From Syntrophorhabdaceae bacterium (GTDB taxonomy: Bacteria > Desulfobacterota > Syntrophorhabdia > Syntrophorhabdales > Syntrophorhabdaceae): a stretch of DNA of 60,279 nucleotides. Location: assembly GCA_026415675.1 (NCBI GenBank), contig JAOAGQ010000057.1:1-60279 (forward strand), written 5' to 3'. The translations under genes and the position numbers were made by a program. Numbering within the stretch: the stretch's first letter is position 1; each line of letters opens with the position of its first letter. The notes under the pieces were generated by a model. The model was not told where the DNA came from, did not search any database, and saw nothing but the letters and a program-made list of their open reading frames with translations. Below are positions 1 through 60,279 of this stretch, in pieces.

Positions 1-1
1 G

Positions 2-109
2 ATGCTTGCCCTGATCTTTGTATTTGGGATAATCGTCTTTATCTCCATGGAGATTGTGAAAAAGATATTAAGGAAGAAGATGTCCGCCGTCACATGGAGA
101 GAGATATAG
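2..109 (+). CDS. ABC transporter permease, C-terminal fragment
   Basis: Only the last 35 codons of a gene entering from the left are present, ending in TAG at 107-109. The peptide is a hydrophobic segment (ALIFVFGIIVFISMEIV) followed by a basic tail ending TWRE. This is the usual last membrane helix and cytoplasmic end of a NitT/TauT-type (SsuC/TauC-like) ABC permease. The family call rests on this tail alone, so it is tentative. The ATG at position 2 is in frame but is most likely internal to the real gene. Confidence 0.4.
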   Translation: MLALIFVFGIIVFISMEIVKKILRKKMSAVTWREI

Positions 110-132
110 GGGTTTTTAAAGAAAAATGGTGT

Positions 133-148
133 GTTAAAATGTTTTAAC
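133..148. repeat. AT-rich inverted repeat
   Basis: GTTAAAA-TG-TTTTAAC forms 7-bp perfect arms around a 2-base centre, 24 bases after the permease stop codon. It could be a protein site or a weak hairpin. It lacks the GC stem expected of a terminator. Confidence 0.35.
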
Positions 149-150
149 GA

Positions 151-227
151 GGGTAAAATATGAGGGGGGAAGGTTTGTCTGAGATAACCTTTAGCCCCCT
201 CATAAAAGCTTAAAAGAGTTTTTACCC
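151..227. repeat. nested inverted repeat (three stacked stems)
   Basis: Three inverted repeats are nested in one 77-base element. The outer arms are GGGTAAAA (151-158) and TTTTACCC (220-227). The middle arms are ATGAGGGGG (160-168) and CCCCCTCAT (195-203). The inner arms are AGGTT (171-175) and AACCT (186-190). As RNA it would fold into one long hairpin. No T-run follows on either strand, so it is not a standard intrinsic terminator. It lies in the 306-base gap between the permease tail and the tRNA. A separate 8-bp hairpin is at 272-294 (CTTGGCAT/ATGCCAGG). I see no gene in 110-415. Confidence 0.5.
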
Positions 228-415
228 TATATAAAATTGGATATCACTACTTTTTATTCGGTTCGTCTATGCTTGGCATCAATCATATGCCAGGACTTCG
301 TGAGAGTATCGTTCTTTTTTCCTTTTATTGCCCTTTAGAGCATTGATTTACTCGGCTTTTCCTTTTAGATGGGTAGCTTTTGATAAAGTTTAACATTTTA
401 GGAGAAAAGATTTTA

Positions 416-490
416 TGGTAGGCGCAAGGGGTATTGAACCCCTGACCTCTACCGCGTCAAGGTAGCGCTCTCCCACTGAGCTATGCGCCT
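416..490 (-). tRNA. tRNA-Val (anticodon GAC)
   Basis: The minus strand gives a complete cloverleaf. The acceptor stem is AGGCGCA pairing with TGCGCCT. The anticodon stem CTACC/GGTAG encloses loop TTGACGC with anticodon GAC (valine, GUC codons). The T loop has the usual GGTTCAATACC form. Discriminator A is followed by an encoded CCA (418-416). Confidence 0.93.
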
Positions 491-506
491 ATTGATTTAT
501 ATGGTT

Positions 507-535
507 TTTATATCAACAAACATGAACCATGTCAA
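507..535 (-). promoter_or_regulatory. sigma-70 promoter of tRNA-Val
   Basis: On the minus strand, TTGACA (535-530) and TATAAA (512-507) are separated by 17 bases. The predicted start lies about 10 bases before the mature tRNA 5' end. Confidence 0.65.
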
Positions 536-603
536 GGCCATTTATGTACTTTTCTCTCTCAACAGGTATCCGTTATTGAGATAACCCTTTCTCGCTACTT
601 ATG

Positions 604-615
604 TTCGGTACCGAA
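604..615. promoter_or_regulatory. 12-bp perfect palindrome upstream of fluoride leader
   Basis: TTCGGTACCGAA is a perfect 12-bp palindrome. It sits about 33 bases upstream of a TATATT -10-like box (648-653) that would start RNA near 660, just before the fluoride riboswitch. It may be an operator; no cognate regulator is evident. Confidence 0.3.
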
Positions 616-666
616 ATGGCAGGTGGCAATTATCTAAGGAAATGTGGTATATTATAGGCCTACATA

Positions 667-717
667 AGGGGATGGGGTTCCCCTCTAAAAGCCCTGGCCT
701 GGCTGATAACTCCTGCC
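667..717 (+). promoter_or_regulatory. fluoride riboswitch (crcB motif)
   Basis: The element has the crcB-motif layout. Stem 1 is AGGGG/CCCCT (667-671 with 680-684), closing an 8-base loop ATGGGGTT. A short GCC/GGC stem follows (691-693 with 701-703). Then comes the conserved stretch GCTGATAACTCCTGC. The loop bases GGGGTT (674-679) can pair with AACTCC (708-713), giving the pseudoknot that defines this riboswitch. It lies 58 bases upstream of a cation/proton antiporter gene, a class of gene known to be controlled by fluoride riboswitches. No intrinsic terminator follows, so control may act on translation or on a later structure; that part is inference. Confidence 0.82.
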
Positions 718-774
718 AGAAGGTAATAACCCTTCAAAAAAAGGCCATAGATAAACTCACGGAGGACTTACGTT

Positions 775-1977
775 ATGGAACATATTTTCTTTACAGCCGC
801 CCTCTGGCTCGGTCTTGCGGTTATAGCCTCTATTATCGCATATCATCTTAAGATTTCCATAGCCCTTGTGGAGATATGTGTGGGGGTGGCGGTTGCTGCA
901 GTTATACATTACTACGGTTTCAACGATATACTCGGTGTAAACCAGGAATGGCTAAGGTTCCTTGCCTCAGCTGGTGCTGTTATGCTTACCTTTCTTGCAG
1001 GGGCCGAACTCGAGCCGGAGGTTATGAGAAAAAAGATAAAAGAGGCGAATGTAGTCGGTCTTATTGGCTTTTTTTCCCCTTTTATCGGATGTTCTCTCGT
1101 TGCAAGGTATATCCTGGGATGGGACATAAGGGCAAGCCTCCTTGCAGGGGTGGCCTTGTCTACCACATCTATGGCTGTTGTTTATGCTGTTCTTCTCGAG
1201 ACCAGCCTCAACAGGACAGAATTCGGTAAAGGGATACTCGCCGCATGCTTTATAAACGATCTCGGTACGGTGATCGCTCTTGGGCTTATATTCGCCCCCT
1301 TTACAGTAAAGACAATAATTTTCGGAGCGCTTACCCTTGTCGTCCTCTTTATACTTCCATCCATCTCGAATCGGCTCAAAAAAATTTATGCAGGAAGGAC
1401 TGCTGCTATCAGGACAAAATGGGTTGCCATGGTGCTATTTAGTTTAGGTGCCTTTGCCCTCTGGGCAGGGAGTGAAGCGGTGCTTCCTGCATACCTTGTT
1501 GGGATGGTACTCGCAGAATTTTCGAGCAGTGATACATTGTGGTTAAGGCGCATAAGAACCTTGACTACAGGTTTTTTAACCCCTTTCTATTTTATAAGGG
1601 CAGGAACACTGGTAAGTCTTATGTCCCTTATAGGAGCCCCTTTAGTCTTTTTAGTGCTGTTTGGGGGTAAAGTTGTCTCAAAGATTTTCGGTCTATATCC
1701 CTTTATATCCATTTTCAGACAAAGAAAAGACGAAAGATGGTATTATACACTTATGATGTCAACAGGTCTTACCTTCGGTACGATATCTGCATTATACGGT
1801 TTTACCCACGGTATCGTGAGCCAGGCCCAGTATTCCTTCCTCGTCGCCGCTGTTATCGGTAGTGCGGTGATCCCAACTATCATTGCAAATATCCTCTTTT
1901 TACCCCGACATCTGATCCCCGAGGCGATCCCTATTACAGATGCGGAGGTGTCTGAAGAGACCCCTGCCGATGAGTGA
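775..1977 (+). CDS. Na+/H+ (cation:proton) antiporter, CPA family
   Basis: This is a 400-residue polytopic membrane protein with about 11-12 hydrophobic segments and no soluble C-terminal TrkA domain. The motif CFINDLGTV around residue 163 holds the Asn-Asp pair typical of proton-coupled exchangers. It resembles the membrane part of KefB/NapA-type antiporters. The start is supported by GGAGG at 766-770, 4 bases before the ATG. A fluoride riboswitch precedes it, so it probably moves ions to offset fluoride or proton stress. It overlaps the next gene by 8 bases, indicating an operon. The ion transported is not shown by the sequence. Confidence 0.8.
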   Translation: MEHIFFTAALWLGLAVIASIIAYHLKISIALVEICVGVAVAAVIHYYGFNDILGVNQEWLRFLASAGAVMLTFLAGAELEPEVMRKKIKEANVVGLIGFFSPFIGCSLVARYILGWDIRASLLAGVALSTTSMAVVYAVLLETSLNRTEFGKGILAACFINDLGTVIALGLIFAPFTVKTIIFGALTLVVLFILPSISNRLKKIYAGRTAAIRTKWVAMVLFSLGAFALWAGSEAVLPAYLVGMVLAEFSSSDTLWLRRIRTLTTGFLTPFYFIRAGTLVSLMSLIGAPLVFLVLFGGKVVSKIFGLYPFISIFRQRKDERWYYTLMMSTGLTFGTISALYGFTHGIVSQAQYSFLVAAVIGSAVIPTIIANILFLPRHLIPEAIPITDAEVSEETPADE

Positions 1978-3157
1978 GATAAAAAAAGATACTCGATATA
2001 TAAAAAAGGCTACCCTTCTCGTTGTCCTTTTAGGCCTCGTGAGTCTCTTTGCGGATCTCACCTATGAGGGGGCACGAAGCGTGATTGGGCCCTATCTCAA
2101 CATACTCGGAGCATCGGCGCTTGTGGTGGGTATGGTTTCAGGTTTCGGTGAACTTATCGGTTATGGAGTGAGGGTCTTATCCGGGATTGTAAGCGATAAG
2201 ACCAAGCGGTACTGGACAGTGACTATCGTGGGATATTTTTTAAATATGGTTGCCCCTCCAGCCCTTGCCCTTACATTAAACTGGGAGTCTGCCTCTCTTT
2301 TTATAATCCTTGAGAGGCTCGGTAAGGCCATTAGAACCCCGGCAAGGGATACGATATTGGCTTCAGGAACAGGATCCTTGAAAAAAGGCTGGGTATTCGG
2401 CATCCATGAGGCCATGGATCAGATAGGGGCGATAATGGGGCCCCTTATGATCTCCTTTGTTATCTCTCTTAAAGGGGATTACAGGTACGGTTTTGCGATA
2501 TTGACGATTCCTGCCTTTCTTGCCCTCACCATTCTCTTTATAGTGAGGTTTATATATCCTGACCCGGAGGGGATTAAGGGGAGGGAAGAAGAAGTCCTCC
2601 TGGATAAGCCCTTTTCTAAATCGTTTTTTACCTATCTCGCCGTTACGTCCTTTATCGGTATGGGATTTGTAGATTTTGCCATCATTGGTTATCACGTAAA
2701 AACGAAAGGAATTTTCTCAGATGAGGTCATCCCTCTCCTCTATGCCTTTGCAATGGGCGTTGACGGTATAACTGCCCTTATTCTCGGGAGACTATACGAT
2801 AAAAAAGGAGATTCCCTATTGGCCCCCCTGATATATATTGGCGCCCTCTCTTCTCTTTTCATCTTCTATCCCCACCCATACTCAATCGTCTTTGGTTTGG
2901 TGCTTTGGGGTATAAGTATGGGGGCTATAGAATCGGCATTCAGAGCATACATCTTTTCACTTGTCCCAACGGGAAGGATGGCAACCGGTTATGGGATCTT
3001 CCACGGGGTATTCGGTGTATCCTGGTTTATCGGTAGTGTAATCATAGGACTTTTATATACCCGTTCTATCCTTTTCGCCTCCCTTTTTTCCTGTGCCATC
3101 CAGCTCTTATCCATTCCTTTTATATTCTATATACACATCGAAAAGAAAAGGGTCTGA
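1970..3157 (+). CDS. MFS transporter, substrate unknown
   Basis: This is a 395-residue, 11-12 helix major facilitator protein. Early motifs include LFADLTYEGARSVIGPYL and the loop SGIVSDKTKRYW, an MFS motif-A-like turn. I start it at ATG 1970, which overlaps the antiporter stop. An upstream in-frame ATG at 1940 would add a basic peptide MRRCLKRPLP and extend the overlap. The overlap puts it in the fluoride-riboswitch transcript, so it may export a compound linked to fluoride or acid stress. The substrate cannot be read from the sequence. Confidence 0.75.
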   Translation: MSEIKKDTRYIKKATLLVVLLGLVSLFADLTYEGARSVIGPYLNILGASALVVGMVSGFGELIGYGVRVLSGIVSDKTKRYWTVTIVGYFLNMVAPPALALTLNWESASLFIILERLGKAIRTPARDTILASGTGSLKKGWVFGIHEAMDQIGAIMGPLMISFVISLKGDYRYGFAILTIPAFLALTILFIVRFIYPDPEGIKGREEEVLLDKPFSKSFFTYLAVTSFIGMGFVDFAIIGYHVKTKGIFSDEVIPLLYAFAMGVDGITALILGRLYDKKGDSLLAPLIYIGALSSLFIFYPHPYSIVFGLVLWGISMGAIESAFRAYIFSLVPTGRMATGYGIFHGVFGVSWFIGSVIIGLLYTRSILFASLFSCAIQLLSIPFIFYIHIEKKRV

Positions 3158-3282
3158 AATTTGTATTCTACCTTGCCGACGAAGACTATACCTTGAATCA
3201 TCATTTATAAAAAACTGGAAATCTGAAAAGCATGGTGGCCTTGATTCGTCCCATTACGCCATTATTTATACATAGAATTTAG

Positions 3283-3311
3283 TTGACTTAACGGGGAATC
3301 TTCCTTATATA
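3283..3311 (+). promoter_or_regulatory. sigma-70 promoter of PAS sensor gene
   Basis: TTGACT (3283-3288) and TATATA (3306-3311) are separated by 17 bases. RNA would start near 3318, only about 14 bases before the first ATG, and I see no clear Shine-Dalgarno sequence. The rest of the gap 3158-3282 shows nothing I can name. Confidence 0.5.
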
Positions 3312-3331
3312 TTCGTATAAAATTCTGCTTT

Positions 3332-5080
3332 ATGCTTAATAAAATGGCGAAAAAAATTAATTGGGTTTTATTCTTCTTATCTTTTCTTTCTCTTCTGTTG
3401 TATACACCGACGTTATTCTCAAAAGAAGTTAAGAAGGTATTGATCATCCACTCATACCATCATGATTTTGAATGGACCGATGGTGTGCAATCGGGAATTA
3501 GAGATACATTAAAAAGCGAAAAGGGTATAGAGTTATATACCGAGTATATGGATTTGATAAGACACCCCTCTACCGATGAGTACCTGAATGCTTTGGAAAA
3601 ATTATATCAGGTTAGATATGTAACAAAAGATAATAAACCAGATGTCATCGTTGTTGTTGATGACAATGCCTTTGAATTTGTTTTAAAGAGAAGAGAAAGG
3701 CTCTTTGATGGTATCCCTCTCGTATTCTGTGGCGTAAATGATTTTGATTTAAAAAGTATAAAAGGGATCAAAAAGATCACAGGGGTGAACGAGAAGAAAT
3801 CCATAAGAGAGACGATAGAACTCGCCATGAACCTCTCCAAGAATCCAAAAAATCTTGCCGTTATCGCAGGAGAGAGGCGATCGGAGAGGATAAACCTTGA
3901 ACAATTTAAAAAGGAGATAAAAAGCATAAAACACAACCTTAATATTGTTTATTTAAATGGCCTTGAATTGGATGAGATCAGAAGAAAGATAGGGGAGTTA
4001 AGTGAAGAAGATATCGTTATCTTCCTTTCCTACTTAAGAACGGCCAAGGGCAATGTATTTTCATTGGATGAGGCTTTAAGGGCTTTAACAAATAGCACTA
4101 AAGCGAAGATTTACGGTACGAATGATGTTCAAATAAAATATGGTGTTATCGGTGGGAAGGTCGTCTATGCCCATACACAGGGGGAAGAGGCGGCAAAAAT
4201 GGTGAAAAAGATCCTAAGCGGGGTTGACGCTGATAATATACCGATCCTAATGGATAGCCCGAATAGATATTTGTTCGATGGTGTCGCTTTAAAGAAACAT
4301 GGAATAAGTCTTACTCAGCTTCCAAAAGGCTCGATCATCATAAATAAGGCCCCGGAGCAACTCGTTGGAGAGTGGAAAGGCATCATAGAATCAAGTAGGC
4401 TCTTCTCATATGAGTTTTTTAGAAATCATGGCACGGTGATGCTTATTATAGACCCCACGACAGGTACCATTCTCGATGCCAATGAAACGGCAAGGCTATT
4501 TTACGGTTACCAGGAGTTGGTGGGTAAAAAAATACAGGAGATCAATACATTAACAGAAGAAGAGGTAAAGCAGGAGATGCAAAAGGCAAAGGCTACCAAA
4601 AAAAATTTTTTTAATTTCAGACATCGCCTGTCAAACGGTGATATAAGGGATGTGGAGGTTTATTCATATCCCGTTCGGATAAAAGATAAAACATTGCTCT
4701 TCTCAATAATTTTTGATGTCACAGAGAAATTAAGGGCCCTACGCCTAAGGGAAGAGAAGGATAGGATGTTCATGTATTTTATGATCATTCTGACGCTATT
4801 ACTCGTCTCTTTTTCATCACTATTGATTTTTTATCTCTTTAAAAGAAGGGCATACGAAAGAGACCTTTTGGAAAAAAATAAAAAATTGGAGGAAGCAAAA
4901 GCCGAGATAAAGACCTTATCGGGTATTATCCCCATATGTATGCATTGCAAAAAGATAAGGGATGATAAAGGGTACTGGAATCACCTTGAAAAATTTATTT
5001 CGGAACATTCGGATGCGATGTTCAGCCACAGTCTATGCCCTGATTGTCAGGAAAAGTATTACAAGGATTTTGTAAAATAA
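3332..5080 (+). CDS. membrane-anchored sensor: ABC substrate-binding-like domain, PAS, Cys-rich tail
   Basis: The 582-residue protein starts with a signal or anchor segment (about residues 8-30). It continues with a periplasmic domain like the ABC_sub_bind family (about 35-330; VLIIHSYHHDFEWTDGVQ). A PAS domain follows (about 365-475), then a membrane helix (about 485-510) and a short coiled coil. The C-terminal domain has two Cys pairs, CMHCKKIRDDKGYW and CPDCQEKYY, a probable metal-binding module common in Desulfobacterota sensors. No kinase, cyclase or methyl-accepting domain is present, so its output is unclear. It may pass a signal by protein contact. A second ATG at 3344 is an equally possible start. 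Confidence 0.7.
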   Translation: MLNKMAKKINWVLFFLSFLSLLLYTPTLFSKEVKKVLIIHSYHHDFEWTDGVQSGIRDTLKSEKGIELYTEYMDLIRHPSTDEYLNALEKLYQVRYVTKDNKPDVIVVVDDNAFEFVLKRRERLFDGIPLVFCGVNDFDLKSIKGIKKITGVNEKKSIRETIELAMNLSKNPKNLAVIAGERRSERINLEQFKKEIKSIKHNLNIVYLNGLELDEIRRKIGELSEEDIVIFLSYLRTAKGNVFSLDEALRALTNSTKAKIYGTNDVQIKYGVIGGKVVYAHTQGEEAAKMVKKILSGVDADNIPILMDSPNRYLFDGVALKKHGISLTQLPKGSIIINKAPEQLVGEWKGIIESSRLFSYEFFRNHGTVMLIIDPTTGTILDANETARLFYGYQELVGKKIQEINTLTEEEVKQEMQKAKATKKNFFNFRHRLSNGDIRDVEVYSYPVRIKDKTLLFSIIFDVTEKLRALRLREEKDRMFMYFMIILTLLLVSFSSLLIFYLFKRRAYERDLLEKNKKLEEAKAEIKTLSGIIPICMHCKKIRDDKGYWNHLEKFISEHSDAMFSHSLCPDCQEKYYKDFVK

Positions 5081-5116
5081 AAAAGGGGCGTATCTATGTT
5101 CCATACACCCCTTTTT
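5081..5116. terminator. bidirectional terminator
   Basis: AAAAGGGG (5081-5088) pairs with CCCCTTTT (5108-5115). The stem continues GTAT/ATAC past one mismatch. A and T runs on both sides let it serve both convergent genes, the sensor on plus and the glutamate synthase on minus. Confidence 0.8.
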
Positions 5117-5133
5117 GTATCATTGAGAAAATT

Positions 5134-6810
5134 CTACTTTGCCTGAGCTTTCTTGATCCCTGCTTTATACTCTGCATCCAGAATCTTCTTTGCCTGGGCA
5201 TCTAATACATCTGTTATAAAGGGTATATTTGTCTCTTTCTCTGTTTCACGATTTGCCGAGAATATATCGCTTCTTGCAATCTCCGATATCCTGAATTTAC
5301 GGGCGCCAGCCATGAGCTGCTGTAATCCTGCGGCGAGTTTGTCCGCCAGGGTCCACATCGCAATTGCACCGAAGGGTATGTTCTTCATCTCGTCTTCGCC
5401 CACCTTCTTCTGGACATCAAAATAACCGGCAAATATCTCCTCCGGTGTTGAACCCAGCTCTTTAACTGCAGGGGCGAGATCATCCCAATTGCCATTTACA
5501 ATCTTCCTTCTTTCAGGTTTTAAAACACCCTCTATGTTGGAGCCCACAAAGCCAGGAATCATAGCGGCCCTTCCCATACAGATGAGTTTTGTATAAGGTG
5601 CCCCGAGGGCAAGGGCTTTAAATATGTGATCCTCTCTTGCCAGACCGCCTGCAAAGGCAATGTCGACGACCTTTTCTCCTTTTGAGGCAAGTTGCGATGC
5701 ATACTCGTATGTTTTTGCATGGAGGAGTATGGAAGGAACACCCCATGTCTCCATCATATTCCAGGGGCTCATCCCTGTTCCGCCGCCAGAACCATCTACG
5801 GTCAAGAGGTCAAGGCCTGCATCTGAGGCGAATTTAATGGCCATTGCGAGGGCCTCCATACCGTAAGAACCGGTCTTTAGGGAAATCCTCTTAAAGCCTA
5901 TCTTTCGTAGATATTCAACAGATTCCATGAAGGATTCATAGACCTGCTCGGGGGTCGATAGCTCTGTATATCCCAAACGACTGTGTCTTGCAAAGGCCTT
6001 GATCGCACCCTTTTCAAATGCCTTCTGAACCTCGGGCTTTGTTGGATCGGGGTCTACTATATACCCCCTGTCTTTCAAAAAGAGGGCATACCCGAGATTA
6101 TCGACCTGAATCTCACCGCCTATATCCTTTGCACCCTGACCCCATTTCAACTCGATTATCACCTTTTCACCGTATTTATTGATAACGTACTCGGCAACGC
6201 CGTTTCTCGTATCCTCAACGTTCATCTGAACGATTATAGCCCCGTATCCATCAAAATAACGGAGATAAGTCTCGATTCTCCTGTCGAGTTCCGGGGCCTT
6301 TATTATCTTGCCGTCCTTTATAACCGACTCTCTGTCAACGCCCACCACATTTTCACCCACAACTATAGGTATCCCGATTAAAGCTGCACCGATAGAAAAG
6401 GAATCCCAGTATTTTGCCGCAATAAAAGTCGAGCCCAGGGCCCCTGTCATGATGGGTAGTCTGCATCTCGTTTTAACCTCGCTCCCAAACTCTGTCTCTA
6501 TGTTTACATTAGGGAAGATACAGTCATCGGATGAGTTCGAAAGGCCGTTGGGTAATCCGTAGGCGCCATAGTTATAACCCTGGATTCTCAATGAATTATA
6601 GGAGACACCGATATGACAGGTATTTGCACTGCCTGCTGTGACAAAACCGAAGTCTCTTGGGTATAATATCTTTCTTCCTTTCAAGCTTGAGAGCCATGTT
6701 TCACATCTCCCCTTACAATCTGCCCTGCATAGAGTACATAAGCCTGATTCAGCGGGGTTTCCCCGGTTTACCGTTCCTATTGCATCGTTTGATTTCGGCC
6801 ATTCTATCAT
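5134..6810 (-). CDS. FMN-binding glutamate synthase family protein
   Basis: The 558-residue protein matches the synthase (FMN, TIM-barrel) domain of glutamate synthase, which makes glutamate from 2-oxoglutarate and ammonia. The N-terminal Cys cluster CTLCRADCKGRCETW suggests an extra metal or Fe-S site. The barrel carries TVDGSGGGTGMSPWNMMETW and GGLAREDH, typical FMN and substrate loops. The glutaminase and large GltB domains are absent, as in archaeal-type enzymes. The start is ATG 6810, 6 bases after AGGAGGT; a longer reading frame runs upstream but has no ribosome site. It is divergent from an NrpR-type regulator gene, with palindromes in its leader, so nitrogen-dependent repression is likely. 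The electron donor is unknown. Confidence 0.82.
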   Translation of the reverse strand: MIEWPKSNDAIGTVNRGNPAESGLCTLCRADCKGRCETWLSSLKGRKILYPRDFGFVTAGSANTCHIGVSYNSLRIQGYNYGAYGLPNGLSNSSDDCIFPNVNIETEFGSEVKTRCRLPIMTGALGSTFIAAKYWDSFSIGAALIGIPIVVGENVVGVDRESVIKDGKIIKAPELDRRIETYLRYFDGYGAIIVQMNVEDTRNGVAEYVINKYGEKVIIELKWGQGAKDIGGEIQVDNLGYALFLKDRGYIVDPDPTKPEVQKAFEKGAIKAFARHSRLGYTELSTPEQVYESFMESVEYLRKIGFKRISLKTGSYGMEALAMAIKFASDAGLDLLTVDGSGGGTGMSPWNMMETWGVPSILLHAKTYEYASQLASKGEKVVDIAFAGGLAREDHIFKALALGAPYTKLICMGRAAMIPGFVGSNIEGVLKPERRKIVNGNWDDLAPAVKELGSTPEEIFAGYFDVQKKVGEDEMKNIPFGAIAMWTLADKLAAGLQQLMAGARKFRISEIARSDIFSANRETEKETNIPFITDVLDAQAKKILDAEYKAGIKKAQAK

Positions 6811-6828
6811 TATTACCTCCTTATATTT

Positions 6829-6842
6829 GGTAATTAAATGCC
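6829..6842 (-). promoter_or_regulatory. candidate NrpR operator 2 (glutamate synthase leader)
   Basis: GGTA-N6-TGCC is a 14-bp imperfect palindrome, 8 bases upstream of the glutamate synthase Shine-Dalgarno. It begins exactly 22 bp (two helical turns) from the next site. Methanogen NrpR binds GGAA-N6-TTCC with the same 14-bp spacing, and its tandem operators lie downstream of the transcription start. Binding here is inference. Confidence 0.45.
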
Positions 6843-6850
6843 AGATAAAT

Positions 6851-6864
6851 GGTAAGTAATTACC
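6851..6864 (-). promoter_or_regulatory. candidate NrpR operator 1 (glutamate synthase leader)
   Basis: GGTAAGTAATTACC is a 14-bp palindrome of the form GGTA-N6-TACC. It lies about 20-33 bases downstream of the predicted glutamate synthase transcription start (near 6883). It pairs with a second site two helical turns away, like the tandem nif operators of Methanococcus. Confidence 0.5.
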
Positions 6865-6889
6865 GTCAAAAAAGTGTTGAAAGTTGTCC

Positions 6890-6918
6890 ATATTAACACT
6901 TAAGTACAATAATGTCAA
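6890..6918 (-). promoter_or_regulatory. sigma-70 promoter of glutamate synthase gene
   Basis: On the minus strand TTGACA (6918-6913) and TAATAT (6895-6890) are 17 bases apart. The predicted start near 6883 leaves a leader of about 73 bases that contains both candidate operators. Confidence 0.65.
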
Positions 6919-6952
6919 GTGAAAATTGATATTAAAAAAGATAAAAATATTA

Positions 6953-6981
6953 TTGATAATTTATCATGCAATAAATATAAT
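6953..6981 (+). promoter_or_regulatory. sigma-70 promoter of the first nrpR gene
   Basis: TTGATA (6953-6958) and TATAAT (6976-6981) are 17 bases apart. RNA would start near 6988, directly before a 12-bp palindrome. Confidence 0.6.
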
Positions 6982-6990
6982 AAAATAATT

Positions 6991-7002
6991 GGCAATATTG
7001 CC
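6991..7002 (+). promoter_or_regulatory. candidate autoregulatory operator of nrpR
   Basis: GGCAATATTGCC is a perfect 12-bp palindrome at about +3 to +14 of the predicted nrpR transcript. It shares the GGxAA...TTxCC form of the two sites in the divergent glutamate synthase leader, but is 2 bp shorter. Confidence 0.45.
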
Positions 7003-7039
7003 GACAAAAATAAAATCTTTGCCGTAAAGGGTGTGTGTT

Positions 7040-8047
7040 ATGGAGAGAAAGATAAGAAAAAAAGAAGTCGTGATATTGAACGTACTTAAAGATTCGGAAA
7101 GGCCTTTGACAAGTACGAAGATCGCAGAAAAATTAGAATTAACAGGATACGACATAAGTGAAAGGACTATAAGGCTCTATCTTAAAAAACTCGAAGAGGA
7201 AGGCCTCGTAGAGAGTAACGGTAAAAAAGGTTGTACCATCACTGAAAAGGGGATGGATGAGCTAAATGCCTCCTGGATTATCGAAAAGGTGGGATTTCTT
7301 TCGGCAAAGATAGACAGGATGTCCTATCAGATGAGTTTCGATATAAATACAGGGGTGGGTACTGTAGTCATAAATGTAACCGTTGTAGAACCTGAGCACC
7401 TTATGAAGAATATTGAGTACATACAAAAGGTTTATGCAGACGGTTATGCTATGGGACAGTTTTTAACCATTTTACAACCAGGAGAGACACTGAATCACAT
7501 AAACATACCCCCCGGGATGATCGGAATCGGTACGGTCTGTTCCATTACGTTAAACGGAGTCCTTTTAAAACACGGCATACCCACCATATCAAGATTCGGG
7601 GGTCTACTTGAACTAATAGAAAAAAGGCCTTCCAGATTTGTTGAAATCATCATGTACGATGGCACAAGCATAGATCCCCTTGAGATATTCATAAGAAGCG
7701 GTATGACCAATTATATGGGGGCAATAAAAACAGGAAACGGTAGGATTGGAGCGAGTTTCAGGGAATTCCCCGCTGAGAGTAAAGAGATGGTACAGAAAAT
7801 CGATGAAAAGATGAAGAGAATAGGGCTCGGAGGGCTAGTGGGGATAGGCATGCCCGGTCAGAGTTTTCTCGATATACCTGTAAGCGAAGGTAGAGTCGGT
7901 GCCATTGTGATAGGCGGACTGAACCCTGTTTCTGTCCTGGAAGAAAACGGGGTGAGGGCCTATTCAAGGGCCATGGCAGGTTTGATCGATTTTAACAGAC
8001 TCTTTCATTACAAGGAATTGGGTGAAAGGTTAAACGAGCTTGTTTGA
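7040..8047 (+). CDS. nrpR: NrpR-type transcriptional regulator of nitrogen assimilation (copy 1)
   Basis: The 335-residue protein has an N-terminal winged helix (about residues 1-70, with TKIAEKLELTGYDISERTIR). A single NrpR effector domain follows, with GMIGIGTVCSITLNGVLLK and DGTSIDPLEIFIRSGMTNY. In methanogens NrpR represses nif and gln genes and is released by 2-oxoglutarate. The protein is the size of a helix domain plus one effector domain. I choose ATG 7040, 9 bases after AAAGG; an in-frame GTG at 7031 has no spacing. It is divergent from glutamate synthase and 31 bases upstream of the KaiC/PEP-synthase-like gene. Sensing of 2-oxoglutarate here is inferred from the family. Confidence 0.82.
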   Translation: MERKIRKKEVVILNVLKDSERPLTSTKIAEKLELTGYDISERTIRLYLKKLEEEGLVESNGKKGCTITEKGMDELNASWIIEKVGFLSAKIDRMSYQMSFDINTGVGTVVINVTVVEPEHLMKNIEYIQKVYADGYAMGQFLTILQPGETLNHINIPPGMIGIGTVCSITLNGVLLKHGIPTISRFGGLLELIEKRPSRFVEIIMYDGTSIDPLEIFIRSGMTNYMGAIKTGNGRIGASFREFPAESKEMVQKIDEKMKRIGLGGLVGIGMPGQSFLDIPVSEGRVGAIVIGGLNPVSVLEENGVRAYSRAMAGLIDFNRLFHYKELGERLNELV

Positions 8048-8078
8048 TTAATTGTGTTATACTTTATAAGGTAAAAAG

Positions 8079-10661
8079 ATGGAATTAAAAATATCTACAG
8101 GGATAAAAGGTCTAGACGATATCCTCGACGGTTTACGTTTTGGTGATAATGTTGTTTGGCAAACCGATGATGTAGAGGACTACAGGCACTACGTATTACC
8201 CTACATAGAAAAGGCTAAAGAGGAAAAAAGAAAAATCGTATACATGAGGTTTGCCCTTCATGACCCTGTTGTTAGTGAATCAGAGGGCATTAAGGTTTAT
8301 AATCTTAATGCAAAGGCGGGATTCGAATCCTTCACATCGGAGACGTATAATATAATTTCTCAAGAAGGCAAGCATGTATTTTATGTCTTTGATTGCCTCT
8401 CCTCCCTTCTTTCGGTCTGGGCGACGGATTTGATGATAGGTAATTTTTTTATAATCGTATGTCCTTATCTTTTCGAATTAGATACCCTGGCCTATTTTTC
8501 CATTTTGAGAGGACACCACTCTTTTAAAACAATTGCAAGGATAAGAGAAACCACCCAGCTATTGATTGAGGTATATAACCATAAAGGTAGTTATTATGTT
8601 CATCCCTTAAAAGTATGGAAGCGTTATTCGCCCACCATGTTCCTCCCCCATCTAGAGGAAAACAACGAATATATACCTGTTCTAAACAGTGTTGAGGCAA
8701 CGCAGCTATTTTCATACATACCTATGAGGGAAGAAAAGAGCGCAAAAAGGAACCTTGATTACTGGGACAGACTATTTTTGATGGCGGAAGACCTTTTGAA
8801 AAGGTCATCTGGTCCTGATGAACATAAAGAGATGATAGAAGAGTTATGTCGCATCATGATTGCCAGAGAGGGTAGGATGTTCAAGCTCGCAAGGGAAATC
8901 TTTACTCTGGAAGACCTATTGAATATTAAATCCAGGTTGATAGGCACGGGTTTCATAGGGGGCAAGACGGTGGGTATGCTCCTTGCAAGAAAGATCTTAG
9001 AGGGTGATAAATGGCTAAATTGGGACCGTTATCTCGAACACCATGATTCGTTTTATATAGGGTCTGACATATTTTATACATATATCGTTCAGAACGGTCT
9101 CTGGAAATTAAGGATGCAACAGAAAACGAAAGAAGGGTATTTCGATATGGCAAAACCCTTAAAAGAGGGTATGCTTAAAGGCATCTTTCCAGAAGAAATA
9201 AAAGAACAATTTCAACAGGTTATAGAATATTTTGGCCAATCCCCCATAATAATAAGATCAAGCAGTCTTCTTGAAGATGCCTTTGGAAATGCCTTTGCGG
9301 GAAAATACGAAAGTATATTTTCCGTAAATCAGGGATCGCCTGAAGAGAGGTATAAAAACTTCGAGGAGTCGGTAAGAGAGATTTATGCGAGCACAATGAA
9401 TGAAGACGCCCTGACATACAGGCTTCAGAGAGGTCTTGACCAGATGGATGAACAGATGGCCTTACTTGTTCAAAGGGTTTCAGGAACATATAGGAAATAT
9501 TATTTTTTCCCTGACCTTGCCGGTGTTGGTATTTCATACAACACATTTGTATGGAAAGAAGGGATGGATCCAAAGGCAGGTATGATACGACTTGTCTTAG
9601 GTCTTGGCACAAGGGCTGTAAACAGGGTGGAAAACGATTATCCAAGACTCGTTGCCCTTGATAACCCAACTTCTACCTTACATGCAGGTCTTGAGGATAA
9701 AAGAAAATTTTCCCAGCATTATTTAGATGTATTAAACATAAAAGAAAACAAAATGGAAACCGTTTCTTTTGTGGACGTGGCCAATGAGGCACTGAACATA
9801 AGGCTCGACCTTTTTGCTACCTTTGACCATGAGGCAACGGAAAGCATGAGGGCACTTGGAAAAAATAGACAGATGTGGTTACTCACATTCGATAAACTCC
9901 TTACCAAGACATCGTTTACAGGTGTTTTTCACAGGATGTTGAAAAAACTGGAAGAGGTATATGAATATCCCGTAGAGATTGAATTTACAGCAAATTTTAC
10001 ACGTTATAGCGACTATAAAATCAACCTGTTACAATGCAGGCCTCTCGAGACAAAAGGTCTGGCAAAAAGAATAGAGATACCTGAAAACATAGAGAGGAGT
10101 TCTATCCTTTTTAAAACACAGGGACACTTTATGGGGGGCAATGTTGCAAAAACAATAAAAAGGTTAATCTATGTAAATCCGTTAACATATAGTAAACTAC
10201 CCATTACGCAGAAATACGATGTGGCACGCTTTATAGGAAAGATAAACAGAACGATTAAGAAAAGGGATCAAATGCCTGTACTTTTGATTGGTCCTGGAAG
10301 ATGGGGAACCACCACCCCTTCCCTCGGTGTGCCCGTTAGATTCTCCGAAATAAACAACATGACCGCCATAGGTGAGATTGCCTATCTCGATGGTAACCTT
10401 ATGCCCGAGCTTTCATATGGTACACATTTTTTTCAGGATCTCGTCGAGGCAGACATATTCTATCTTGCCCTTTTCCCAGAGAATCCCGATACCTTTTTTA
10501 ATGTAAATTTGATGGAGGGTTTTAAGGTGGTGGTCGATATGGTATCAGAAGGTGGCGGTAACTTAAAAGATGTTGTAAAGATATACGATGTAGAGGAGAG
10601 AGAATTGAAGTTATTGGCAGATGTCTTATCCCAAAGACTCATCTGTTTTATTGAAAGATAA
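8079..10661 (+). CDS. fusion of KaiC-like domain and PEP-synthase ATP-grasp (PPDK_N) domain
   Basis: The 860-residue protein has three parts. Residues 1-210 look like a RecA/KaiC domain (STGIKGLDDIL at the start, VFYVFDCLSSLL as a Walker-B-like strand). Where the P-loop should be it reads VVWQTDDVEDY, so ATP binding there is probably lost. Residues about 290-680 match the pyruvate/ATP-binding domain of PEP synthase (IGGKTVGMLLARKIL, IIIRSSSLLEDAFGNAFAGK, NLLQCRPLETKG). The last 180 residues, with LLIGPGRWGTTTPS, are conserved-looking but unknown to me. The phosphohistidine and PEP-barrel domains are absent, so it cannot be a complete PEP synthase. It probably follows nrpR in one transcript and overlaps the convergent second nrpR by 14 bases. 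A regulatory or phosphotransfer role in C/N balance is inference. Confidence 0.7.
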   Translation: MELKISTGIKGLDDILDGLRFGDNVVWQTDDVEDYRHYVLPYIEKAKEEKRKIVYMRFALHDPVVSESEGIKVYNLNAKAGFESFTSETYNIISQEGKHVFYVFDCLSSLLSVWATDLMIGNFFIIVCPYLFELDTLAYFSILRGHHSFKTIARIRETTQLLIEVYNHKGSYYVHPLKVWKRYSPTMFLPHLEENNEYIPVLNSVEATQLFSYIPMREEKSAKRNLDYWDRLFLMAEDLLKRSSGPDEHKEMIEELCRIMIAREGRMFKLAREIFTLEDLLNIKSRLIGTGFIGGKTVGMLLARKILEGDKWLNWDRYLEHHDSFYIGSDIFYTYIVQNGLWKLRMQQKTKEGYFDMAKPLKEGMLKGIFPEEIKEQFQQVIEYFGQSPIIIRSSSLLEDAFGNAFAGKYESIFSVNQGSPEERYKNFEESVREIYASTMNEDALTYRLQRGLDQMDEQMALLVQRVSGTYRKYYFFPDLAGVGISYNTFVWKEGMDPKAGMIRLVLGLGTRAVNRVENDYPRLVALDNPTSTLHAGLEDKRKFSQHYLDVLNIKENKMETVSFVDVANEALNIRLDLFATFDHEATESMRALGKNRQMWLLTFDKLLTKTSFTGVFHRMLKKLEEVYEYPVEIEFTANFTRYSDYKINLLQCRPLETKGLAKRIEIPENIERSSILFKTQGHFMGGNVAKTIKRLIYVNPLTYSKLPITQKYDVARFIGKINRTIKKRDQMPVLLIGPGRWGTTTPSLGVPVRFSEINNMTAIGEIAYLDGNLMPELSYGTHFFQDLVEADIFYLALFPENPDTFFNVNLMEGFKVVVDMVSEGGGNLKDVVKIYDVEERELKLLADVLSQRLICFIER

Positions 10662-11639
10662 AGGAACTCAACGCATCATTAAAGCTCTGGAGTTTTGAAA
10701 ATTCGTATAAGGTCGACATGGCCATACTATCTGTATAGATACCTGATTCCTCAACGGCTGCAATGGGGTTTAGACCCCCGACCACTATCATTCCTACTTT
10801 GTCAACTCCGACAGGTATATCTAGCAACGGTTGATTTGGTTTACCAAAGATGAATATGCCATTGAAACCCTTTGTAGAGAGCCTTCTCGTTAGATGTTGC
10901 GCCTCATCGAGGCTTACGATGGGGATTTCTCTGAAGCTTGCGAGTATCTTGCCCGAGGAACCTCTAACTACACCGGATACATCCGTCATTTTGCTTTTTA
11001 TAAATACCTCAAGGGGGTCCATCGATGAACCCTCATAGCTTATAAGAGAAGTAAATCTCATCGGTTTTCCCTCTAATATTTCAATGACACCACCGTATCT
11101 TGATGAGACAGGTATGCCGGCTTTTAAAAATATACCGTTTAGGGTAATGCTACATATGGATCCAATGCCTATACATCCCTTCGACACAGCGATATCGCCT
11201 ATACGTTCTCCCCCTCGGGCTATCTTTATCCTGTTACTCATTACATACTTGGACGAAAAAACAGGAGCCATTATTCTTAAAGCATCCTTTGCCTTCTTTT
11301 CAGGGAAACAGGAGATATTTAGTATAACATTACCCTTCTGGGTATCCAGATTAAAATCGGTGAGGTATGAAAGGTTATCTATTTTGCTGATTATAAAATT
11401 CACCCTTTCAGATACAAAAGCGTGGTTTAATTCTTCCCTCCCCACCTCTGTGATGATCCTACCCTTTTTTCCCTGAACCTTTGTAAGCCCTTTCTCGTCC
11501 ATCAATTTAAGGTAATACCTGACCGTTCTCTCTGAAAGGTCAATTCCATAGGTCAGAAGCTGTTTTGCGAGCTCTTTGGAACCGAGAAGGTCCTGGTGTT
11601 TATCCAGGACCCTCAATATTGTAAACATAATCTTATTCA

Positions 11640-11640
<1 letters not shown>
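10648..11640 (-). CDS. nrpR: NrpR-type transcriptional regulator (copy 2)
   Basis: This 330-residue paralogue has the same layout as the copy at 7040. The winged helix is in residues 1-68 (SKELAKQLLTYGIDLSERTVR). One NrpR domain follows, with GCIGIGSICSITLNGIFLK and GSSMDPLEVFIKSKMTDVSG. The ATG shares its A with the TGA of glutamate dehydrogenase (TGATG), so the two are translationally coupled. It likely answers the same nitrogen signal, 2-oxoglutarate, as the first copy, or pairs with it. Two single-domain copies may replace the two-domain form seen in some methanogens; that is inference. Confidence 0.8.
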
Positions 11641-13004
<1,364 letters not shown>

Positions 13005-13034
13005 CTAAATTTAAATAATTTTTTTCAAAATACA

Positions 13035-13280
13035 TTAAAAAAATAGACTCTTCAGATAAAAGCGCAGCAGATGAAAATGGTCTCTTACTTCAAGATTGTT
13101 ATGATCCATCTCCCACATGGTTTCAATCTTGTCCAGTGTTATCATTGCCTTATTTTTTAAACACTCAACATCTCTTTCATGAGTATAGGAAGATATCTCA
13201 CCTTCGTGTTCTGTTCTATTTTTGGTGGACGAGATATCTTCCTTTGGCCATAAATAAAAAATTTTTGCAGGGGATCCCAT
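13035..13280 (-). CDS. small hypothetical protein upstream of gdhA
   Basis: This 81-residue frame starts at ATG 13280 with a good ribosome site (GAGGTG, 5 bases upstream). It is the first gene of the gdhA-nrpR transcript. The sequence is polar with a His/Leu-rich end (RDHFHLLRFYLKSLFF) and an acidic-basic middle. I recognise no family. The ribosome site and operon position support a real gene; there is no homology evidence. Confidence 0.45.
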   Translation of the reverse strand: MGSPAKIFYLWPKEDISSTKNRTEHEGEISSYTHERDVECLKNKAMITLDKIETMWEMDHNNLEVRDHFHLLRFYLKSLFF

Positions 13281-13422
13281 ATTTCACCTCAAAATAGTGG
13301 CGATTTTATTCAGTAAAACTTAAAAATCGGGATTTAACAATAAGGGATTAACTGATTAAGATATAGGTTTTTATCCTATGAAAGATATAGGTGATTCCAT
13401 TAATACCTTTATAAACTGTTGA

Positions 13423-14097
13423 TTATCGGCTTTCTACCCAATAAATGGCATGCTTTATCAGTTCAGTTGAGCTATTTAGATTAAGTTTTTCTTTTATTTT
13501 TGAACGGTAAGATTCAACCGTCTTTACACTTACATGTAGTGTATCCGCTATCTGTCTCGGTTTATACCCCTGGCCTATAAGGTTGAAGACCTCAAGCTCT
13601 CTGTCGCTTAAGATTTCAACTGGCGATTTCGTCGGATCTTTTTTACCATCTATAAACTTTTTAACAATATTTTCGCTTACTTTTTCACTTATATATAGTT
13701 CACCCTTTAATACCTTTCTAATTGCATCCATCACCTTTTCTATGGCTTCCTGTTTCATTATGTAGCCTTTCGCCCCTGCTCTTAATGCACGCTCAGCGAA
13801 CAGCGTTTCATCGTGCATGGAAACCACAAGAATGAGTATATCGGGATAGCGTTCTTTTATCTTTTTTATCAATTCAATCCCGTCCAAACCTTTTAAAGAG
13901 ATGTCTATAATTGCGAGATCCGGTCTATTTTTTTTTATAGATTCAAGAGCAGTATTTGCATCCTCTGCTTCCCCGGATGTGGTCAAGTCGGGTTCCTGAT
14001 TTATAAGCTGGGAAAGGCCTTTTCTTACTATCGGGTGATCGTCTACTATAAAAATTTTGTACTTCCTTTTTTGTAATATTGTGATTCTCTTATCCAT
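13423..14097 (-). CDS. response regulator, NarL/FixJ family
   Basis: The 224-residue protein has a receiver domain (about 12-130): acidic IVDDHP, phospho-acceptor Asp in AIIDISLKGLDG, and Lys in GYIMKQE. A LuxR-type helix-turn-helix follows at about 160-218 (LSDRELEVFNLIGQGYKPRQ). GGGAGAG precedes the ATG. It is encoded 8 bases after the kinase gene, so the two form a pair. The target genes are unknown. The gap 13281-13422 holds a CGATTTT/AAAATCG inverted repeat at 13301-13329 and two GATATAGGT copies, possible sites. Confidence 0.87.
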   Translation of the reverse strand: MDKRITILQKRKYKIFIVDDHPIVRKGLSQLINQEPDLTTSGEAEDANTALESIKKNRPDLAIIDISLKGLDGIELIKKIKERYPDILILVVSMHDETLFAERALRAGAKGYIMKQEAIEKVMDAIRKVLKGELYISEKVSENIVKKFIDGKKDPTKSPVEILSDRELEVFNLIGQGYKPRQIADTLHVSVKTVESYRSKIKEKLNLNSSTELIKHAIYWVESR

Positions 14098-14105
14098 ATC
14101 TCTCC

Positions 14106-15269
14106 CTATATTTTAAAGGTGCATTCTACGGTTGTACCCATTGATCTTCCCTTTTTTATATTAAGAGACGCCCCAATTATGCCTGCCCTGTATTTCATTA
14201 TGCTAATCCCTATACCTTGTGAGTCCTTTGCAGCCTTGATGAAGGGTTTACCGTTGTTTTTTATCGTGATTGTTGCGAAATCGTTATTTTTGGTTAAAGT
14301 TATCAAAATATTCTTTGCTTCGCCGTGCTTTATCGCATTATGGATCGCCTCCTGGGTAATTCTATATAAATGGGTTGCCACAATGTTGTTGTGAATAATT
14401 ATCGGTTCTTTATACTCAAATTTACAAGAGATCCCGAATAGTTTTTCTATATTTCGCGCAAGTTCATCAATTGCGGTTATAAATCCATAAGATTCGAGCT
14501 TTACGGGATAAAGTCCTCTTGAGAGTCCTTTTGTCTGGGTAATGGCATCGTTAATAAGATTAACTATCTCATCTATTTCAGCTAATATCTCGGGGTTTTT
14601 TGTTTCAAATTTTTTTTGAAGAACCTTACACATAAAAGCAATACCTGCAAGTTGTTGGGATAAACTGTCGTGAAGATCCTGACCGAGCCGTCTCTTTTCC
14701 CATTCGCTGATCTCTAAAACCTGTTTTTCAAGTACTTTCTTTTCTATAATGTCCCCGATACGTTTTGCTATAACATTTATAAGATATCTCTCTTCTTTTA
14801 GAAACGGTCCTTCGTATGTAGTAGGTCTTTCTTCAAGGTAGTAAACCTCTACAACGCCTGCTTTTTTAGTTTTTACTACTATAGGGGCAGATTGTTTCCA
14901 AGGCGTCTCTAAAAAATTTTTTGTTGCGTAAATATTTTCCTCAATACATATCCTCGCACAGGTTACATCAGGATACTGCCATGCCTGGGGTATAATCTCG
15001 ACAATCCCCTGGAGGATTTTGTCCAGAGAAATACCATATTTTTCAACGAGATGGGATATTTTATAGAGACAATGGAGTTCTTTTATCCTTTCGCCTAAAG
15101 CATGGGTCTTTTTTTGTAGAAGAGATTTTATCTTTTTATTTTGTAACTCTGCTTTTTCTAGTTTAGCGATTCTGGATTCCAATCTTTTTATTTTCTTTAT
15201 TAATGGTGTGGTTTGTTTTTCTGTTGTTGGCACAGATATAAATGTATAATAATTTTCCTCTGATTGCAA
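14106..15269 (-). CDS. sensor histidine kinase, NarX-like (HisKA_3)
   Basis: The 387-residue protein is soluble, with no membrane helix. It has an N-terminal coiled coil (about 20-70), a GAF-like sensor region (about 75-185), a HisKA_3 dimer domain with the phospho-His in RRLGQDLHDSLSQQ, and a HATPase domain (ITQEAIHNAIKHGEA; GIGISIMKYRAGIIGA). It partners the NarL-type regulator just downstream. The first standard start is TTG 15269; no in-frame ATG exists before the kinase core, and a stop lies 9 codons upstream. A GACTG/CAGTC hairpin (15277-15292) precedes it. The stimulus is unknown, likely cytoplasmic. Confidence 0.83.
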   Translation of the reverse strand: MQSEENYYTFISVPTTEKQTTPLIKKIKRLESRIAKLEKAELQNKKIKSLLQKKTHALGERIKELHCLYKISHLVEKYGISLDKILQGIVEIIPQAWQYPDVTCARICIEENIYATKNFLETPWKQSAPIVVKTKKAGVVEVYYLEERPTTYEGPFLKEERYLINVIAKRIGDIIEKKVLEKQVLEISEWEKRRLGQDLHDSLSQQLAGIAFMCKVLQKKFETKNPEILAEIDEIVNLINDAITQTKGLSRGLYPVKLESYGFITAIDELARNIEKLFGISCKFEYKEPIIIHNNIVATHLYRITQEAIHNAIKHGEAKNILITLTKNNDFATITIKNNGKPFIKAAKDSQGIGISIMKYRAGIIGASLNIKKGRSMGTTVECTFKI

Positions 15270-15343
15270 AAAATTAGACTGAAGTAGCAGTCTTTCTCAA
15301 CTGACGCTATTTACAACCAGTTAATTTTGTGGAATAATCTTAT

Positions 15344-15505
15344 ATGATGGACGATAGGGACCACAAAGAAACCCAGATAGAAACACCGAAAAACCTCACC
15401 ACCTTTGACCCGGATAAACCTCCTTATCAGAGATTGCATCTCTGTATATACTTACGGGAACTCCTCGAAGAAGCGGAAAAAGAATCCGAATCGAAGAAGG
15501 GTTAA
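15344..15505 (+). CDS. small hypothetical protein (53 aa)
   Basis: A short plus-strand frame lies between the kinase and panD. The peptide is hydrophilic: an acidic start (MMDDRDHKETQIETP), a middle DPDKPPYQRLHLCIYLRELL, and a charged Glu/Lys tail. It occupies a space where neither neighbour runs and reads like coding sequence. The ribosome site is weak and I know no family, so it is tentative. Confidence 0.35.
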   Translation: MMDDRDHKETQIETPKNLTTFDPDKPPYQRLHLCIYLRELLEEAEKESESKKG

Positions 15506-15533
15506 TAATAAACCGGTTACGAATGAATCTAAA

Positions 15534-15902
15534 TCAATTTACAAGCCTTAGGTGCTCCTTTATCCTGTTATTTTCATCGGCATACACTTTTTTGGGTTTG
15601 AATGTTGCAAGCTCCTTTTCATCATAGGTAGCATAAGTGACGATTATGATGATATCCCCTTTTTTTGCCTTATGGGCTGCAGCACCGTTTATACATATGA
15701 TCCCTGAATTTTTCTCACCTTTTATCGCATAAGTCGTGAAACGTTCGCCGTTTGTAACATTATATATCTGTACCTGTTCATAAGGAAGAATATCGGCAGC
15801 TTCCATAAGGGCCTCGTCTATGGTGATACTCCCCTCGTAGTCGAGGTTGCTCTCCGTAACCCTTGCCCTATGGATCTTTGATTTCATCATGGTTTTTAAC
15901 AT
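15534..15902 (-). CDS. panD: aspartate 1-decarboxylase
   Basis: This 122-residue pyruvoyl enzyme makes beta-alanine for pantothenate. The self-cleavage site Gly24-Ser25 is present in DYEGSITID, and the N-terminus [16 protein letters not shown] matches PanD starts. The later [17 protein letters not shown] is also typical. It is the last gene of panB-panC-panD, with 1 base between the panC stop and its ATG. Confidence 0.95.
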
Positions 15903-15903
15903 C

Positions 15904-16752
15904 TTACCCCTCCATCAAAATTGTGTTATCTATCAATCGTGTCTTGCCTATGCGACAGGCAATGGCAAGGACAGCCTCTTTTTCTATTCTTGAAAGCTCT
16001 TCAAGATTCTCGGTATCGGAAATGGATATATACTCGATTTCTAAACCTTTTTCAGAAGTTAAAATCTTCTCGGCCTCCCTTTTGAGAAAAAGGGCATCCC
16101 TTTCCCCCTCTTTAAAAAGCTTCTCAACCCTTTTTATGGCACGGTATATAGAGAGTGCCCTTTGTCTTTCCTCTGGACTCAAGTACGTGTTTCTCGAGCT
16201 CATGGCGAGTCCATCGGGTTCTCTAACGGTTGGGTAGGATATTATCTCAACATCCATGTTCAGATCCTTCACCATCCTCTCTATTATCTTCAATTGTTGG
16301 TAATCCTTCTGTCCGAAGACGGCAACATGGGGTTTGACGATATTGAATAGCTTTCCCACAACCGTTGCTACCCCTGTAAAGTGACCCTTTCTTGTCAAAC
16401 CACAGAGGTGGTCTTCCAGTCCCCTGACCTGTATATATGTGGAATATCCTTTGGGGTACATCTCCTTGCCATCGGGAAAAAAAATGATATCCGTCCGTTC
16501 CTTCTCGAGGAGGGTAGAATCCCTCTCAAAATCCCTTGGATACCTATCTAAGTCTTCTGTTGGCCCAAACTGGATAGGATTTACAAATATACTCACAATA
16601 ACTATGTCCGTTATCTCCCTTGCCTTCCTCACAAGGGCAAGATGGCCTTCATGGAGGTATCCCATTGTTGGGACAAAACCTATCCTCTTTCCCGTTTTCC
16701 TTATCTTTTCACTTATCTCCTGCATCTCCTTAATCTTTTCAACTATCTCCAT
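15904..16752 (-). CDS. panC: pantoate--beta-alanine ligase
   Basis: The 282-residue enzyme joins pantoate and beta-alanine with ATP. The nucleotidyl-transfer motif [17 protein letters not shown] (His...GH) is near the N-terminus, and FGQKDYQQL and [13 protein letters not shown] are the usual substrate loops. It sits between panB (24-base gap) and panD (1-base gap), under the same pan leader RNA. Confidence 0.96.
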
Positions 16753-16776
16753 GAGAACTTCCCTTTCTCTTTTTTG

Positions 16777-17562
16777 TCAATGGAAGGAGTGGGTATCGTC
16801 GGGAAAGATACCGTTTTTTACCTCATCGATATACCTTTTGATACCGCTCTCGATATCCGTTCTGAGATCCATATATCTTTTTACGAACTTCGGTCTGAAT
16901 GCCCCCATTAAACCTAAAAGATCATATATAACAAGCACCTGTCCGTCACAGTCAGGTCCGGCCCCGATACCTATTGTCGGTATGGATAGTTCTTCCGTTA
17001 TGATCTTCGATATATCCCTTGGTACACATTCGAGGACTATAGCAAAGGCCCCTGCTTCTTCCACCGCCTTCGCATCGTTTATCAGCCTATCCATCTCTTT
17101 CTGGACCTTATATCCCCCCAGGGCATGGACGGATTGGGGGGTAAGTCCAATATGTCCCATCACAGGTATGTCTATATCGACGATCGCCTTTATCACGTCC
17201 TTCATTTTTGCCCCGCCTTCGAGTTTTACCGTTTCTGCACCGCTCTCTTTTATCATCCTCCCTGCATTTCTCTTCGCCTGTTCAATACCTTCCTGATACG
17301 ACATAAAGGGCATATCTATCACCACGAGCGCCTTTTTTGCCGCCCTCGAAACAGGTTTTGTATGGTGGATCATCTCTTCTACCGTAACCGGTATGGTATT
17401 TTTATAACCAAGCATCGTCGTTCCAACAGAATCACCGACGAGGATCATGTCGATGCCCGCATTATCTATAATCTCGGCAAATATATAGTCATAGGCCGTA
17501 AGCATCGTGAGTTTCTCTTTACCCTTCCTTGCCCTTATGTTCGGTACTGTTATCTTCTCCAT
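16777..17562 (-). CDS. panB: 3-methyl-2-oxobutanoate hydroxymethyltransferase
   Basis: This 261-residue enzyme makes ketopantoate, the first pantothenate step. Motifs include LTAYDYIFAEI, VGDSVGTTMLGY, GHIGLTPQSVHALGGY and GIGAGPDCDGQVLVIYD. I use ATG 17562, 7 bases after AAGGG; an in-frame GTG lies 6 bases upstream. The gene heads panBCD, and its leader carries a pan-motif hairpin and an attenuator. Confidence 0.95.
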   Translation of the reverse strand: MEKITVPNIRARKGKEKLTMLTAYDYIFAEIIDNAGIDMILVGDSVGTTMLGYKNTIPVTVEEMIHHTKPVSRAAKKALVVIDMPFMSYQEGIEQAKRNAGRMIKESGAETVKLEGGAKMKDVIKAIVDIDIPVMGHIGLTPQSVHALGGYKVQKEMDRLINDAKAVEEAGAFAIVLECVPRDISKIITEELSIPTIGIGAGPDCDGQVLVIYDLLGLMGAFRPKFVKRYMDLRTDIESGIKRYIDEVKNGIFPDDTHSFH

Positions 17563-17577
17563 GTACACCCCTTAATT

Positions 17578-17609
17578 AAAAAAGCCTCCTGAACACGGTT
17601 CAGAAGGCT
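17578..17609 (-). terminator. attenuator terminator in panB leader
   Basis: On the minus strand, AGCCTTCTGAAC (17609-17598) pairs with GTTCAGGAGGCT (17594-17583). The 12-bp stem has a 3-base loop and is followed by six T's. It lies 15 bases before the panB start with no gene upstream on that strand, so it must act as an attenuator. The upstream GAAGG (17627-17623) can pair with its CCTTC arm as an antiterminator. Confidence 0.8.
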
Positions 17610-17626
17610 ATTATTCAAATCTCCTT

Positions 17627-17657
17627 CCGTCTCGGTCCAGTTCCTGGATCCAAGCGG
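17627..17657 (-). promoter_or_regulatory. pan RNA motif (pantothenate operon leader)
   Basis: On the minus strand a single hairpin forms: CCG-CTTGG-A-TCCAG, loop GAA, CTGGA-CCGAG-A-CGG. The stems pair fully with one G-U, except for one bulged adenosine on each side (complement of 17649 and 17630). A stem with two bulged A's upstream of panB/panC/panD is the description of the known pan motif, reported in Firmicutes, Chloroflexi and deltaproteobacteria. A TATAAT box at 17673-17668 would start RNA right at this hairpin. Its base overlaps the proposed antiterminator, which fits riboswitch-like control. The ligand is unknown. Confidence 0.78.
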
Positions 17658-17728
17658 TACTATTTGTATTATATTGAAACAGATTAAACCATATCCTGTC
17701 AATAGGATTTTTGCGTAAACGAATCTTG

Positions 17729-17758
17729 TTGACAAAGGGGTTGATCCCAATTTATTAT
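17729..17758 (+). promoter_or_regulatory. sigma-70 promoter of the dehydratase-family pair
   Basis: TTGACA (17729-17734) and TATTAT (17753-17758) are 18 bases apart. RNA would start near 17765, about 77 bases before the first gene, whose ATG is preceded by AGAGGAG. Confidence 0.55.
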
Positions 17759-17841
17759 TCAGCAATTAAACGGCAAACAGGGTTCTGTAAAAAGAACATT
17801 GTGAAAGGCCTGCATCCTTTTTTAAGGGGTAGAGGAGCGAT

Positions 17842-18996
17842 ATGAATGAAGAAAAATCTTATTCAAAAAGGGTAGAGGAGGAGTTTAAAAACTACGGAAA
17901 AAGGGTAAAAGAGCTAAAGGCCTCGGGGAAAAGGGTGATAGGGTATCTCTCCCCGATTGTCCCTGTAGAAATCATAACTGCCTCAGGGGCCATCCCGATA
18001 AGGCTCAAAGGTGATGTCTATGAGGCCGTTACAACGGCGAATGGATATATGGAGACGATAGTCTGTCCCTTTGTGAGGAATGTCTTTGATTCGGCCCTTA
18101 AGGGGAAGTACGGGTTTCTCGATGGTCTTGTTATGCCCCACCTGTGTGACAGCATGGATAGAACGGCCGATATATGGAATTATAATTTGGGCCTCAACTA
18201 TTTCCATTTTTTGAATGTCCCCCATGTCACAGACGAACCATCCCTTGATTTCTTTAAGGAGATTCTCTCTATCTTCATATCCTCCCTTGAAAGGTTTCTG
18301 GAGAGAGAGATAAGGGAGGAAGACCTGAGGATGGCCATAGAGGTGCACAACAGAAACAGGGGGGCGATGAGAAAACTATATGAATTGAGAAAATCGGAAC
18401 CCCCTTTGATAAACGGGGTGGAGATGATGAAGGTCCTTGTCGCCACAATGGGCCTCCCTGTAGGGGAATCTATAAGTATGGTAGAGGGCTTGATAGAAGA
18501 GGTATCGGAGAGAAAGCTCATCTCCGATGGGCACAAACCGAGGATTATGATAATCGGGGATCAGATAGACTACACTTCGTTATCTGAGACGATAGAAGAT
18601 GGAGGGGGAATCCATGTGATGGATGATATCTCCATAGGAAGCAAAGCATACTGGGCCGATGTGGAAGTGGATAAAGACCCCCTTTACGCCATAGCGGAGC
18701 GTTATTTGAGAAAGCTCAAACTCCCCACCTTTGTAGAATCAAGCGATACGTACAGCGAAACGGTAGAGAAGAGGTTCGGTTATCTAAAGGATTTTATAGA
18801 GGAATTCAGAGTTGATGGGGTGATTCTTGTAACATTCAGATATTGCGACCCTTACGGTTTTGAGGTGCCATTGATAAAAGGCTATATAGAGGACCTCGGG
18901 ATCCCTGTCCTTTATATGGAGGATGAATACTCGGCCTCAACGATTCCAAGGGCTAAGACGAGGATAGAGGCCTTCCTCGAGATGTTAATGGAGTAA
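17842..18996 (+). CDS. benzoyl-CoA reductase/2-hydroxyacyl-CoA dehydratase family subunit, BcrC/HgdB-like
   Basis: The 384-residue protein is the size of BcrC (about 386). Candidate Fe-S cysteines are in VCPFVRNVFD, PHLCDSMDR and TFRYCDPYGFE, the three positions used in this family for a [4Fe-4S] cluster. The family uses a very low-potential electron to reduce an aromatic ring or dehydrate a hydroxyacyl-CoA. The next gene encodes the larger partner, in the order seen in bcrC-bcrB. No ATP-hydrolysing activator (BcrA/D or HgdC) is in the window, so the reaction cannot be assigned. Confidence 0.75.
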   Translation: MNEEKSYSKRVEEEFKNYGKRVKELKASGKRVIGYLSPIVPVEIITASGAIPIRLKGDVYEAVTTANGYMETIVCPFVRNVFDSALKGKYGFLDGLVMPHLCDSMDRTADIWNYNLGLNYFHFLNVPHVTDEPSLDFFKEILSIFISSLERFLEREIREEDLRMAIEVHNRNRGAMRKLYELRKSEPPLINGVEMMKVLVATMGLPVGESISMVEGLIEEVSERKLISDGHKPRIMIIGDQIDYTSLSETIEDGGGIHVMDDISIGSKAYWADVEVDKDPLYAIAERYLRKLKLPTFVESSDTYSETVEKRFGYLKDFIEEFRVDGVILVTFRYCDPYGFEVPLIKGYIEDLGIPVLYMEDEYSASTIPRAKTRIEAFLEMLME

Positions 18997-19006
18997 AGGA
19001 GAACCC

Positions 19007-20338
19007 ATGTCTGAGGAGAAAAAGACAAGACAACTCGCAACTGAAGCGGCCGGAAAGATTCCAAAGTTTGTACGGGGAAACCTCTCCGCCACACTTAGGG
19101 CAAAGGAAGAGGGGAAGAAGGTGGCTTACGCTTTCATAGCGGACGGTCAGGATGAGATATTGAGGGCAATGGATATAGTCCCTGCGTGGGGGGAGAGCTA
19201 TTCAGGTATATGTGCCGCCAAAAGGGATGCGGAGAGGTTTCTACAGAAGGCAGAATCGAACGATTTTTCCCGTTCCCTCTGTACCTATGCAACCTGCAAT
19301 CTCGGTTTTGATATATGGAGGGAGGAGTTAGACGGTCAGATGCCCCCGGATGCCCCCTGGGGCGGTATGGCAAGGCCTGATATGATAATAGGGAGTGCCC
19401 AGCAGCTCTGTGACCCGAGGTTTAAATGGCCCCAGGCAACCCAGTATTATCTTAAGGATGTCCCTGTTTTTATCGGCGGAATGTACTACCCCCCATGGGA
19501 TCCAAATACTGACCATAAGCAGCAGGAGAAGCTCTATGTCAGATATGCGAAGGAAGAGCTCATGGCCCTTGTCCGATTCTGCGAAAAGCATACAGGGAAA
19601 AAGATGGACTGGGACAGGCTCTCTCAGATAGTGGAACTATCGGACAGAACCTGTGATATGTTCATAGACGCATACGAGTTGAGGAAGGCGATCCCCACCC
19701 CTATGGATACAGGGGATGCGATGAACACAATGGTTCCCATAACCTTTAACCTCGGAACCGAAGAGGCATACAATTTCTATAAAGACCTTTTCGACGAGTT
19801 GAAGGGAAAGGTGGATAGGGGAGAAGGCGTAGTAGAAAATGAGAGGTTTAGGCTTATATGGGCGGCAGGGTTGCCATCGTGGTTCGCCCTCAATGATTTT
19901 CAGTATTTTCACAATAAAGGGGCGGTCTTTCCTGTAGAGGTCACCTACAGGGTCTGTGAAAGGACCGACAGACTCGACCTTCCGAGGACAGATGACCCTT
20001 TAGAGCACATCGCCTGGAGATGGGTCAGGTACTGGACAAACTGGTATGAAAAGGCAAGGAAGAGGCCTGGATCCCTCCCTAAGGTGGAGCGTATCATCGA
20101 GTACATTGAGGACTATCGTTGCGATGGGGCGGTCTTCCACTCCGCCTTTTCCTGTCGGAGCTGGCATGCCGGCATTATCCAGCAGGCGCAGGTATTGACA
20201 AAGGTTTACGGTGATATACCCATCCTGATCCTCGAGGGTGATATTGTCGACATAAGTACTTACAACGAGGCAGACACCCACAACAGGATCAATGCATTCA
20301 TAGAGCTACTCGAGAAGAGCAGAGAAAAGAGGGGTTGA
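19007..20338 (+). CDS. benzoyl-CoA reductase/2-hydroxyacyl-CoA dehydratase family subunit, BcrB-like
   Basis: The 443-residue partner matches BcrB in size (about 438). Candidate Fe-S cysteines are in LCTYATCNLGF, QLCDPRFKW and SAFSCRSWH. Its N-terminal GKKVAYAFIADGQDEILRAMD resembles the acyl-CoA-binding side of the family. It starts 10 bases after the BcrC-like gene, with AAAGGAG before the ATG. The two should form the catalytic heterodimer. Benzoyl-CoA reduction is plausible given the CoA ligases nearby, but a 2-hydroxyacyl-CoA dehydratase is equally possible. It is convergent with ilvE, only 8 bases away. Confidence 0.75.
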   Translation: MSEEKKTRQLATEAAGKIPKFVRGNLSATLRAKEEGKKVAYAFIADGQDEILRAMDIVPAWGESYSGICAAKRDAERFLQKAESNDFSRSLCTYATCNLGFDIWREELDGQMPPDAPWGGMARPDMIIGSAQQLCDPRFKWPQATQYYLKDVPVFIGGMYYPPWDPNTDHKQQEKLYVRYAKEELMALVRFCEKHTGKKMDWDRLSQIVELSDRTCDMFIDAYELRKAIPTPMDTGDAMNTMVPITFNLGTEEAYNFYKDLFDELKGKVDRGEGVVENERFRLIWAAGLPSWFALNDFQYFHNKGAVFPVEVTYRVCERTDRLDLPRTDDPLEHIAWRWVRYWTNWYEKARKRPGSLPKVERIIEYIEDYRCDGAVFHSAFSCRSWHAGIIQQAQVLTKVYGDIPILILEGDIVDISTYNEADTHNRINAFIELLEKSREKRG

Positions 20339-20346
20339 CCCTTCTT

Positions 20347-21411
20347 CTATCCTGTAACAGGTATGGAAAACACCCAGTTGAAAATATCCTCCCTTTCTCC
20401 GTACTGGATGCCTGTAATCTCGTCGTAGAATCTTTGGGAGATAGGGCCTATTTTCTTATCGTTTATGATGATAGATCTATCCCTGTGCATGATCTCTCCA
20501 ACAGGGGATATAACCGCTGCCGTTCCAGTTCCGAATACCTCGTTGAGCTTCCCTTTTTGGGATGCAGAGAAAACCTCGTCGATGGATATCCTCCTTTCCT
20601 CCGCTTTGATCCCCCATTCCTTGGCGAGTCTCAATACAGAGTCCCTTGTAACACCACTTAAAATGGTACCTTCCAGGGCAGGGGTGATCAGAGTGTTATC
20701 TATCACAAAGAAGATGTTCATGGTGCCGACTTCTTCTATATATTTGTCTTCTACACCATCGAGCCACAATACCTGGGTGTATCCTTTTTTCTTTGCGATC
20801 TCTGCGGGAAAAAGGCTTGCAGCATAGTTTGCAGGGGTCTTTGCCTCTCCTAACCCCCCTCGGGCTGCCCTTGTGTACCCTTCTGAGGTAATGAGGCTCA
20901 CAGGGTTTATCCCTTCTTTGTAGTAAGCCCCCACAGGGGACGTGATAATCATGAACAGGTATGTATCGGAGACTTTTACACCGAGGAAATTCTCCGTTGC
21001 AAATATAAAGGGCCTTATATAGAGGGATGTGCCTTTAGACCGGGGAATCCAGTTGATATCGAGCTTCACCAGTTCCTCTATACCCTCTATAAAGAGATTA
21101 TAATCGACAGGGGGGATGCACAGCCTTTCGCAGGATTTACAGAAACGCTGGTGATACCTCTCGGGTCTGAAAATGTTTATTCTGTCTCCACCATGGAAAG
21201 CCTTCAAGCCTTCGAAGACTATCTGTCCGTAATGGAGGGAGCATGTGGCAGGGGATAGGCTGATATTTCCAAAGGGCACTATCTCAGGACTACCCCATCT
21301 ACCATCTTTAAATTCACACATGTACATATGGTCTGAAAAGACCCTGCCAAAGACGAGATTCTCGAAATCTACATCTGAAACCCTACTCCTTTCAACCTTT
21401 TTAACCCTCAT
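20347..21411 (-). CDS. ilvE: branched-chain amino acid aminotransferase
   Basis: The 354-residue fold-type IV PLP enzyme matches the larger BCAT group. The Schiff-base lysine is in GLGEAKTPANYAASLF, and FGTGTAAVISPVGEI and GTILSGVTRDSVLRLA are phosphate-binding loops. It transfers amino groups between Leu/Ile/Val and 2-oxoglutarate. It ends a four-gene minus-strand operon behind oxygen-defence genes, with 1 base between the flavoprotein stop and its start. Confidence 0.92.
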   Translation of the reverse strand: MRVKKVERSRVSDVDFENLVFGRVFSDHMYMCEFKDGRWGSPEIVPFGNISLSPATCSLHYGQIVFEGLKAFHGGDRINIFRPERYHQRFCKSCERLCIPPVDYNLFIEGIEELVKLDINWIPRSKGTSLYIRPFIFATENFLGVKVSDTYLFMIITSPVGAYYKEGINPVSLITSEGYTRAARGGLGEAKTPANYAASLFPAEIAKKKGYTQVLWLDGVEDKYIEEVGTMNIFFVIDNTLITPALEGTILSGVTRDSVLRLAKEWGIKAEERRISIDEVFSASQKGKLNEVFGTGTAAVISPVGEIMHRDRSIIINDKKIGPISQRFYDEITGIQYGEREDIFNWVFSIPVTG

Positions 21412-21412
21412 C

Positions 21413-22003
21413 TTACCGCAAATCCTCCTCTATTTTTATAAGCCTTTCCCCTGCCTCGAAGGCATTTTTTAATGCCTCGGGGTGTTCGAGGATGGCCCCT
21501 TTCCTGTCGATTCCTGTAAACCCAAGGGTTTCATGTTGGGGGACGCTTATGGTCCTGAAAAAAGCCTTTGCCGTTGCCTCTCCACACTGAATCCCTATCT
21601 CCTTTTTCATACCTCCCACAAGTAAGAGGAGTCCCTTTCTTCCGTATTTTCCAGCCTCTATGTTTCTCCCGAGGAGGTACCTCTCACACCAAATACACTG
21701 AAACCTGTCTATCATTGCCTTTATCTGGGCGGAGAGGGCAAAGAAGAAGATAGGGGAGGCCAAGATTATCCTGTCCGCCTCCCTTACCTCCCTATAAATC
21801 TCTCCCATGTCGTCATCCCTTAAGACACAAACACCTGTCTCATCACAGCCTCCACAGTTCTGGCAAGGCCTTATCTTCATGAGGTTCAGTCTGAAAACTT
21901 TTATATCATGGTTGTCCCTTACCGCAGGCTTTAACGACTCTTGAAGGAGCTTATCCGTATTACCTTCTACCCTGGGACTACCGTTAAAGGCTACAACCTT
22001 CAT
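21413..22003 (-). CDS. NADPH-dependent FMN reductase-like iron-sulfur flavoprotein
   Basis: The 196-residue flavodoxin-like protein begins KVVAFNGSPRVEGNTDKLL, the FMN phosphate loop. Cys cluster CQNCGGCDETGVC at about 47-59 marks the iron-sulfur flavoprotein type, and ASPIFFFALSAQIKAMIDR is the second flavin loop. It overlaps the rubrerythrin stop by 4 bases (ATGA), so it is translated with it. It may supply electrons to the flavodiiron protein or rubrerythrin; that is inferred from context. Confidence 0.82.
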   Translation of the reverse strand: MKVVAFNGSPRVEGNTDKLLQESLKPAVRDNHDIKVFRLNLMKIRPCQNCGGCDETGVCVLRDDDMGEIYREVREADRIILASPIFFFALSAQIKAMIDRFQCIWCERYLLGRNIEAGKYGRKGLLLLVGGMKKEIGIQCGEATAKAFFRTISVPQHETLGFTGIDRKGAILEHPEALKNAFEAGERLIKIEEDLR

Positions 22004-22494
22004 TCTACTTTATAAAAGGCGACCTTCTTTGCCCCGCACACAGGACAGACATCAGGGGGTTCCCCCTCTACTGTGCAACCGCAGACCTTGCATACATAGT
22101 AGTCCGTTTCCTCATTTTTACCTATGTTTTCGAGGGCCTTTTTATAAAGGGCAGCGTGGATCTTCTCCACTTCATTGGCGATGTGGAAGCTCCTCATCGC
22201 AGATGTCAACCCTTCTGCCTTTGCCTCCTCTATCATAGCGGGATACATCTTTTGGAACTCGTGGGTTTCCCCTGAGATCGCCTCCTCCAGATTCTCCCTC
22301 GTACTTTTTATCCCCTTTAATTCCCTCAAGTGGTTATGGGCATGTATCGTCTCTGCCTCAGCGGCAGCCCTGAAGAGCTTTGCGATCTGCTTATACCCTT
22401 CATCCTCCGCCTTCTTTGCAAAGGCGAGGTATTTCCTGTTTGCCTGGGATTCCCCTGCAAAGGCCTCTTTGAGATTATTTTCTGTTTTTGACAT
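22000..22494 (-). CDS. rubrerythrin
   Basis: The 164-residue protein has a ferritin-like di-iron domain with carboxylate motifs EAFAGESQANRKY, AAEAETIHAHNH, EETHEF-like SGETHEFQ and NEVEKIHA. A C-terminal rubredoxin follows with CKVCG and CPVCG. It reduces hydrogen peroxide in anaerobes. AAGGAGGGG precedes the ATG. It is second in the fprA operon. Confidence 0.95.
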   Translation of the reverse strand: MSKTENNLKEAFAGESQANRKYLAFAKKAEDEGYKQIAKLFRAAAEAETIHAHNHLRELKGIKSTRENLEEAISGETHEFQKMYPAMIEEAKAEGLTSAMRSFHIANEVEKIHAALYKKALENIGKNEETDYYVCKVCGCTVEGEPPDVCPVCGAKKVAFYKVE

Positions 22495-22507
22495 CTTCCC
22501 CTCCTTT

Positions 22508-23731
22508 TTATAAAGAATTGAATTTACTATGGTATTCTTTCACCTTCTTCGCAAACTCCCTGCCGAATTGGTAACAGCTTTTCTCATCCTCGAGAGATGG
22601 GGAGAACTGGACCTGAACACCCGGTTCGAAGACATCCATACCGAATCTCTTGAAATATTCATATGCCTCTTTAACTCCGCCTCCTCCCCAGCCGTAGCTA
22701 CCGAAGGCGCCTACGATCCTGTTTTTTGGTCTAAGACCCCCGAGATGGTATATAAATTCTGCAACCGAAGGGAACATAAGGTTGTTCAAGGTTGGAACGC
22801 CTACAAGGCAACCCCTTGCTTTCCAGAATTCTTTTATCGCAACACTCATAGGGGAGGACCTGAGTTTTACAACCTTACAATCCACACCTTCTTCCTTTAT
22901 GCCCCCCATTATGGGCATCACCATCTTTTCAGTGCTCTGCCACATGGTATCATATATTATGGCTACCTTCATATCGGCAAAGCCCGTTGCCATATCAAGA
23001 TACATCTTTATAATCCTGTTAGGATCTTTCCTCCAGATAAGACCGTGGTCCGGGGCTATCATCTCTATCTTTAAGCCGAGTTTTATTATCTCCTCTATCT
23101 TCCCCTTTATCAACTGGCCAAATGGCATAAGGATATTTGCGTAGTAGTCTATGATCGCATCCTCAAGTTCATACCACGGGTTTGTTGCAAGGAATTCATC
23201 ATCAAAACGGGATGCCGTTGCAATGTGCTGACCAAAGGCATCCTGGGATATGAGGAGACCCACCTCTTTTATGTATGTAACCATAGAATCGGGCCAGTGG
23301 AGCATCGGTGTTTCGAGAAAGGTGAGGGTGTATTTTCCTGTGTTTAAGGTCTCCCCTGTTTTAACCACTTTGAAATCCCATCCCGAGCCACTCCAGTACC
23401 TTTCAACCCCTTTTCTCCCCCTTTCCGTTATATATATCTTTGCATGGGGTATTATATCCATTATGGCATCTATGCTACTCGCATGGTCAGGTTCGATATG
23501 GTTGATCACCAGATTTTTGATCTTCTTCGGGTCCGTCAATTTTTTTATATTTTCTATCGTTACCGTCGAGAAATCGTGTTTCACCGTATCGACGAGGGTA
23601 ATCTGGTCGTCCATTATCAGATAGTTGTTATACGTGGTTCCTCTCTCGGTGATGTATCCGTGAAAGTCCCTTACACCCCAATCAACGGCACCTACCCAAT
23701 AGATATAAGGTTTTATCTCTATAGGCCCCAT
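22508..23731 (-). CDS. fprA: flavodiiron protein (FprA-type oxygen/NO reductase)
   Basis: The 407-residue protein has a metallo-beta-lactamase di-iron domain. Its ligand motifs are NHIEPDHASS (HxExDH), LHWPDSM, SQDAFGQH and PDHGLIWR. A flavodoxin domain follows (AIIYDTMWQSTEKM, GAFGSYGWGGGGVKEA). It reduces O2 to water or NO to N2O in the cytoplasm. I use ATG 23731, 6 bases after AAGGAGGT. A longer frame adds a hydrophobic peptide without a ribosome site, and this family is soluble. It heads the fprA-rubrerythrin-flavoprotein-ilvE operon. Confidence 0.94.
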   Translation of the reverse strand: MGPIEIKPYIYWVGAVDWGVRDFHGYITERGTTYNNYLIMDDQITLVDTVKHDFSTVTIENIKKLTDPKKIKNLVINHIEPDHASSIDAIMDIIPHAKIYITERGRKGVERYWSGSGWDFKVVKTGETLNTGKYTLTFLETPMLHWPDSMVTYIKEVGLLISQDAFGQHIATASRFDDEFLATNPWYELEDAIIDYYANILMPFGQLIKGKIEEIIKLGLKIEMIAPDHGLIWRKDPNRIIKMYLDMATGFADMKVAIIYDTMWQSTEKMVMPIMGGIKEEGVDCKVVKLRSSPMSVAIKEFWKARGCLVGVPTLNNLMFPSVAEFIYHLGGLRPKNRIVGAFGSYGWGGGGVKEAYEYFKRFGMDVFEPGVQVQFSPSLEDEKSCYQFGREFAKKVKEYHSKFNSL

Positions 23732-23852
23732 ACACTTACCTCCTTGGTAAAGATTGTTAAAGAATATAAAAATATCCAGAGAGAATATCAAGACCAAAAT
23801 AAGGCTTGACATCATGGAGATAACTTCTTAAAACTTAAAAGTCAGGTGATTC

Positions 23853-24740
23853 TTGATAAAAGAACGTATGGATATAAAAGGTATTTTGACCGTTGTGGTG
23901 TTAACCCTCCTCTGGGGCCTCAATTACCCCATCATGAAATTCACAAATACAGGCCTTTCCCCTATATTTACAACATTTTTAAGGTCTGTGATCGCCTCCA
24001 TATGCGGGGTCATATATTGCATCATACTTAAAAAACCTCTATTCCACAGGGGGGTTTTACTCTTTCACGGTATTGTTGTGGGTATCCTTTTTGGTCTTGA
24101 GTTTGTGTGTCTCTATGCAGGATTACTCTATACGGACTCTGCAAGGGCCGCCATTTTCGTCTACCTCTCCCCTTTTGTTGTCGCCCTTGGGGCCCATTTC
24201 TTCCTTAAGGAGAGGTTGAGCGCCTTAAAGGTGATAGGCCTGATTTTGGCCTTTGCCGGCTCCTCTATGGTATTTAAGGGAAAGCCAAGAACAACAAATA
24301 CGAACCTTATGCTTTTAGGGGATATCCTCGAGATACTGGCCGCTGTATTCTGGGGGGCAACGACCCTTTATATAAAAAAATACCTTGCCCAGAGGGTACA
24401 TCCCATAAACACATTTCTATACCAGCTCGTCTTTTCCATACCTGTCATGCTCCTCGCAGCGATTATCGTAGAGGATAAATGGGTTTACCACTGGGATGTG
24501 TATATCGGAGCAGCGGTAGTGTACCAGTCCGTAATTATAGCCTTTGCCTCTTATCTCGTCTGGTTTATCCTCATCCATACCTATCCTGTCGCCATACTCT
24601 CTATCTTCACCTTTCTTACCCCTGTCTTCGGTGTCTTCTTTGGCGCGGTTCTCCTAAAGGAAAGGCTCACATTAGGACTTATTACCGGGCTTCTCCTGGT
24701 CTGCGCCGGTATATACTGTAACAACTACTCCAAGAAGTGA
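23853..24740 (+). CDS. EamA/DMT family transporter
   Basis: The 295-residue protein has about ten hydrophobic segments in two EamA repeats, with LLWGLNYPIMKF and FWGATTLYIKKYL as the matching repeat starts. These proteins export metabolites or amino acids; the substrate is unknown. The start is TTG 23853, 5 bases after AGGTG; ATG 23868 is the alternative but lacks a near ribosome site. A possible promoter is TTGACA (23806-23811) with TAAAAC (23829-23834). It overlaps the next gene by 4 bases. Confidence 0.8.
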   Translation: MIKERMDIKGILTVVVLTLLWGLNYPIMKFTNTGLSPIFTTFLRSVIASICGVIYCIILKKPLFHRGVLLFHGIVVGILFGLEFVCLYAGLLYTDSARAAIFVYLSPFVVALGAHFFLKERLSALKVIGLILAFAGSSMVFKGKPRTTNTNLMLLGDILEILAAVFWGATTLYIKKYLAQRVHPINTFLYQLVFSIPVMLLAAIIVEDKWVYHWDVYIGAAVVYQSVIIAFASYLVWFILIHTYPVAILSIFTFLTPVFGVFFGAVLLKERLTLGLITGLLLVCAGIYCNNYSKK

Positions 24741-25708
24741 TAAGAGAGAAGATCATCACCATATCAGGCATTTTGTTGAGCATCATCCTTCTCTTTTTCT
24801 CTATAAGGGGGGTAAAATTTGAAGAGATCATCGTTACCATAGAAAGGGCGGAGGGGAGGCTTATCTTCCTTCCCGTAGCATCGATATTGGCCTCTGTGTT
24901 ATTGAGTGCGTTCAAATGGTCGAGGATTACCGGAAATAATGTGAGGGTCAGGGAGACCTTTGTGGCGCTTATCATCGGGCTCTTTGTGAATAACGTCCTT
25001 CCTGCAAGGATAGGGGAGGTGGTGAGGGCCTATGTACTCTCCGTTAAGTGTAAACTCTCGTTAACATATACCTTTTCAACGGTACTTATCGACAGATTTT
25101 TCGATTTAACGGGCCTTCTTTTTCTTACCTTCCTCTTTCTTCCAAAGCAGAACCTCCCCCCTCAGGTATCAAGGGCCATATATATCCTCGTGTGTCTCTT
25201 GATAGCCTCCCTATTATTCCTTCTGATTATGAGTAGAGAGAGGTTTATAAAGGTGATTACCGGGAAAATCGAAAAGATAGGTTGGACCGTACTTCTCAAG
25301 ATCAGCAGGAGGCTTACCGAAGTACAGGAGAATTTGAGACGGGTCCGCTCACCGTTAACATCCCTTTTCTTTTTTTTGATAGCCTTTTTGCAGTGGCTAT
25401 TTATGAGCCTCTCTCTATTTTTTGTGCTCTATATCCTTGATGTAAAGGTAAACCCTATGTATGTACCCTTCGTCTGTGCCCTACTAAATATGGGTCTTGT
25501 TGTACCATCATCCCCCGGCTATGTGGGTATTTATCAGTTTCTCCTTGTATACCTCCTATCCCTCTTCGGTGTACCAAAACATGAAGGCCTGACCGTTTCG
25601 ATACTGTTTCACGCCTCCTGGTACATACCGTACAACATACTGGGATTTGCCTTTACCGTAAAAGAGCACCTGAATTTAAAAGACTTCAAAAACATGAAGA
25701 AGAACTGA
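24737..25708 (+). CDS. lysylphosphatidylglycerol synthase-like membrane protein (UPF0104/YbhN family)
   Basis: The 323-residue protein has 7-8 hydrophobic segments. Typical family motifs are FVNNVLPARIGEVVRAY, STVLIDRFFDLTGL and VVPSSPGYVGIYQFLL. The family is related to the flippase domain of MprF and to YbhN, and may move or anchor lipids. It starts at GTG within GTGA, overlapping the EamA stop, so the two are coupled. The gap 25709-25878 holds only a small GCCTT/AAGGC hairpin (25801-25817). Confidence 0.8.
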   Translation: MIREKIITISGILLSIILLFFSIRGVKFEEIIVTIERAEGRLIFLPVASILASVLLSAFKWSRITGNNVRVRETFVALIIGLFVNNVLPARIGEVVRAYVLSVKCKLSLTYTFSTVLIDRFFDLTGLLFLTFLFLPKQNLPPQVSRAIYILVCLLIASLLFLLIMSRERFIKVITGKIEKIGWTVLLKISRRLTEVQENLRRVRSPLTSLFFFLIAFLQWLFMSLSLFFVLYILDVKVNPMYVPFVCALLNMGLVVPSSPGYVGIYQFLLVYLLSLFGVPKHEGLTVSILFHASWYIPYNILGFAFTVKEHLNLKDFKNMKKN

Positions 25709-25878
25709 AGAATATCTTAGGTGGATATATTAAACCATTTGATAAGATTAATCATTTTTGCATTGCAATAGGGGAAAAAGTAGGTTAATCTATTCTGGTA
25801 GCCTTTTAATTTAAGGCGTTACATCATTCTAATACCTTTCAAGGCTGCCTATTTCAAATAAAAGGAGTGATTGCATAT

Positions 25879-28551
25879 ATGGGTGATATCAAAAGGATGC
25901 TTAACCCCGAATCGATTGCCTTGATAGGGGCAACAGAAAAGGAAGGTTCGGTAGGGGGCACGATTTTAAAGAATCTAATATCAGGGAACAAGAGGAGGAT
26001 TTTTCCGATAAATCCCAATCGAAAGACCGTTATGGGTCTTGAATGTTTCAAGAGTATATCCCACATAAAAGAACGTATAGACCTTGCCATCATATGTACC
26101 CCGGCAAAACTCGTTCCCGATGCCCTATCTGAGTGTGCAGAACTTGCCGTCGAAGGTGCGATCATCGTATCCGCAGGCTTTAAAGAGATAGGGGAAGAGG
26201 GTAAAAAACTGGAGGAACGTATTTCTGAGATCCAGAGGAATAAAGGGATAAGAATAATAGGCCCTAACTGTCTCGGTGTTATAAGACCCACCATAGGCCT
26301 AAACGCCACCTTTTTGAACAACAACCCCGAGGTCGGTAATATCGCATTCATATCCCAAAGCGGTGCCCTTGGAACCGCCATAGTTGATTGGGCTGTCAAT
26401 GCCCGGATAGGCTTCAGTATGTTCGCCTCTTTAGGGTCCATGATAGATGTTGATTTTGGAGATATGATAGATTTCCTCGGGGACGACCCTTATACAAGGA
26501 GTATCCTTATCTATATGGAGGGGGTCGGTAACGCAAGGAAGTTTATGAGTGCTGCAAGGGGTTTTGCAAGGAACAAACCTATTATTGTTTTAAAGCCAGG
26601 AAGATTTTCGGAGAGTGCAAAGGCAGCCCTATCCCACACTGGCTCCCTCGCTGGGGATGATCAAGTCTATGATGCTGCCTTTAAAAGGGTCGGTGTTGTG
26701 AGGATAAGGGAGGCTGCGGACCTCTTCAATACAGCGGCGGTTCTCGATTCCAAACATCTACCCCACGGCAGGAGACTTGCTATAGTTACCAATGCAGGAG
26801 GGGTTGGGGTGATGGCAACGGATGCACTGATTGAAATGGGAGGGGAACTCGCAAGGCTATCTCCTGCGACCATTGAAACCCTTGACCGTTCTCTACCCAC
26901 GTTCTGGAGCAGGGGGAATCCGGTAGATGTCTTGGGGGACGCAAGCACAGAACGTTATATCTCTGCAATAGAGGCATGCTTGAAGGATGAAAATGTAGAT
27001 GCCCTCCTTATTATATATACCCCTCAGGGCCAGGCCCACCCTGTGGAGCTTGCAAAGTCGATTGTTTCTATTGCCGCAAGCTCGGAGAAACCTGTAATAA
27101 CGACATTGATGGGGGGTAAGGCCATCGAAAAGGCGAAGACAACCCTCCTTCACAACAATGTACCCACCTATGATACCCCTGAAGAGGCGGTGAAGACATA
27201 CCTTTACATGTATAAATATAGCCGCAACCTTCAACTCTTATACGAAACACCGGCGGATCTCCCCGTTGACCAGGCCCCTCCTAAGAATAATCTGAAGGCC
27301 CTGATAAAAAGGGTGTTGAAGGAAGGTCGCAGTATCCTCACTGAGGTGGAATCGAAGAGGTTTCTCTCGGCATACGGAATTCCTACGACCCCGACCTACG
27401 TGGCGACAAATGTTGATACTGCCGTAGCCGTTGCCAACAAGATAGGCTATCCTGTTGTGATAAAGATACTTTCCCCCGTAATCACCCATAAGAGCGATAT
27501 AGGGGGCGTTGTGGTGAATATAAACTCCGACGATGCCTTAAAAAAGGCATACGGAAGGGTAATGGATGCGGTAAAGGAAAAGGTACCGGAGCTATTTTCT
27601 TCAGTACAGGGCGTGACCGTCCAGAAGCAGATAGAAAGGATCGACTATGAGTTGATCCTCGGATCAAAAAAAGATAGCGATTTTGGTTCGGTAATCGTTT
27701 TCGGTCTTGGCGGCATAGGCACAGAGATAATGAGAAAGGTATCAATCGGGTTACCTCCGATGAATCAGATTCTGGCGAGAAGACTGATTGAGGATTCAGG
27801 GATACTCCATATGTTAAAGGGGTATAGAGGTAAACCACCGGCGGATATGCGCCTTCTCGAGCAGGTTATTGTGAGTTTTTCCAATCTTATAGTCGATTTC
27901 CCAGAGATAGGGGAGATGGATATAAACCCCATAGGTATATCTGACGGCAGACCCTATGCCCTTGATGCGAGGATTGTCCTTGATCTCTCCAACATGGAGC
28001 GTACAACCCAGTACCCCCATCTTGTTATCACCCCTTATCCTACGAGGTATATTATGCCGTGGCGTCTTGCCGATGGAAGGGAGGTCACCTTAAGACCTAT
28101 TAGGCCTGAAGACGAACCCCTTGAATATGAACTTCTTACGTCCCTTTCGGAACAGCACATGAAAGAGAGGTTCTTCAAGGTGATCACAGAGTTCACCCAC
28201 GAAATGCTCGTCCGTTTCTGCAATATAGACTACGAAAGGGAGATAGCGATTGTTGCAGAGGCAAAAGAGGGGGAGAAGAGGAGGATTGCCGGGATAGGTA
28301 GGCTTGCCATGGAGGGGGATGGAAAAAACGGTGAATTCGCCCTTGTTGTCCATGAGGCTTACCAGAATAAAGGCTTGGGATATAAACTCCTCGATGTGAT
28401 AATAGGGATAGCCCAGGATAAGAACTTAAACAGCATATACGGTATCGTTCTTCCAGGAAATCCGATGATAGAAGCGAGCAAGAGGCTTGGTTTTGTAGAC
28501 CAGGAACTCCCTGAGGGCTTGGTAAGGCTTACCTTAAACCTAAACCCCTAA
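25879..28551 (+). CDS. ADP-forming acyl-CoA synthetase fused to GNAT acetyltransferase (Pat-like, intact copy)
   Basis: The 890-residue layout is CoA-binding domain (1-130), succinyl-CoA-ligase-like domain (about 145-450), ATP-grasp (about 490-700) and GNAT (about 728-890). It matches the protein acetyltransferase Pat/PatZ. The phosphohistidine site is present: His253 in SHTGSLAGDD. The ATP-grasp loop THKSDIGGVVVNI is intact. GNAT has VHEAYQNKGLGYKLLD, the acetyl-CoA loop. It may make ATP from an acyl-CoA, acetylate proteins, or both. Salmonella Pat has lost the catalytic His, so this copy differs from it. The start at ATG 25879 aligns with the paralogue at 31976; GTG 25867 is the other option. 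Confidence 0.82.
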   Translation: MGDIKRMLNPESIALIGATEKEGSVGGTILKNLISGNKRRIFPINPNRKTVMGLECFKSISHIKERIDLAIICTPAKLVPDALSECAELAVEGAIIVSAGFKEIGEEGKKLEERISEIQRNKGIRIIGPNCLGVIRPTIGLNATFLNNNPEVGNIAFISQSGALGTAIVDWAVNARIGFSMFASLGSMIDVDFGDMIDFLGDDPYTRSILIYMEGVGNARKFMSAARGFARNKPIIVLKPGRFSESAKAALSHTGSLAGDDQVYDAAFKRVGVVRIREAADLFNTAAVLDSKHLPHGRRLAIVTNAGGVGVMATDALIEMGGELARLSPATIETLDRSLPTFWSRGNPVDVLGDASTERYISAIEACLKDENVDALLIIYTPQGQAHPVELAKSIVSIAASSEKPVITTLMGGKAIEKAKTTLLHNNVPTYDTPEEAVKTYLYMYKYSRNLQLLYETPADLPVDQAPPKNNLKALIKRVLKEGRSILTEVESKRFLSAYGIPTTPTYVATNVDTAVAVANKIGYPVVIKILSPVITHKSDIGGVVVNINSDDALKKAYGRVMDAVKEKVPELFSSVQGVTVQKQIERIDYELILGSKKDSDFGSVIVFGLGGIGTEIMRKVSIGLPPMNQILARRLIEDSGILHMLKGYRGKPPADMRLLEQVIVSFSNLIVDFPEIGEMDINPIGISDGRPYALDARIVLDLSNMERTTQYPHLVITPYPTRYIMPWRLADGREVTLRPIRPEDEPLEYELLTSLSEQHMKERFFKVITEFTHEMLVRFCNIDYEREIAIVAEAKEGEKRRIAGIGRLAMEGDGKNGEFALVVHEAYQNKGLGYKLLDVIIGIAQDKNLNSIYGIVLPGNPMIEASKRLGFVDQELPEGLVRLTLNLNP

Positions 28552-28561
28552 GACAGGGGAG

Positions 28562-28597
28562 AAAAAAATGACCGACGGGGGGTTGCCGTCGGTCTTT
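28562..28597. terminator. bidirectional terminator
   Basis: Stem GACCGACGG (28570-28578) pairs with CCGTCGGTC (28586-28594). Seven A's precede it and TTT follows, between two convergent genes. It should work best for the minus-strand CoA ligase. Confidence 0.8.
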
Positions 28598-28633
28598 GTG
28601 TGGTTTATTGGAGGGGTTTATGGTGATGGATGG

Positions 28634-30196
28634 TTAGCGCAGTTTATACCTTTGGATCTTACCCGTTGCGGTCATGGGCATCTCTTTAATGAATTCTATT
28701 TTTCTCGGAAATTTATAGGGGGCGATACTCGATTTAACGTACATCTGGATCTCTCGGGCCAGTTCTTCTCCTGGTTTGTAGCCATTCTTTAGAACCACAT
28801 ATGCCTTCGGTTTTATAAGGTCGTTTTCGTCTTTATAAGGCACAACCGCGGCCTGAAATACGGCAGGATGGGAGAGGATCGCCTCCTCTACCTCGATTGG
28901 GGAGACCCATATGCCCCCTACTTTAAGCATATCGTCGTTCCGTCCGCAGTAATAATAATACCCTTCCTTATCCCTGTAGTATTTATCACCTGTGTTGAAC
29001 CATTCCCCGAGCATCGATGTCTTTGTCTTTTCATGGTGGCGCCAGTAATATGCGGCGATAGAATCCCCTTTTACGAGAAGGGTCCCTACCTCTCCATCGG
29101 GGAGATCTTTCCCTTCATCGTCCACGATCCTTGCGGAATAACCAGGAACTATCTTCCCACAACTGCCGGGTTTCACATCTCCTGGTCTATTTGAGATAAA
29201 GATATGGAGAAGTTCGGTCGAGCCAACACCGTCGAGGATCTCGATATTGAATCTCTTTTTCCATTCATAGAAGATCTCCTTAGGCAGCGCCTCCCCTGCC
29301 GATACACAGATCCTCAAAGAGGAAAGGTCGTATTTTTTTTCTACATTGTTTATCTGGAGTATGCTCGCATACAAGGTAGGGATACCGAAGAAGACGGTGG
29401 GGCGATAGGTCTCAATGGTCTCCATCACCTTGTCAGGCATAGGTCTGTCGGGCATCAACACGACAGAACCTCCAACGCCGAAAGGGTAGAAAAGACTGTT
29501 GCCGAGACCATAGGCAAAGAAGAACTTGGACGCAGAGAATACGATATCGTCGGCATTTAGACCAAGGACACCCTTCGCATAGTTATCGAGACAGGTGAAT
29601 ACATCGTGTTGTAAATGCACCGCCGCCTTTGGTACCCCTGTACTTCCTGAGGTATAATTCCAGAATGCCATATCATCCACCGTTGTGTATGCCACATCGA
29701 GTTCATCGGAACAACCATTTACCAGATCCCAAAAGGAGATATGGCCGTTTTTTGATTCGGGGTATACAACTATGTTGTTTTTAAGATAGAGAAATTTATC
29801 CTTCCACCGGTATAGTTCATCTTTGTAGGCTTCATGAAGAATCACGGTATTTGCCCTGCTGTTGTTTAAGAGGTATCTGAAGTCGTCAGCGGTATACATA
29901 TAGTTTATGGGAATGGGTATAGCCCCGATTTTAATCGCCCCGAAGAAACTCGCAACAGCTTCTGGGGAGTCGTTCATAACGAGCATCACCCTGTCCTCCA
30001 TGTGGACCCCGAGCATATGGAGGGCGTTTCCTACCCTGTTTATCATGCCCTGTAGTTTTTTATAGGTATAAACCTTGTCTTTGTAATAGATAGCGATTTT
30101 TTCCCCATGTCCCTGCCTTACTTTCTCGTCTATCAATTTATCGGTAATGTTGTAATACTGGGGAATGTATTTTTTGTACTTGTAATCCCTTTCCAT
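28634..30196 (-). CDS. benzoate-CoA ligase family protein (AMP-forming)
   Basis: The 520-residue acyl-adenylate enzyme activates a carboxylic acid to its CoA thioester. AMP motifs are WNYTSGSTGVPKAAVH, DGVGSTELLHIFISN and WFNTGDKYYRD. The GSTELLHIFISN form is that of benzoate/4-hydroxybenzoate CoA ligases (BadA/HbaA). The catalytic Lys is about 513 in PMTATGKIQR, which fits PxxxxGK, the site modified by Pat in Rhodopseudomonas ligases. ATG 30196 follows GGAGGAG by 7 bases. A sigma-54 promoter lies upstream, with its likely activator divergent. The exact acid is not known. Confidence 0.85.
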   Translation of the reverse strand: MERDYKYKKYIPQYYNITDKLIDEKVRQGHGEKIAIYYKDKVYTYKKLQGMINRVGNALHMLGVHMEDRVMLVMNDSPEAVASFFGAIKIGAIPIPINYMYTADDFRYLLNNSRANTVILHEAYKDELYRWKDKFLYLKNNIVVYPESKNGHISFWDLVNGCSDELDVAYTTVDDMAFWNYTSGSTGVPKAAVHLQHDVFTCLDNYAKGVLGLNADDIVFSASKFFFAYGLGNSLFYPFGVGGSVVLMPDRPMPDKVMETIETYRPTVFFGIPTLYASILQINNVEKKYDLSSLRICVSAGEALPKEIFYEWKKRFNIEILDGVGSTELLHIFISNRPGDVKPGSCGKIVPGYSARIVDDEGKDLPDGEVGTLLVKGDSIAAYYWRHHEKTKTSMLGEWFNTGDKYYRDKEGYYYYCGRNDDMLKVGGIWVSPIEVEEAILSHPAVFQAAVVPYKDENDLIKPKAYVVLKNGYKPGEELAREIQMYVKSSIAPYKFPRKIEFIKEMPMTATGKIQRYKLR

Positions 30197-30259
30197 CTGA
30201 AACTCCTCCTGAGTCAAATTTTATGCCTAACCTGGATTAGTTAGATTCGACATTGTTAT

Positions 30260-30276
30260 ATGCATATACCTTGCCA
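30260..30276 (-). promoter_or_regulatory. sigma-54 promoter of the CoA ligase gene
   Basis: On the minus strand, TGGCAA-N5-ATGCAT keeps the GG and GC at exact -24/-12 spacing and differs from TGGCAC-N5-TTGCA at two bases. RNA would start near 30251, about 55 bases before the ATG. Confidence 0.65.
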
Positions 30277-30338
30277 TAATAGAATAGACTTGTAATATCA
30301 AATTGTTCTGATAAATATGGGTTTACGGAAGGTATTTA

Positions 30339-30404
30339 CTGTTAAATATTTCAGAATAAACTGTTATATTTGACGACTGTGTGATATACTATCTAATATT
30401 TCAG
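30339..30404. promoter_or_regulatory. repeated enhancer-like sites for a sigma-54 activator
   Basis: CTGTTAAATATTTCAG (30339-30354) and CTATCTAATATTTCAG (30389-30404) match at 13 of 16 bases. A partial copy CTGTTATATTTGAC lies at 30361-30374. They are about 90-155 bases upstream of the predicted sigma-54 start on the minus strand, the usual place for enhancer sites. They also sit just before the divergent activator gene, so it could control itself. Confidence 0.5.
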
Positions 30405-30420
30405 TTTACCAAGGTGTGCT

Positions 30421-31974
30421 GTGAATAGAGGGATAGAGAACGAGTTTTTTAAAGAAGTGACCTTGAGGATATGCAGTAGCCTCGATATCGATAAGGCGTT
30501 ATGGAGATGCCTTCTCTATATAAAGGAGATAATTCCGGCCCAGGAATTGCTAATGACCGTATATGATGAATCTACAGGGGTTCTCGAGATCGTTGCTTCG
30601 GCGGATGAGGAGAAGGGTTATTTGAAATCGGAGAAGATTTCCATCCCCCTGGGATTAAGGGGACAACTGGAAGATGTGAGCAATTATCCCAGGGTGAGGG
30701 TAGCAAATAATATTTTTGCCGACCCAATAGTTGAGAGGATCGCAAAACATTCGGGATGGAAGGACTCTTCTGTAATCGTCGGGAGACTCATAATAGAAGG
30801 GAAGTTCGTCGGCTCATTCATCGTGAGGGCTGACAAAAACAACCAATACAATAAAGAGCACCTGAGGCTCTGGTCTCTCGTTAACGAACCCGCGGCAATG
30901 GCCCTCGCCAACAGCAGAAAGTACGGTGAGCTTTTGAGACTTAAAGAGCTCATAGCAGACGATAGCAGATATTTCCAGTACGAACTGAGGAAGGAGCTAA
31001 CGGAAGAGATCATAGGGATGGAAAGTGGATTAAGAGGGGTGATGGAACATGTGAGAAAGGTTGCCCAGTTGTCGAGCCCTGTTCTTCTCCTCGGAGAGAC
31101 CGGCACGGGGAAAGAGGTAATCGCAAATGCGATCCATAACCTATCATCGAGAAGTAATGGTCCTATGATCAAGGTGAACTGTGGCGCCATTCCCGATTCA
31201 TTGATAGACAGCGAACTGTTCGGCCATGAAAAGGGGGCATTTACCGGGGCCATATCCCAGAAGAGGGGAAGGTTTGAACGGGCGGATGGGGGTACTATCT
31301 TTCTGGATGAGGTTTCAGAACTTCCTCCCCATGCCCAGGTGAGACTTCTAAGGGTACTTCAGGAAAAGGAGATCGAAAGGGTAGGGGGAACCCAGACGAT
31401 AAAACTGGATATCAGGGTGATCTCAGCGACCCATAAAGACCTTTTTACCCTTGTAAAGGAAGGGCAGTTCAGAGAGGATCTTTACTATCGCTTAGGGGTC
31501 TACCCTATTAGGATACCCCCTTTAAGGGAGAGGAAGATGGATATCCCTGACCTTGTCCACTATTTTTTAAGAAAAAGGTGCAAAGATATGGGGTTAAGAA
31601 AGGTTCCGGAAGTTGGCGATGACACCATCAAAAGGCTCATGGAGTATGACTGGCCAGGAAATGTAAGGGAGGTGGGAAACGTGGTAGAGAGGGCTTTGAT
31701 ACAATCGGCCGGGGCAAGATACCTAAATTTCGACGGACTCATCACGATGGAAGAGAAGAAGCTCCCGATAAACGATACAAAAAATATAGAATACACAGAT
31801 ATCCTGTCCCTCGATGAAGTCCAGGCGAAGCATATAAGGCGTGTCCTTGAGATCACAGGGGGAAGGGTTGAAGGCAAAGACGGTGCTGCCCGGATCCTCA
31901 ACATCAATCCTGGAACCCTAAGGCACAGGATGAGAAAGCTCGGCATTCCATACGGTAGAAAAAAAGGGGGATAA
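30421..31974 (+). CDS. sigma-54-dependent activator with GAF domain
   Basis: The 517-residue protein has an N-terminal GAF-like sensor (about 10-165), an AAA+ sigma-54 domain (about 195-425) and a Fis-type helix-turn-helix (about 475-512). Walker A is GETGTGKE, the sigma-54 loop is GAFTGA and Walker B is GGTIFLDEVSE. It has no receiver domain, so it likely binds a small molecule, as aromatic-responsive activators do. It starts at GTG 30421 after AAGGTG. It is divergent from the CoA ligase with the sigma-54 promoter and is followed 1 base later by a Pat-like gene. Confidence 0.87.
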   Translation: MNRGIENEFFKEVTLRICSSLDIDKALWRCLLYIKEIIPAQELLMTVYDESTGVLEIVASADEEKGYLKSEKISIPLGLRGQLEDVSNYPRVRVANNIFADPIVERIAKHSGWKDSSVIVGRLIIEGKFVGSFIVRADKNNQYNKEHLRLWSLVNEPAAMALANSRKYGELLRLKELIADDSRYFQYELRKELTEEIIGMESGLRGVMEHVRKVAQLSSPVLLLGETGTGKEVIANAIHNLSSRSNGPMIKVNCGAIPDSLIDSELFGHEKGAFTGAISQKRGRFERADGGTIFLDEVSELPPHAQVRLLRVLQEKEIERVGGTQTIKLDIRVISATHKDLFTLVKEGQFREDLYYRLGVYPIRIPPLRERKMDIPDLVHYFLRKRCKDMGLRKVPEVGDDTIKRLMEYDWPGNVREVGNVVERALIQSAGARYLNFDGLITMEEKKLPINDTKNIEYTDILSLDEVQAKHIRRVLEITGGRVEGKDGAARILNINPGTLRHRMRKLGIPYGRKKGG

Positions 31975-31975
31975 T

Positions 31976-34624
31976 ATGGGAGATCTAACAAGGGTTTTTA
32001 ATCCAAGAACCATAGCGGTAATAGATGGGGATGGAAAAGATGGCTTGATAGGAAAAAGAATCATTGAAAATATCCGTCTAAAAAGCAGAATTAAGGTTTT
32101 TCCTGTCCGTATGGAGGGGGTTGGTGAGTCAGGATTGGAATCATTCAAAGACCTCTCGTCGATTAAAGACCATATAGACCTTGCCGTTCTCCTCGCCTCA
32201 TCAGGTCGTCTCCCCGATGTTTTAGAAGAATGCGGAAGGGCCGGGGTTGACGGTGTGCTCATCCCTGTATGGGGTAGTTCATTTAGCGAAGAGGATAGGA
32301 CAGAGATAGAAAGGGTTATCCTTGAGAAGAAGGGGAAATACGGTATAAGGATCATAGGGCCGTGTTCGGCAGGCCTCATAAGACCAAATACAGGTCTCGA
32401 TATCTCCCTTTTCTCAAAAAGCCCCGAGAAGGGTAAGGTTGCTTTTGTTTCTCAGGGAAGCGCCGTTGCCTCCGGTATTGTCGATTGGGCGGTAAATGCC
32501 CATATAGGTTTCAGTATGTTTATATCTCTTGGGTGGATGGTGGATGTAGATTTTGGTGATGTAATAGACTTTCTCGGGGACGACCACTATACAAGAAGTA
32601 TCATGCTGTACCTTGAAACCATAGGAAAGGCAAAAAAGTTTATGAGTGCAACAAGGGGTTTTGCGAGAAGTAAACCCATAGTGATCATAAAACCAAAATC
32701 CACAAAAAGAGAAGGGGAAGAGGGAGAAATACGTATTGTCGATGAAGAGAAAGTCTACGACACCGCTTTTATGAGGGTAGGGGCCATCAGGGTTAAGGCA
32801 TTTGCTGACCTTTTCAATTGTTCCGAGGTCCTCGATTCGAGATACCTGCCTAAAGGGATAAGGCTTGCGATTATCACAAACGCAGATGGTTTCGGTAAAA
32901 TGGCGGCGGATGTGATCTTCGAATCGGGATTTAATCTTGCGGAGTTTACCGAAAAGAGCAAAATGTCTTTAAAATCATTTCTCCCCTCAGGAGCAAATAT
33001 AGAAAATCCCTTGAACATCTACGAGGATGCCGATGGGGAAAGATACACAAATTGTGTTAAAACCTGTCTAAGTGACGGAAATGTGGACGGTGTCCTTGTG
33101 ATTTATGCCCCTCAGCCTATAGTTAAAACTTTCGGTTTAGCGGAGGCGTTGGTAGAAGTTGCAAGTAAGTCTCCAAAGCCCATAGTTACAGCGTGGATAG
33201 GGGGTGAGGAGGTGGAGAAGGAGCGGATGATTTTTAGAAAGAACAATATCCCCACTTACAATACCCCTGAGGAGGCGGCAAAGACCTATTTCTATATGTT
33301 CCGGTACCACAGGAACCTCACCCTTCTATACGAAACCCCATCAGAGCCTCCTATTCTCGAGGCCCCTTCTATAAACCACTTAAGGGTTATGCTGAAAAGG
33401 GCGATAAAATATGGCTTAAAAAGACTCCCCTTTGATACGACCCGAGAATTTTTAAGGGCTTACGGTATACCCGTTGTTTATCCGTATAAGGTAAAGGAGA
33501 TGGAAGGGGCGTTGAGGGTGAGCAGGAGGATCGGGTTTCCTGTTCTCTTAAAGAGCCCATCTACCCATCTCTCAGAGGGGTCTATTGATTCTGATACCGT
33601 GATTGTAGAAAAAGAGGATGTATTAAAAGAAAAATACCATGCTTTTGAAAATAGGGAGAGGTTAAATATAAAAGGGCAGGGCAACGACCCTGCCGTATTT
33701 GTACAAAAACATATATCAAAGATAGAGCAGGAGATGTTCCTCCGTTCAGAAAGACACAGGGATTTCGGAGCGGTGATCTATCTCGGTATGAGAGAAGGTA
33801 ACTCCGTAAAAATCTTATCAACGAGCCTGCCCCCTTTGAATCAGACGCTGGCGAGAAGGATGCTTGAGGAAGGGGAGATGGAAGGTGTTTTGAGGAGAAT
33901 GATGCTCCCCCAAACCCTGATAAAGAGGTTTGAAAGTGTTTTGATCTGCTTTTCGAACCTCATAGTAGATTTTCCTGAGGCTCTATCCATCCACATAGAC
34001 CCTCTTGTTATATGCGGGGAGGAGATATGGGCTACAGGGGGTGAGATCGAGATAGATCTCGTAAAGGTGGATGGTTATACCAACTACCCCCATCTTGTCA
34101 TCGCCCCCTATCCGACGAGGTATGTATCCCAGTGGAAGATGCTAGATGGTCAGGAGGTACTCATAAGACCGATAAGACCGGAAGATGAACCCCTTGAGAG
34201 GGAGATGCTGTCGACCCTATCGGAGAGGAGCATGAGGACGAGGTTTTTTTCAATCATAAAAGAGATCACCCATGAGATGCTTGTGAGATTCTGTAACATA
34301 GATTATGAGCGGGAGATGGCCCTGGTGGCCGAAATAAGAGAGGGGGAGAGGAAGAGGATTATAGGGATCAGTAGACTCATCCTCGATTCTGACTTAAAAA
34401 GGGGGGAGTTTGCCGTTCTTGTCCACGATGATTTTCACAGGAGGGGACTGGGGTATAAACTCGTGGATCTTCTCATTGGTTTTGCCCAGGAAAAGGGTCT
34501 TGAAGAGATATACGGGACTGTCTTAAAGGAGAACGATAACATGCTGAACCTTGCGAAAAAACTGGGATTTACCCTCGGAAATTACGAAGATGGGCTTGTT
34601 AAGGTAAATCTTCCAATAGGATGA
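31976..34624 (+). CDS. Pat-like acyl-CoA synthetase/GNAT fusion (degenerate synthetase copy)
   Basis: The 882-residue paralogue of the protein at 25879 aligns along its length (VDVDFGDVIDFLGDD in both). The phosphohistidine loop is gone: SHTGSLAG is replaced by a charged stretch KREGEEGEIRIVDEEK near residue 245. The ATP-grasp signature THKSDIGG is replaced by THLSEGSIDS, and NAGGVGVMA by NADGFGKMA. The GNAT domain (about 720-882) keeps VHDDFHRRGLGYKLVD. So it is likely a protein acetyltransferase with a dead, possibly ligand-sensing synthetase part, as in Salmonella Pat. It is co-transcribed with the sigma-54 activator. Confidence 0.8.
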   Translation: MGDLTRVFNPRTIAVIDGDGKDGLIGKRIIENIRLKSRIKVFPVRMEGVGESGLESFKDLSSIKDHIDLAVLLASSGRLPDVLEECGRAGVDGVLIPVWGSSFSEEDRTEIERVILEKKGKYGIRIIGPCSAGLIRPNTGLDISLFSKSPEKGKVAFVSQGSAVASGIVDWAVNAHIGFSMFISLGWMVDVDFGDVIDFLGDDHYTRSIMLYLETIGKAKKFMSATRGFARSKPIVIIKPKSTKREGEEGEIRIVDEEKVYDTAFMRVGAIRVKAFADLFNCSEVLDSRYLPKGIRLAIITNADGFGKMAADVIFESGFNLAEFTEKSKMSLKSFLPSGANIENPLNIYEDADGERYTNCVKTCLSDGNVDGVLVIYAPQPIVKTFGLAEALVEVASKSPKPIVTAWIGGEEVEKERMIFRKNNIPTYNTPEEAAKTYFYMFRYHRNLTLLYETPSEPPILEAPSINHLRVMLKRAIKYGLKRLPFDTTREFLRAYGIPVVYPYKVKEMEGALRVSRRIGFPVLLKSPSTHLSEGSIDSDTVIVEKEDVLKEKYHAFENRERLNIKGQGNDPAVFVQKHISKIEQEMFLRSERHRDFGAVIYLGMREGNSVKILSTSLPPLNQTLARRMLEEGEMEGVLRRMMLPQTLIKRFESVLICFSNLIVDFPEALSIHIDPLVICGEEIWATGGEIEIDLVKVDGYTNYPHLVIAPYPTRYVSQWKMLDGQEVLIRPIRPEDEPLEREMLSTLSERSMRTRFFSIIKEITHEMLVRFCNIDYEREMALVAEIREGERKRIIGISRLILDSDLKRGEFAVLVHDDFHRRGLGYKLVDLLIGFAQEKGLEEIYGTVLKENDNMLNLAKKLGFTLGNYEDGLVKVNLPIG

Positions 34625-34636
34625 GGTTTAAAATAC

Positions 34637-35233
34637 ATGGATATCTCCCTACTTAAAAGTCTTTACGAACTATGGAAACCTGTCTTTCCCCATCTATCCC
34701 TTTATATAAAGGAGGTTTATGGGAGAGGCGGGGGTGATATCATCGAGGTTGGTCCTTTCTGCGGCACCATATTTTCCCTTAAGGCATCGGGCACAGGGGA
34801 GACCCATACATTAGCTACATTCCCGAAGGGTATGGGGAGGTTTTTCAAGGATGAGATAGAAACTTTTGGTTTTGACGGTCGAATAAGGATTCTGGAGTGT
34901 GATGACGCTTTCTCCTGTTTTAAAGAGCATAAGTTTGACCTTATCATATATAGGGGGGCCCTCTTTTTTCCCGATTTTTTCAAAGTCGATTATAACGGTA
35001 TATTTAGAATGCTGAAAAAAGGAGGCGTTGCCCTTGTGGGAGGCGGCTTTGGGAAATATACCCCGGATGAAATATTGAAGGAGATTGGAAGGGCATCGAA
35101 AGAGTTAAACATTGCGGTGGGGAAGAAAGAGGTTGACCATAAGGAGCTTTTAAAACGGGTGATCCCCGAGGGGCTTCACAAACATATAGAGATATCTAAC
35201 GAAGGGGGTCTTTGGACGATCCTTAGAAGGTAA
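34637..35233 (+). CDS. SAM-dependent methyltransferase-like protein
   Basis: The 198-residue protein has a class I methyltransferase pattern: DIIEVGPFCGTIFSLKASG as the cofactor loop, an acidic strand end RIRILECDDAF, FDLIIYRGALFF, and MLKKGGVALVGGGFG. The glycine loop is unusual (GPFCGT), so methyl transfer is not certain. It is 12 bases after the degenerate Pat-like gene and probably in its transcript, convergent with the dehydrogenase 6 bases away. The substrate is unknown. Confidence 0.55.
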   Translation: MDISLLKSLYELWKPVFPHLSLYIKEVYGRGGGDIIEVGPFCGTIFSLKASGTGETHTLATFPKGMGRFFKDEIETFGFDGRIRILECDDAFSCFKEHKFDLIIYRGALFFPDFFKVDYNGIFRMLKKGGVALVGGGFGKYTPDEILKEIGRASKELNIAVGKKEVDHKELLKRVIPEGLHKHIEISNEGGLWTILRR

Positions 35234-35239
35234 TGTATT

Positions 35240-36208
35240 CTACCTGAAATCAAGGATCACTTTCAGGGACTCTTTTGATAATGCCTTGTCGAAGGCCTCA
35301 AGGGCCTTCTCTGCCCTATAGACGGCCGTAATAAGAGGTTTAACATCGATATCTCCCATAGATAGGGCGGATATGGCAGGCAAAAACGGGCCGCATCGGG
35401 AACCAACTATCGTAACCTCATCTATCACTATGGGGGCAAGGTTCATCGATATATCAGGGGCCACCGTTGTCTTTAAGATAATTATACCCCTTGGTTTTAC
35501 AAATTCCATAGCGAGTTCGAAACCATAAGGAGAACCTGTTGCTTCAACGACGATATCGTACTCCTTTCTAATATCTATGCTTTTAAGGGTAACCGCCCTT
35601 ACCCCCTTTTCCTTAGGTATTTTGAGCTTCTCATCGTGTTTACCTAAGAGGGTCACATCAGCATGGATAAGCCTTAATGTTAAGGCGATCAAGATACCCA
35701 GTTTTCCATCGCCGAGGATCAGGGTTTTCTGGGCGGGCTTTATATGTATCTGCTCCAATATCTCGAATGTAGCGGCAAGGGGCTCGACAAAAACAGCCTC
35801 CTCATCCGTTAAATTGTCGGGGATGACATGGAGACTATCAACAGGAACGGTGACATATTCGGCAAAGGCACCGTCTTTTCCATTTATCCCCAGGGTCTTT
35901 CTGGAAGGGCAGTGCCTTTTGAGTTGAGAGGCGCAGTATTTGCACCTACCGCAACCAAAGTTTATCTCCCCCACCACCCTCTTTCCGATGAGGTCTTTCC
36001 TTTGGTTGCTTGTTGCTTCCACCGTACCTACAAATTCATGACCCAGTACACCTTGAAAACCGAGGTAGCCCTTTGTTATCTCGAGATCGGTGTTACAGAT
36101 ACCGGCGCATCTGACCCTTACCAAAGCCTCATCTTCCCCCATCTGGGGGACGGGGTAATCCTTTACGTATCTTAGTTTCCCATCGAAAATAATAGCCTTC
36201 ATCTCCAT
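35240..36208 (-). CDS. zinc-dependent medium-chain alcohol dehydrogenase family protein
   Basis: The 322-residue protein has the catalytic zinc ligand pattern CAGICNTDLE and GHEFVG. The structural zinc cluster is CGRCKYCASQLKRHC. A Rossmann fold follows, with TLILGDGKLGILIALT in place of the usual GxGxxG. It oxidises an alcohol or hydroxy group with NAD(P); the substrate is not evident. It is a little short for the family (about 340). Starts at 36208 and 36202 are equally possible. It is divergent from the molybdenum hydroxylase operon. Confidence 0.78.
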   Translation of the reverse strand: MEMKAIIFDGKLRYVKDYPVPQMGEDEALVRVRCAGICNTDLEITKGYLGFQGVLGHEFVGTVEATSNQRKDLIGKRVVGEINFGCGRCKYCASQLKRHCPSRKTLGINGKDGAFAEYVTVPVDSLHVIPDNLTDEEAVFVEPLAATFEILEQIHIKPAQKTLILGDGKLGILIALTLRLIHADVTLLGKHDEKLKIPKEKGVRAVTLKSIDIRKEYDIVVEATGSPYGFELAMEFVKPRGIIILKTTVAPDISMNLAPIVIDEVTIVGSRCGPFLPAISALSMGDIDVKPLITAVYRAEKALEAFDKALSKESLKVILDFR

Positions 36209-36230
36209 CTCTCGATTCTACCAATTTTTC

Positions 36231-36260
36231 TTGACTTTATCCACGTTTTGGTAATAAATT
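36231..36260 (+). promoter_or_regulatory. probable sigma-70 promoter of the molybdenum hydroxylase operon
   Basis: TTGACT (36231-36236) and TAAATT (36255-36260) are 18 bases apart. RNA would start near 36267, at the edge of the 23-bp palindrome. Confidence 0.4.
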
Positions 36261-36266
36261 GTGGTA

Positions 36267-36289
36267 TAAATTTCATATTATGAAATTTA
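36267..36289. promoter_or_regulatory. 23-bp palindrome, candidate operator
   Basis: TAAATTTCATA and TATGAAATTTA form perfect 11-bp arms around a single T. The site lies at the predicted start of the molybdenum hydroxylase transcript, 27 bases before the first ATG, so a bound protein would block transcription. No matching repressor gene is adjacent. Confidence 0.55.
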
Positions 36290-36315
36290 AAAGGACAAAG
36301 GGAAGGAGAAAGGCC

Positions 36316-37182
36316 ATGGAATACTTTAGAAGATTGCCGGAGTTTGACTATCTCTCCCCCCGTACCGTTGAGGAAGTTCTGTCCCTTATTAAGACGCATA
36401 AGGGCAAGGCAAAACTCTATGGAGGGGGAACGATAGTTCTCCACAGGATGAAGGGAAGGGTCTATAACATACCTTACCTTATAGGGTTAAAGGCCATCGA
36501 TGGTCTTGATAAAATTACAATCGATGGCACATCCCACATAAGGATAGGTGCCATGGTAAAGCATGGGGATATCGCTCAATCGATGGATGTAAAGAGGGTA
36601 TGCCCATTATTCGCGGAAACCTGTAGTATGCTCGGTACCCCCCAGATAAGGAATATGGGTACCATAGGGGGTAACGTGGCGTCTATGTTTGCAACGGCGG
36701 AGACCATGCCGGTTTTGGTTGCCCTCGGGGCAGAGGCAAAACTTGTGTCCCAAGAGGGGGAAAGGATCATACCGATAGAGGATATCCACAGGAACTTAAA
36801 AGGAAAAGAGATCATCACCGAGATAGTGATACCTCTACCTCCATCCGATGCAAAGACAGGTTATAAGAAGTTCGCCTTGAGGGAGCGTTTCGATTATGCA
36901 ACGGTATCGGCGGCAGTTCTCATACAGATGGATGGTGATAGGTGCGGGGAGATAAGGATAGGCTTAGGAGGGGTTACACTACCTACGAGGAGACCCTATG
37001 AGGCGGAGGAGGCCTTGAAGGGCAACCCATTAAACGATGAGGTAATAGAGAGGGTATCCACTTTGGCTGCCGAAAATAGCAGAACCGGGTCGGACATCAT
37101 GTTTTCAGCGGATTACAAAAAGAAGTTATTGAAGGTAATGGTGAAAAGGGCGATCCTTCAGGCGGTAAAGGGGGTGGCGTGA
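36316..37182 (+). CDS. molybdenum hydroxylase FAD-binding subunit (CoxM/XdhB-like)
   Basis: The 288-residue protein has the FAD domain motifs KLYGGGTIVLHRMK and TPQIRNMGTIGGNVAS, and the C-terminal CO-dehydrogenase flavoprotein domain (GLGGVTLPTRRPYEAEE). The region after GGNVAS runs straight on and lacks the Cys-rich insertion that holds the extra [4Fe-4S] cluster in 4-hydroxybenzoyl-CoA reductase. I use ATG 36316, 7 bases after AAGGAGAA; an upstream frame starts inside the palindrome region. First of three overlapping subunit genes. Confidence 0.87.
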   Translation: MEYFRRLPEFDYLSPRTVEEVLSLIKTHKGKAKLYGGGTIVLHRMKGRVYNIPYLIGLKAIDGLDKITIDGTSHIRIGAMVKHGDIAQSMDVKRVCPLFAETCSMLGTPQIRNMGTIGGNVASMFATAETMPVLVALGAEAKLVSQEGERIIPIEDIHRNLKGKEIITEIVIPLPPSDAKTGYKKFALRERFDYATVSAAVLIQMDGDRCGEIRIGLGGVTLPTRRPYEAEEALKGNPLNDEVIERVSTLAAENSRTGSDIMFSADYKKKLLKVMVKRAILQAVKGVA

Positions 37183-37661
37183 TGAAACACGATATAGTAC
37201 TCAAGATAAATAACGAAACCCATAGAATAACGGTGGATAGTAGAAGAACCCTCCTCGAGGTGATAAGGGAGGAGATTGGTCTTACCGGCACAAAAGAGAT
37301 GTGTAATAAAGGTGATTGTGGGAGCTGTACGGTCCTTTTAGACGGAAGACCGGTGCTTTCGTGTATGATGCTTGCAGTGGAGGCGGATGGGAAGGAGATC
37401 CTTACCATAGAGGGCCTTGCAGGGGAAAAGAACAGCCTTCATCCTATCCAGCAGGCATTTGTGGAGAGCGGGGCAATCCAGTGCGGTTACTGCACCCCGG
37501 GCTTTATCATGTCTGCCAAGGCACTACTCGATAAGAATAAAGACCCGAATGTGGATGAGATAAAGAATGCGATTTCAAACCACATATGCCGCTGTACCGG
37601 TTATGTGCAGATCATAGAGGCTATTGGAAGGGCGGCAAAGATATTGGGAGGTGTGGAATGA
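37182..37661 (+). CDS. molybdenum hydroxylase [2Fe-2S] subunit (CoxS/XdhC-like)
   Basis: The 159-residue protein binds two [2Fe-2S] clusters. The plant-ferredoxin cluster is CNKGDCGSCTVLLDGRPVLSC and the second is in QCGYCTPGF and HICRCTGY. It passes electrons from molybdenum to FAD. Its ATG shares a base with the FAD subunit stop (TGATG), and it overlaps the large subunit by 4 bases. Confidence 0.93.
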   Translation: MKHDIVLKINNETHRITVDSRRTLLEVIREEIGLTGTKEMCNKGDCGSCTVLLDGRPVLSCMMLAVEADGKEILTIEGLAGEKNSLHPIQQAFVESGAIQCGYCTPGFIMSAKALLDKNKDPNVDEIKNAISNHICRCTGYVQIIEAIGRAAKILGGVE

Positions 37662-39970
37662 AGAGGGAGAGCTTGATAGGAAAAGATATCCCGAGGATCG
37701 ATTCCCCGGAGAAGGCCCTGGGAAGGGCAAAGTTTGCAGCGGATATCGTACTGCCGGGTATGCTCTATGCAAAAGTGGTGAGGAGCCCCTACGCCCATGC
37801 AAGGATATTGAACATAGATACAAGCAAGGCGGCGAGCTTACCCGGGGTTAAGGCGGTTGTAACAGGTATTGAGGATACGCCGAGGGGTGGCCTCTTCGGT
37901 ATTGTCTCGTACACGAAAGACCAGGTTCTCCTACCCTATGACAAGGTGAGGTATTACGGGGAAGAGGTTGCGGCGGTGGCAGCGATAGACGAAGATACGG
38001 CGGAAGAGGCGGCAGAGTTGATAAAGGTTGATTATGAACCTTTGCCTTTTGTGCTAAACGTGGAGGATGCACTGAAAGAGGGAGCCCCCCTCGTCCATGA
38101 GGATAAACCCGGCAATATCGCCGCCCGTTACCTCGTCAATGAAGGAAACGTGGAAGAGGCCTTTATAAACAGTGATTATGTATGGGAGAAGACCTTTACA
38201 TGTGAGGTGGCAAGCCATGCCCTCCCCGAGCCCTATACCGCCATTGCGAGCTATGAGCCCTCGGGGAAGATGAACCTCTGGATGCAGACCCAGTGCCCCT
38301 TTCAGACGAGGCAGGCCTTAAGCAATACCTTGAAGCTGCCTTTAAGCGACATAAGGATACACTCCATACCCATGGGAGGGGGCCATGGTGGCAGGTCCGA
38401 TACGTTTCCTGCCGCATTCATCGCCTGCCTTTTATCAAAAAAGACAGGCCGTCCCGTACAGGTAAAACTCTCAAGAGAAGAGATTGAAGACTGTATGAGG
38501 GACAAGGCATCGAAGATATGGCATATAAAGGTGGGATTTAAAAAAGACGGCACAATAACGGCAAGGGATATAAAGATGACCCTTGAATGCGGGGCATATG
38601 CGAGTAGTTCTATTGTAGAGCTTTGGGTACCCCTTCTCATAGACGAAGTTCTGTGGCGTACCGAGAGTTACAGATACTTTGGTGAACTCGTATATACGAA
38701 TAAGACCATAAGCTCCATGATGAGGACCCGCGCCCACGTTGGCCCAATGTCCATGGAGGTCTGTTTTGAGCAGGCAGGCGAGGCCTTAGGTATTGACCCA
38801 GTGGAACTGAGATTAAAGAACGCTCTGCAGACCGGAGAGGTATCTCCGACAAAATCGACGATAACGAGTTCGGGTCTTAAGGATTCCATAAAAATTGCCG
38901 TTGAAAAATCAGGGTACAGGGAAAAGAAGGGGAGACTCGGAGCAAGAAGGGGCATAGGATTGGGTTCAGGAAATATGCAGTCGATGTTCTACATGGGGTT
39001 CAGGAGCGGTTCAACGGCATTTATAAAATTCAACGACGACGGGAGTTGTACCCTCTTTACGGGAAACTGTGATTTGGGCCAGGGAAACCAGACCTTATTC
39101 ACCCAGATAGTCGCAGAAGAACTCGGCATCGATATGAAGGATGTGAAGCTCTGTTATGGGGATACAGAACTATGCTACCAGGATCCGGGGACATACTCCA
39201 TGTCCGCCACAGTCGTCTCCGGCAGTGCCGTCAGGAAGGCGGCCCTCGATGCAAAAAGGCGTTTACTCGAGGTGGCAGGGGACCTCCTCGATGTATCGTG
39301 GGAGGAGGTGGAGATGGAGGGAAAGGAGTTTTCCGTCAGATACAGGAGGGGGAAGGGGAAGACCGTATCTCTGAAAGAGGTCTGTAGAACCGCCTTTAAA
39401 AGGGGTAAGCCGATCTTTGGATTCGGTGACCACAGGGCAAGGGTCGACTACTCCGATTTTAACATGGACCTGAACATACCTTACAGCGAGAGGACTTATG
39501 GTCAGAAGGTGGCGGCCTACTCTTACGGTACAACTGTTGTGGAGCTTGAGGTGGACTGTGAGACAGGGAAGATAAAAATAGACCGTATATGGGCTGTAAA
39601 TGACTGCGGTACGGTGATAAACCCTTTGCTTGTAAAGGGCAATATGCACGGGCAGTTGAATTTCATGATAGGCCATGGTCTTTATGAGATGAACAGATGG
39701 GATATAAGGACAGGCCGTAAGCTCACAAGCGATTTCAGGAGTTACAAAGTACCTACCGCAAACGAGATACCGGATATAGAGACGTATTTTGTTGGCAAAC
39801 CGGATCCGAACGGCCCTTACGGGGCAAAAGAAGGCTCCCTCGGTTTTGGTTGTGGGCTTCACGGTGCAATAGCAAACGCCATACACGATGCAACAGGGGT
39901 ATGGCTTTACGATGTTCCGTTCACCCCGGAGAGGGTCCTTAAGGCACTGGAAGAGAGGGGTATAAAGTGA
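37658..39970 (+). CDS. molybdenum hydroxylase large subunit, molybdopterin-binding (CoxL/XdhA-like)
   Basis: The 770-residue catalytic subunit starts GKDIPRIDSPEKALGRAKFAADI. It carries MGGGHGGRSDTFPAAF and TGNCDLGQGNQTLF at the cofactor. The base-catalyst Glu is in PYGAKEGSLGFG near the C-terminus. The family hydroxylates or reduces aromatic, purine or aldehyde substrates at a Mo-pterin centre. The start overlaps the [2Fe-2S] subunit stop (ATGA). The substrate is not readable; an aromatic or CoA-linked compound is possible from context. A cofactor sulfurase or chaperone gene is not nearby. Confidence 0.9.
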   Translation: MKRESLIGKDIPRIDSPEKALGRAKFAADIVLPGMLYAKVVRSPYAHARILNIDTSKAASLPGVKAVVTGIEDTPRGGLFGIVSYTKDQVLLPYDKVRYYGEEVAAVAAIDEDTAEEAAELIKVDYEPLPFVLNVEDALKEGAPLVHEDKPGNIAARYLVNEGNVEEAFINSDYVWEKTFTCEVASHALPEPYTAIASYEPSGKMNLWMQTQCPFQTRQALSNTLKLPLSDIRIHSIPMGGGHGGRSDTFPAAFIACLLSKKTGRPVQVKLSREEIEDCMRDKASKIWHIKVGFKKDGTITARDIKMTLECGAYASSSIVELWVPLLIDEVLWRTESYRYFGELVYTNKTISSMMRTRAHVGPMSMEVCFEQAGEALGIDPVELRLKNALQTGEVSPTKSTITSSGLKDSIKIAVEKSGYREKKGRLGARRGIGLGSGNMQSMFYMGFRSGSTAFIKFNDDGSCTLFTGNCDLGQGNQTLFTQIVAEELGIDMKDVKLCYGDTELCYQDPGTYSMSATVVSGSAVRKAALDAKRRLLEVAGDLLDVSWEEVEMEGKEFSVRYRRGKGKTVSLKEVCRTAFKRGKPIFGFGDHRARVDYSDFNMDLNIPYSERTYGQKVAAYSYGTTVVELEVDCETGKIKIDRIWAVNDCGTVINPLLVKGNMHGQLNFMIGHGLYEMNRWDIRTGRKLTSDFRSYKVPTANEIPDIETYFVGKPDPNGPYGAKEGSLGFGCGLHGAIANAIHDATGVWLYDVPFTPERVLKALEERGIK

Positions 39971-39983
39971 AATAAGACAAGTG

Positions 39984-40045
39984 ATGACGGAGGGGTTGAA
40001 TCGTATTTTTATCCATGTTATAAAAACGATTCACCCACTCGTCAT
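39984..40045. repeat. long imperfect hairpin ending at the nth start codon
   Basis: The arms run from ATGACG (39984-39989) to CGTCAT (40040-40045). They include GGGGTTGAATCG/CGATTCACCC and ATTTTTAT/ATAAAAAC with a few mismatches. The whole intergenic region folds on itself, and the last base is next to the nth ATG. There is no Shine-Dalgarno sequence and no T-run after it. It may be a translation control element or a small repeat insertion. Confidence 0.55.
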
Positions 40046-40684
40046 ATGGATATAAGGATAGATGAATTCATTCAAAGATTAAAAGAGATGCATGGTGAAC
40101 CGAGGTGTGAGCTTGCATTTACAAACCCCCTTGAGCTCACCGTAGCTACCGTTTTGTCTGCCCAGTGTACAGATGAGAGGGTAAACAGGGTAACTGCCGG
40201 ACTTTTCAAAAAATATACGACCCTCGATGACTACCTAAAAGTCCCTATAGAAGAACTGGAAGAGGATATAAGACCTACCGGTTTTTACAGGAACAAGGCT
40301 AAAGCGATCAAAAACATAGTACGGGAAATAAAGGACAGGTTTCACGGGGAGGTACCAAGGGATATAGATACTTTTGCAACGGTAAAAGGTATTGGAAGGA
40401 AGTCGGCGAATATGATCATAGGTCTCGCATACAAAGTGCCGGCGGTGATAGTTGATACCCATGTGATAAGGGTCTCAGAGAGGCTTGGACTCACCCGTGA
40501 AGAAGATCCAGAAAAGATTGAAAAGGATTTAAGGAGGATCGTACCTGTTGATATGTGGACGGATCTCTCCCTCCTTCTGATACTCCACGGAAGGTACATC
40601 TGCAAGGCAAAAAGGCCTGAGTGTAAGAGATGCCTACTCACCAAAAACTGTGAGTATTTCAAAAAGGGTCTTGGAACGGAATAA
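40046..40684 (+). CDS. nth: endonuclease III
   Basis: This 212-residue DNA glycosylase/AP lyase removes oxidised pyrimidines. The helix-hairpin-helix VKGIGRKSANMIIG carries catalytic Lys119, and VDTHVIRVSERL carries Asp137 (E. coli Lys120 and Asp138). The [4Fe-4S] loop is C-x6-C-x2-C-x5-C in CKAKRPECKRCLLTKNC. The start matches the family length but has no ribosome site; a long hairpin directly precedes it. Confidence 0.95.
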   Translation: MDIRIDEFIQRLKEMHGEPRCELAFTNPLELTVATVLSAQCTDERVNRVTAGLFKKYTTLDDYLKVPIEELEEDIRPTGFYRNKAKAIKNIVREIKDRFHGEVPRDIDTFATVKGIGRKSANMIIGLAYKVPAVIVDTHVIRVSERLGLTREEDPEKIEKDLRRIVPVDMWTDLSLLLILHGRYICKAKRPECKRCLLTKNCEYFKKGLGTE

Positions 40685-40708
40685 GAAGAGAAATCTACGG
40701 AGGTATAG

Positions 40709-42604
40709 ATGTCATTCGACGAGATGGAAAACTTAAAAGAAGAAGACATAAAGAGGCTTGAAGAGTTATCCCGCCTTGCAAAAGGAGATATCCTCACCAT
40801 GACGACTTTAGCAGGCAGTGGCCATCCCGGTGGTTCCATGTCCTCCCTCGACATGTATCTAACGGTATTTTCATACGCGAAACTAAACGGTGAGCTTAGA
40901 GACAGGGTTATCGTGAGTCATGGCCACACATCCCCCGGGGTATACGCTGCCCTTGCAAGGCTTAACTATCTGCCCTTAGACGATGTGGTTGCCTTTTTTC
41001 GTAAGGGAGGGAGTCCCTATGAGGGTCATGTGGTGAAGGGCATACCTTTTATCGACTGGTCAACGGGGAATCTCGGACAGGGTCTATCCGCTGCCTGCGG
41101 TTTTGCGATAGAGAGCAGAATAAAAAGAAAAGGGAATCATGTATATGTCTTCATGGGGGACGGCGAACAGCAGAAGGGGCAGATAGGGGAGGCAAGGAGG
41201 TTTGCCTTTAAGTACGGGTTAAACAACATCACCGTTCTCATAGATTATAACCGTCTCCAGATAAGTGGGGGAATAGACACCGTTATGCCCCAGAACATCA
41301 TAGAGAACTATCTTTCCGATGGCTGGTATGTGATCGAGATTGATGGTCATAACTTCAGTGAGATATATAAAGCCATAAGAAGGGCGAGAGAAGAACCTAA
41401 ACCGGTGTGTATCCTTGCCCATACCAGTATGGGTAAGGGGGTTCCTTTTATGGAGAACAGGGAGAAATATCACGGCAGTCCTTTGAACGAAAAGGAATAC
41501 GAAGAGGCGATGAAAATCTTGGGCCTTGAAAATAGGCTTGATGTGTATAGGGAGATGAGAAAGGGGGTATGGAGATTCACGCCCACTTATAATACCGTTG
41601 AGATAGAGGTAGATACAGGTACCCCTTTTACGTATGAGAAAGAGGGTCTTGACAACAGGACTGCCTTTGGAAAGACGTTAAAGGATTTAGGGGACAAAAA
41701 TATAGGGAAGGGATGGGATATATGCGTATTCGACTGTGACCTTGCAAGTTCTGTAAAGACAGGAGATTTTGCAAAGGCGTATCCTGATCATTTCTTTCAG
41801 GGGGGTATACAGGAGCACAATACCGCTACAGTCGCAGGGGCCCTATCTACAACGGGGATACTCACGTTTTTTGCCGATTTCGGTGTCTTCGGGATCGATG
41901 AGACATTTAACCAGGCAAGACTAAACGATATAAACAGGACAAACCTGAAACTCATCCTCACCCATGTGGGTCTTGATGTGGGACCCGACGGAAAGACACA
42001 CCAGTGCATAGATTACATAGGCCTCTCAAGGGGTCTTTACAATTTCAAGACCATAGTTCCCTGTGACCCAAACCAGATGGACAGGGTAATAAGGTATGTT
42101 GCAAAGACCGAGGGGAATTTTATAGTTGCCATGGGGAGAAACCGTTGGCCGATCATCAGGGATAAAAACGAAAAGCCCTTCTTCGGCAACGGCTATGAGT
42201 TTGTTTACGGAAAGATGGACCTTGTCCGTGAAGGCAGGGATATCGCCATCATCACCTATGGGGGTATGGTATCACGGGCTATAAAAATAAGGGAGGAACT
42301 ATCAAAAAAGGGTATATCCGTTGCAGTTATAAACATGCCCTGTGTTTTCGAGGTGGATGAGAGTGTGATGGAGACCGTCCTATTGATACCAAATATCGTA
42401 ACCTATGAGGACCATAATATTTTTACCGGCATTGCCCCTGTCATTACCGGATATTTATTGAGGAAAGGCTACAGGGGCATCTTCACATCTTACGGCGTAA
42501 AGAGATACGGGGCATCGGGGGAGACAGAGGAGGTCATGTCGATTGAAGGCCTGGACGAGGCATCTATGGTGGACTCACTGTTGAATATTATTAAAAATAA
42601 ATAG
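40709..42604 (+). CDS. tkt: transketolase
   Basis: The 631-residue single-chain enzyme moves two-carbon units in the pentose phosphate pathway using thiamine diphosphate. Motifs are AGSGHPGGSMSSLDMY, SHGHTSPGVYAALA, and the cofactor site MGDGEQQKGQIGEARRFA with NRLQISG. The pyrimidine-side Glu is in FFQGGIQEHNTATVAG. It is 24 bases after nth, with ACGGAGG before the ATG, and 12 bases before the AICAR transformylase gene. Confidence 0.88.
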   Translation: MSFDEMENLKEEDIKRLEELSRLAKGDILTMTTLAGSGHPGGSMSSLDMYLTVFSYAKLNGELRDRVIVSHGHTSPGVYAALARLNYLPLDDVVAFFRKGGSPYEGHVVKGIPFIDWSTGNLGQGLSAACGFAIESRIKRKGNHVYVFMGDGEQQKGQIGEARRFAFKYGLNNITVLIDYNRLQISGGIDTVMPQNIIENYLSDGWYVIEIDGHNFSEIYKAIRRAREEPKPVCILAHTSMGKGVPFMENREKYHGSPLNEKEYEEAMKILGLENRLDVYREMRKGVWRFTPTYNTVEIEVDTGTPFTYEKEGLDNRTAFGKTLKDLGDKNIGKGWDICVFDCDLASSVKTGDFAKAYPDHFFQGGIQEHNTATVAGALSTTGILTFFADFGVFGIDETFNQARLNDINRTNLKLILTHVGLDVGPDGKTHQCIDYIGLSRGLYNFKTIVPCDPNQMDRVIRYVAKTEGNFIVAMGRNRWPIIRDKNEKPFFGNGYEFVYGKMDLVREGRDIAIITYGGMVSRAIKIREELSKKGISVAVINMPCVFEVDESVMETVLLIPNIVTYEDHNIFTGIAPVITGYLLRKGYRGIFTSYGVKRYGASGETEEVMSIEGLDEASMVDSLLNIIKNK

Positions 42605-42616
42605 AAGGGGTGATTT

Positions 42617-43903
42617 ATGGAAGATATAAAGGGTATGTACAAAAAGGTCGTGAAGGACAATTTTCCAGACGTAATAAAGATAGATATGGGAGGTCAGGTA
42701 CTCGAATATAGAAAAAAGATCTGGAATATTTATGATCCCGACGAAGGATGTAATGTGGAGAGGGGATTGCGGTACGGTGAGAATCCTGACCAGCCTTCGG
42801 CCATGTATGAACTCATAAACGGTAATATCCTCCTCGGGGATGTGAGGTTTTTTGATTTTAAGGGTGGACTTACAAGTAAGGTGAAGGAAGAGGATATGCT
42901 CCAGGTGGGTAAACATCCAGGAAAGATAAACCTCACGGATGTGGATAATGCCTTGAATATATTGAAATTCCTCGATAGGGGGCCTGCTTGTGCGATCATG
43001 AAACATAATAACCCCTGCGGGGTCGCATACGGTTCGACTATGGCAGAGGCGTTCGAAAAGGCCTTCTGGTGTGATAGGATTGCGGCGTTCGGTGGGGCTG
43101 TGGTGATGACGAGGACCGTTGATATAGAGACGGCAGAGGCGATGGTGCCTTACTACTTTGAGGTAGTCTGTGCCCCGGACTTCGATGGGGGGGCTCTTAA
43201 CATACTCAAGAAATGGAAGAACCTGAGGATATTACAGATAAAAGAGATAGAGAGACTGAAGGAGTATAAATTTAAAAGAATCATAGACATAAAGTCCCTC
43301 ATGGATGGAGGTCTTGTGCTCCAGGAATCACAGCCCTTCAGGATAAAAGGTAGAGAGGACTTAAGGCCTGCGGAGGCCACATATAAGGGAAAGACATACA
43401 GGATAAAGAGACTCCCCACCGATAGGGAGTACGATGATATGCTCTTCGGGTGGTATGTGGAAAAAGGGGTGAGTTCCAATTCGGCCCTATTTGTGAAGGA
43501 TGGGGCAACCGTTGCCATAGGCACAGGGGAGCAGGACAGGGTAGGTGTTGTTGAGATAGCGATCTTCAAGGCGTACACAAAGTTTATGGATAAAGAGGTC
43601 TTCAAGAAGTATGGGGTGCCCTATGCGGTATTCAAACTTGAGGCAGAAAAAGGGATGAGGAAGATGGAGGAACTATCCGACATAGAGGCGTATACACGGA
43701 AAATGAAGGCAGGACTTGCCGGCTCTGTTCTTGTTTCCGATGGTTTCTTCCCCTTCCGGGATGGGGTAGATGCAGGGATCAAGGAGGGTATAACAGGGGT
43801 CATACAACCAGGGGGGTCGGAGAGGGACTTCGAGGTCATAGAGGCCTGTAACGAGGCGGATGTTACAATGGTCTTTACAGGGCAGAGACTCTTCAAGCAT
43901 TAA
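42617..43903 (+). CDS. purH: AICAR transformylase, stand-alone domain of PurH
   Basis: The 428-residue protein contains the AICAR formyltransferase domain of PurH, beginning near LRYGENPDQPSAMYEL. The catalytic pair Lys129-His130 is in KHNNPCG, and FIFPFRDG-like SDGFFPFRDGVDAG and VIQPGGSERDFEV are present. The first 50 residues do not match the IMP cyclohydrolase domain, so the last purine step must be done by another protein. This split form is sometimes called PurV. GAAGGGGTG precedes the ATG. A strong terminator follows. Confidence 0.85.
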   Translation: MEDIKGMYKKVVKDNFPDVIKIDMGGQVLEYRKKIWNIYDPDEGCNVERGLRYGENPDQPSAMYELINGNILLGDVRFFDFKGGLTSKVKEEDMLQVGKHPGKINLTDVDNALNILKFLDRGPACAIMKHNNPCGVAYGSTMAEAFEKAFWCDRIAAFGGAVVMTRTVDIETAEAMVPYYFEVVCAPDFDGGALNILKKWKNLRILQIKEIERLKEYKFKRIIDIKSLMDGGLVLQESQPFRIKGREDLRPAEATYKGKTYRIKRLPTDREYDDMLFGWYVEKGVSSNSALFVKDGATVAIGTGEQDRVGVVEIAIFKAYTKFMDKEVFKKYGVPYAVFKLEAEKGMRKMEELSDIEAYTRKMKAGLAGSVLVSDGFFPFRDGVDAGIKEGITGVIQPGGSERDFEVIEACNEADVTMVFTGQRLFKH

Positions 43904-43929
43904 AACCGTACACAATCACCGAACATATC

Positions 43930-43967
43930 CATGGGGTAATTTTCTTAAAAATTACCCCATGTTTTTT
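43930..43967 (+). terminator. intrinsic terminator after purH
   Basis: CATGGGGTAATTTT (43930-43943) pairs with AAAATTACCCCATG (43948-43961), followed by six T's. It ends the nth-tkt-purH transcript. Confidence 0.92.
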
Positions 43968-43977
43968 ATATTTTATA

Positions 43978-44007
43978 TTGACAAGATACCCCTGTTAAAA
44001 ATATAAT
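43978..44007 (+). promoter_or_regulatory. strong sigma-70 promoter of gcdA
   Basis: TTGACA (43978-43983) and TATAAT (44002-44007) are both consensus, 18 bases apart. RNA would start near 44014, about 40 bases before the ATG. Confidence 0.8.
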
Positions 44008-44054
44008 TGTGAAATAAATAACAAATACTCATCAAACCCACTGGAGGTAATTAT

Positions 44055-45791
44055 ATGAGACCTTATTTTGAAAAAATGCAGGAATTTGGCAAGCCTCTAT
44101 CGCCCTCATTTCTTAAACAGACAGAGACCAACGTTGAAAGCATAAAAGAGGTAGAGGATAGCATCGAAGAACTAAAGGAAAAGGCAAAGAAGGCAGGACT
44201 GCCCCAGGATGTATTGAATAAAAGGGGGGAGTGGACGGTCCACCAGAGACTTGAGTATCTTGTGGACCCCGGGACATGGTGTCCTCTCCATACCCTATTT
44301 GATCCTATGGATGAAGAGTCAGGTACCACAGGGGTTGTGGACGGGCTTGGAAGGATTAACGGGAAGTGGGCGGTTATAATAGGTTTTGACAATAAGGTTC
44401 TTGCAGGGGCATGGATACCAGGCCAGGCGGAGAATATCTTAAGGGTTACGGATATAGCAAAGAGGCTCCATGTACCCCTTGTCTGGCTTGTAAACTGCAG
44501 TGGGGTTAAACTTACAGAACAGGAAAAGGTTTATGCGAATAGAAGGGGCAACGGTACAACATTCTTCAGACATGCCGAACTGAATAAGCTCGGTATCCCC
44601 GTTCTTGCAGCGATATGGGGAACGAACCCTGCTGGTGGCGGGTACCAGGGTATAAGCCCAACCCTCCTTCTCGCCCATAAGGATTGCAATATTGCGGTAG
44701 GTGGGGCAGGTATCGTAAGTGGAATGAGCCCCAAAGGATATTTTGACGAAGCAGGGGCCGAAGCGATAATAGACGCAACAAGAAAATTTAAGGCAGTACC
44801 CCCCGGCAGGGTTGAAATTCACTATGACAGCACAGGCTTTTTCAAACAGGTCTTCCAGACAGAGGAGGCTTTACTCGATGCATTGAAGGAATGGTTTGGT
44901 TATCTCCCGTACTATAACCCTAAGTTTTTCAGGGTTGCCGAGCCTGCAGCTCCAAAATTCCCTTCGGAAGAACTGTATAACCTCGTTGCCTTCAACCAGA
45001 AGATGGCTTATAGCTTCGATGAAGTCCTCGCTAGACTTGTGGATAACAGTGAGCACATGGAATTCAGACCTGGCTATGGCCCCGAGGTATATACGGGTCT
45101 TGTAAAGATAGACGGCTATCTCATGGGTGTTATCGGCAACAGACAGGGTTTCCTCCCAAAGGGATATCCTGATTATGCCCCTTACCCTGGCATAGGAGGA
45201 AAGCTTTACCGTCAGGGCCTTATAAAGATGAACGAGTTTGTGACCTTATGCGGCAGGGACAGGGTTCCCATCATATGGTTCCAGGATACATCAGGTATAG
45301 ATGTAGGCGACTACGCTGAGAAGGCCGAACTCTTAGGTCTCGGCCAGTCATTGATCTACTCCATCGAACAGAGCAACGATATCCCCATGATGTGTGTTGT
45401 GTTGAGAAAAGGTACCGCTGCGGCCCATTACATCATGGGTGGTCCCCAGGCCAATAACAACAACGCCTTCACCCTCGGTGTTGCTACGACGGAGATTTAC
45501 GTTATGCACGGAGAGACAGCGGCGGTCGCCACATTTGCGAGGAGACTTGTCAAGGAGAAGGATGCAGGTAAGCCCCTTGCCCCTGTGATTGAGGCGATGA
45601 ACAAGATCGTGAAAGAATACTACGATAAATCAAGGCCTGCTTACTGTGCCAAGACAGGTATGGTGGATGAAGTGGTCTCCTTTAATGCCTTAAGGAACTA
45701 TATGGTCGCCTTTGCAAACTGCTGCTACCAGAATCCCAAGTCCATAACACCGCAGCACCAGATGATCATACCGAGGATCATCAAGGGATAA
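44055..45791 (+). CDS. gcdA: glutaconyl-CoA decarboxylase alpha subunit (carboxyltransferase)
   Basis: The 578-residue protein matches GcdA (about 587). It moves CO2 from glutaconyl-CoA to biotin, giving crotonyl-CoA. Carboxyltransferase motifs are GVVDGLGRINGKWAVIIGFD, IWGTNPAGGGYQGISPT and FQDTSGIDVGDYAEKAELLG, with oxyanion glycines in IMGGPQANNNNA. CTGGAGGTAA precedes the ATG. It has its own strong promoter and terminator and no biotin-carrier or membrane-pump gene nearby, unlike the classical gcdABCD set. A related acyl-CoA carboxyltransferase role is possible. Confidence 0.88.
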   Translation: MRPYFEKMQEFGKPLSPSFLKQTETNVESIKEVEDSIEELKEKAKKAGLPQDVLNKRGEWTVHQRLEYLVDPGTWCPLHTLFDPMDEESGTTGVVDGLGRINGKWAVIIGFDNKVLAGAWIPGQAENILRVTDIAKRLHVPLVWLVNCSGVKLTEQEKVYANRRGNGTTFFRHAELNKLGIPVLAAIWGTNPAGGGYQGISPTLLLAHKDCNIAVGGAGIVSGMSPKGYFDEAGAEAIIDATRKFKAVPPGRVEIHYDSTGFFKQVFQTEEALLDALKEWFGYLPYYNPKFFRVAEPAAPKFPSEELYNLVAFNQKMAYSFDEVLARLVDNSEHMEFRPGYGPEVYTGLVKIDGYLMGVIGNRQGFLPKGYPDYAPYPGIGGKLYRQGLIKMNEFVTLCGRDRVPIIWFQDTSGIDVGDYAEKAELLGLGQSLIYSIEQSNDIPMMCVVLRKGTAAAHYIMGGPQANNNNAFTLGVATTEIYVMHGETAAVATFARRLVKEKDAGKPLAPVIEAMNKIVKEYYDKSRPAYCAKTGMVDEVVSFNALRNYMVAFANCCYQNPKSITPQHQMIIPRIIKG

Positions 45792-45816
45792 AGATAAACA
45801 GAATATCTTTAAAAAG

Positions 45817-45846
45817 GGGTGGATTTACATCCACCCTCTTTTTTTA
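45817..45846 (+). terminator. intrinsic terminator after gcdA
   Basis: GGGTGGAT (45817-45824) pairs with ATCCACCC (45829-45836) around a 4-base loop, followed by a T-rich run. Confidence 0.9.
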
Positions 45847-45875
45847 CACCATAGTCAACCATACAATTTATAGAG

Positions 45876-45904
45876 TTGACAGTATTTGGTACGTCCTGTT
45901 ATAT
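45876..45904 (+). promoter_or_regulatory. sigma-70 promoter of bioF
   Basis: TTGACA (45876-45881) and TTATAT (45899-45904) are 17 bases apart. RNA would start near 45911, 16 bases before the bioF ATG. Confidence 0.65.
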
Positions 45905-45926
45905 TTTAGACTTCGTAAGGGTAAGG

Positions 45927-47096
45927 ATGAGAGAGAGATTAACGGAAAGACTCGAGGAGATTAAAGAAAGGGGGAATTACAGAACCATAAAGTATGTAAA
46001 ACCCCTGTCGGCAACGAGGCTCATCTACGAATCGAGGGAGTATTTAAACCTATGCTCCAACAGCTACCTCTCCCTCCATTTCCATCCACAAATCATAGAA
46101 GAGGCTTTAAAGGCCATAAACGAGTATGGCGTTGGGGTATGCTCTTCAAGGAGCGTATCGGGAAGCGTAGACTTATACAAAATACTGGAAGAAGAGGTGG
46201 CGGGATACAAAGGATACGAGAGGGGGCTTATATTTTCTAACGGCTATCTCGCAAATATTGGTATCATATCGACCTTAACCGATGAGGACGATGTGATCTT
46301 CACCGATGAATTGAACCACTCGAGTCTTATACACAGCATGAGGCTCTCCAGGGCAAAGAAGGTGATATACAGACACAGGGACTTAAGGGATCTCGAGAAA
46401 AAGCTGGCAGTAGAGGCCTGCAAAGGGAAGAGGTTTGTTGTGACCGAATCCATATTCAGTATGGATGGGGATATAGCACCCTTAGATGGTATACTCGAAC
46501 TTAAGAAAAAGTATGAATTCTATACCATAGTAGACGACGCCCACGGCACAGGCGTATTCGGGGATAAGGGGTCAGGGGTAGAAGAGATGTTCGGACTATC
46601 GGGCATGATGGATGTACATATGGGTACCTTCGGAAAGTCCCTGGGTTCGTACGGGGCCTTTGTCCTTGCCGATGGCGTAATCATCGATTTTTTGATAAAC
46701 AGGGCCAAGACCTTTATGTACACCACATCGATTCCCGCATCTTCTTTAGCCTCATCCCTTGCGGCTTTAAGGATCATAAAAAATGACCTTTCCTTTAAAG
46801 ATAAGCTCTGGGCAAACATAAAGCGGATGAGAGAGGGGTTGAAAGGGGCGGGCCTTGATTTAAAGGAGAGCTATGGCCCAATCATACCTATTGTGGTGGG
46901 GGAAGATTCAAAGGCCGTTAAAATGCAAGAGCTGCTCATGGAGAAGGGTTTGTTCCTTCAGGCAATAAGACCTCCAACGGTACCTGAAGGGACATCGCGG
47001 TTGAGATTGACCGTAGTTAGTGGCTTTACAGAAGAAGAGATCGACTATGCCGTTCACTCAATTATAGATATCGGTAAAAGGCTCGGTATCATCTGA
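45927..47096 (+). CDS. bioF: 8-amino-7-oxononanoate synthase
   Basis: The 389-residue PLP enzyme condenses pimeloyl-thioester with alanine in biotin synthesis. Motifs are CSNSYLSLHFHP, TDELNHSSLIHSMR, VDDAHGTGVFG and the Schiff-base Lys in MGTFGKSLGSYGA. I use ATG 45927 after AAGGGTAAGG; a longer frame begins inside the promoter. bioA follows 15 bases later, while bioB and bioD are not here. A related alpha-oxoamine synthase is a lesser possibility. Confidence 0.88.
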   Translation: MRERLTERLEEIKERGNYRTIKYVKPLSATRLIYESREYLNLCSNSYLSLHFHPQIIEEALKAINEYGVGVCSSRSVSGSVDLYKILEEEVAGYKGYERGLIFSNGYLANIGIISTLTDEDDVIFTDELNHSSLIHSMRLSRAKKVIYRHRDLRDLEKKLAVEACKGKRFVVTESIFSMDGDIAPLDGILELKKKYEFYTIVDDAHGTGVFGDKGSGVEEMFGLSGMMDVHMGTFGKSLGSYGAFVLADGVIIDFLINRAKTFMYTTSIPASSLASSLAALRIIKNDLSFKDKLWANIKRMREGLKGAGLDLKESYGPIIPIVVGEDSKAVKMQELLMEKGLFLQAIRPPTVPEGTSRLRLTVVSGFTEEEIDYAVHSIIDIGKRLGII

Positions 47097-47111
47097 GTTT
47101 CAGGAGGGATT

Positions 47112-48473
47112 ATGTACGATAAAAAAAGACTCGCCGACTGGGATAAAAGGTATATATGGCACCCTTTTACCCAGATGAAGGAATATATGGAAGGGGAACC
47201 CCTCATTATTGAAAAGGGGGAGGGCCCTTATATCTTTGATGTGGATGGGAATAGATACATAGACGGGGTCTCCTCCCTATGGGTTCTTGTCCACGGCCAT
47301 GGAAAGAAGGAGATGGTGGAGGCTATAAAAAGACAGGCTGAACATTTGTGCCACTCAACCCTTCTCGGTCTTGCCAACGTCCCCTCCATCCTCCTTGCCG
47401 AGATGCTTATCAGGATTGCCCCTTCCGGTCTTTCACGGGTTTTTTATTCTGATAACGGTTCCACCTCGGTAGAGATAGCCTTGAAGATGGCATACCAGTA
47501 CTGGCAGCAGGTGGGGGAGAAGAAGAGAAAAAGGTTCATCTCCTTTATAAACGCCTATCACGGTGATACGATAGGCTCTGTAAGTGTTGGGGGTATAGAT
47601 TTATTTCACAAGGTATATAGGCCCCTTTTATTCAAAACCTATAAATCCCCTGCCCCCTACTGTTACAGGTGCCCCTTAAAGCTGAATAGGGATACATGTG
47701 GCATGGCCTGTGTGGATAAGTTTTCCGAGATAGTCAAAAAACATAGGGAAGAGATCTGCGCGGTAGTGATAGAACCTGTTGTTCAGGGCGCTGCAGGCAT
47801 GATCGTACAGCCTAAAGGTTTTTTATCAATGATCTGGAGAATAGCAAAGGAAAATAATATACCCCTGATTGCGGATGAGGTAGCCGTTGGGTTCGGAAGG
47901 ACAGGTACCATGTTTGCATGTGAGAAGGAAGGGGTGTACCCCGATTTTCTATGCCTTGCCAAAGGGATAACAGGAGGTTACCTGCCCCTTGCGGCAACCC
48001 TGACAACAGAAGAGATTTTCAGAGGTTTTCTTGGAAGGTTTGAAGATTTTAAGACATTTTTCCATGGCCACACGTATACGGGAAATCCTCTGGCATGTAG
48101 TGTTGCCCTTGCCAATATCGAGCTTTTTGAAAAGGAAAAGACCCTTGAAGCCCTGCAGGGGAAAATTGCGTTTCTTAAAAAGAGGCTCGATGATTTCTAT
48201 AATCTCTCCCATGTAGGGGAGGTAAGACAGGCCGGTTTTATGGTAGGCATAGAGCTTGTAAAAGACAGAAAGAGAAAGAGGTTGTACGAGACAAAGGAGA
48301 AGATCGGCCAAAGGGTGATCCTTGAGGCGAGAAAGATGGGGGTGGTGATAAGACCTTTAGGGGATGTGATTGTCCTTATGCCCCCCCTTGCAATAGAAAC
48401 GGAGGTTCTGGAGAAACTATTGGATGTGACCTATAGAAGTATAGAGAAGGTGACAGAGGGAAAAAGCCATTAA
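47112..48473 (+). CDS. bioA: adenosylmethionine--8-amino-7-oxononanoate aminotransferase
   Basis: The 453-residue class III aminotransferase begins RYIWHPFTQMKEYMEGEP, the BioA-specific N-terminus. The Schiff-base Lys is in LCLAKGITGGYLPLAATL, and the active-site stretch FISFINAYHGDTIGSVSVGG is typical. It makes 7,8-diaminononanoate. TCAGGAGGG precedes the ATG. It shares the bioF transcript and supplies biotin that GcdA-type enzymes need. Confidence 0.94.
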   Translation: MYDKKRLADWDKRYIWHPFTQMKEYMEGEPLIIEKGEGPYIFDVDGNRYIDGVSSLWVLVHGHGKKEMVEAIKRQAEHLCHSTLLGLANVPSILLAEMLIRIAPSGLSRVFYSDNGSTSVEIALKMAYQYWQQVGEKKRKRFISFINAYHGDTIGSVSVGGIDLFHKVYRPLLFKTYKSPAPYCYRCPLKLNRDTCGMACVDKFSEIVKKHREEICAVVIEPVVQGAAGMIVQPKGFLSMIWRIAKENNIPLIADEVAVGFGRTGTMFACEKEGVYPDFLCLAKGITGGYLPLAATLTTEEIFRGFLGRFEDFKTFFHGHTYTGNPLACSVALANIELFEKEKTLEALQGKIAFLKKRLDDFYNLSHVGEVRQAGFMVGIELVKDRKRKRLYETKEKIGQRVILEARKMGVVIRPLGDVIVLMPPLAIETEVLEKLLDVTYRSIEKVTEGKSH

Positions 48474-48502
48474 GATTATAGAAATGGTGCCGTATCTTTT
48501 TC

Positions 48503-48531
48503 TTGACATGGAAGATGAGTTTCCATAATAT
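48503..48531 (+). promoter_or_regulatory. sigma-70 promoter with operator-like inverted repeat in the spacer
   Basis: TTGACA (48503-48508) and TAATAT (48526-48531) are 17 bases apart. ATGGAA (48508-48513) and TTCCAT (48521-48526) form an inverted repeat that fills the spacer, so a repressor here would block polymerase. It precedes the TAXI-TRAP operon. Confidence 0.65.
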
Positions 48532-48595
48532 CTATCATGTTTTTTGGGCAGAAAAAACCTTGGGCAAAGCAAAGTAAATTGTAAGGAGGTAAAGT

Positions 48596-49537
48596 ATGAA
48601 ATTTCGTCTATTATTTATCGGTGTGTCTATATGTCTATTAATTTTTTCTCTTGCTGTCAGGGAAACTGGGGCAGCCCCTCAGGAGATACATATGGGCACA
48701 TCTACCGTGGGAGGCATCTATTATAGCATCGGTGTTCCCATAGCACAGGTGGTAAACAAATATCTTCCGGAGGTCCATATCACCCCTGAGATAACGAGCG
48801 GTTCTACAGAGAACATAAGGCTATTGGCCCAGGGAAAACTCCAGCTCGGACTGACCGTACCTTTCAAGACAGTGGAGGCGATGAACGGTCTTCCCCCCTT
48901 TAACCAGAAGATACCGCTGAGAGCGGTATTCAGAACCGTACCTGTCGTAAATCTCTTTGTGGTCCTTGCAAACAGTAACATAAAGACGATGGAGGACTTG
49001 AAGGGGAAAAGGGTGAACCTCGGTCAGCCTGGAGGTCTTGATGAGAATGCCCTCGGTATACTTGAGGCGTATGGCATCACAAAGAAGGACATCAAATGGT
49101 CGGTTCAGGGGGTAGCCCAGGGGGTTGAAGGACTGAAGGACGGGAAATTCGATGCGGTAATAACCACTGTTCCTTTGATCAACCAGTTGAAAGCAACCCA
49201 TGATATCAGGATACTCTTTCCCGATGAGGCCCATATAGATAAGATGGCTGCCAAAGTCAAGGGATGGAGCAAATGGCTTATGCCTCCAGGAACGATAAAG
49301 GGTATCGACAAACCGATATATGTCCCCGACTTTGGTTCCCAGCTCTCCTGTATGGAGAATATGTCCGCGGACCTCGTTTACAAGATCACAAAGACATCGA
49401 TCGAGCGTCTCGATGAATTAAGGGCGATGTTTGCCCCATACAGGGATGTGACGAAAGAACTGGCGGCCTCTCCTGTTGGCGTTCCTTTACATCCCGGTGC
49501 CCTTAAGTATTTTAAAGAGGCAGGCATAATAAAATAG
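48596..49537 (+). CDS. TAXI-family TRAP transporter solute-binding protein
   Basis: The 313-residue protein has a signal peptide (about 1-26, ending TGAA). It continues HMGTSTVGGIYYSIGVPIAQ and TSGSTENIRLLAQGKLQLGL, the opening motifs of TAXI binding proteins. It collects a carboxylate-type ligand in the periplasm for the fused permease 52 bases downstream. TAAGGAGGT precedes the ATG. The ligand is unknown. Confidence 0.93.
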   Translation: MKFRLLFIGVSICLLIFSLAVRETGAAPQEIHMGTSTVGGIYYSIGVPIAQVVNKYLPEVHITPEITSGSTENIRLLAQGKLQLGLTVPFKTVEAMNGLPPFNQKIPLRAVFRTVPVVNLFVVLANSNIKTMEDLKGKRVNLGQPGGLDENALGILEAYGITKKDIKWSVQGVAQGVEGLKDGKFDAVITTVPLINQLKATHDIRILFPDEAHIDKMAAKVKGWSKWLMPPGTIKGIDKPIYVPDFGSQLSCMENMSADLVYKITKTSIERLDELRAMFAPYRDVTKELAASPVGVPLHPGALKYFKEAGIIK

Positions 49538-49589
49538 TCTTCGCCTGTTGAGGTTACTTCTCTTATAATTGTTTAGGCAGGGAGCTTAC

Positions 49590-51434
49590 ATGGAATTAAA
49601 GCATATAAGGTCTACCGTATCGAAATTGCTCGGTCTCATCCTCACGCTTTACACGATTTTTGCCGTGTGGACCGTTTATCTTCAACCTATGGTCCAGGTC
49701 ACGCTATTCTTTTCTTTGAGTTTTGCTGTGGTCTTTATAAGCCGTCCCATCCTCGGCAAAAAGGACAGTCTCTTTTCTTTCTCCCTGGACATACTCCTTG
49801 CCTTAATTGTTCTCGGTATTGGTGTTTATGTGATGGTCGATTATGACGAACTGGTATACAGGGCAGGGATGCCTACCACCCTCGACACCATTGTGAACAT
49901 TCTCGGTGTACTCTTGACCTTTGAGGTGGCTAGAAGGACGATCGGCTCTGCGATGATCATCATAGCGATTATCTTTATCCTCTATGGTTTTTTCGGCCAA
50001 TACCTCTTCCCGCCTTTATCCCATGGCGGTTACGATGTGATAAGGGTACTGAGCATGCTCTTTCTTTCAGAGAACGGTATCCTCGGCGTTCCCATGGGGG
50101 TGATGTTTAATTTCATCTATCTCTTTATCGTCTTCGGTGCCCTATACGGCTCAGCAGGGGGAACAAGATTTTTTATTGACCTCACGAGGAGTCTGTTCGC
50201 AGGTCTTGTCGGGGGGCCTGCTAAGGTTGCCGTTGTCTCAAGTGGTCTCATGGGGACGATATCGGGAAGTGCTGTCGCGAATGTGGTCACCACAGGGACG
50301 TTTACGATACCTATGATGAAAAAGGTCGGGTTTGAGCCCCATGTAGCCGGTGCAGTGGAGGCGGTGGCATCAACGGGGGGTCAACTTATGCCCCCGATCA
50401 TGGGTGCCGCCGCATTTGTGATGGCCGATTATCTCAACGTACCCTATATTTCTATCGTAAAGGCAGCGATCGTACCGGCAATCATTTACTATGTAGCGAT
50501 ATTCGTCTTTGTCCATTTATACTCCATGAAACTCGGGATTAAGAGGGAGAAGCCCGAAGACTTAAGGCCTGCGAAAGAGGTACTGAAAGATTTCTGGATC
50601 TTTTTACCCCCCCTGGGGGTTCTTATATTCTTTCTCGTTGCGGGCTATACCCCATCAATGGTCGTGATATATACCCTCATCGCTGTTTTTATAATGAGTC
50701 TCTTTAAGAAAGAGTTTCGTTTAGGCCCCAAGAAACTGTTTGAAGGGATGTCGAGTGCGGCAACGGAGTCTGTTTCCGTAACAAGCGCCTGTGCCATGGC
50801 AGGGGTCATTATTGCGATCGTTTTACTTACAGGTCTTGGGGTGAAAATAGGCAATTTCGTACTATATTTTTCAAAGGGACATCTTTATCTTGCCCTACCT
50901 TTTATCATGATCGCCTCCCTTGTACTCGGGATGGGATTGCCCACGGTGGTCTGTTACATACTCCTCGCCGTCACCACGGCTCCCCCGATTATTAAGATGG
51001 GTGTCGACCCTATGGCCGCCCATCTCTTCATCTTTTATTTCGGGATGCTCTCCATGGTTACCCCCCCTGTAGGTATGGCCTTTTATGCAGGGGCAGCCCT
51101 TGCGGGGGCCCCCACGATGAAGACGGGGTGGACTGCATGGAAGATAGCCCTTGCAGGCTTTCTACTACCTTTTATGTTTGTGTATAGCCCCGCCCTGATC
51201 CTGAAAGGTAACCCATTGGAAGTGGCTCTTGCCTCCATATCCGCCTTGATAGGCGCAACCGCCCTTTCTGCTTCTGTGGTTGGGTATTTTAAGGGGGAAC
51301 TCTCCTGGTTTAAAAGGGTAATGGCGTTTTGTGCGGCCCTGTTCTTGATAAAACCGGGATGGATTACCGATGTCATAGGCCTTGTGCTTATGATCCTTAT
51401 ATGGGTAGCCCAGAGGAAAAAAGAGGGCAGGTAA
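49590..51434 (+). CDS. TRAP transporter permease, fused 4TM/12TM
   Basis: The 614-residue membrane protein joins the small and large TRAP permease subunits, as is usual with TAXI binding proteins. Large-subunit motifs are GGPAKVAVVSSGLMGTISGS, STGGQLMPPIMGAAAFVMA and MGLPTVVCYILLA. It drives solute uptake with a sodium or proton gradient. I use ATG 49590, 6 bases after CAGGGAG; an in-frame TTG at 49569 is less likely. It is followed by a two-component system that may sense the same solute. Confidence 0.92.
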   Translation: MELKHIRSTVSKLLGLILTLYTIFAVWTVYLQPMVQVTLFFSLSFAVVFISRPILGKKDSLFSFSLDILLALIVLGIGVYVMVDYDELVYRAGMPTTLDTIVNILGVLLTFEVARRTIGSAMIIIAIIFILYGFFGQYLFPPLSHGGYDVIRVLSMLFLSENGILGVPMGVMFNFIYLFIVFGALYGSAGGTRFFIDLTRSLFAGLVGGPAKVAVVSSGLMGTISGSAVANVVTTGTFTIPMMKKVGFEPHVAGAVEAVASTGGQLMPPIMGAAAFVMADYLNVPYISIVKAAIVPAIIYYVAIFVFVHLYSMKLGIKREKPEDLRPAKEVLKDFWIFLPPLGVLIFFLVAGYTPSMVVIYTLIAVFIMSLFKKEFRLGPKKLFEGMSSAATESVSVTSACAMAGVIIAIVLLTGLGVKIGNFVLYFSKGHLYLALPFIMIASLVLGMGLPTVVCYILLAVTTAPPIIKMGVDPMAAHLFIFYFGMLSMVTPPVGMAFYAGAALAGAPTMKTGWTAWKIALAGFLLPFMFVYSPALILKGNPLEVALASISALIGATALSASVVGYFKGELSWFKRVMAFCAALFLIKPGWITDVIGLVLMILIWVAQRKKEGR

Positions 51435-51472
51435 TCTTTTAGAATCTCCTCCAAGACGCCACTCTAAAAATC

Positions 51473-51500
51473 TTGACAAATTCTATGGCATGGATAGAAT
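51473..51500 (+). promoter_or_regulatory. sigma-70 promoter giving a leaderless kinase mRNA
   Basis: TTGACA (51473-51478) and TAGAAT (51495-51500) are 16 bases apart. The start of RNA, 6-8 bases after the -10 box, falls on the ATG at 51507, and no Shine-Dalgarno sequence exists. Confidence 0.55.
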
Positions 51501-51506
51501 TCTTCT

Positions 51507-53012
51507 ATGGACCTTTTCAGCATACTGAAAAGATACAGGGAGGATGTGGTCAAAAGCTGGGTTTACCATCTCCACTCAAGAACGGGTGAAAGGTATGGGG
51601 CCCAGCCTTTAGAGGAACTGTTCATAACCGTTTCTGCCGCATATGACGCCACATGCGCGGTTCTCCTCCACAACGATTTTTCCAAAATAAACTGTCACAT
51701 AGAATGGATAGCGAACGCAAGGCTTCTCGGGGGGTTTACCCTTTCTGAGGTACAAAACGCCTATGAGCTCGGGAGGACATACCTTGTGCCTATATTCATG
51801 AGGGAGTTGAAGGGTAAGGAGCAGATAAACGCCATGGAGAGGTTAAATAGCTGCCTCCTCTACACTATCACAAAGTTCAGCAATTATTTCCAGTCTCTCC
51901 ATGAAAAGGCGATAAAGGATTATGCCCAGAACTTAGAAGAGGAGGTGAAGAAGAGGACAAAGGAGCTTGCAGAGTCCGAGGCGAAATATCGACTCCTCAT
52001 AGAGGAGATAAACGACGGTTATTTTGTAAATCAGGATGGGATTATCGTCTTCGCCAATCAGACCTTTTGCGACCTCCACGGTTATGAGGCCCATGAGGTG
52101 ATCGGCAAGCCCTATGTAAAATTCGTTGCCCCGGAATCCCTCTCCTATGTTAATAAACTTTACAATGAGAGAATAAAAAGGGGGGATACCCAGGATCTTT
52201 ACGTTTATATGAGGCTCCATAAGGACGGTAGGGCCTTCCCCACGGAGAATAAGGTTAAACTGATGCTCTACCAGGGAAGGGAGGCTGTGGCAGGCATATG
52301 CAGGGATATCACAGAGAGGATTGAGATGGAGCAGAGGATGAGGGAGGCAGAGAGATTGGCACACATAGGACAGTTGTCTACATCCCTTGCCCATGAGATC
52401 AGAAACCCCCTCTCCTCCGTTAAGATGAATATCCAGATATTATTGAAGAACAACCCGTTTGACGGTAACAACAGACGGAGAATGGAGATCATGGCGAGTG
52501 AAATATCAAGGCTCGAGCGGATACTGGAAGAGATGCTCGACCTTGCGAGACCTCTCAAACTGAACCTCGGATTTGCATCGATAAACGACCTCATCGATGC
52601 CTGTATCGAGACCATGGAGGTAAGATTCAAAGAAAAGGAAATTTCCCTTCTCAAGAGATACTCAAAGGATATGCCTTACGTGTTTGTCGACCATGACAGG
52701 ATGGAACAGGCGATCATCAACATATTTTTAAATGCTGTTGAGGCCGTTGAACATGGTGGGGAGATAAAGGTTGTGACAAAAAAAAGGCGTAATGAAAGGA
52801 TAGAGGTTATCATAAGCGATAACGGTCCAGGTATTGAACCCGATGACCTTCCCTACATATTCGACCCTTTCTTCTCAAAGAAGAAAAGGGGTACGGGGCT
52901 TGGACTCTCAAATGTGAAAAAGATCATAGAGGCACACGGGGGCAAGGTCATGGTAAATGGCGGAAAGGATACAGGAACAAGGTGTGTCCTCCTAATCCCT
53001 TGTAATGGTTAA
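51507..53012 (+). CDS. PAS-domain sensor histidine kinase with RsbRD-like N-terminus
   Basis: The 501-residue protein has no membrane helix. Residues about 1-130 resemble the all-helical RsbRD N-terminal domain. A coiled coil leads to PAS (about 160-275; DGYFVNQDGIIVFANQTFC). HisKA follows, with the phospho-His in TSLAHEIRNPLSSVKMN. The HATPase has IFLNAVEAVEHGG, SDNGPGIEPDDLPY and GTGLGLSNVKKIIEAHGG. It should phosphorylate the NtrC-type regulator encoded next, overlapping by 8 bases. It probably controls the nearby transporters. Confidence 0.88.
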   Translation: MDLFSILKRYREDVVKSWVYHLHSRTGERYGAQPLEELFITVSAAYDATCAVLLHNDFSKINCHIEWIANARLLGGFTLSEVQNAYELGRTYLVPIFMRELKGKEQINAMERLNSCLLYTITKFSNYFQSLHEKAIKDYAQNLEEEVKKRTKELAESEAKYRLLIEEINDGYFVNQDGIIVFANQTFCDLHGYEAHEVIGKPYVKFVAPESLSYVNKLYNERIKRGDTQDLYVYMRLHKDGRAFPTENKVKLMLYQGREAVAGICRDITERIEMEQRMREAERLAHIGQLSTSLAHEIRNPLSSVKMNIQILLKNNPFDGNNRRRMEIMASEISRLERILEEMLDLARPLKLNLGFASINDLIDACIETMEVRFKEKEISLLKRYSKDMPYVFVDHDRMEQAIINIFLNAVEAVEHGGEIKVVTKKRRNERIEVIISDNGPGIEPDDLPYIFDPFFSKKKRGTGLGLSNVKKIIEAHGGKVMVNGGKDTGTRCVLLIPCNG

Positions 53013-54384
53013 CATGAAAAGGCACAGAATCCTCATCATAGATGATGAACAGAACATCCTCGAATCCCTTGAGATGTTCCTATGCGAGAGAGGATACGAG
53101 GTGGCCTGCGCCTCATCAGGATTAGAAGGCATAGAAAAGAATAAGGCGTTTATCCCGGACGTAATCATCCTCGATGTTAGGCTGCCCGATATAGATGGCC
53201 TCGAGCTCCTTAAGCAGTTGAGGGAGAACAACCATGACAAGAATATCATCATCATCACCGCCTTTCACGATATGGATACCACGATCAAGGCGATAAAACT
53301 CGGTGCCTGTGAGTATATACCAAAACCAATAGATATAGAGGAACTTGAAACTGCCATATGCAGGGTCTTAAAATCCTGTACTTATACCGAAAAAAGGACG
53401 TCTTCTCCTTCGGATATATCTGTTTCTTACGAGAAGGGGAAGATCATAGGCAAAAGCGGGGTAATGAAGGAGATCTTCAAATCCATAGGGATGCTCTCCG
53501 AGAACAGGATAACCGTACTCATAGAAGGGGAGACCGGAACAGGGAAGGAGCTAATAGCCAGGGCAATCCATTACCATAGCCCCTATAAGAATTACCCCTT
53601 CCTTGCCATTAATTGTTCTGCGATAGTCGGTACCCTCCTTGAGAGCGAACTCTTCGGCCACGAGAAGGGTGCCTTTACAAATGCGATTTTCACGAAAAAA
53701 GGGAAGTTCGAAATTGCCGGAGAAGGGACGATATTCCTCGATGAGGTAAGTGAAATACCCTTCGAACTCCAGGCGAAACTTCTCAGATTTTTACAGGAAA
53801 AGGAATTTGAGCGGGTAGGCGGTATTAAGACATTAAAATCAAACGCAAGGGTGATCGCCGCGACGAACAAGAACCTGTGGAAAATGGTAGAGCAGGGTAT
53901 TTTTAGGGAAGATCTGTATTACAGGTTGAGCGTGGCCAATATAAAAGTCCCCGCTTTGAGGGAGAGGAAGTCGGATATACCCCTCCTGACAGAATATCTC
54001 CTTAAGAAGATAAACTGTGAACTCCATAAAAATATTGTCCGTGTTGAAGAGAGGGGGATGAAGAGGATTATGGAATACGACTGGCCGGGCAATATAAGGG
54101 AGCTGGAGAATATCCTTACCAGGGCTGCGATAAATACCCAGGGGGATGTGATCCTTGATGATACCATCTCCTCCATGTTGAATGCCAAGGAGGCGATAAG
54201 TAGAAGTATCGACGAGGGAGACGAGATTTTGAACCTCCATGAACTCGAAAGAAGGCATATCCTCCACATACTCAACAGGACCCACTGGCATCTTGGAAAG
54301 GCCTGTTCTCTACTCGGTCTATCAAGGCCCACATTGAGGAAAAAGTTGAAGATCTATAACCTATCTACAGGCATGGTAAAATGA
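53005..54384 (+). CDS. sigma-54-dependent response regulator, NtrC family
   Basis: The 459-residue protein has a receiver (about 5-120; phospho-Asp in IILDVRLPDIDG, Lys in YIPKPIDI), a sigma-54 AAA+ domain (about 150-375) and a Fis-type helix-turn-helix (about 415-452). Walker A is GETGTGKE and Walker B GTIFLDEVSE. The sigma-54 contact loop reads GAFTNA, with Asn226 in place of the conserved Gly. It overlaps the kinase gene; ATG 53014 is an alternative start. The consensus -24/-12 promoter at 54503, in front of the Liv-type operon, is its likely target. Confidence 0.88.
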   Translation: MVNMKRHRILIIDDEQNILESLEMFLCERGYEVACASSGLEGIEKNKAFIPDVIILDVRLPDIDGLELLKQLRENNHDKNIIIITAFHDMDTTIKAIKLGACEYIPKPIDIEELETAICRVLKSCTYTEKRTSSPSDISVSYEKGKIIGKSGVMKEIFKSIGMLSENRITVLIEGETGTGKELIARAIHYHSPYKNYPFLAINCSAIVGTLLESELFGHEKGAFTNAIFTKKGKFEIAGEGTIFLDEVSEIPFELQAKLLRFLQEKEFERVGGIKTLKSNARVIAATNKNLWKMVEQGIFREDLYYRLSVANIKVPALRERKSDIPLLTEYLLKKINCELHKNIVRVEERGMKRIMEYDWPGNIRELENILTRAAINTQGDVILDDTISSMLNAKEAISRSIDEGDEILNLHELERRHILHILNRTHWHLGKACSLLGLSRPTLRKKLKIYNLSTGMVK

Positions 54385-54403
54385 ATCGCCCTTCCAAAAA
54401 GTA

Positions 54404-54420
54404 TTGAAAATTTTTTTCAA
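54404..54420. promoter_or_regulatory. palindrome, candidate enhancer site for the sigma-54 regulator
   Basis: TTGAAAA-TTT-TTTTCAA is a 17-bp palindrome about 110-125 bases upstream of the predicted sigma-54 start. The position fits an enhancer. It is pure A/T apart from one G and one C, so a weak terminator for the regulator gene is a second reading. Confidence 0.45.
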
Positions 54421-54502
54421 AAATAGAAATGCCACTTGATGAAGAATCACCCCCATATTGTTAACCTCCTGTAATATTTGATGGTTTAATTGGTATAGGG
54501 AA

Positions 54503-54518
54503 TGGCACGGTAATTGCT
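54503..54518 (+). promoter_or_regulatory. consensus sigma-54 promoter of the Liv-type operon
   Basis: TGGCAC-GGTAA-TTGCT matches the -24/-12 consensus TGGCAC-N5-TTGCW at every fixed base. RNA would start near 54529. The leader has a GTGTGGT/ACCATAC hairpin (54531-54549) before AAAGGAGGG. Confidence 0.9.
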
Positions 54519-54568
54519 CTTAAAACAGAAGGTGTGGTCTAATACCATACTAATAAAGGAGGGTTATC

Positions 54569-55828
54569 ATGAGAAGTAGAACATTTTTTGTGTTACTATC
54601 CGTCTTTTTTCTCCTCTCCCTTTGTCAATCCGCTAAAGCCGCTGAGGCACCGATTGTAGTAGGGGCGCCCCTATCTACTGCCTTTTTATACGGGTGGGAT
54701 GCAGAGAGGGGGATAAAGCTCGCGGTAGATGAGATCAACGCAAAGGGTGGGGTTACAGTTGGAGGAAAGAAGAGACCTTTTAAGGTAGAGGTGATCGATA
54801 CGAGGGACCTCGAGCCAGGGGTACCTGTGAGTGAGGCATTGCTCGCCCTTGAAAAATTAATCCTTGAAAAGAAGGCGGATTTCATCGTCGGTGGCCCTGT
54901 GAGGTCTGAGGCGGCCCTTGCTGCTATGGACCTTCTGAGTAAACACAAAAGGGTGAGTATCTTAACGACAGGGGTATTGACTCCGGCATACACGAAAAAG
55001 GTAGAGGAAAACTACAACAAATATAAGTATTGCTTCAGAAATACAAGCCATGTGGGTGTCATGATGAACGAGTTTATCATCATGATAGAGGATATAAGAA
55101 AGGGGCATAACTTCAACAAGGCCTATATCATGGTCCAGGACGTTGCCCATGCAAGGGCAGGGGGAGAGGCGATGAAAAAGGCATTGACGGATAAGGGTTG
55201 GACCGTCCTCGACATGAAGATATACCCCACAGGAACCGTTGATTACTCTGTGGGCTTGACCGATGCCGGGAAACGGGGGGCAGAACTCCTCTTCCTCTGG
55301 ATGGACATGCCCGAGAGTGCCGTCCTTCTAAAACAGTGGAGTGATATGCAACTTAAGTGCTTGCCCATCGGGTTTGTCAATGCGGCAGAACAGCCGGGTT
55401 TCTGGAAGGCAAGCGGTGGTAAAGGGGAGTACCTCATAGTAAACCTTGTCAATGGTGGAAATGCCCCCGCAAAGATCACGCCTTGGACCATGAAGTTCGT
55501 CGAGGCATATAAGGCAAAATGGGGGATTGAGCCCGAAGGTTACGGTACCTCATCGAGCTATATGGCCATATACCAGCTGAAAGAGGCGATAGAAAAGGCG
55601 AAAACCCTCGATCCCGATGCAGTGGTAAAGGCTCTGGAAGAGGTGGATATCATGGGTGTATACGGCAGGATGAGGTTCGATAAGAAGACGCACCAGATCA
55701 TCCCCTCCCTTGATCCCAAAGAAGGGGCGGTAACAGGGATAATCCAGTGGCAGGCAGGAAAGAGGGTCCAGGTGTTTCCTCCAAAGGTGGCAGAAGGAAA
55801 GGTGCTTCTCCCACCGTGGATGAAATAG
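54569..55828 (+). CDS. branched-chain amino acid-type ABC transporter substrate-binding protein
   Basis: The 419-residue protein has a signal peptide (about 1-25, ending AKAAE). A periplasmic-binding fold of the LivK class follows (IVVGAPLSTAFLYGWDAERG; KLAVDEINAKGG). Related proteins bind aromatic acids as well as amino acids. It is the first gene of the sigma-54-driven operon, with AAAGGAGGG before the ATG. The ligand is not known; the CoA ligase at the end of the operon hints at an organic acid. Confidence 0.9.
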   Translation: MRSRTFFVLLSVFFLLSLCQSAKAAEAPIVVGAPLSTAFLYGWDAERGIKLAVDEINAKGGVTVGGKKRPFKVEVIDTRDLEPGVPVSEALLALEKLILEKKADFIVGGPVRSEAALAAMDLLSKHKRVSILTTGVLTPAYTKKVEENYNKYKYCFRNTSHVGVMMNEFIIMIEDIRKGHNFNKAYIMVQDVAHARAGGEAMKKALTDKGWTVLDMKIYPTGTVDYSVGLTDAGKRGAELLFLWMDMPESAVLLKQWSDMQLKCLPIGFVNAAEQPGFWKASGGKGEYLIVNLVNGGNAPAKITPWTMKFVEAYKAKWGIEPEGYGTSSSYMAIYQLKEAIEKAKTLDPDAVVKALEEVDIMGVYGRMRFDKKTHQIIPSLDPKEGAVTGIIQWQAGKRVQVFPPKVAEGKVLLPPWMK

Positions 55829-55853
55829 GATTCTTTATAACGGGGGGTTTCTC

Positions 55854-56723
55854 TTGGAGATACTCGTATACGGAATCATAAACAGTGTTATCCTATCTAT
55901 GGTTGCCCTTGGTTTTACCCTTGTGTACAGCATAAGCAGACTCCCCAATTTTGCCCATGGTGCCCTCTATGTGACAGCAGGTTTTACGACTTGGCTTTTT
56001 CTAAACAGGATAGGCCATATGCCCTATCCTGTTGCCATTATCCTCTCCATATTCATCACAGGTGCCATGGGGGCCCTCATCTACCGTTTTATCCTTATAA
56101 GGATAAGGGGTATGGAGATATCGGAGATCATATCGACATATGCGATAGGCCTTGCCCTTCTCGAAGGTCTCAGGTGGGGGGGTCTAAGAGGTATGACCTT
56201 CACCCTTCCCCCTTTTATCGAGGGGTCTTTTCAGATTTTCGGGGTCAATGTGGATTATCAGAGGCTGATCATCGTCTGTTGCGGGGTTGTGGTCTTCCTA
56301 TTTTTATACTTTTTCACCCATTTCACAAAGATAGGCCTTGCCTTAAGGGGTATTGCCCAGGATGAGAGGGCGGCTATGATGCTCGGGATAGACTCGGATA
56401 TGACCGCCATCATCTCCCTTGCTATAGGTTCAGGCCTTGCCGGTTTTGCCGCTATTCTTCTCCTTCCCCTCGGTAACATCATCGTTGAGGCAGGGTATAA
56501 TGTTTTGATATTTGCGATAGCGGTATGCGTGATCGGGGGGCTTGGGAGTTGGGGAGGTACGATTGCCGCCTCTTTTATAATAGGTTTTGCCCAGATCCTG
56601 ACGGAAGCGTTTCTTTCAACGCACTACCAGATGGTCGTTGCCCTCCTCGCCATTATAGTTACCCTTTTAATAAAACCATCGGGGATATTCGGAAAACAGA
56701 AGGAACTGGAGGAAAGGGTTTAA
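55854..56723 (+). CDS. livH: branched-chain amino acid-type ABC transporter permease, LivH-like
   Basis: The 289-residue membrane protein has about eight helices. Typical motifs are VALGFTLVYSISRLPNFAHG near the start, LRGIAQDERAAMMLGIDSD (cytoplasmic EAA-like loop) and AVCVIGGLGSWGGTIAASFI. It starts at TTG 55854, 6 bases after a G-run. Substrate follows that of the binding protein. Confidence 0.9.
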   Translation: MEILVYGIINSVILSMVALGFTLVYSISRLPNFAHGALYVTAGFTTWLFLNRIGHMPYPVAIILSIFITGAMGALIYRFILIRIRGMEISEIISTYAIGLALLEGLRWGGLRGMTFTLPPFIEGSFQIFGVNVDYQRLIIVCCGVVVFLFLYFFTHFTKIGLALRGIAQDERAAMMLGIDSDMTAIISLAIGSGLAGFAAILLLPLGNIIVEAGYNVLIFAIAVCVIGGLGSWGGTIAASFIIGFAQILTEAFLSTHYQMVVALLAIIVTLLIKPSGIFGKQKELEERV

Positions 56724-56742
56724 TAGAGAAGGAGAGATAGAG

Positions 56743-57753
56743 ATGGAGCAGATGAGAAAGGAGAGGGTAGACAGGGGACTTAAGGTACGGACAGAGGGTA
56801 TCTATGCGATCTCATCCTACAGGGAGATGGCCTATCTTCTGGGGCCACGGCTCTTCTTTATCCTTGCCGTTCTCTCCCTCCCCTTTATTTTAGACCTCGC
56901 ACCCTACTGGAAGAGGGTGATAAATATCATGTGTACATACGCTATCCTTGCCATCTCCTTTGATTTTCTCGCAAATTACGTGGGCCTTGTCTGCTTAGGG
57001 GGTGCATTTTTTACAGGTATCGGAGGGTATCTCTCCGCGATATTCAACACCTACCTCGGAATGCCCGTGTATTTATCCATGCCTGCTGCAACGCTGGGAG
57101 GGGCGGTCCTCTGTACGCTCCTTCTTCTTCCCTGCCTGCCTTTGAGAGGGGTCTATTTCGCCATCGTGACCCTTATGTACCCCCTCTTGATCACCCGAGT
57201 GATTGAGGCATTGAACATCTTCGGGGGGACAAACGGCATGACAGGGGTAGACAGCCTTCCCAACGAATACGTGGAACATTACCTGGTGATCCTCCTCTCC
57301 CTACTTTTTCTGTTCGGGATGAGGAGATTTGTCAATCAAGACATAGGTCTCGTCTTGAGGGGGGTCAAGGACAACGACCAGTCTGTAAGGGCATCGGGGA
57401 TCGATGTAACCTCCATGAAGGTTATGGCCGTCTTCATCGCATCTTTCATGGGATGTTTCAGCGGTGCCTATATGGCCCATCTCTATATGTGGGCCGGTCT
57501 CTCCCTTTTTGCCCTTGACTTTTCCATCATACCCATAGCTTCGGTAGTGATAGGAGGCGGGGGTACCTTGATCGGGGCGGTGATAGGGAGTTTTATCCTC
57601 GTTCCTCTTTCAGAGCTGTTGCGGGCCTTTGGTACATTCAGGATCGTGATCTATTCCGTTGCATTGACGGCCTTTATTGTTTTTAAGAGTGAAGGCATTA
57701 TGGTCTATCTCCAGAGAAAATATCATCAGTTTGAGAGATGGGTAAAGATATGA
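56743..57753 (+). CDS. livM: branched-chain amino acid-type ABC transporter permease, LivM-like
   Basis: The 336-residue membrane protein has about ten helices after a 40-residue hydrophilic start. Motifs are ILAISFDFLANYVGLVCLGG, LRGVKDNDQSVRASGIDV and SVVIGGGGTLIGAVIGSF. It pairs with the LivH-like subunit and overlaps the LivG-like ATPase start. Confidence 0.9.
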   Translation: MEQMRKERVDRGLKVRTEGIYAISSYREMAYLLGPRLFFILAVLSLPFILDLAPYWKRVINIMCTYAILAISFDFLANYVGLVCLGGAFFTGIGGYLSAIFNTYLGMPVYLSMPAATLGGAVLCTLLLLPCLPLRGVYFAIVTLMYPLLITRVIEALNIFGGTNGMTGVDSLPNEYVEHYLVILLSLLFLFGMRRFVNQDIGLVLRGVKDNDQSVRASGIDVTSMKVMAVFIASFMGCFSGAYMAHLYMWAGLSLFALDFSIIPIASVVIGGGGTLIGAVIGSFILVPLSELLRAFGTFRIVIYSVALTAFIVFKSEGIMVYLQRKYHQFERWVKI

Positions 57754-58520
57754 TAGAAGACGAAGTGATACTCTCTGTTAAAAACATTTCCAAGACTTTC
57801 GGGGGTCTTAAGGCCTTGATGGATGTGAGCTTTGATGTGAAAAGGGGGGAGGTGTTCGGCATCATAGGGCCTAATGGTTCGGGGAAGACGACCCTGATCA
57901 ACTGCATTACAGGCTTTGTTAAACCCGGTTCAGGTCATGTGATATTCAAGGGGAGGGAGATAACAGGGTGGAAGCCCCACAGGATTGCCCATATCGGCAT
58001 AGCGAGGACATTTCAGATCATGAGGCCCTATTACTCTTTGCCTGCCTATAAAAACCTGATCATCCCCCTTTGGTCCCCCAGGGCTAAAAAGATAGGGGGC
58101 TGGAGAGGAGGAGGAAGACACGGGGACAGAGATACGGTAGCCGTTGACATACTGGAAGAGATCGGGTTTGAGAGGGACTCGAGGGTACCCTATAAGATCG
58201 CATCTACCCTTCCCACTGGATACCAGAAAAGGCTCGAGCTTGCCCGCTGCATTGCCATTAGACCGGAGATCATCTTCTGCGACGAGGTCTTCTCCGGTCT
58301 CAGTATGAGCGAGATAGCAGGGATGCTCCCGTTAATCGAGAAGATGAAGATGGACGGAATGACGATCATCATGGTGGAGCACAGGTTAAGAGAGCTCTTT
58401 CGGGTTGCGGAAAGGGTAATGGTCCTCAATTTCGGTGAAAAGATAGCGGAAGGAAGGCCCGATACGGTCATCGAGGACAAAAGGGTAAAAGAGGCGTATC
58501 TTGGAAGCGAAGGAGTGTGA
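57750..58520 (+). CDS. livG: branched-chain amino acid-type ABC transporter ATPase, LivG-like
   Basis: The 256-residue ATPase has Walker A GPNGSGKTT. The signature region reads LPTGYQKRLELARC instead of LSYGQQRRLE, and Walker B reads IIFCDEVFSGL instead of LLLDEPxAGL. The catalytic Asp-Glu stay. I start at ATG 57750, in ATGA overlap with livM; ATG 57738 is the alternative. It works with the LivF-like ATPase. Confidence 0.87.
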   Translation: MIEDEVILSVKNISKTFGGLKALMDVSFDVKRGEVFGIIGPNGSGKTTLINCITGFVKPGSGHVIFKGREITGWKPHRIAHIGIARTFQIMRPYYSLPAYKNLIIPLWSPRAKKIGGWRGGGRHGDRDTVAVDILEEIGFERDSRVPYKIASTLPTGYQKRLELARCIAIRPEIIFCDEVFSGLSMSEIAGMLPLIEKMKMDGMTIIMVEHRLRELFRVAERVMVLNFGEKIAEGRPDTVIEDKRVKEAYLGSEGV

Positions 58521-58526
58521 AAAGTG

Positions 58527-59273
58527 ATGCTTGAGGCCTTTGATCTGATGGTATTCTATGAGAACATGATAGCCCTTAATAACGTGAGTCTCACATGTAA
58601 AGAAGGCTCCATCGTGGGGATTTTCGGGTCAAACAGCGCAGGGAAGAGCACCCTCATGTACACCCTATCCGGTATCATCCTCGATATAAAGAAGAAGGAG
58701 GAGATGAAGGGAGGGGAGCGGATAACGGTTTTTGGAAGGATAAATTTTGACGGCAAAGACGTAACACATCTAAAACCCCATGAACGGGCTAAAATAGGTA
58801 TCGTCCTGTGTCCTGAGAGGAGGCGCATATTTCCCGAAAGCTCTGTGATGGAAAATTTAAAGATCGGCTCCTACCTAACCTCCGGTCATGAGACTAAGAA
58901 AAACCTTGAATACGTCTTGGATCTTTTCCCCAGGCTTAAAGACCATCTCCATAGGCAGGGTGGTTTTTTAAGTGGAGGGGAGCAGCAGATGCTCGCTATA
59001 GGGAGGGCATTGATGGCAAACCCGAAGATTTTGCTACTGGACGAACCTCTCCTCGGCCTCTCTCCTGCCTATCAGGAGATCGTGATCAGAGGTACCGAGG
59101 AGATAAGAAGGTCAAAAGGCATAAGCATTATCATAACGGAGCAATATGCAAGGCCCGTGATTCCCATCATAGATTTCGGCTATATCCTTGAGAATGGTTC
59201 GAGTGTGCTATCGGGGACGAGAGAGGAACTCATGGACAACCCCGATGTAAAATCAGCCTATTTTGGTGTTTAA
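58527..59273 (+). CDS. livF: branched-chain amino acid-type ABC transporter ATPase, LivF-like
   Basis: The 248-residue ATPase has Walker A GSNSAGKST, signature LSGGEQQMLAIGRALM and Walker B ILLLDEPLLGLSP. A longer loop than usual after Walker A (DIKKKEEMKGGERITVFG) is visible. AGGAG lies 11 bases before ATG 58527; GTG 58524 is also possible. It is the last transporter gene, 1 base from the CoA ligase. Confidence 0.9.
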   Translation: MLEAFDLMVFYENMIALNNVSLTCKEGSIVGIFGSNSAGKSTLMYTLSGIILDIKKKEEMKGGERITVFGRINFDGKDVTHLKPHERAKIGIVLCPERRRIFPESSVMENLKIGSYLTSGHETKKNLEYVLDLFPRLKDHLHRQGGFLSGGEQQMLAIGRALMANPKILLLDEPLLGLSPAYQEIVIRGTEEIRRSKGISIIITEQYARPVIPIIDFGYILENGSSVLSGTREELMDNPDVKSAYFGV

Positions 59274-59274
59274 A

Positions 59275-60250
59275 ATGGCAGAATATACCTTTACCCGCTT
59301 TTATGAGATCTGTGAAAAATATCCCGATAAAACGGGGATCGTGTACCTTGGGGACAGATTCTCTTATAGAGAACTGAAGCTACTTGTAGACAGATTTGCC
59401 ACAGGGTTACATAACCTCGGGGTGGGGAAACAGGATAAGGTTATGCTCTATATCTCGAATTGTCCCCAGTGGGTTATCGCAAACTACGGTATTAACAGGA
59501 TAGGGGCCGTTGTTGTCCCGGTCTCTCCTATTTATACCGCATACGAGATCGAGTATATGGTAAAAGATGCAGGGATAGAGACCGTCATCTGCCTTGATAC
59601 AAATTTCGTCTATATAAAGGATGTGATGGAGAGGGCAAATATAAAGAGGGTGATCGTGACGAATCTTGTCGATATGATAAACCCCGTAAAAAGGTTTGTC
59701 GGTCGAATTTTCGATAAAGTTCCCTGTGGAAAGGTGGAAAAGGGGGATAACATATACTTTTTCACGGACATCATAAAGCAGAACCCCCCTGCACCGCCGG
59801 AGGTTGAGATAGACCCCATGGATGACCTTGCCTATATCATGTACACAGGAGGTACCACAGGTTTTCCTAAGGGTGTACCGGGTAACCATACTGGAGAGGT
59901 CTCGTACATAAGGGATATCATGGAGGATGTGTTAAATGGATTCGTCGATGAGGGTAATGATACCGTATTGATGGTTAACCCCCTCTTCCATATAATGGCA
60001 AAGGGTTTTGCCATTGCCTTCGGGTTCAACTATGGGAATACCGTTGTATTGATGCCCATGCCTGAGATAGATGCCACCCTTTCTGCTATCGAGAGATACA
60101 GGATAAAATGGATGCTCGGGGTTCCAGCATTATACAGGATGATACTGGAGAACGACAGGATCGACCAGTATGATTTAAGCTCCCTGAAATACTGTTACTG
60201 CGGAGGCGATGTCCTTCCCGCAGAGGTTTTCAAATCATGGAAGGATAGAT
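59275..60250 (+). CDS. AMP-forming acyl-CoA ligase, 3'-truncated at contig end
   Basis: About 325 residues of an adenylate-forming enzyme are present, beginning MAEYTFTRFYEICEKYPDKT. The P-loop is AYIMYTGGTTGFPKGVPGN and VNPLFHIMAKGF is a substrate loop. The C-terminal half is missing because the contig ends. The frame reads on into adapter sequence, adding a false tail SVSYTHLRAH. It follows livF by 1 base (TAA-A-ATG), so it is part of the sigma-54 operon and probably activates the imported acid. Long-chain fatty-acid or aromatic acids are both possible. Confidence 0.85.
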
Positions 60251-60279
60251 CTGTCTCTTATACACATCTCCGAGCCCAC
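60251..60279 (+). other. Nextera transposase adapter, not genomic
   Basis: Bases 60251-60269 read CTGTCTCTTATACACATCT, the Tn5 mosaic end used in Nextera libraries. Bases 60270-60279 continue CCGAGCCCAC, the known read adapter that follows it. This is untrimmed library sequence at a contig end and should be removed. Confidence 0.97.

Follow-up and report, generated by a model that had tools for sequence, protein, structure and literature searches.

Conserved palindromes between gltB and nrpR1 in Syntrophorhabdaceae: a predicted NrpR control region in Bacteria

Gene Organization of the gltB-nrpR1 Locus

The window, i.e., the whole stretch of DNA that was analysed, is a contig of 60,279 bp from an anaerobic bacterium whose genome comprises 2.56 Mb in 75 contigs; the nearest named relatives of its nrpR in a species-wide NrpR scan are Syntrophorhabdaceae, and the terms order and family are used here according to the taxonomy of the search tool. 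A gltB-like gene and nrpR1 are divergently oriented, and a second gene, nrpR2, is located behind gdhA (Table 1). nrpR1 and nrpR2 are the sole NrpR genes found in the genome. Their products share about 40% identity and are alike in their domains, as revealed by the Pfam matches of NrpR1 (PF08461, 4.9e-20; PF01995, 3.7e-82) and NrpR2 (PF08461, 1e-18; PF01995, 6.9e-86). NrpR1 also matches the regulatory domain of MJ0159 from Methanocaldococcus jannaschii (PDB 3nek), both in sequence (phmmer E 7.5e-29, about 27% identity over the match) and in fold (Foldseek E 3.6e-20, TM-score 0.89 by target); since the solved chain comprises the regulatory part only, DNA binding is not comparable between the two. 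On the basis of its domains, its sequence similarity to 3nek and its fold, NrpR1 belongs to the NrpR family, and it is likely to be the regulator of this locus.

The identity of the GltB-like protein rests on its Glu_synthase domain and on a weak structure model (pLDDT 64), in which just a TIM-barrel fold can be recognized and whose top fold matches are a tie between glutamate synthase and IMP dehydrogenase; its glutamate synthase activity is putative. The gene is the likely target of the regulation at this locus.

The large protein encoded between nrpR1 and nrpR2 carries a PPDK_N (PEP synthase-like ATP-binding) domain and has an N-terminus that is KaiC-like in look. Of the 80 loci of the wider set (the best 80 of 417 relatives), 16 have a homologue close to nrpR, so that it can be regarded as a conserved partner.

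Table 1. Coordinates of the genes and of the observed and predicted sites in the window.
Feature	Position	Strand	Basis or remark
gltB-like gene, Glu_synthase domain, 558 aa	5134..6810	-	ORF, ATG 6810-6808; PF01645
14-bp dyad 1, gltB-proximal, GGTAATTAAATGCC	6829..6842	.	position kept in all family loci
14-bp dyad 2, GGTAAGTAATTACC	6851..6864	.	start 22 bp from dyad 1 start
Predicted gltB promoter, TTGACA-N17-TAATAT	6890..6918	-	consensus scan
Predicted nrpR1 promoter, TTGATA-N17-TATAAT	6953..6981	+	consensus scan
12-bp dyad at nrpR1 start, GGCAATATTGCC, GGCAA-N2-TTGCC class	6991..7002	.	all 24 order loci
Half-site TTGCC, 21 bp past the right arm of the 12-bp dyad	7019..7023	+	family conservation
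nrpR1, winged HTH and one NrpR regulatory domain	7040..8047	+	ATG 7040; PF08461, PF01995; 3nek match
PPDK_N-domain protein	8079-10661	+	
nrpR2, behind gdhA	10648-11640	-	winged HTH and one NrpR regulatory domain
Small ORF, 81 aa, just upstream of gdhA	13035-13280	-	no Pfam match
CCTATAT and CCCTTATTG block	~13330-13420		repeated in family relatives
LuxR-type response regulator	13423-14097	-	

Structure and Conservation of the Intergenic Palindromes

Relative to the predicted transcription starts, the palindromes of the gltB leader lie at about +20 to +55 and that of nrpR1 at about +4 to +15. Their sequence patterns are not unusual in number. GGTA-N6-TRCC has six matches in the window versus 2.65 expected, and the genome-wide pattern counts do not exceed those of the reversed control (170 versus 172, 7 versus 10, and 10 versus 20). 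When two mismatches are allowed, the tandem pattern equals the control level, the exact matches among those listed being those of gltB-nrpR, and the rest of the genome has no more strict matches than chance predicts, nearly all of them inside coding sequence. Since lone sites occur at chance level in both the window and the genome, and loose tandems at the control level, the case for these elements rests on their conservation and position. Two individual matches were set aside: the 12-bp match at 11991, which falls within gdhA, and one in the genome that lies 18 bp ahead of a LacI-type gene (L229) and is probably that regulator's own site.

An NrpR match was retrieved from 35 of the 46 genomes of the order, and readable intergenic regions with nrpR1 divergent to gltB were available for 24 order loci, 21 of them from the family of the window. 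The sequence-only reading had described two 14-bp palindromes, 22 bp apart, in the gltB leader; they are present in the window, and two such dyads with exactly the same spacing precede gltB in all 21 family loci and in the genomes G005 and G014, i.e., in 23/23 family genomes with a readable region. Each of the three genomes of a second family shows one clear 14-bp dyad. The 12-bp dyad at the nrpR start is found in all the order loci (24/24), and in 20/21 family loci it is followed, 21-22 bp further on, by the half-site TTGCC. In an alignment of 19 family loci, the dyad arms are much more conserved (0.88-0.99) than the spacers (0.55-0.61) and the DNA between sites (0.57-0.58). Conservation of the palindromes in close relatives, on which the earlier proposal had been staked, thus extends across the family and the order.

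In most order loci the -10 element of nrpR sits 6-12 bp ahead of the 12-bp dyad, a close position that suits a repressor. For gltB, the picture differs between genera: in one of them (L008-L011, L014, L015) the TTGACA nearest to the gltB sites is so close that the -10 element would overlap a site, so that the sites of this gene do not always lie directly after the start.

As for the extent of the regulon, the recurring partner genes of nrpR are gltB or gdhA. The motif recurs in relatives at gltB and nrpR, and no conserved sites were found at the glnA and PII loci sampled in the order, amtB being covered where no more than about 1.5 kb separates it from them; the wider regulon once proposed, including glnA and amtB, therefore finds no counterpart there. 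With glnA, PII and gdhA-nrpR2 having yielded no sites of this kind, the regulon looks local, and the best reading of these sequences is a predicted regulon limited to gltB and nrpR1.

Distribution of the Palindromes Outside the Order

A scan with the NrpR alignment of one genome per species (84,980 species) yielded 417 relatives, the best 80 of which were kept. Their titles include Desulfobulbaceae, Planctomycetes, Victivallales, Elusimicrobia, Spirochaetales, Hydrogenedentota, Nitrospiraceae and others, although many are metagenome assemblies, so that individual titles may be wrong. In 74 of these best 80 loci nrpR adjoins gltB or gdhA (gltB divergent in 46, gdhA divergent in 18, either gene nearby in 10), and five of the remaining six have little upstream DNA; being the closest of 417 and mutually related, these loci do not represent independent trials.

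Motif models trained on the order only were then applied to the 450 bp upstream of nrpR in 64 loci outside the order. The 14-bp dyad was recovered in 45/64 upstream regions, versus 0 in nrpR coding sequence and 0.4 in shuffles, and the 12-bp dyad in 50/64, versus 0 and 0.2, respectively. The resulting bacterial consensus is GGCAA-N4-TTGCC for the 14-bp class and GGCAA-N2-TTGCC for the 12-bp class, and the GGTA (GGTAA) of the window is a local variant of it. Among 20 more divergent nrpR genes of the phylum, several of which sit in nrpR-gdhA or nrpR-gltB operons, 15 have a strong upstream GGCAA dyad of either class, the others having weaker ones.

Tandems with the 22-bp spacing also occur outside the family (L158, L159, L160, L165, L176, L274), together with other spacings, i.e., 32 bp (L161, L164), 44 bp (L163) and 23 bp (L218). 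Spacings of 22, 32 and 44 bp correspond to about two, three and four helical turns, as might be expected for adjacent proteins bound to the same DNA face. Separately, L204, L220, L222 and L224 each carry a pair of 12-bp dyads upstream of nrpR, with a spacing of exactly 42 bp, or about four helical turns.

Comparison with the NrpR Systems of Methanogens

NrpR has been studied mainly in archaea and was worked out in methanogens. The Methanococcus protein has a two-domain build, with two regulatory domains, whereas NrpR1 has one; in Methanosarcina mazei, NrpRII is not known to have the HTH motif, which both NrpR proteins of the window carry. The presence of two NrpR proteins per genome is shared with M. 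mazei, whose NrpRI and NrpRII are cited in PMC11456600 and PMC11957540.

According to PMC2723118, which cites Lie and Leigh 2003 and Lie et al. 2005, the NrpR operator of Methanococcus maripaludis is GGAA-N6-TTCC; a paper whose title mentions "two operators" for nif is also cited there. The two systems share the HTH and NrpR domain family, palindromic 14-bp operators and a nitrogen-assimilation target, and they differ in several respects. The host is here a bacterium with sigma-70-like promoters, a 12-bp class of sites and a half-site are additional, and the targets are gltB or gdhA together with nrpR, rather than nif, glnA and glnK-amtB. GGAA-N6-TTCC was neither among the matches listed for the gltB-nrpR1 intergenic region nor within the 900 bp upstream of the 20 divergent nrpR genes, and no conserved sites were found at the glnA and PII loci sampled in the order.

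These data refine the earlier description in three respects, one of them the wider regulon dealt with above. A changed recognition base had been suggested, and the third base does differ from that of the GGAA quoted in PMC2723118, both in the bacterial GGCAA and in the GGTAA of the window; it is GGCAA, however, that represents the consensus, GGTA being local. The related site recognized at the nrpR start is indeed a palindrome there, but it is a 12-bp dyad with a spacer shorter by 2 bp, followed by a half-site that had gone unreported. The layout had also been equated with that of Methanococcus: the tandem arrangement is seen in the family, but the position just downstream of the start varies between genera and refers to predicted starts.

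Assignment of the Sites and Alternative Interpretations

Palindromes that lie beside nrpR and a glutamate gene and are conserved far beyond chance very probably represent a predicted NrpR switch. The core of the original proposal, namely NrpR-type operators at bacterial gltB and nrpR, finds strong support in sequence footprints in the order and in many phyla, its details being corrected as described above. Several observations suggest that the sites go with NrpR1. Both site classes are present in the second-family genomes in which NrpR1 is the only NrpR detected, and no GGCAA-type sites were found in the gdhA-nrpR2 leaders, including those of genomes with NrpR2 only. The distribution of gltB points the same way: among 22 genomes of the order checked, a close gltB (above 80% identity) was found only in G005 and G014, and in genomes without nrpR1 the homologue reaches at most 40-46% identity. 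Two facts speak against assigning the sites to NrpR1. In G005 (L035, L138) gltB and all three dyads are intact, and nrpR1 is reduced to its start and a 50-residue C-terminal remnant; either nrpR1 has been lost recently or NrpR2 is standing in. Moreover, it would be unusual for a single protein to recognize sites of two spacer lengths.

The retention of NrpR2 and of all the sites in G005, together with the approximately 40% identity and the identical domain set of the two proteins, is what might favor another regulator, most plausibly NrpR2, as the protein that binds these sites instead of NrpR1. We consider this very unlikely, given that the sites are kept where NrpR1 is the only NrpR detected, are absent from the gdhA-nrpR2 leaders even in NrpR2-only genomes, and accompany nrpR genes in many phyla regardless of which gene is the partner. 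The dyads might also work as RNA, forming a structured gltB mRNA leader that hides the Shine-Dalgarno sequence, and the leader of the window does outperform shuffled sequences in folding (z about -2.5 to -3.5), its Shine-Dalgarno being paired. Among relatives, however, values for this pairing extend from 0.04 to 0.96 and weak z-scores are common, an Rfam search gave no match, and in other taxa the motif lies upstream of likely promoters and so would not be transcribed with nrpR. With a fold that is not conserved and no Rfam family, this interpretation was rejected as extremely improbable.

A different question is whether NrpR1, if it does bind these operators, is chiefly an activator or a dual, looping regulator bridging the gltB and nrpR sites. 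In many distant taxa the 12-bp dyad next to nrpR precedes the likely promoter; in Desulfobulbaceae and elsewhere it sits just ahead of a likely -35 element of nrpR, and in L177, L180, L181, L184 and others it is upstream of the likely -35. Such a position is hard to read as simple repression of nrpR and makes a dual or looping role possible there; within the order, the distance between the gltB and nrpR sites is roughly constant (about 130-145 bp). Such distances vary, however, by as much as roughly half a helical turn, and are thus not strictly phased. In the order, the nrpR dyad closely following the -10 element and the gltB dyads in the leader are both in repressor positions, and the studied homologues are repressors. 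An activating or looping role is therefore possible but less likely, and we regard it as rather unlikely overall.

As regards nrpR2, a block with CCTATAT and CCCTTATTG is repeated in family relatives between the small pre-gdhA ORF and the LuxR-type response regulator, and it may be where the gdhA-nrpR2 operon is actually controlled. ORFs similar to the small one precede gdhA in several family genomes (L242, L245-L250).

Taken as a whole, the gltB-nrpR1 intergenic region is probably a two-sided NrpR1 control region, with predicted repression of both genes and release by 2-oxoglutarate. The NrpR of methanogens is a repressor that dissociates from its operator as 2-oxoglutarate rises (PMC11957540, PMC4902934), and by analogy NrpR1 would most likely repress gltB and itself until freed by the same metabolite. 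When nitrogen is plentiful, NrpR1 would bind the two 14-bp dyads immediately beyond the gltB promoter, with the bound proteins adjacent on the same DNA face at a distance of two helical turns, as well as the 12-bp dyad at its own start, perhaps together with the half-site, so that gltB and nrpR1 would be repressed; under nitrogen limitation, high 2-oxoglutarate would release NrpR1 and glutamate formation would be switched on.

Biological Significance

The occurrence of NrpR in certain Bacteria was already mentioned in a 2009 paper (PMC2723118). No description of a bacterial NrpR operator or regulon was found in the open-access literature searched. We lean, with some reserve, towards the wider view that in many phyla NrpR might serve as a local switch devoted to the formation of glutamate (by gltB or gdhA), one protein reading both dyad spacings (N4 as well as N2) and an array of 22 bp. 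The consensus and the gene partners make bacterial NrpR directly testable with purified protein and short DNA. If the proposal is true, Bacteria would possess a 2-oxoglutarate-responsive nitrogen control distinct from the classical circuits of PII and NtrC, and its recognition sequence would be unlike the known Methanococcus one. It would show a regulator keeping its job at the junction of carbon and nitrogen metabolism across two domains of life, between which its DNA sequence, promoters and targets would have changed.
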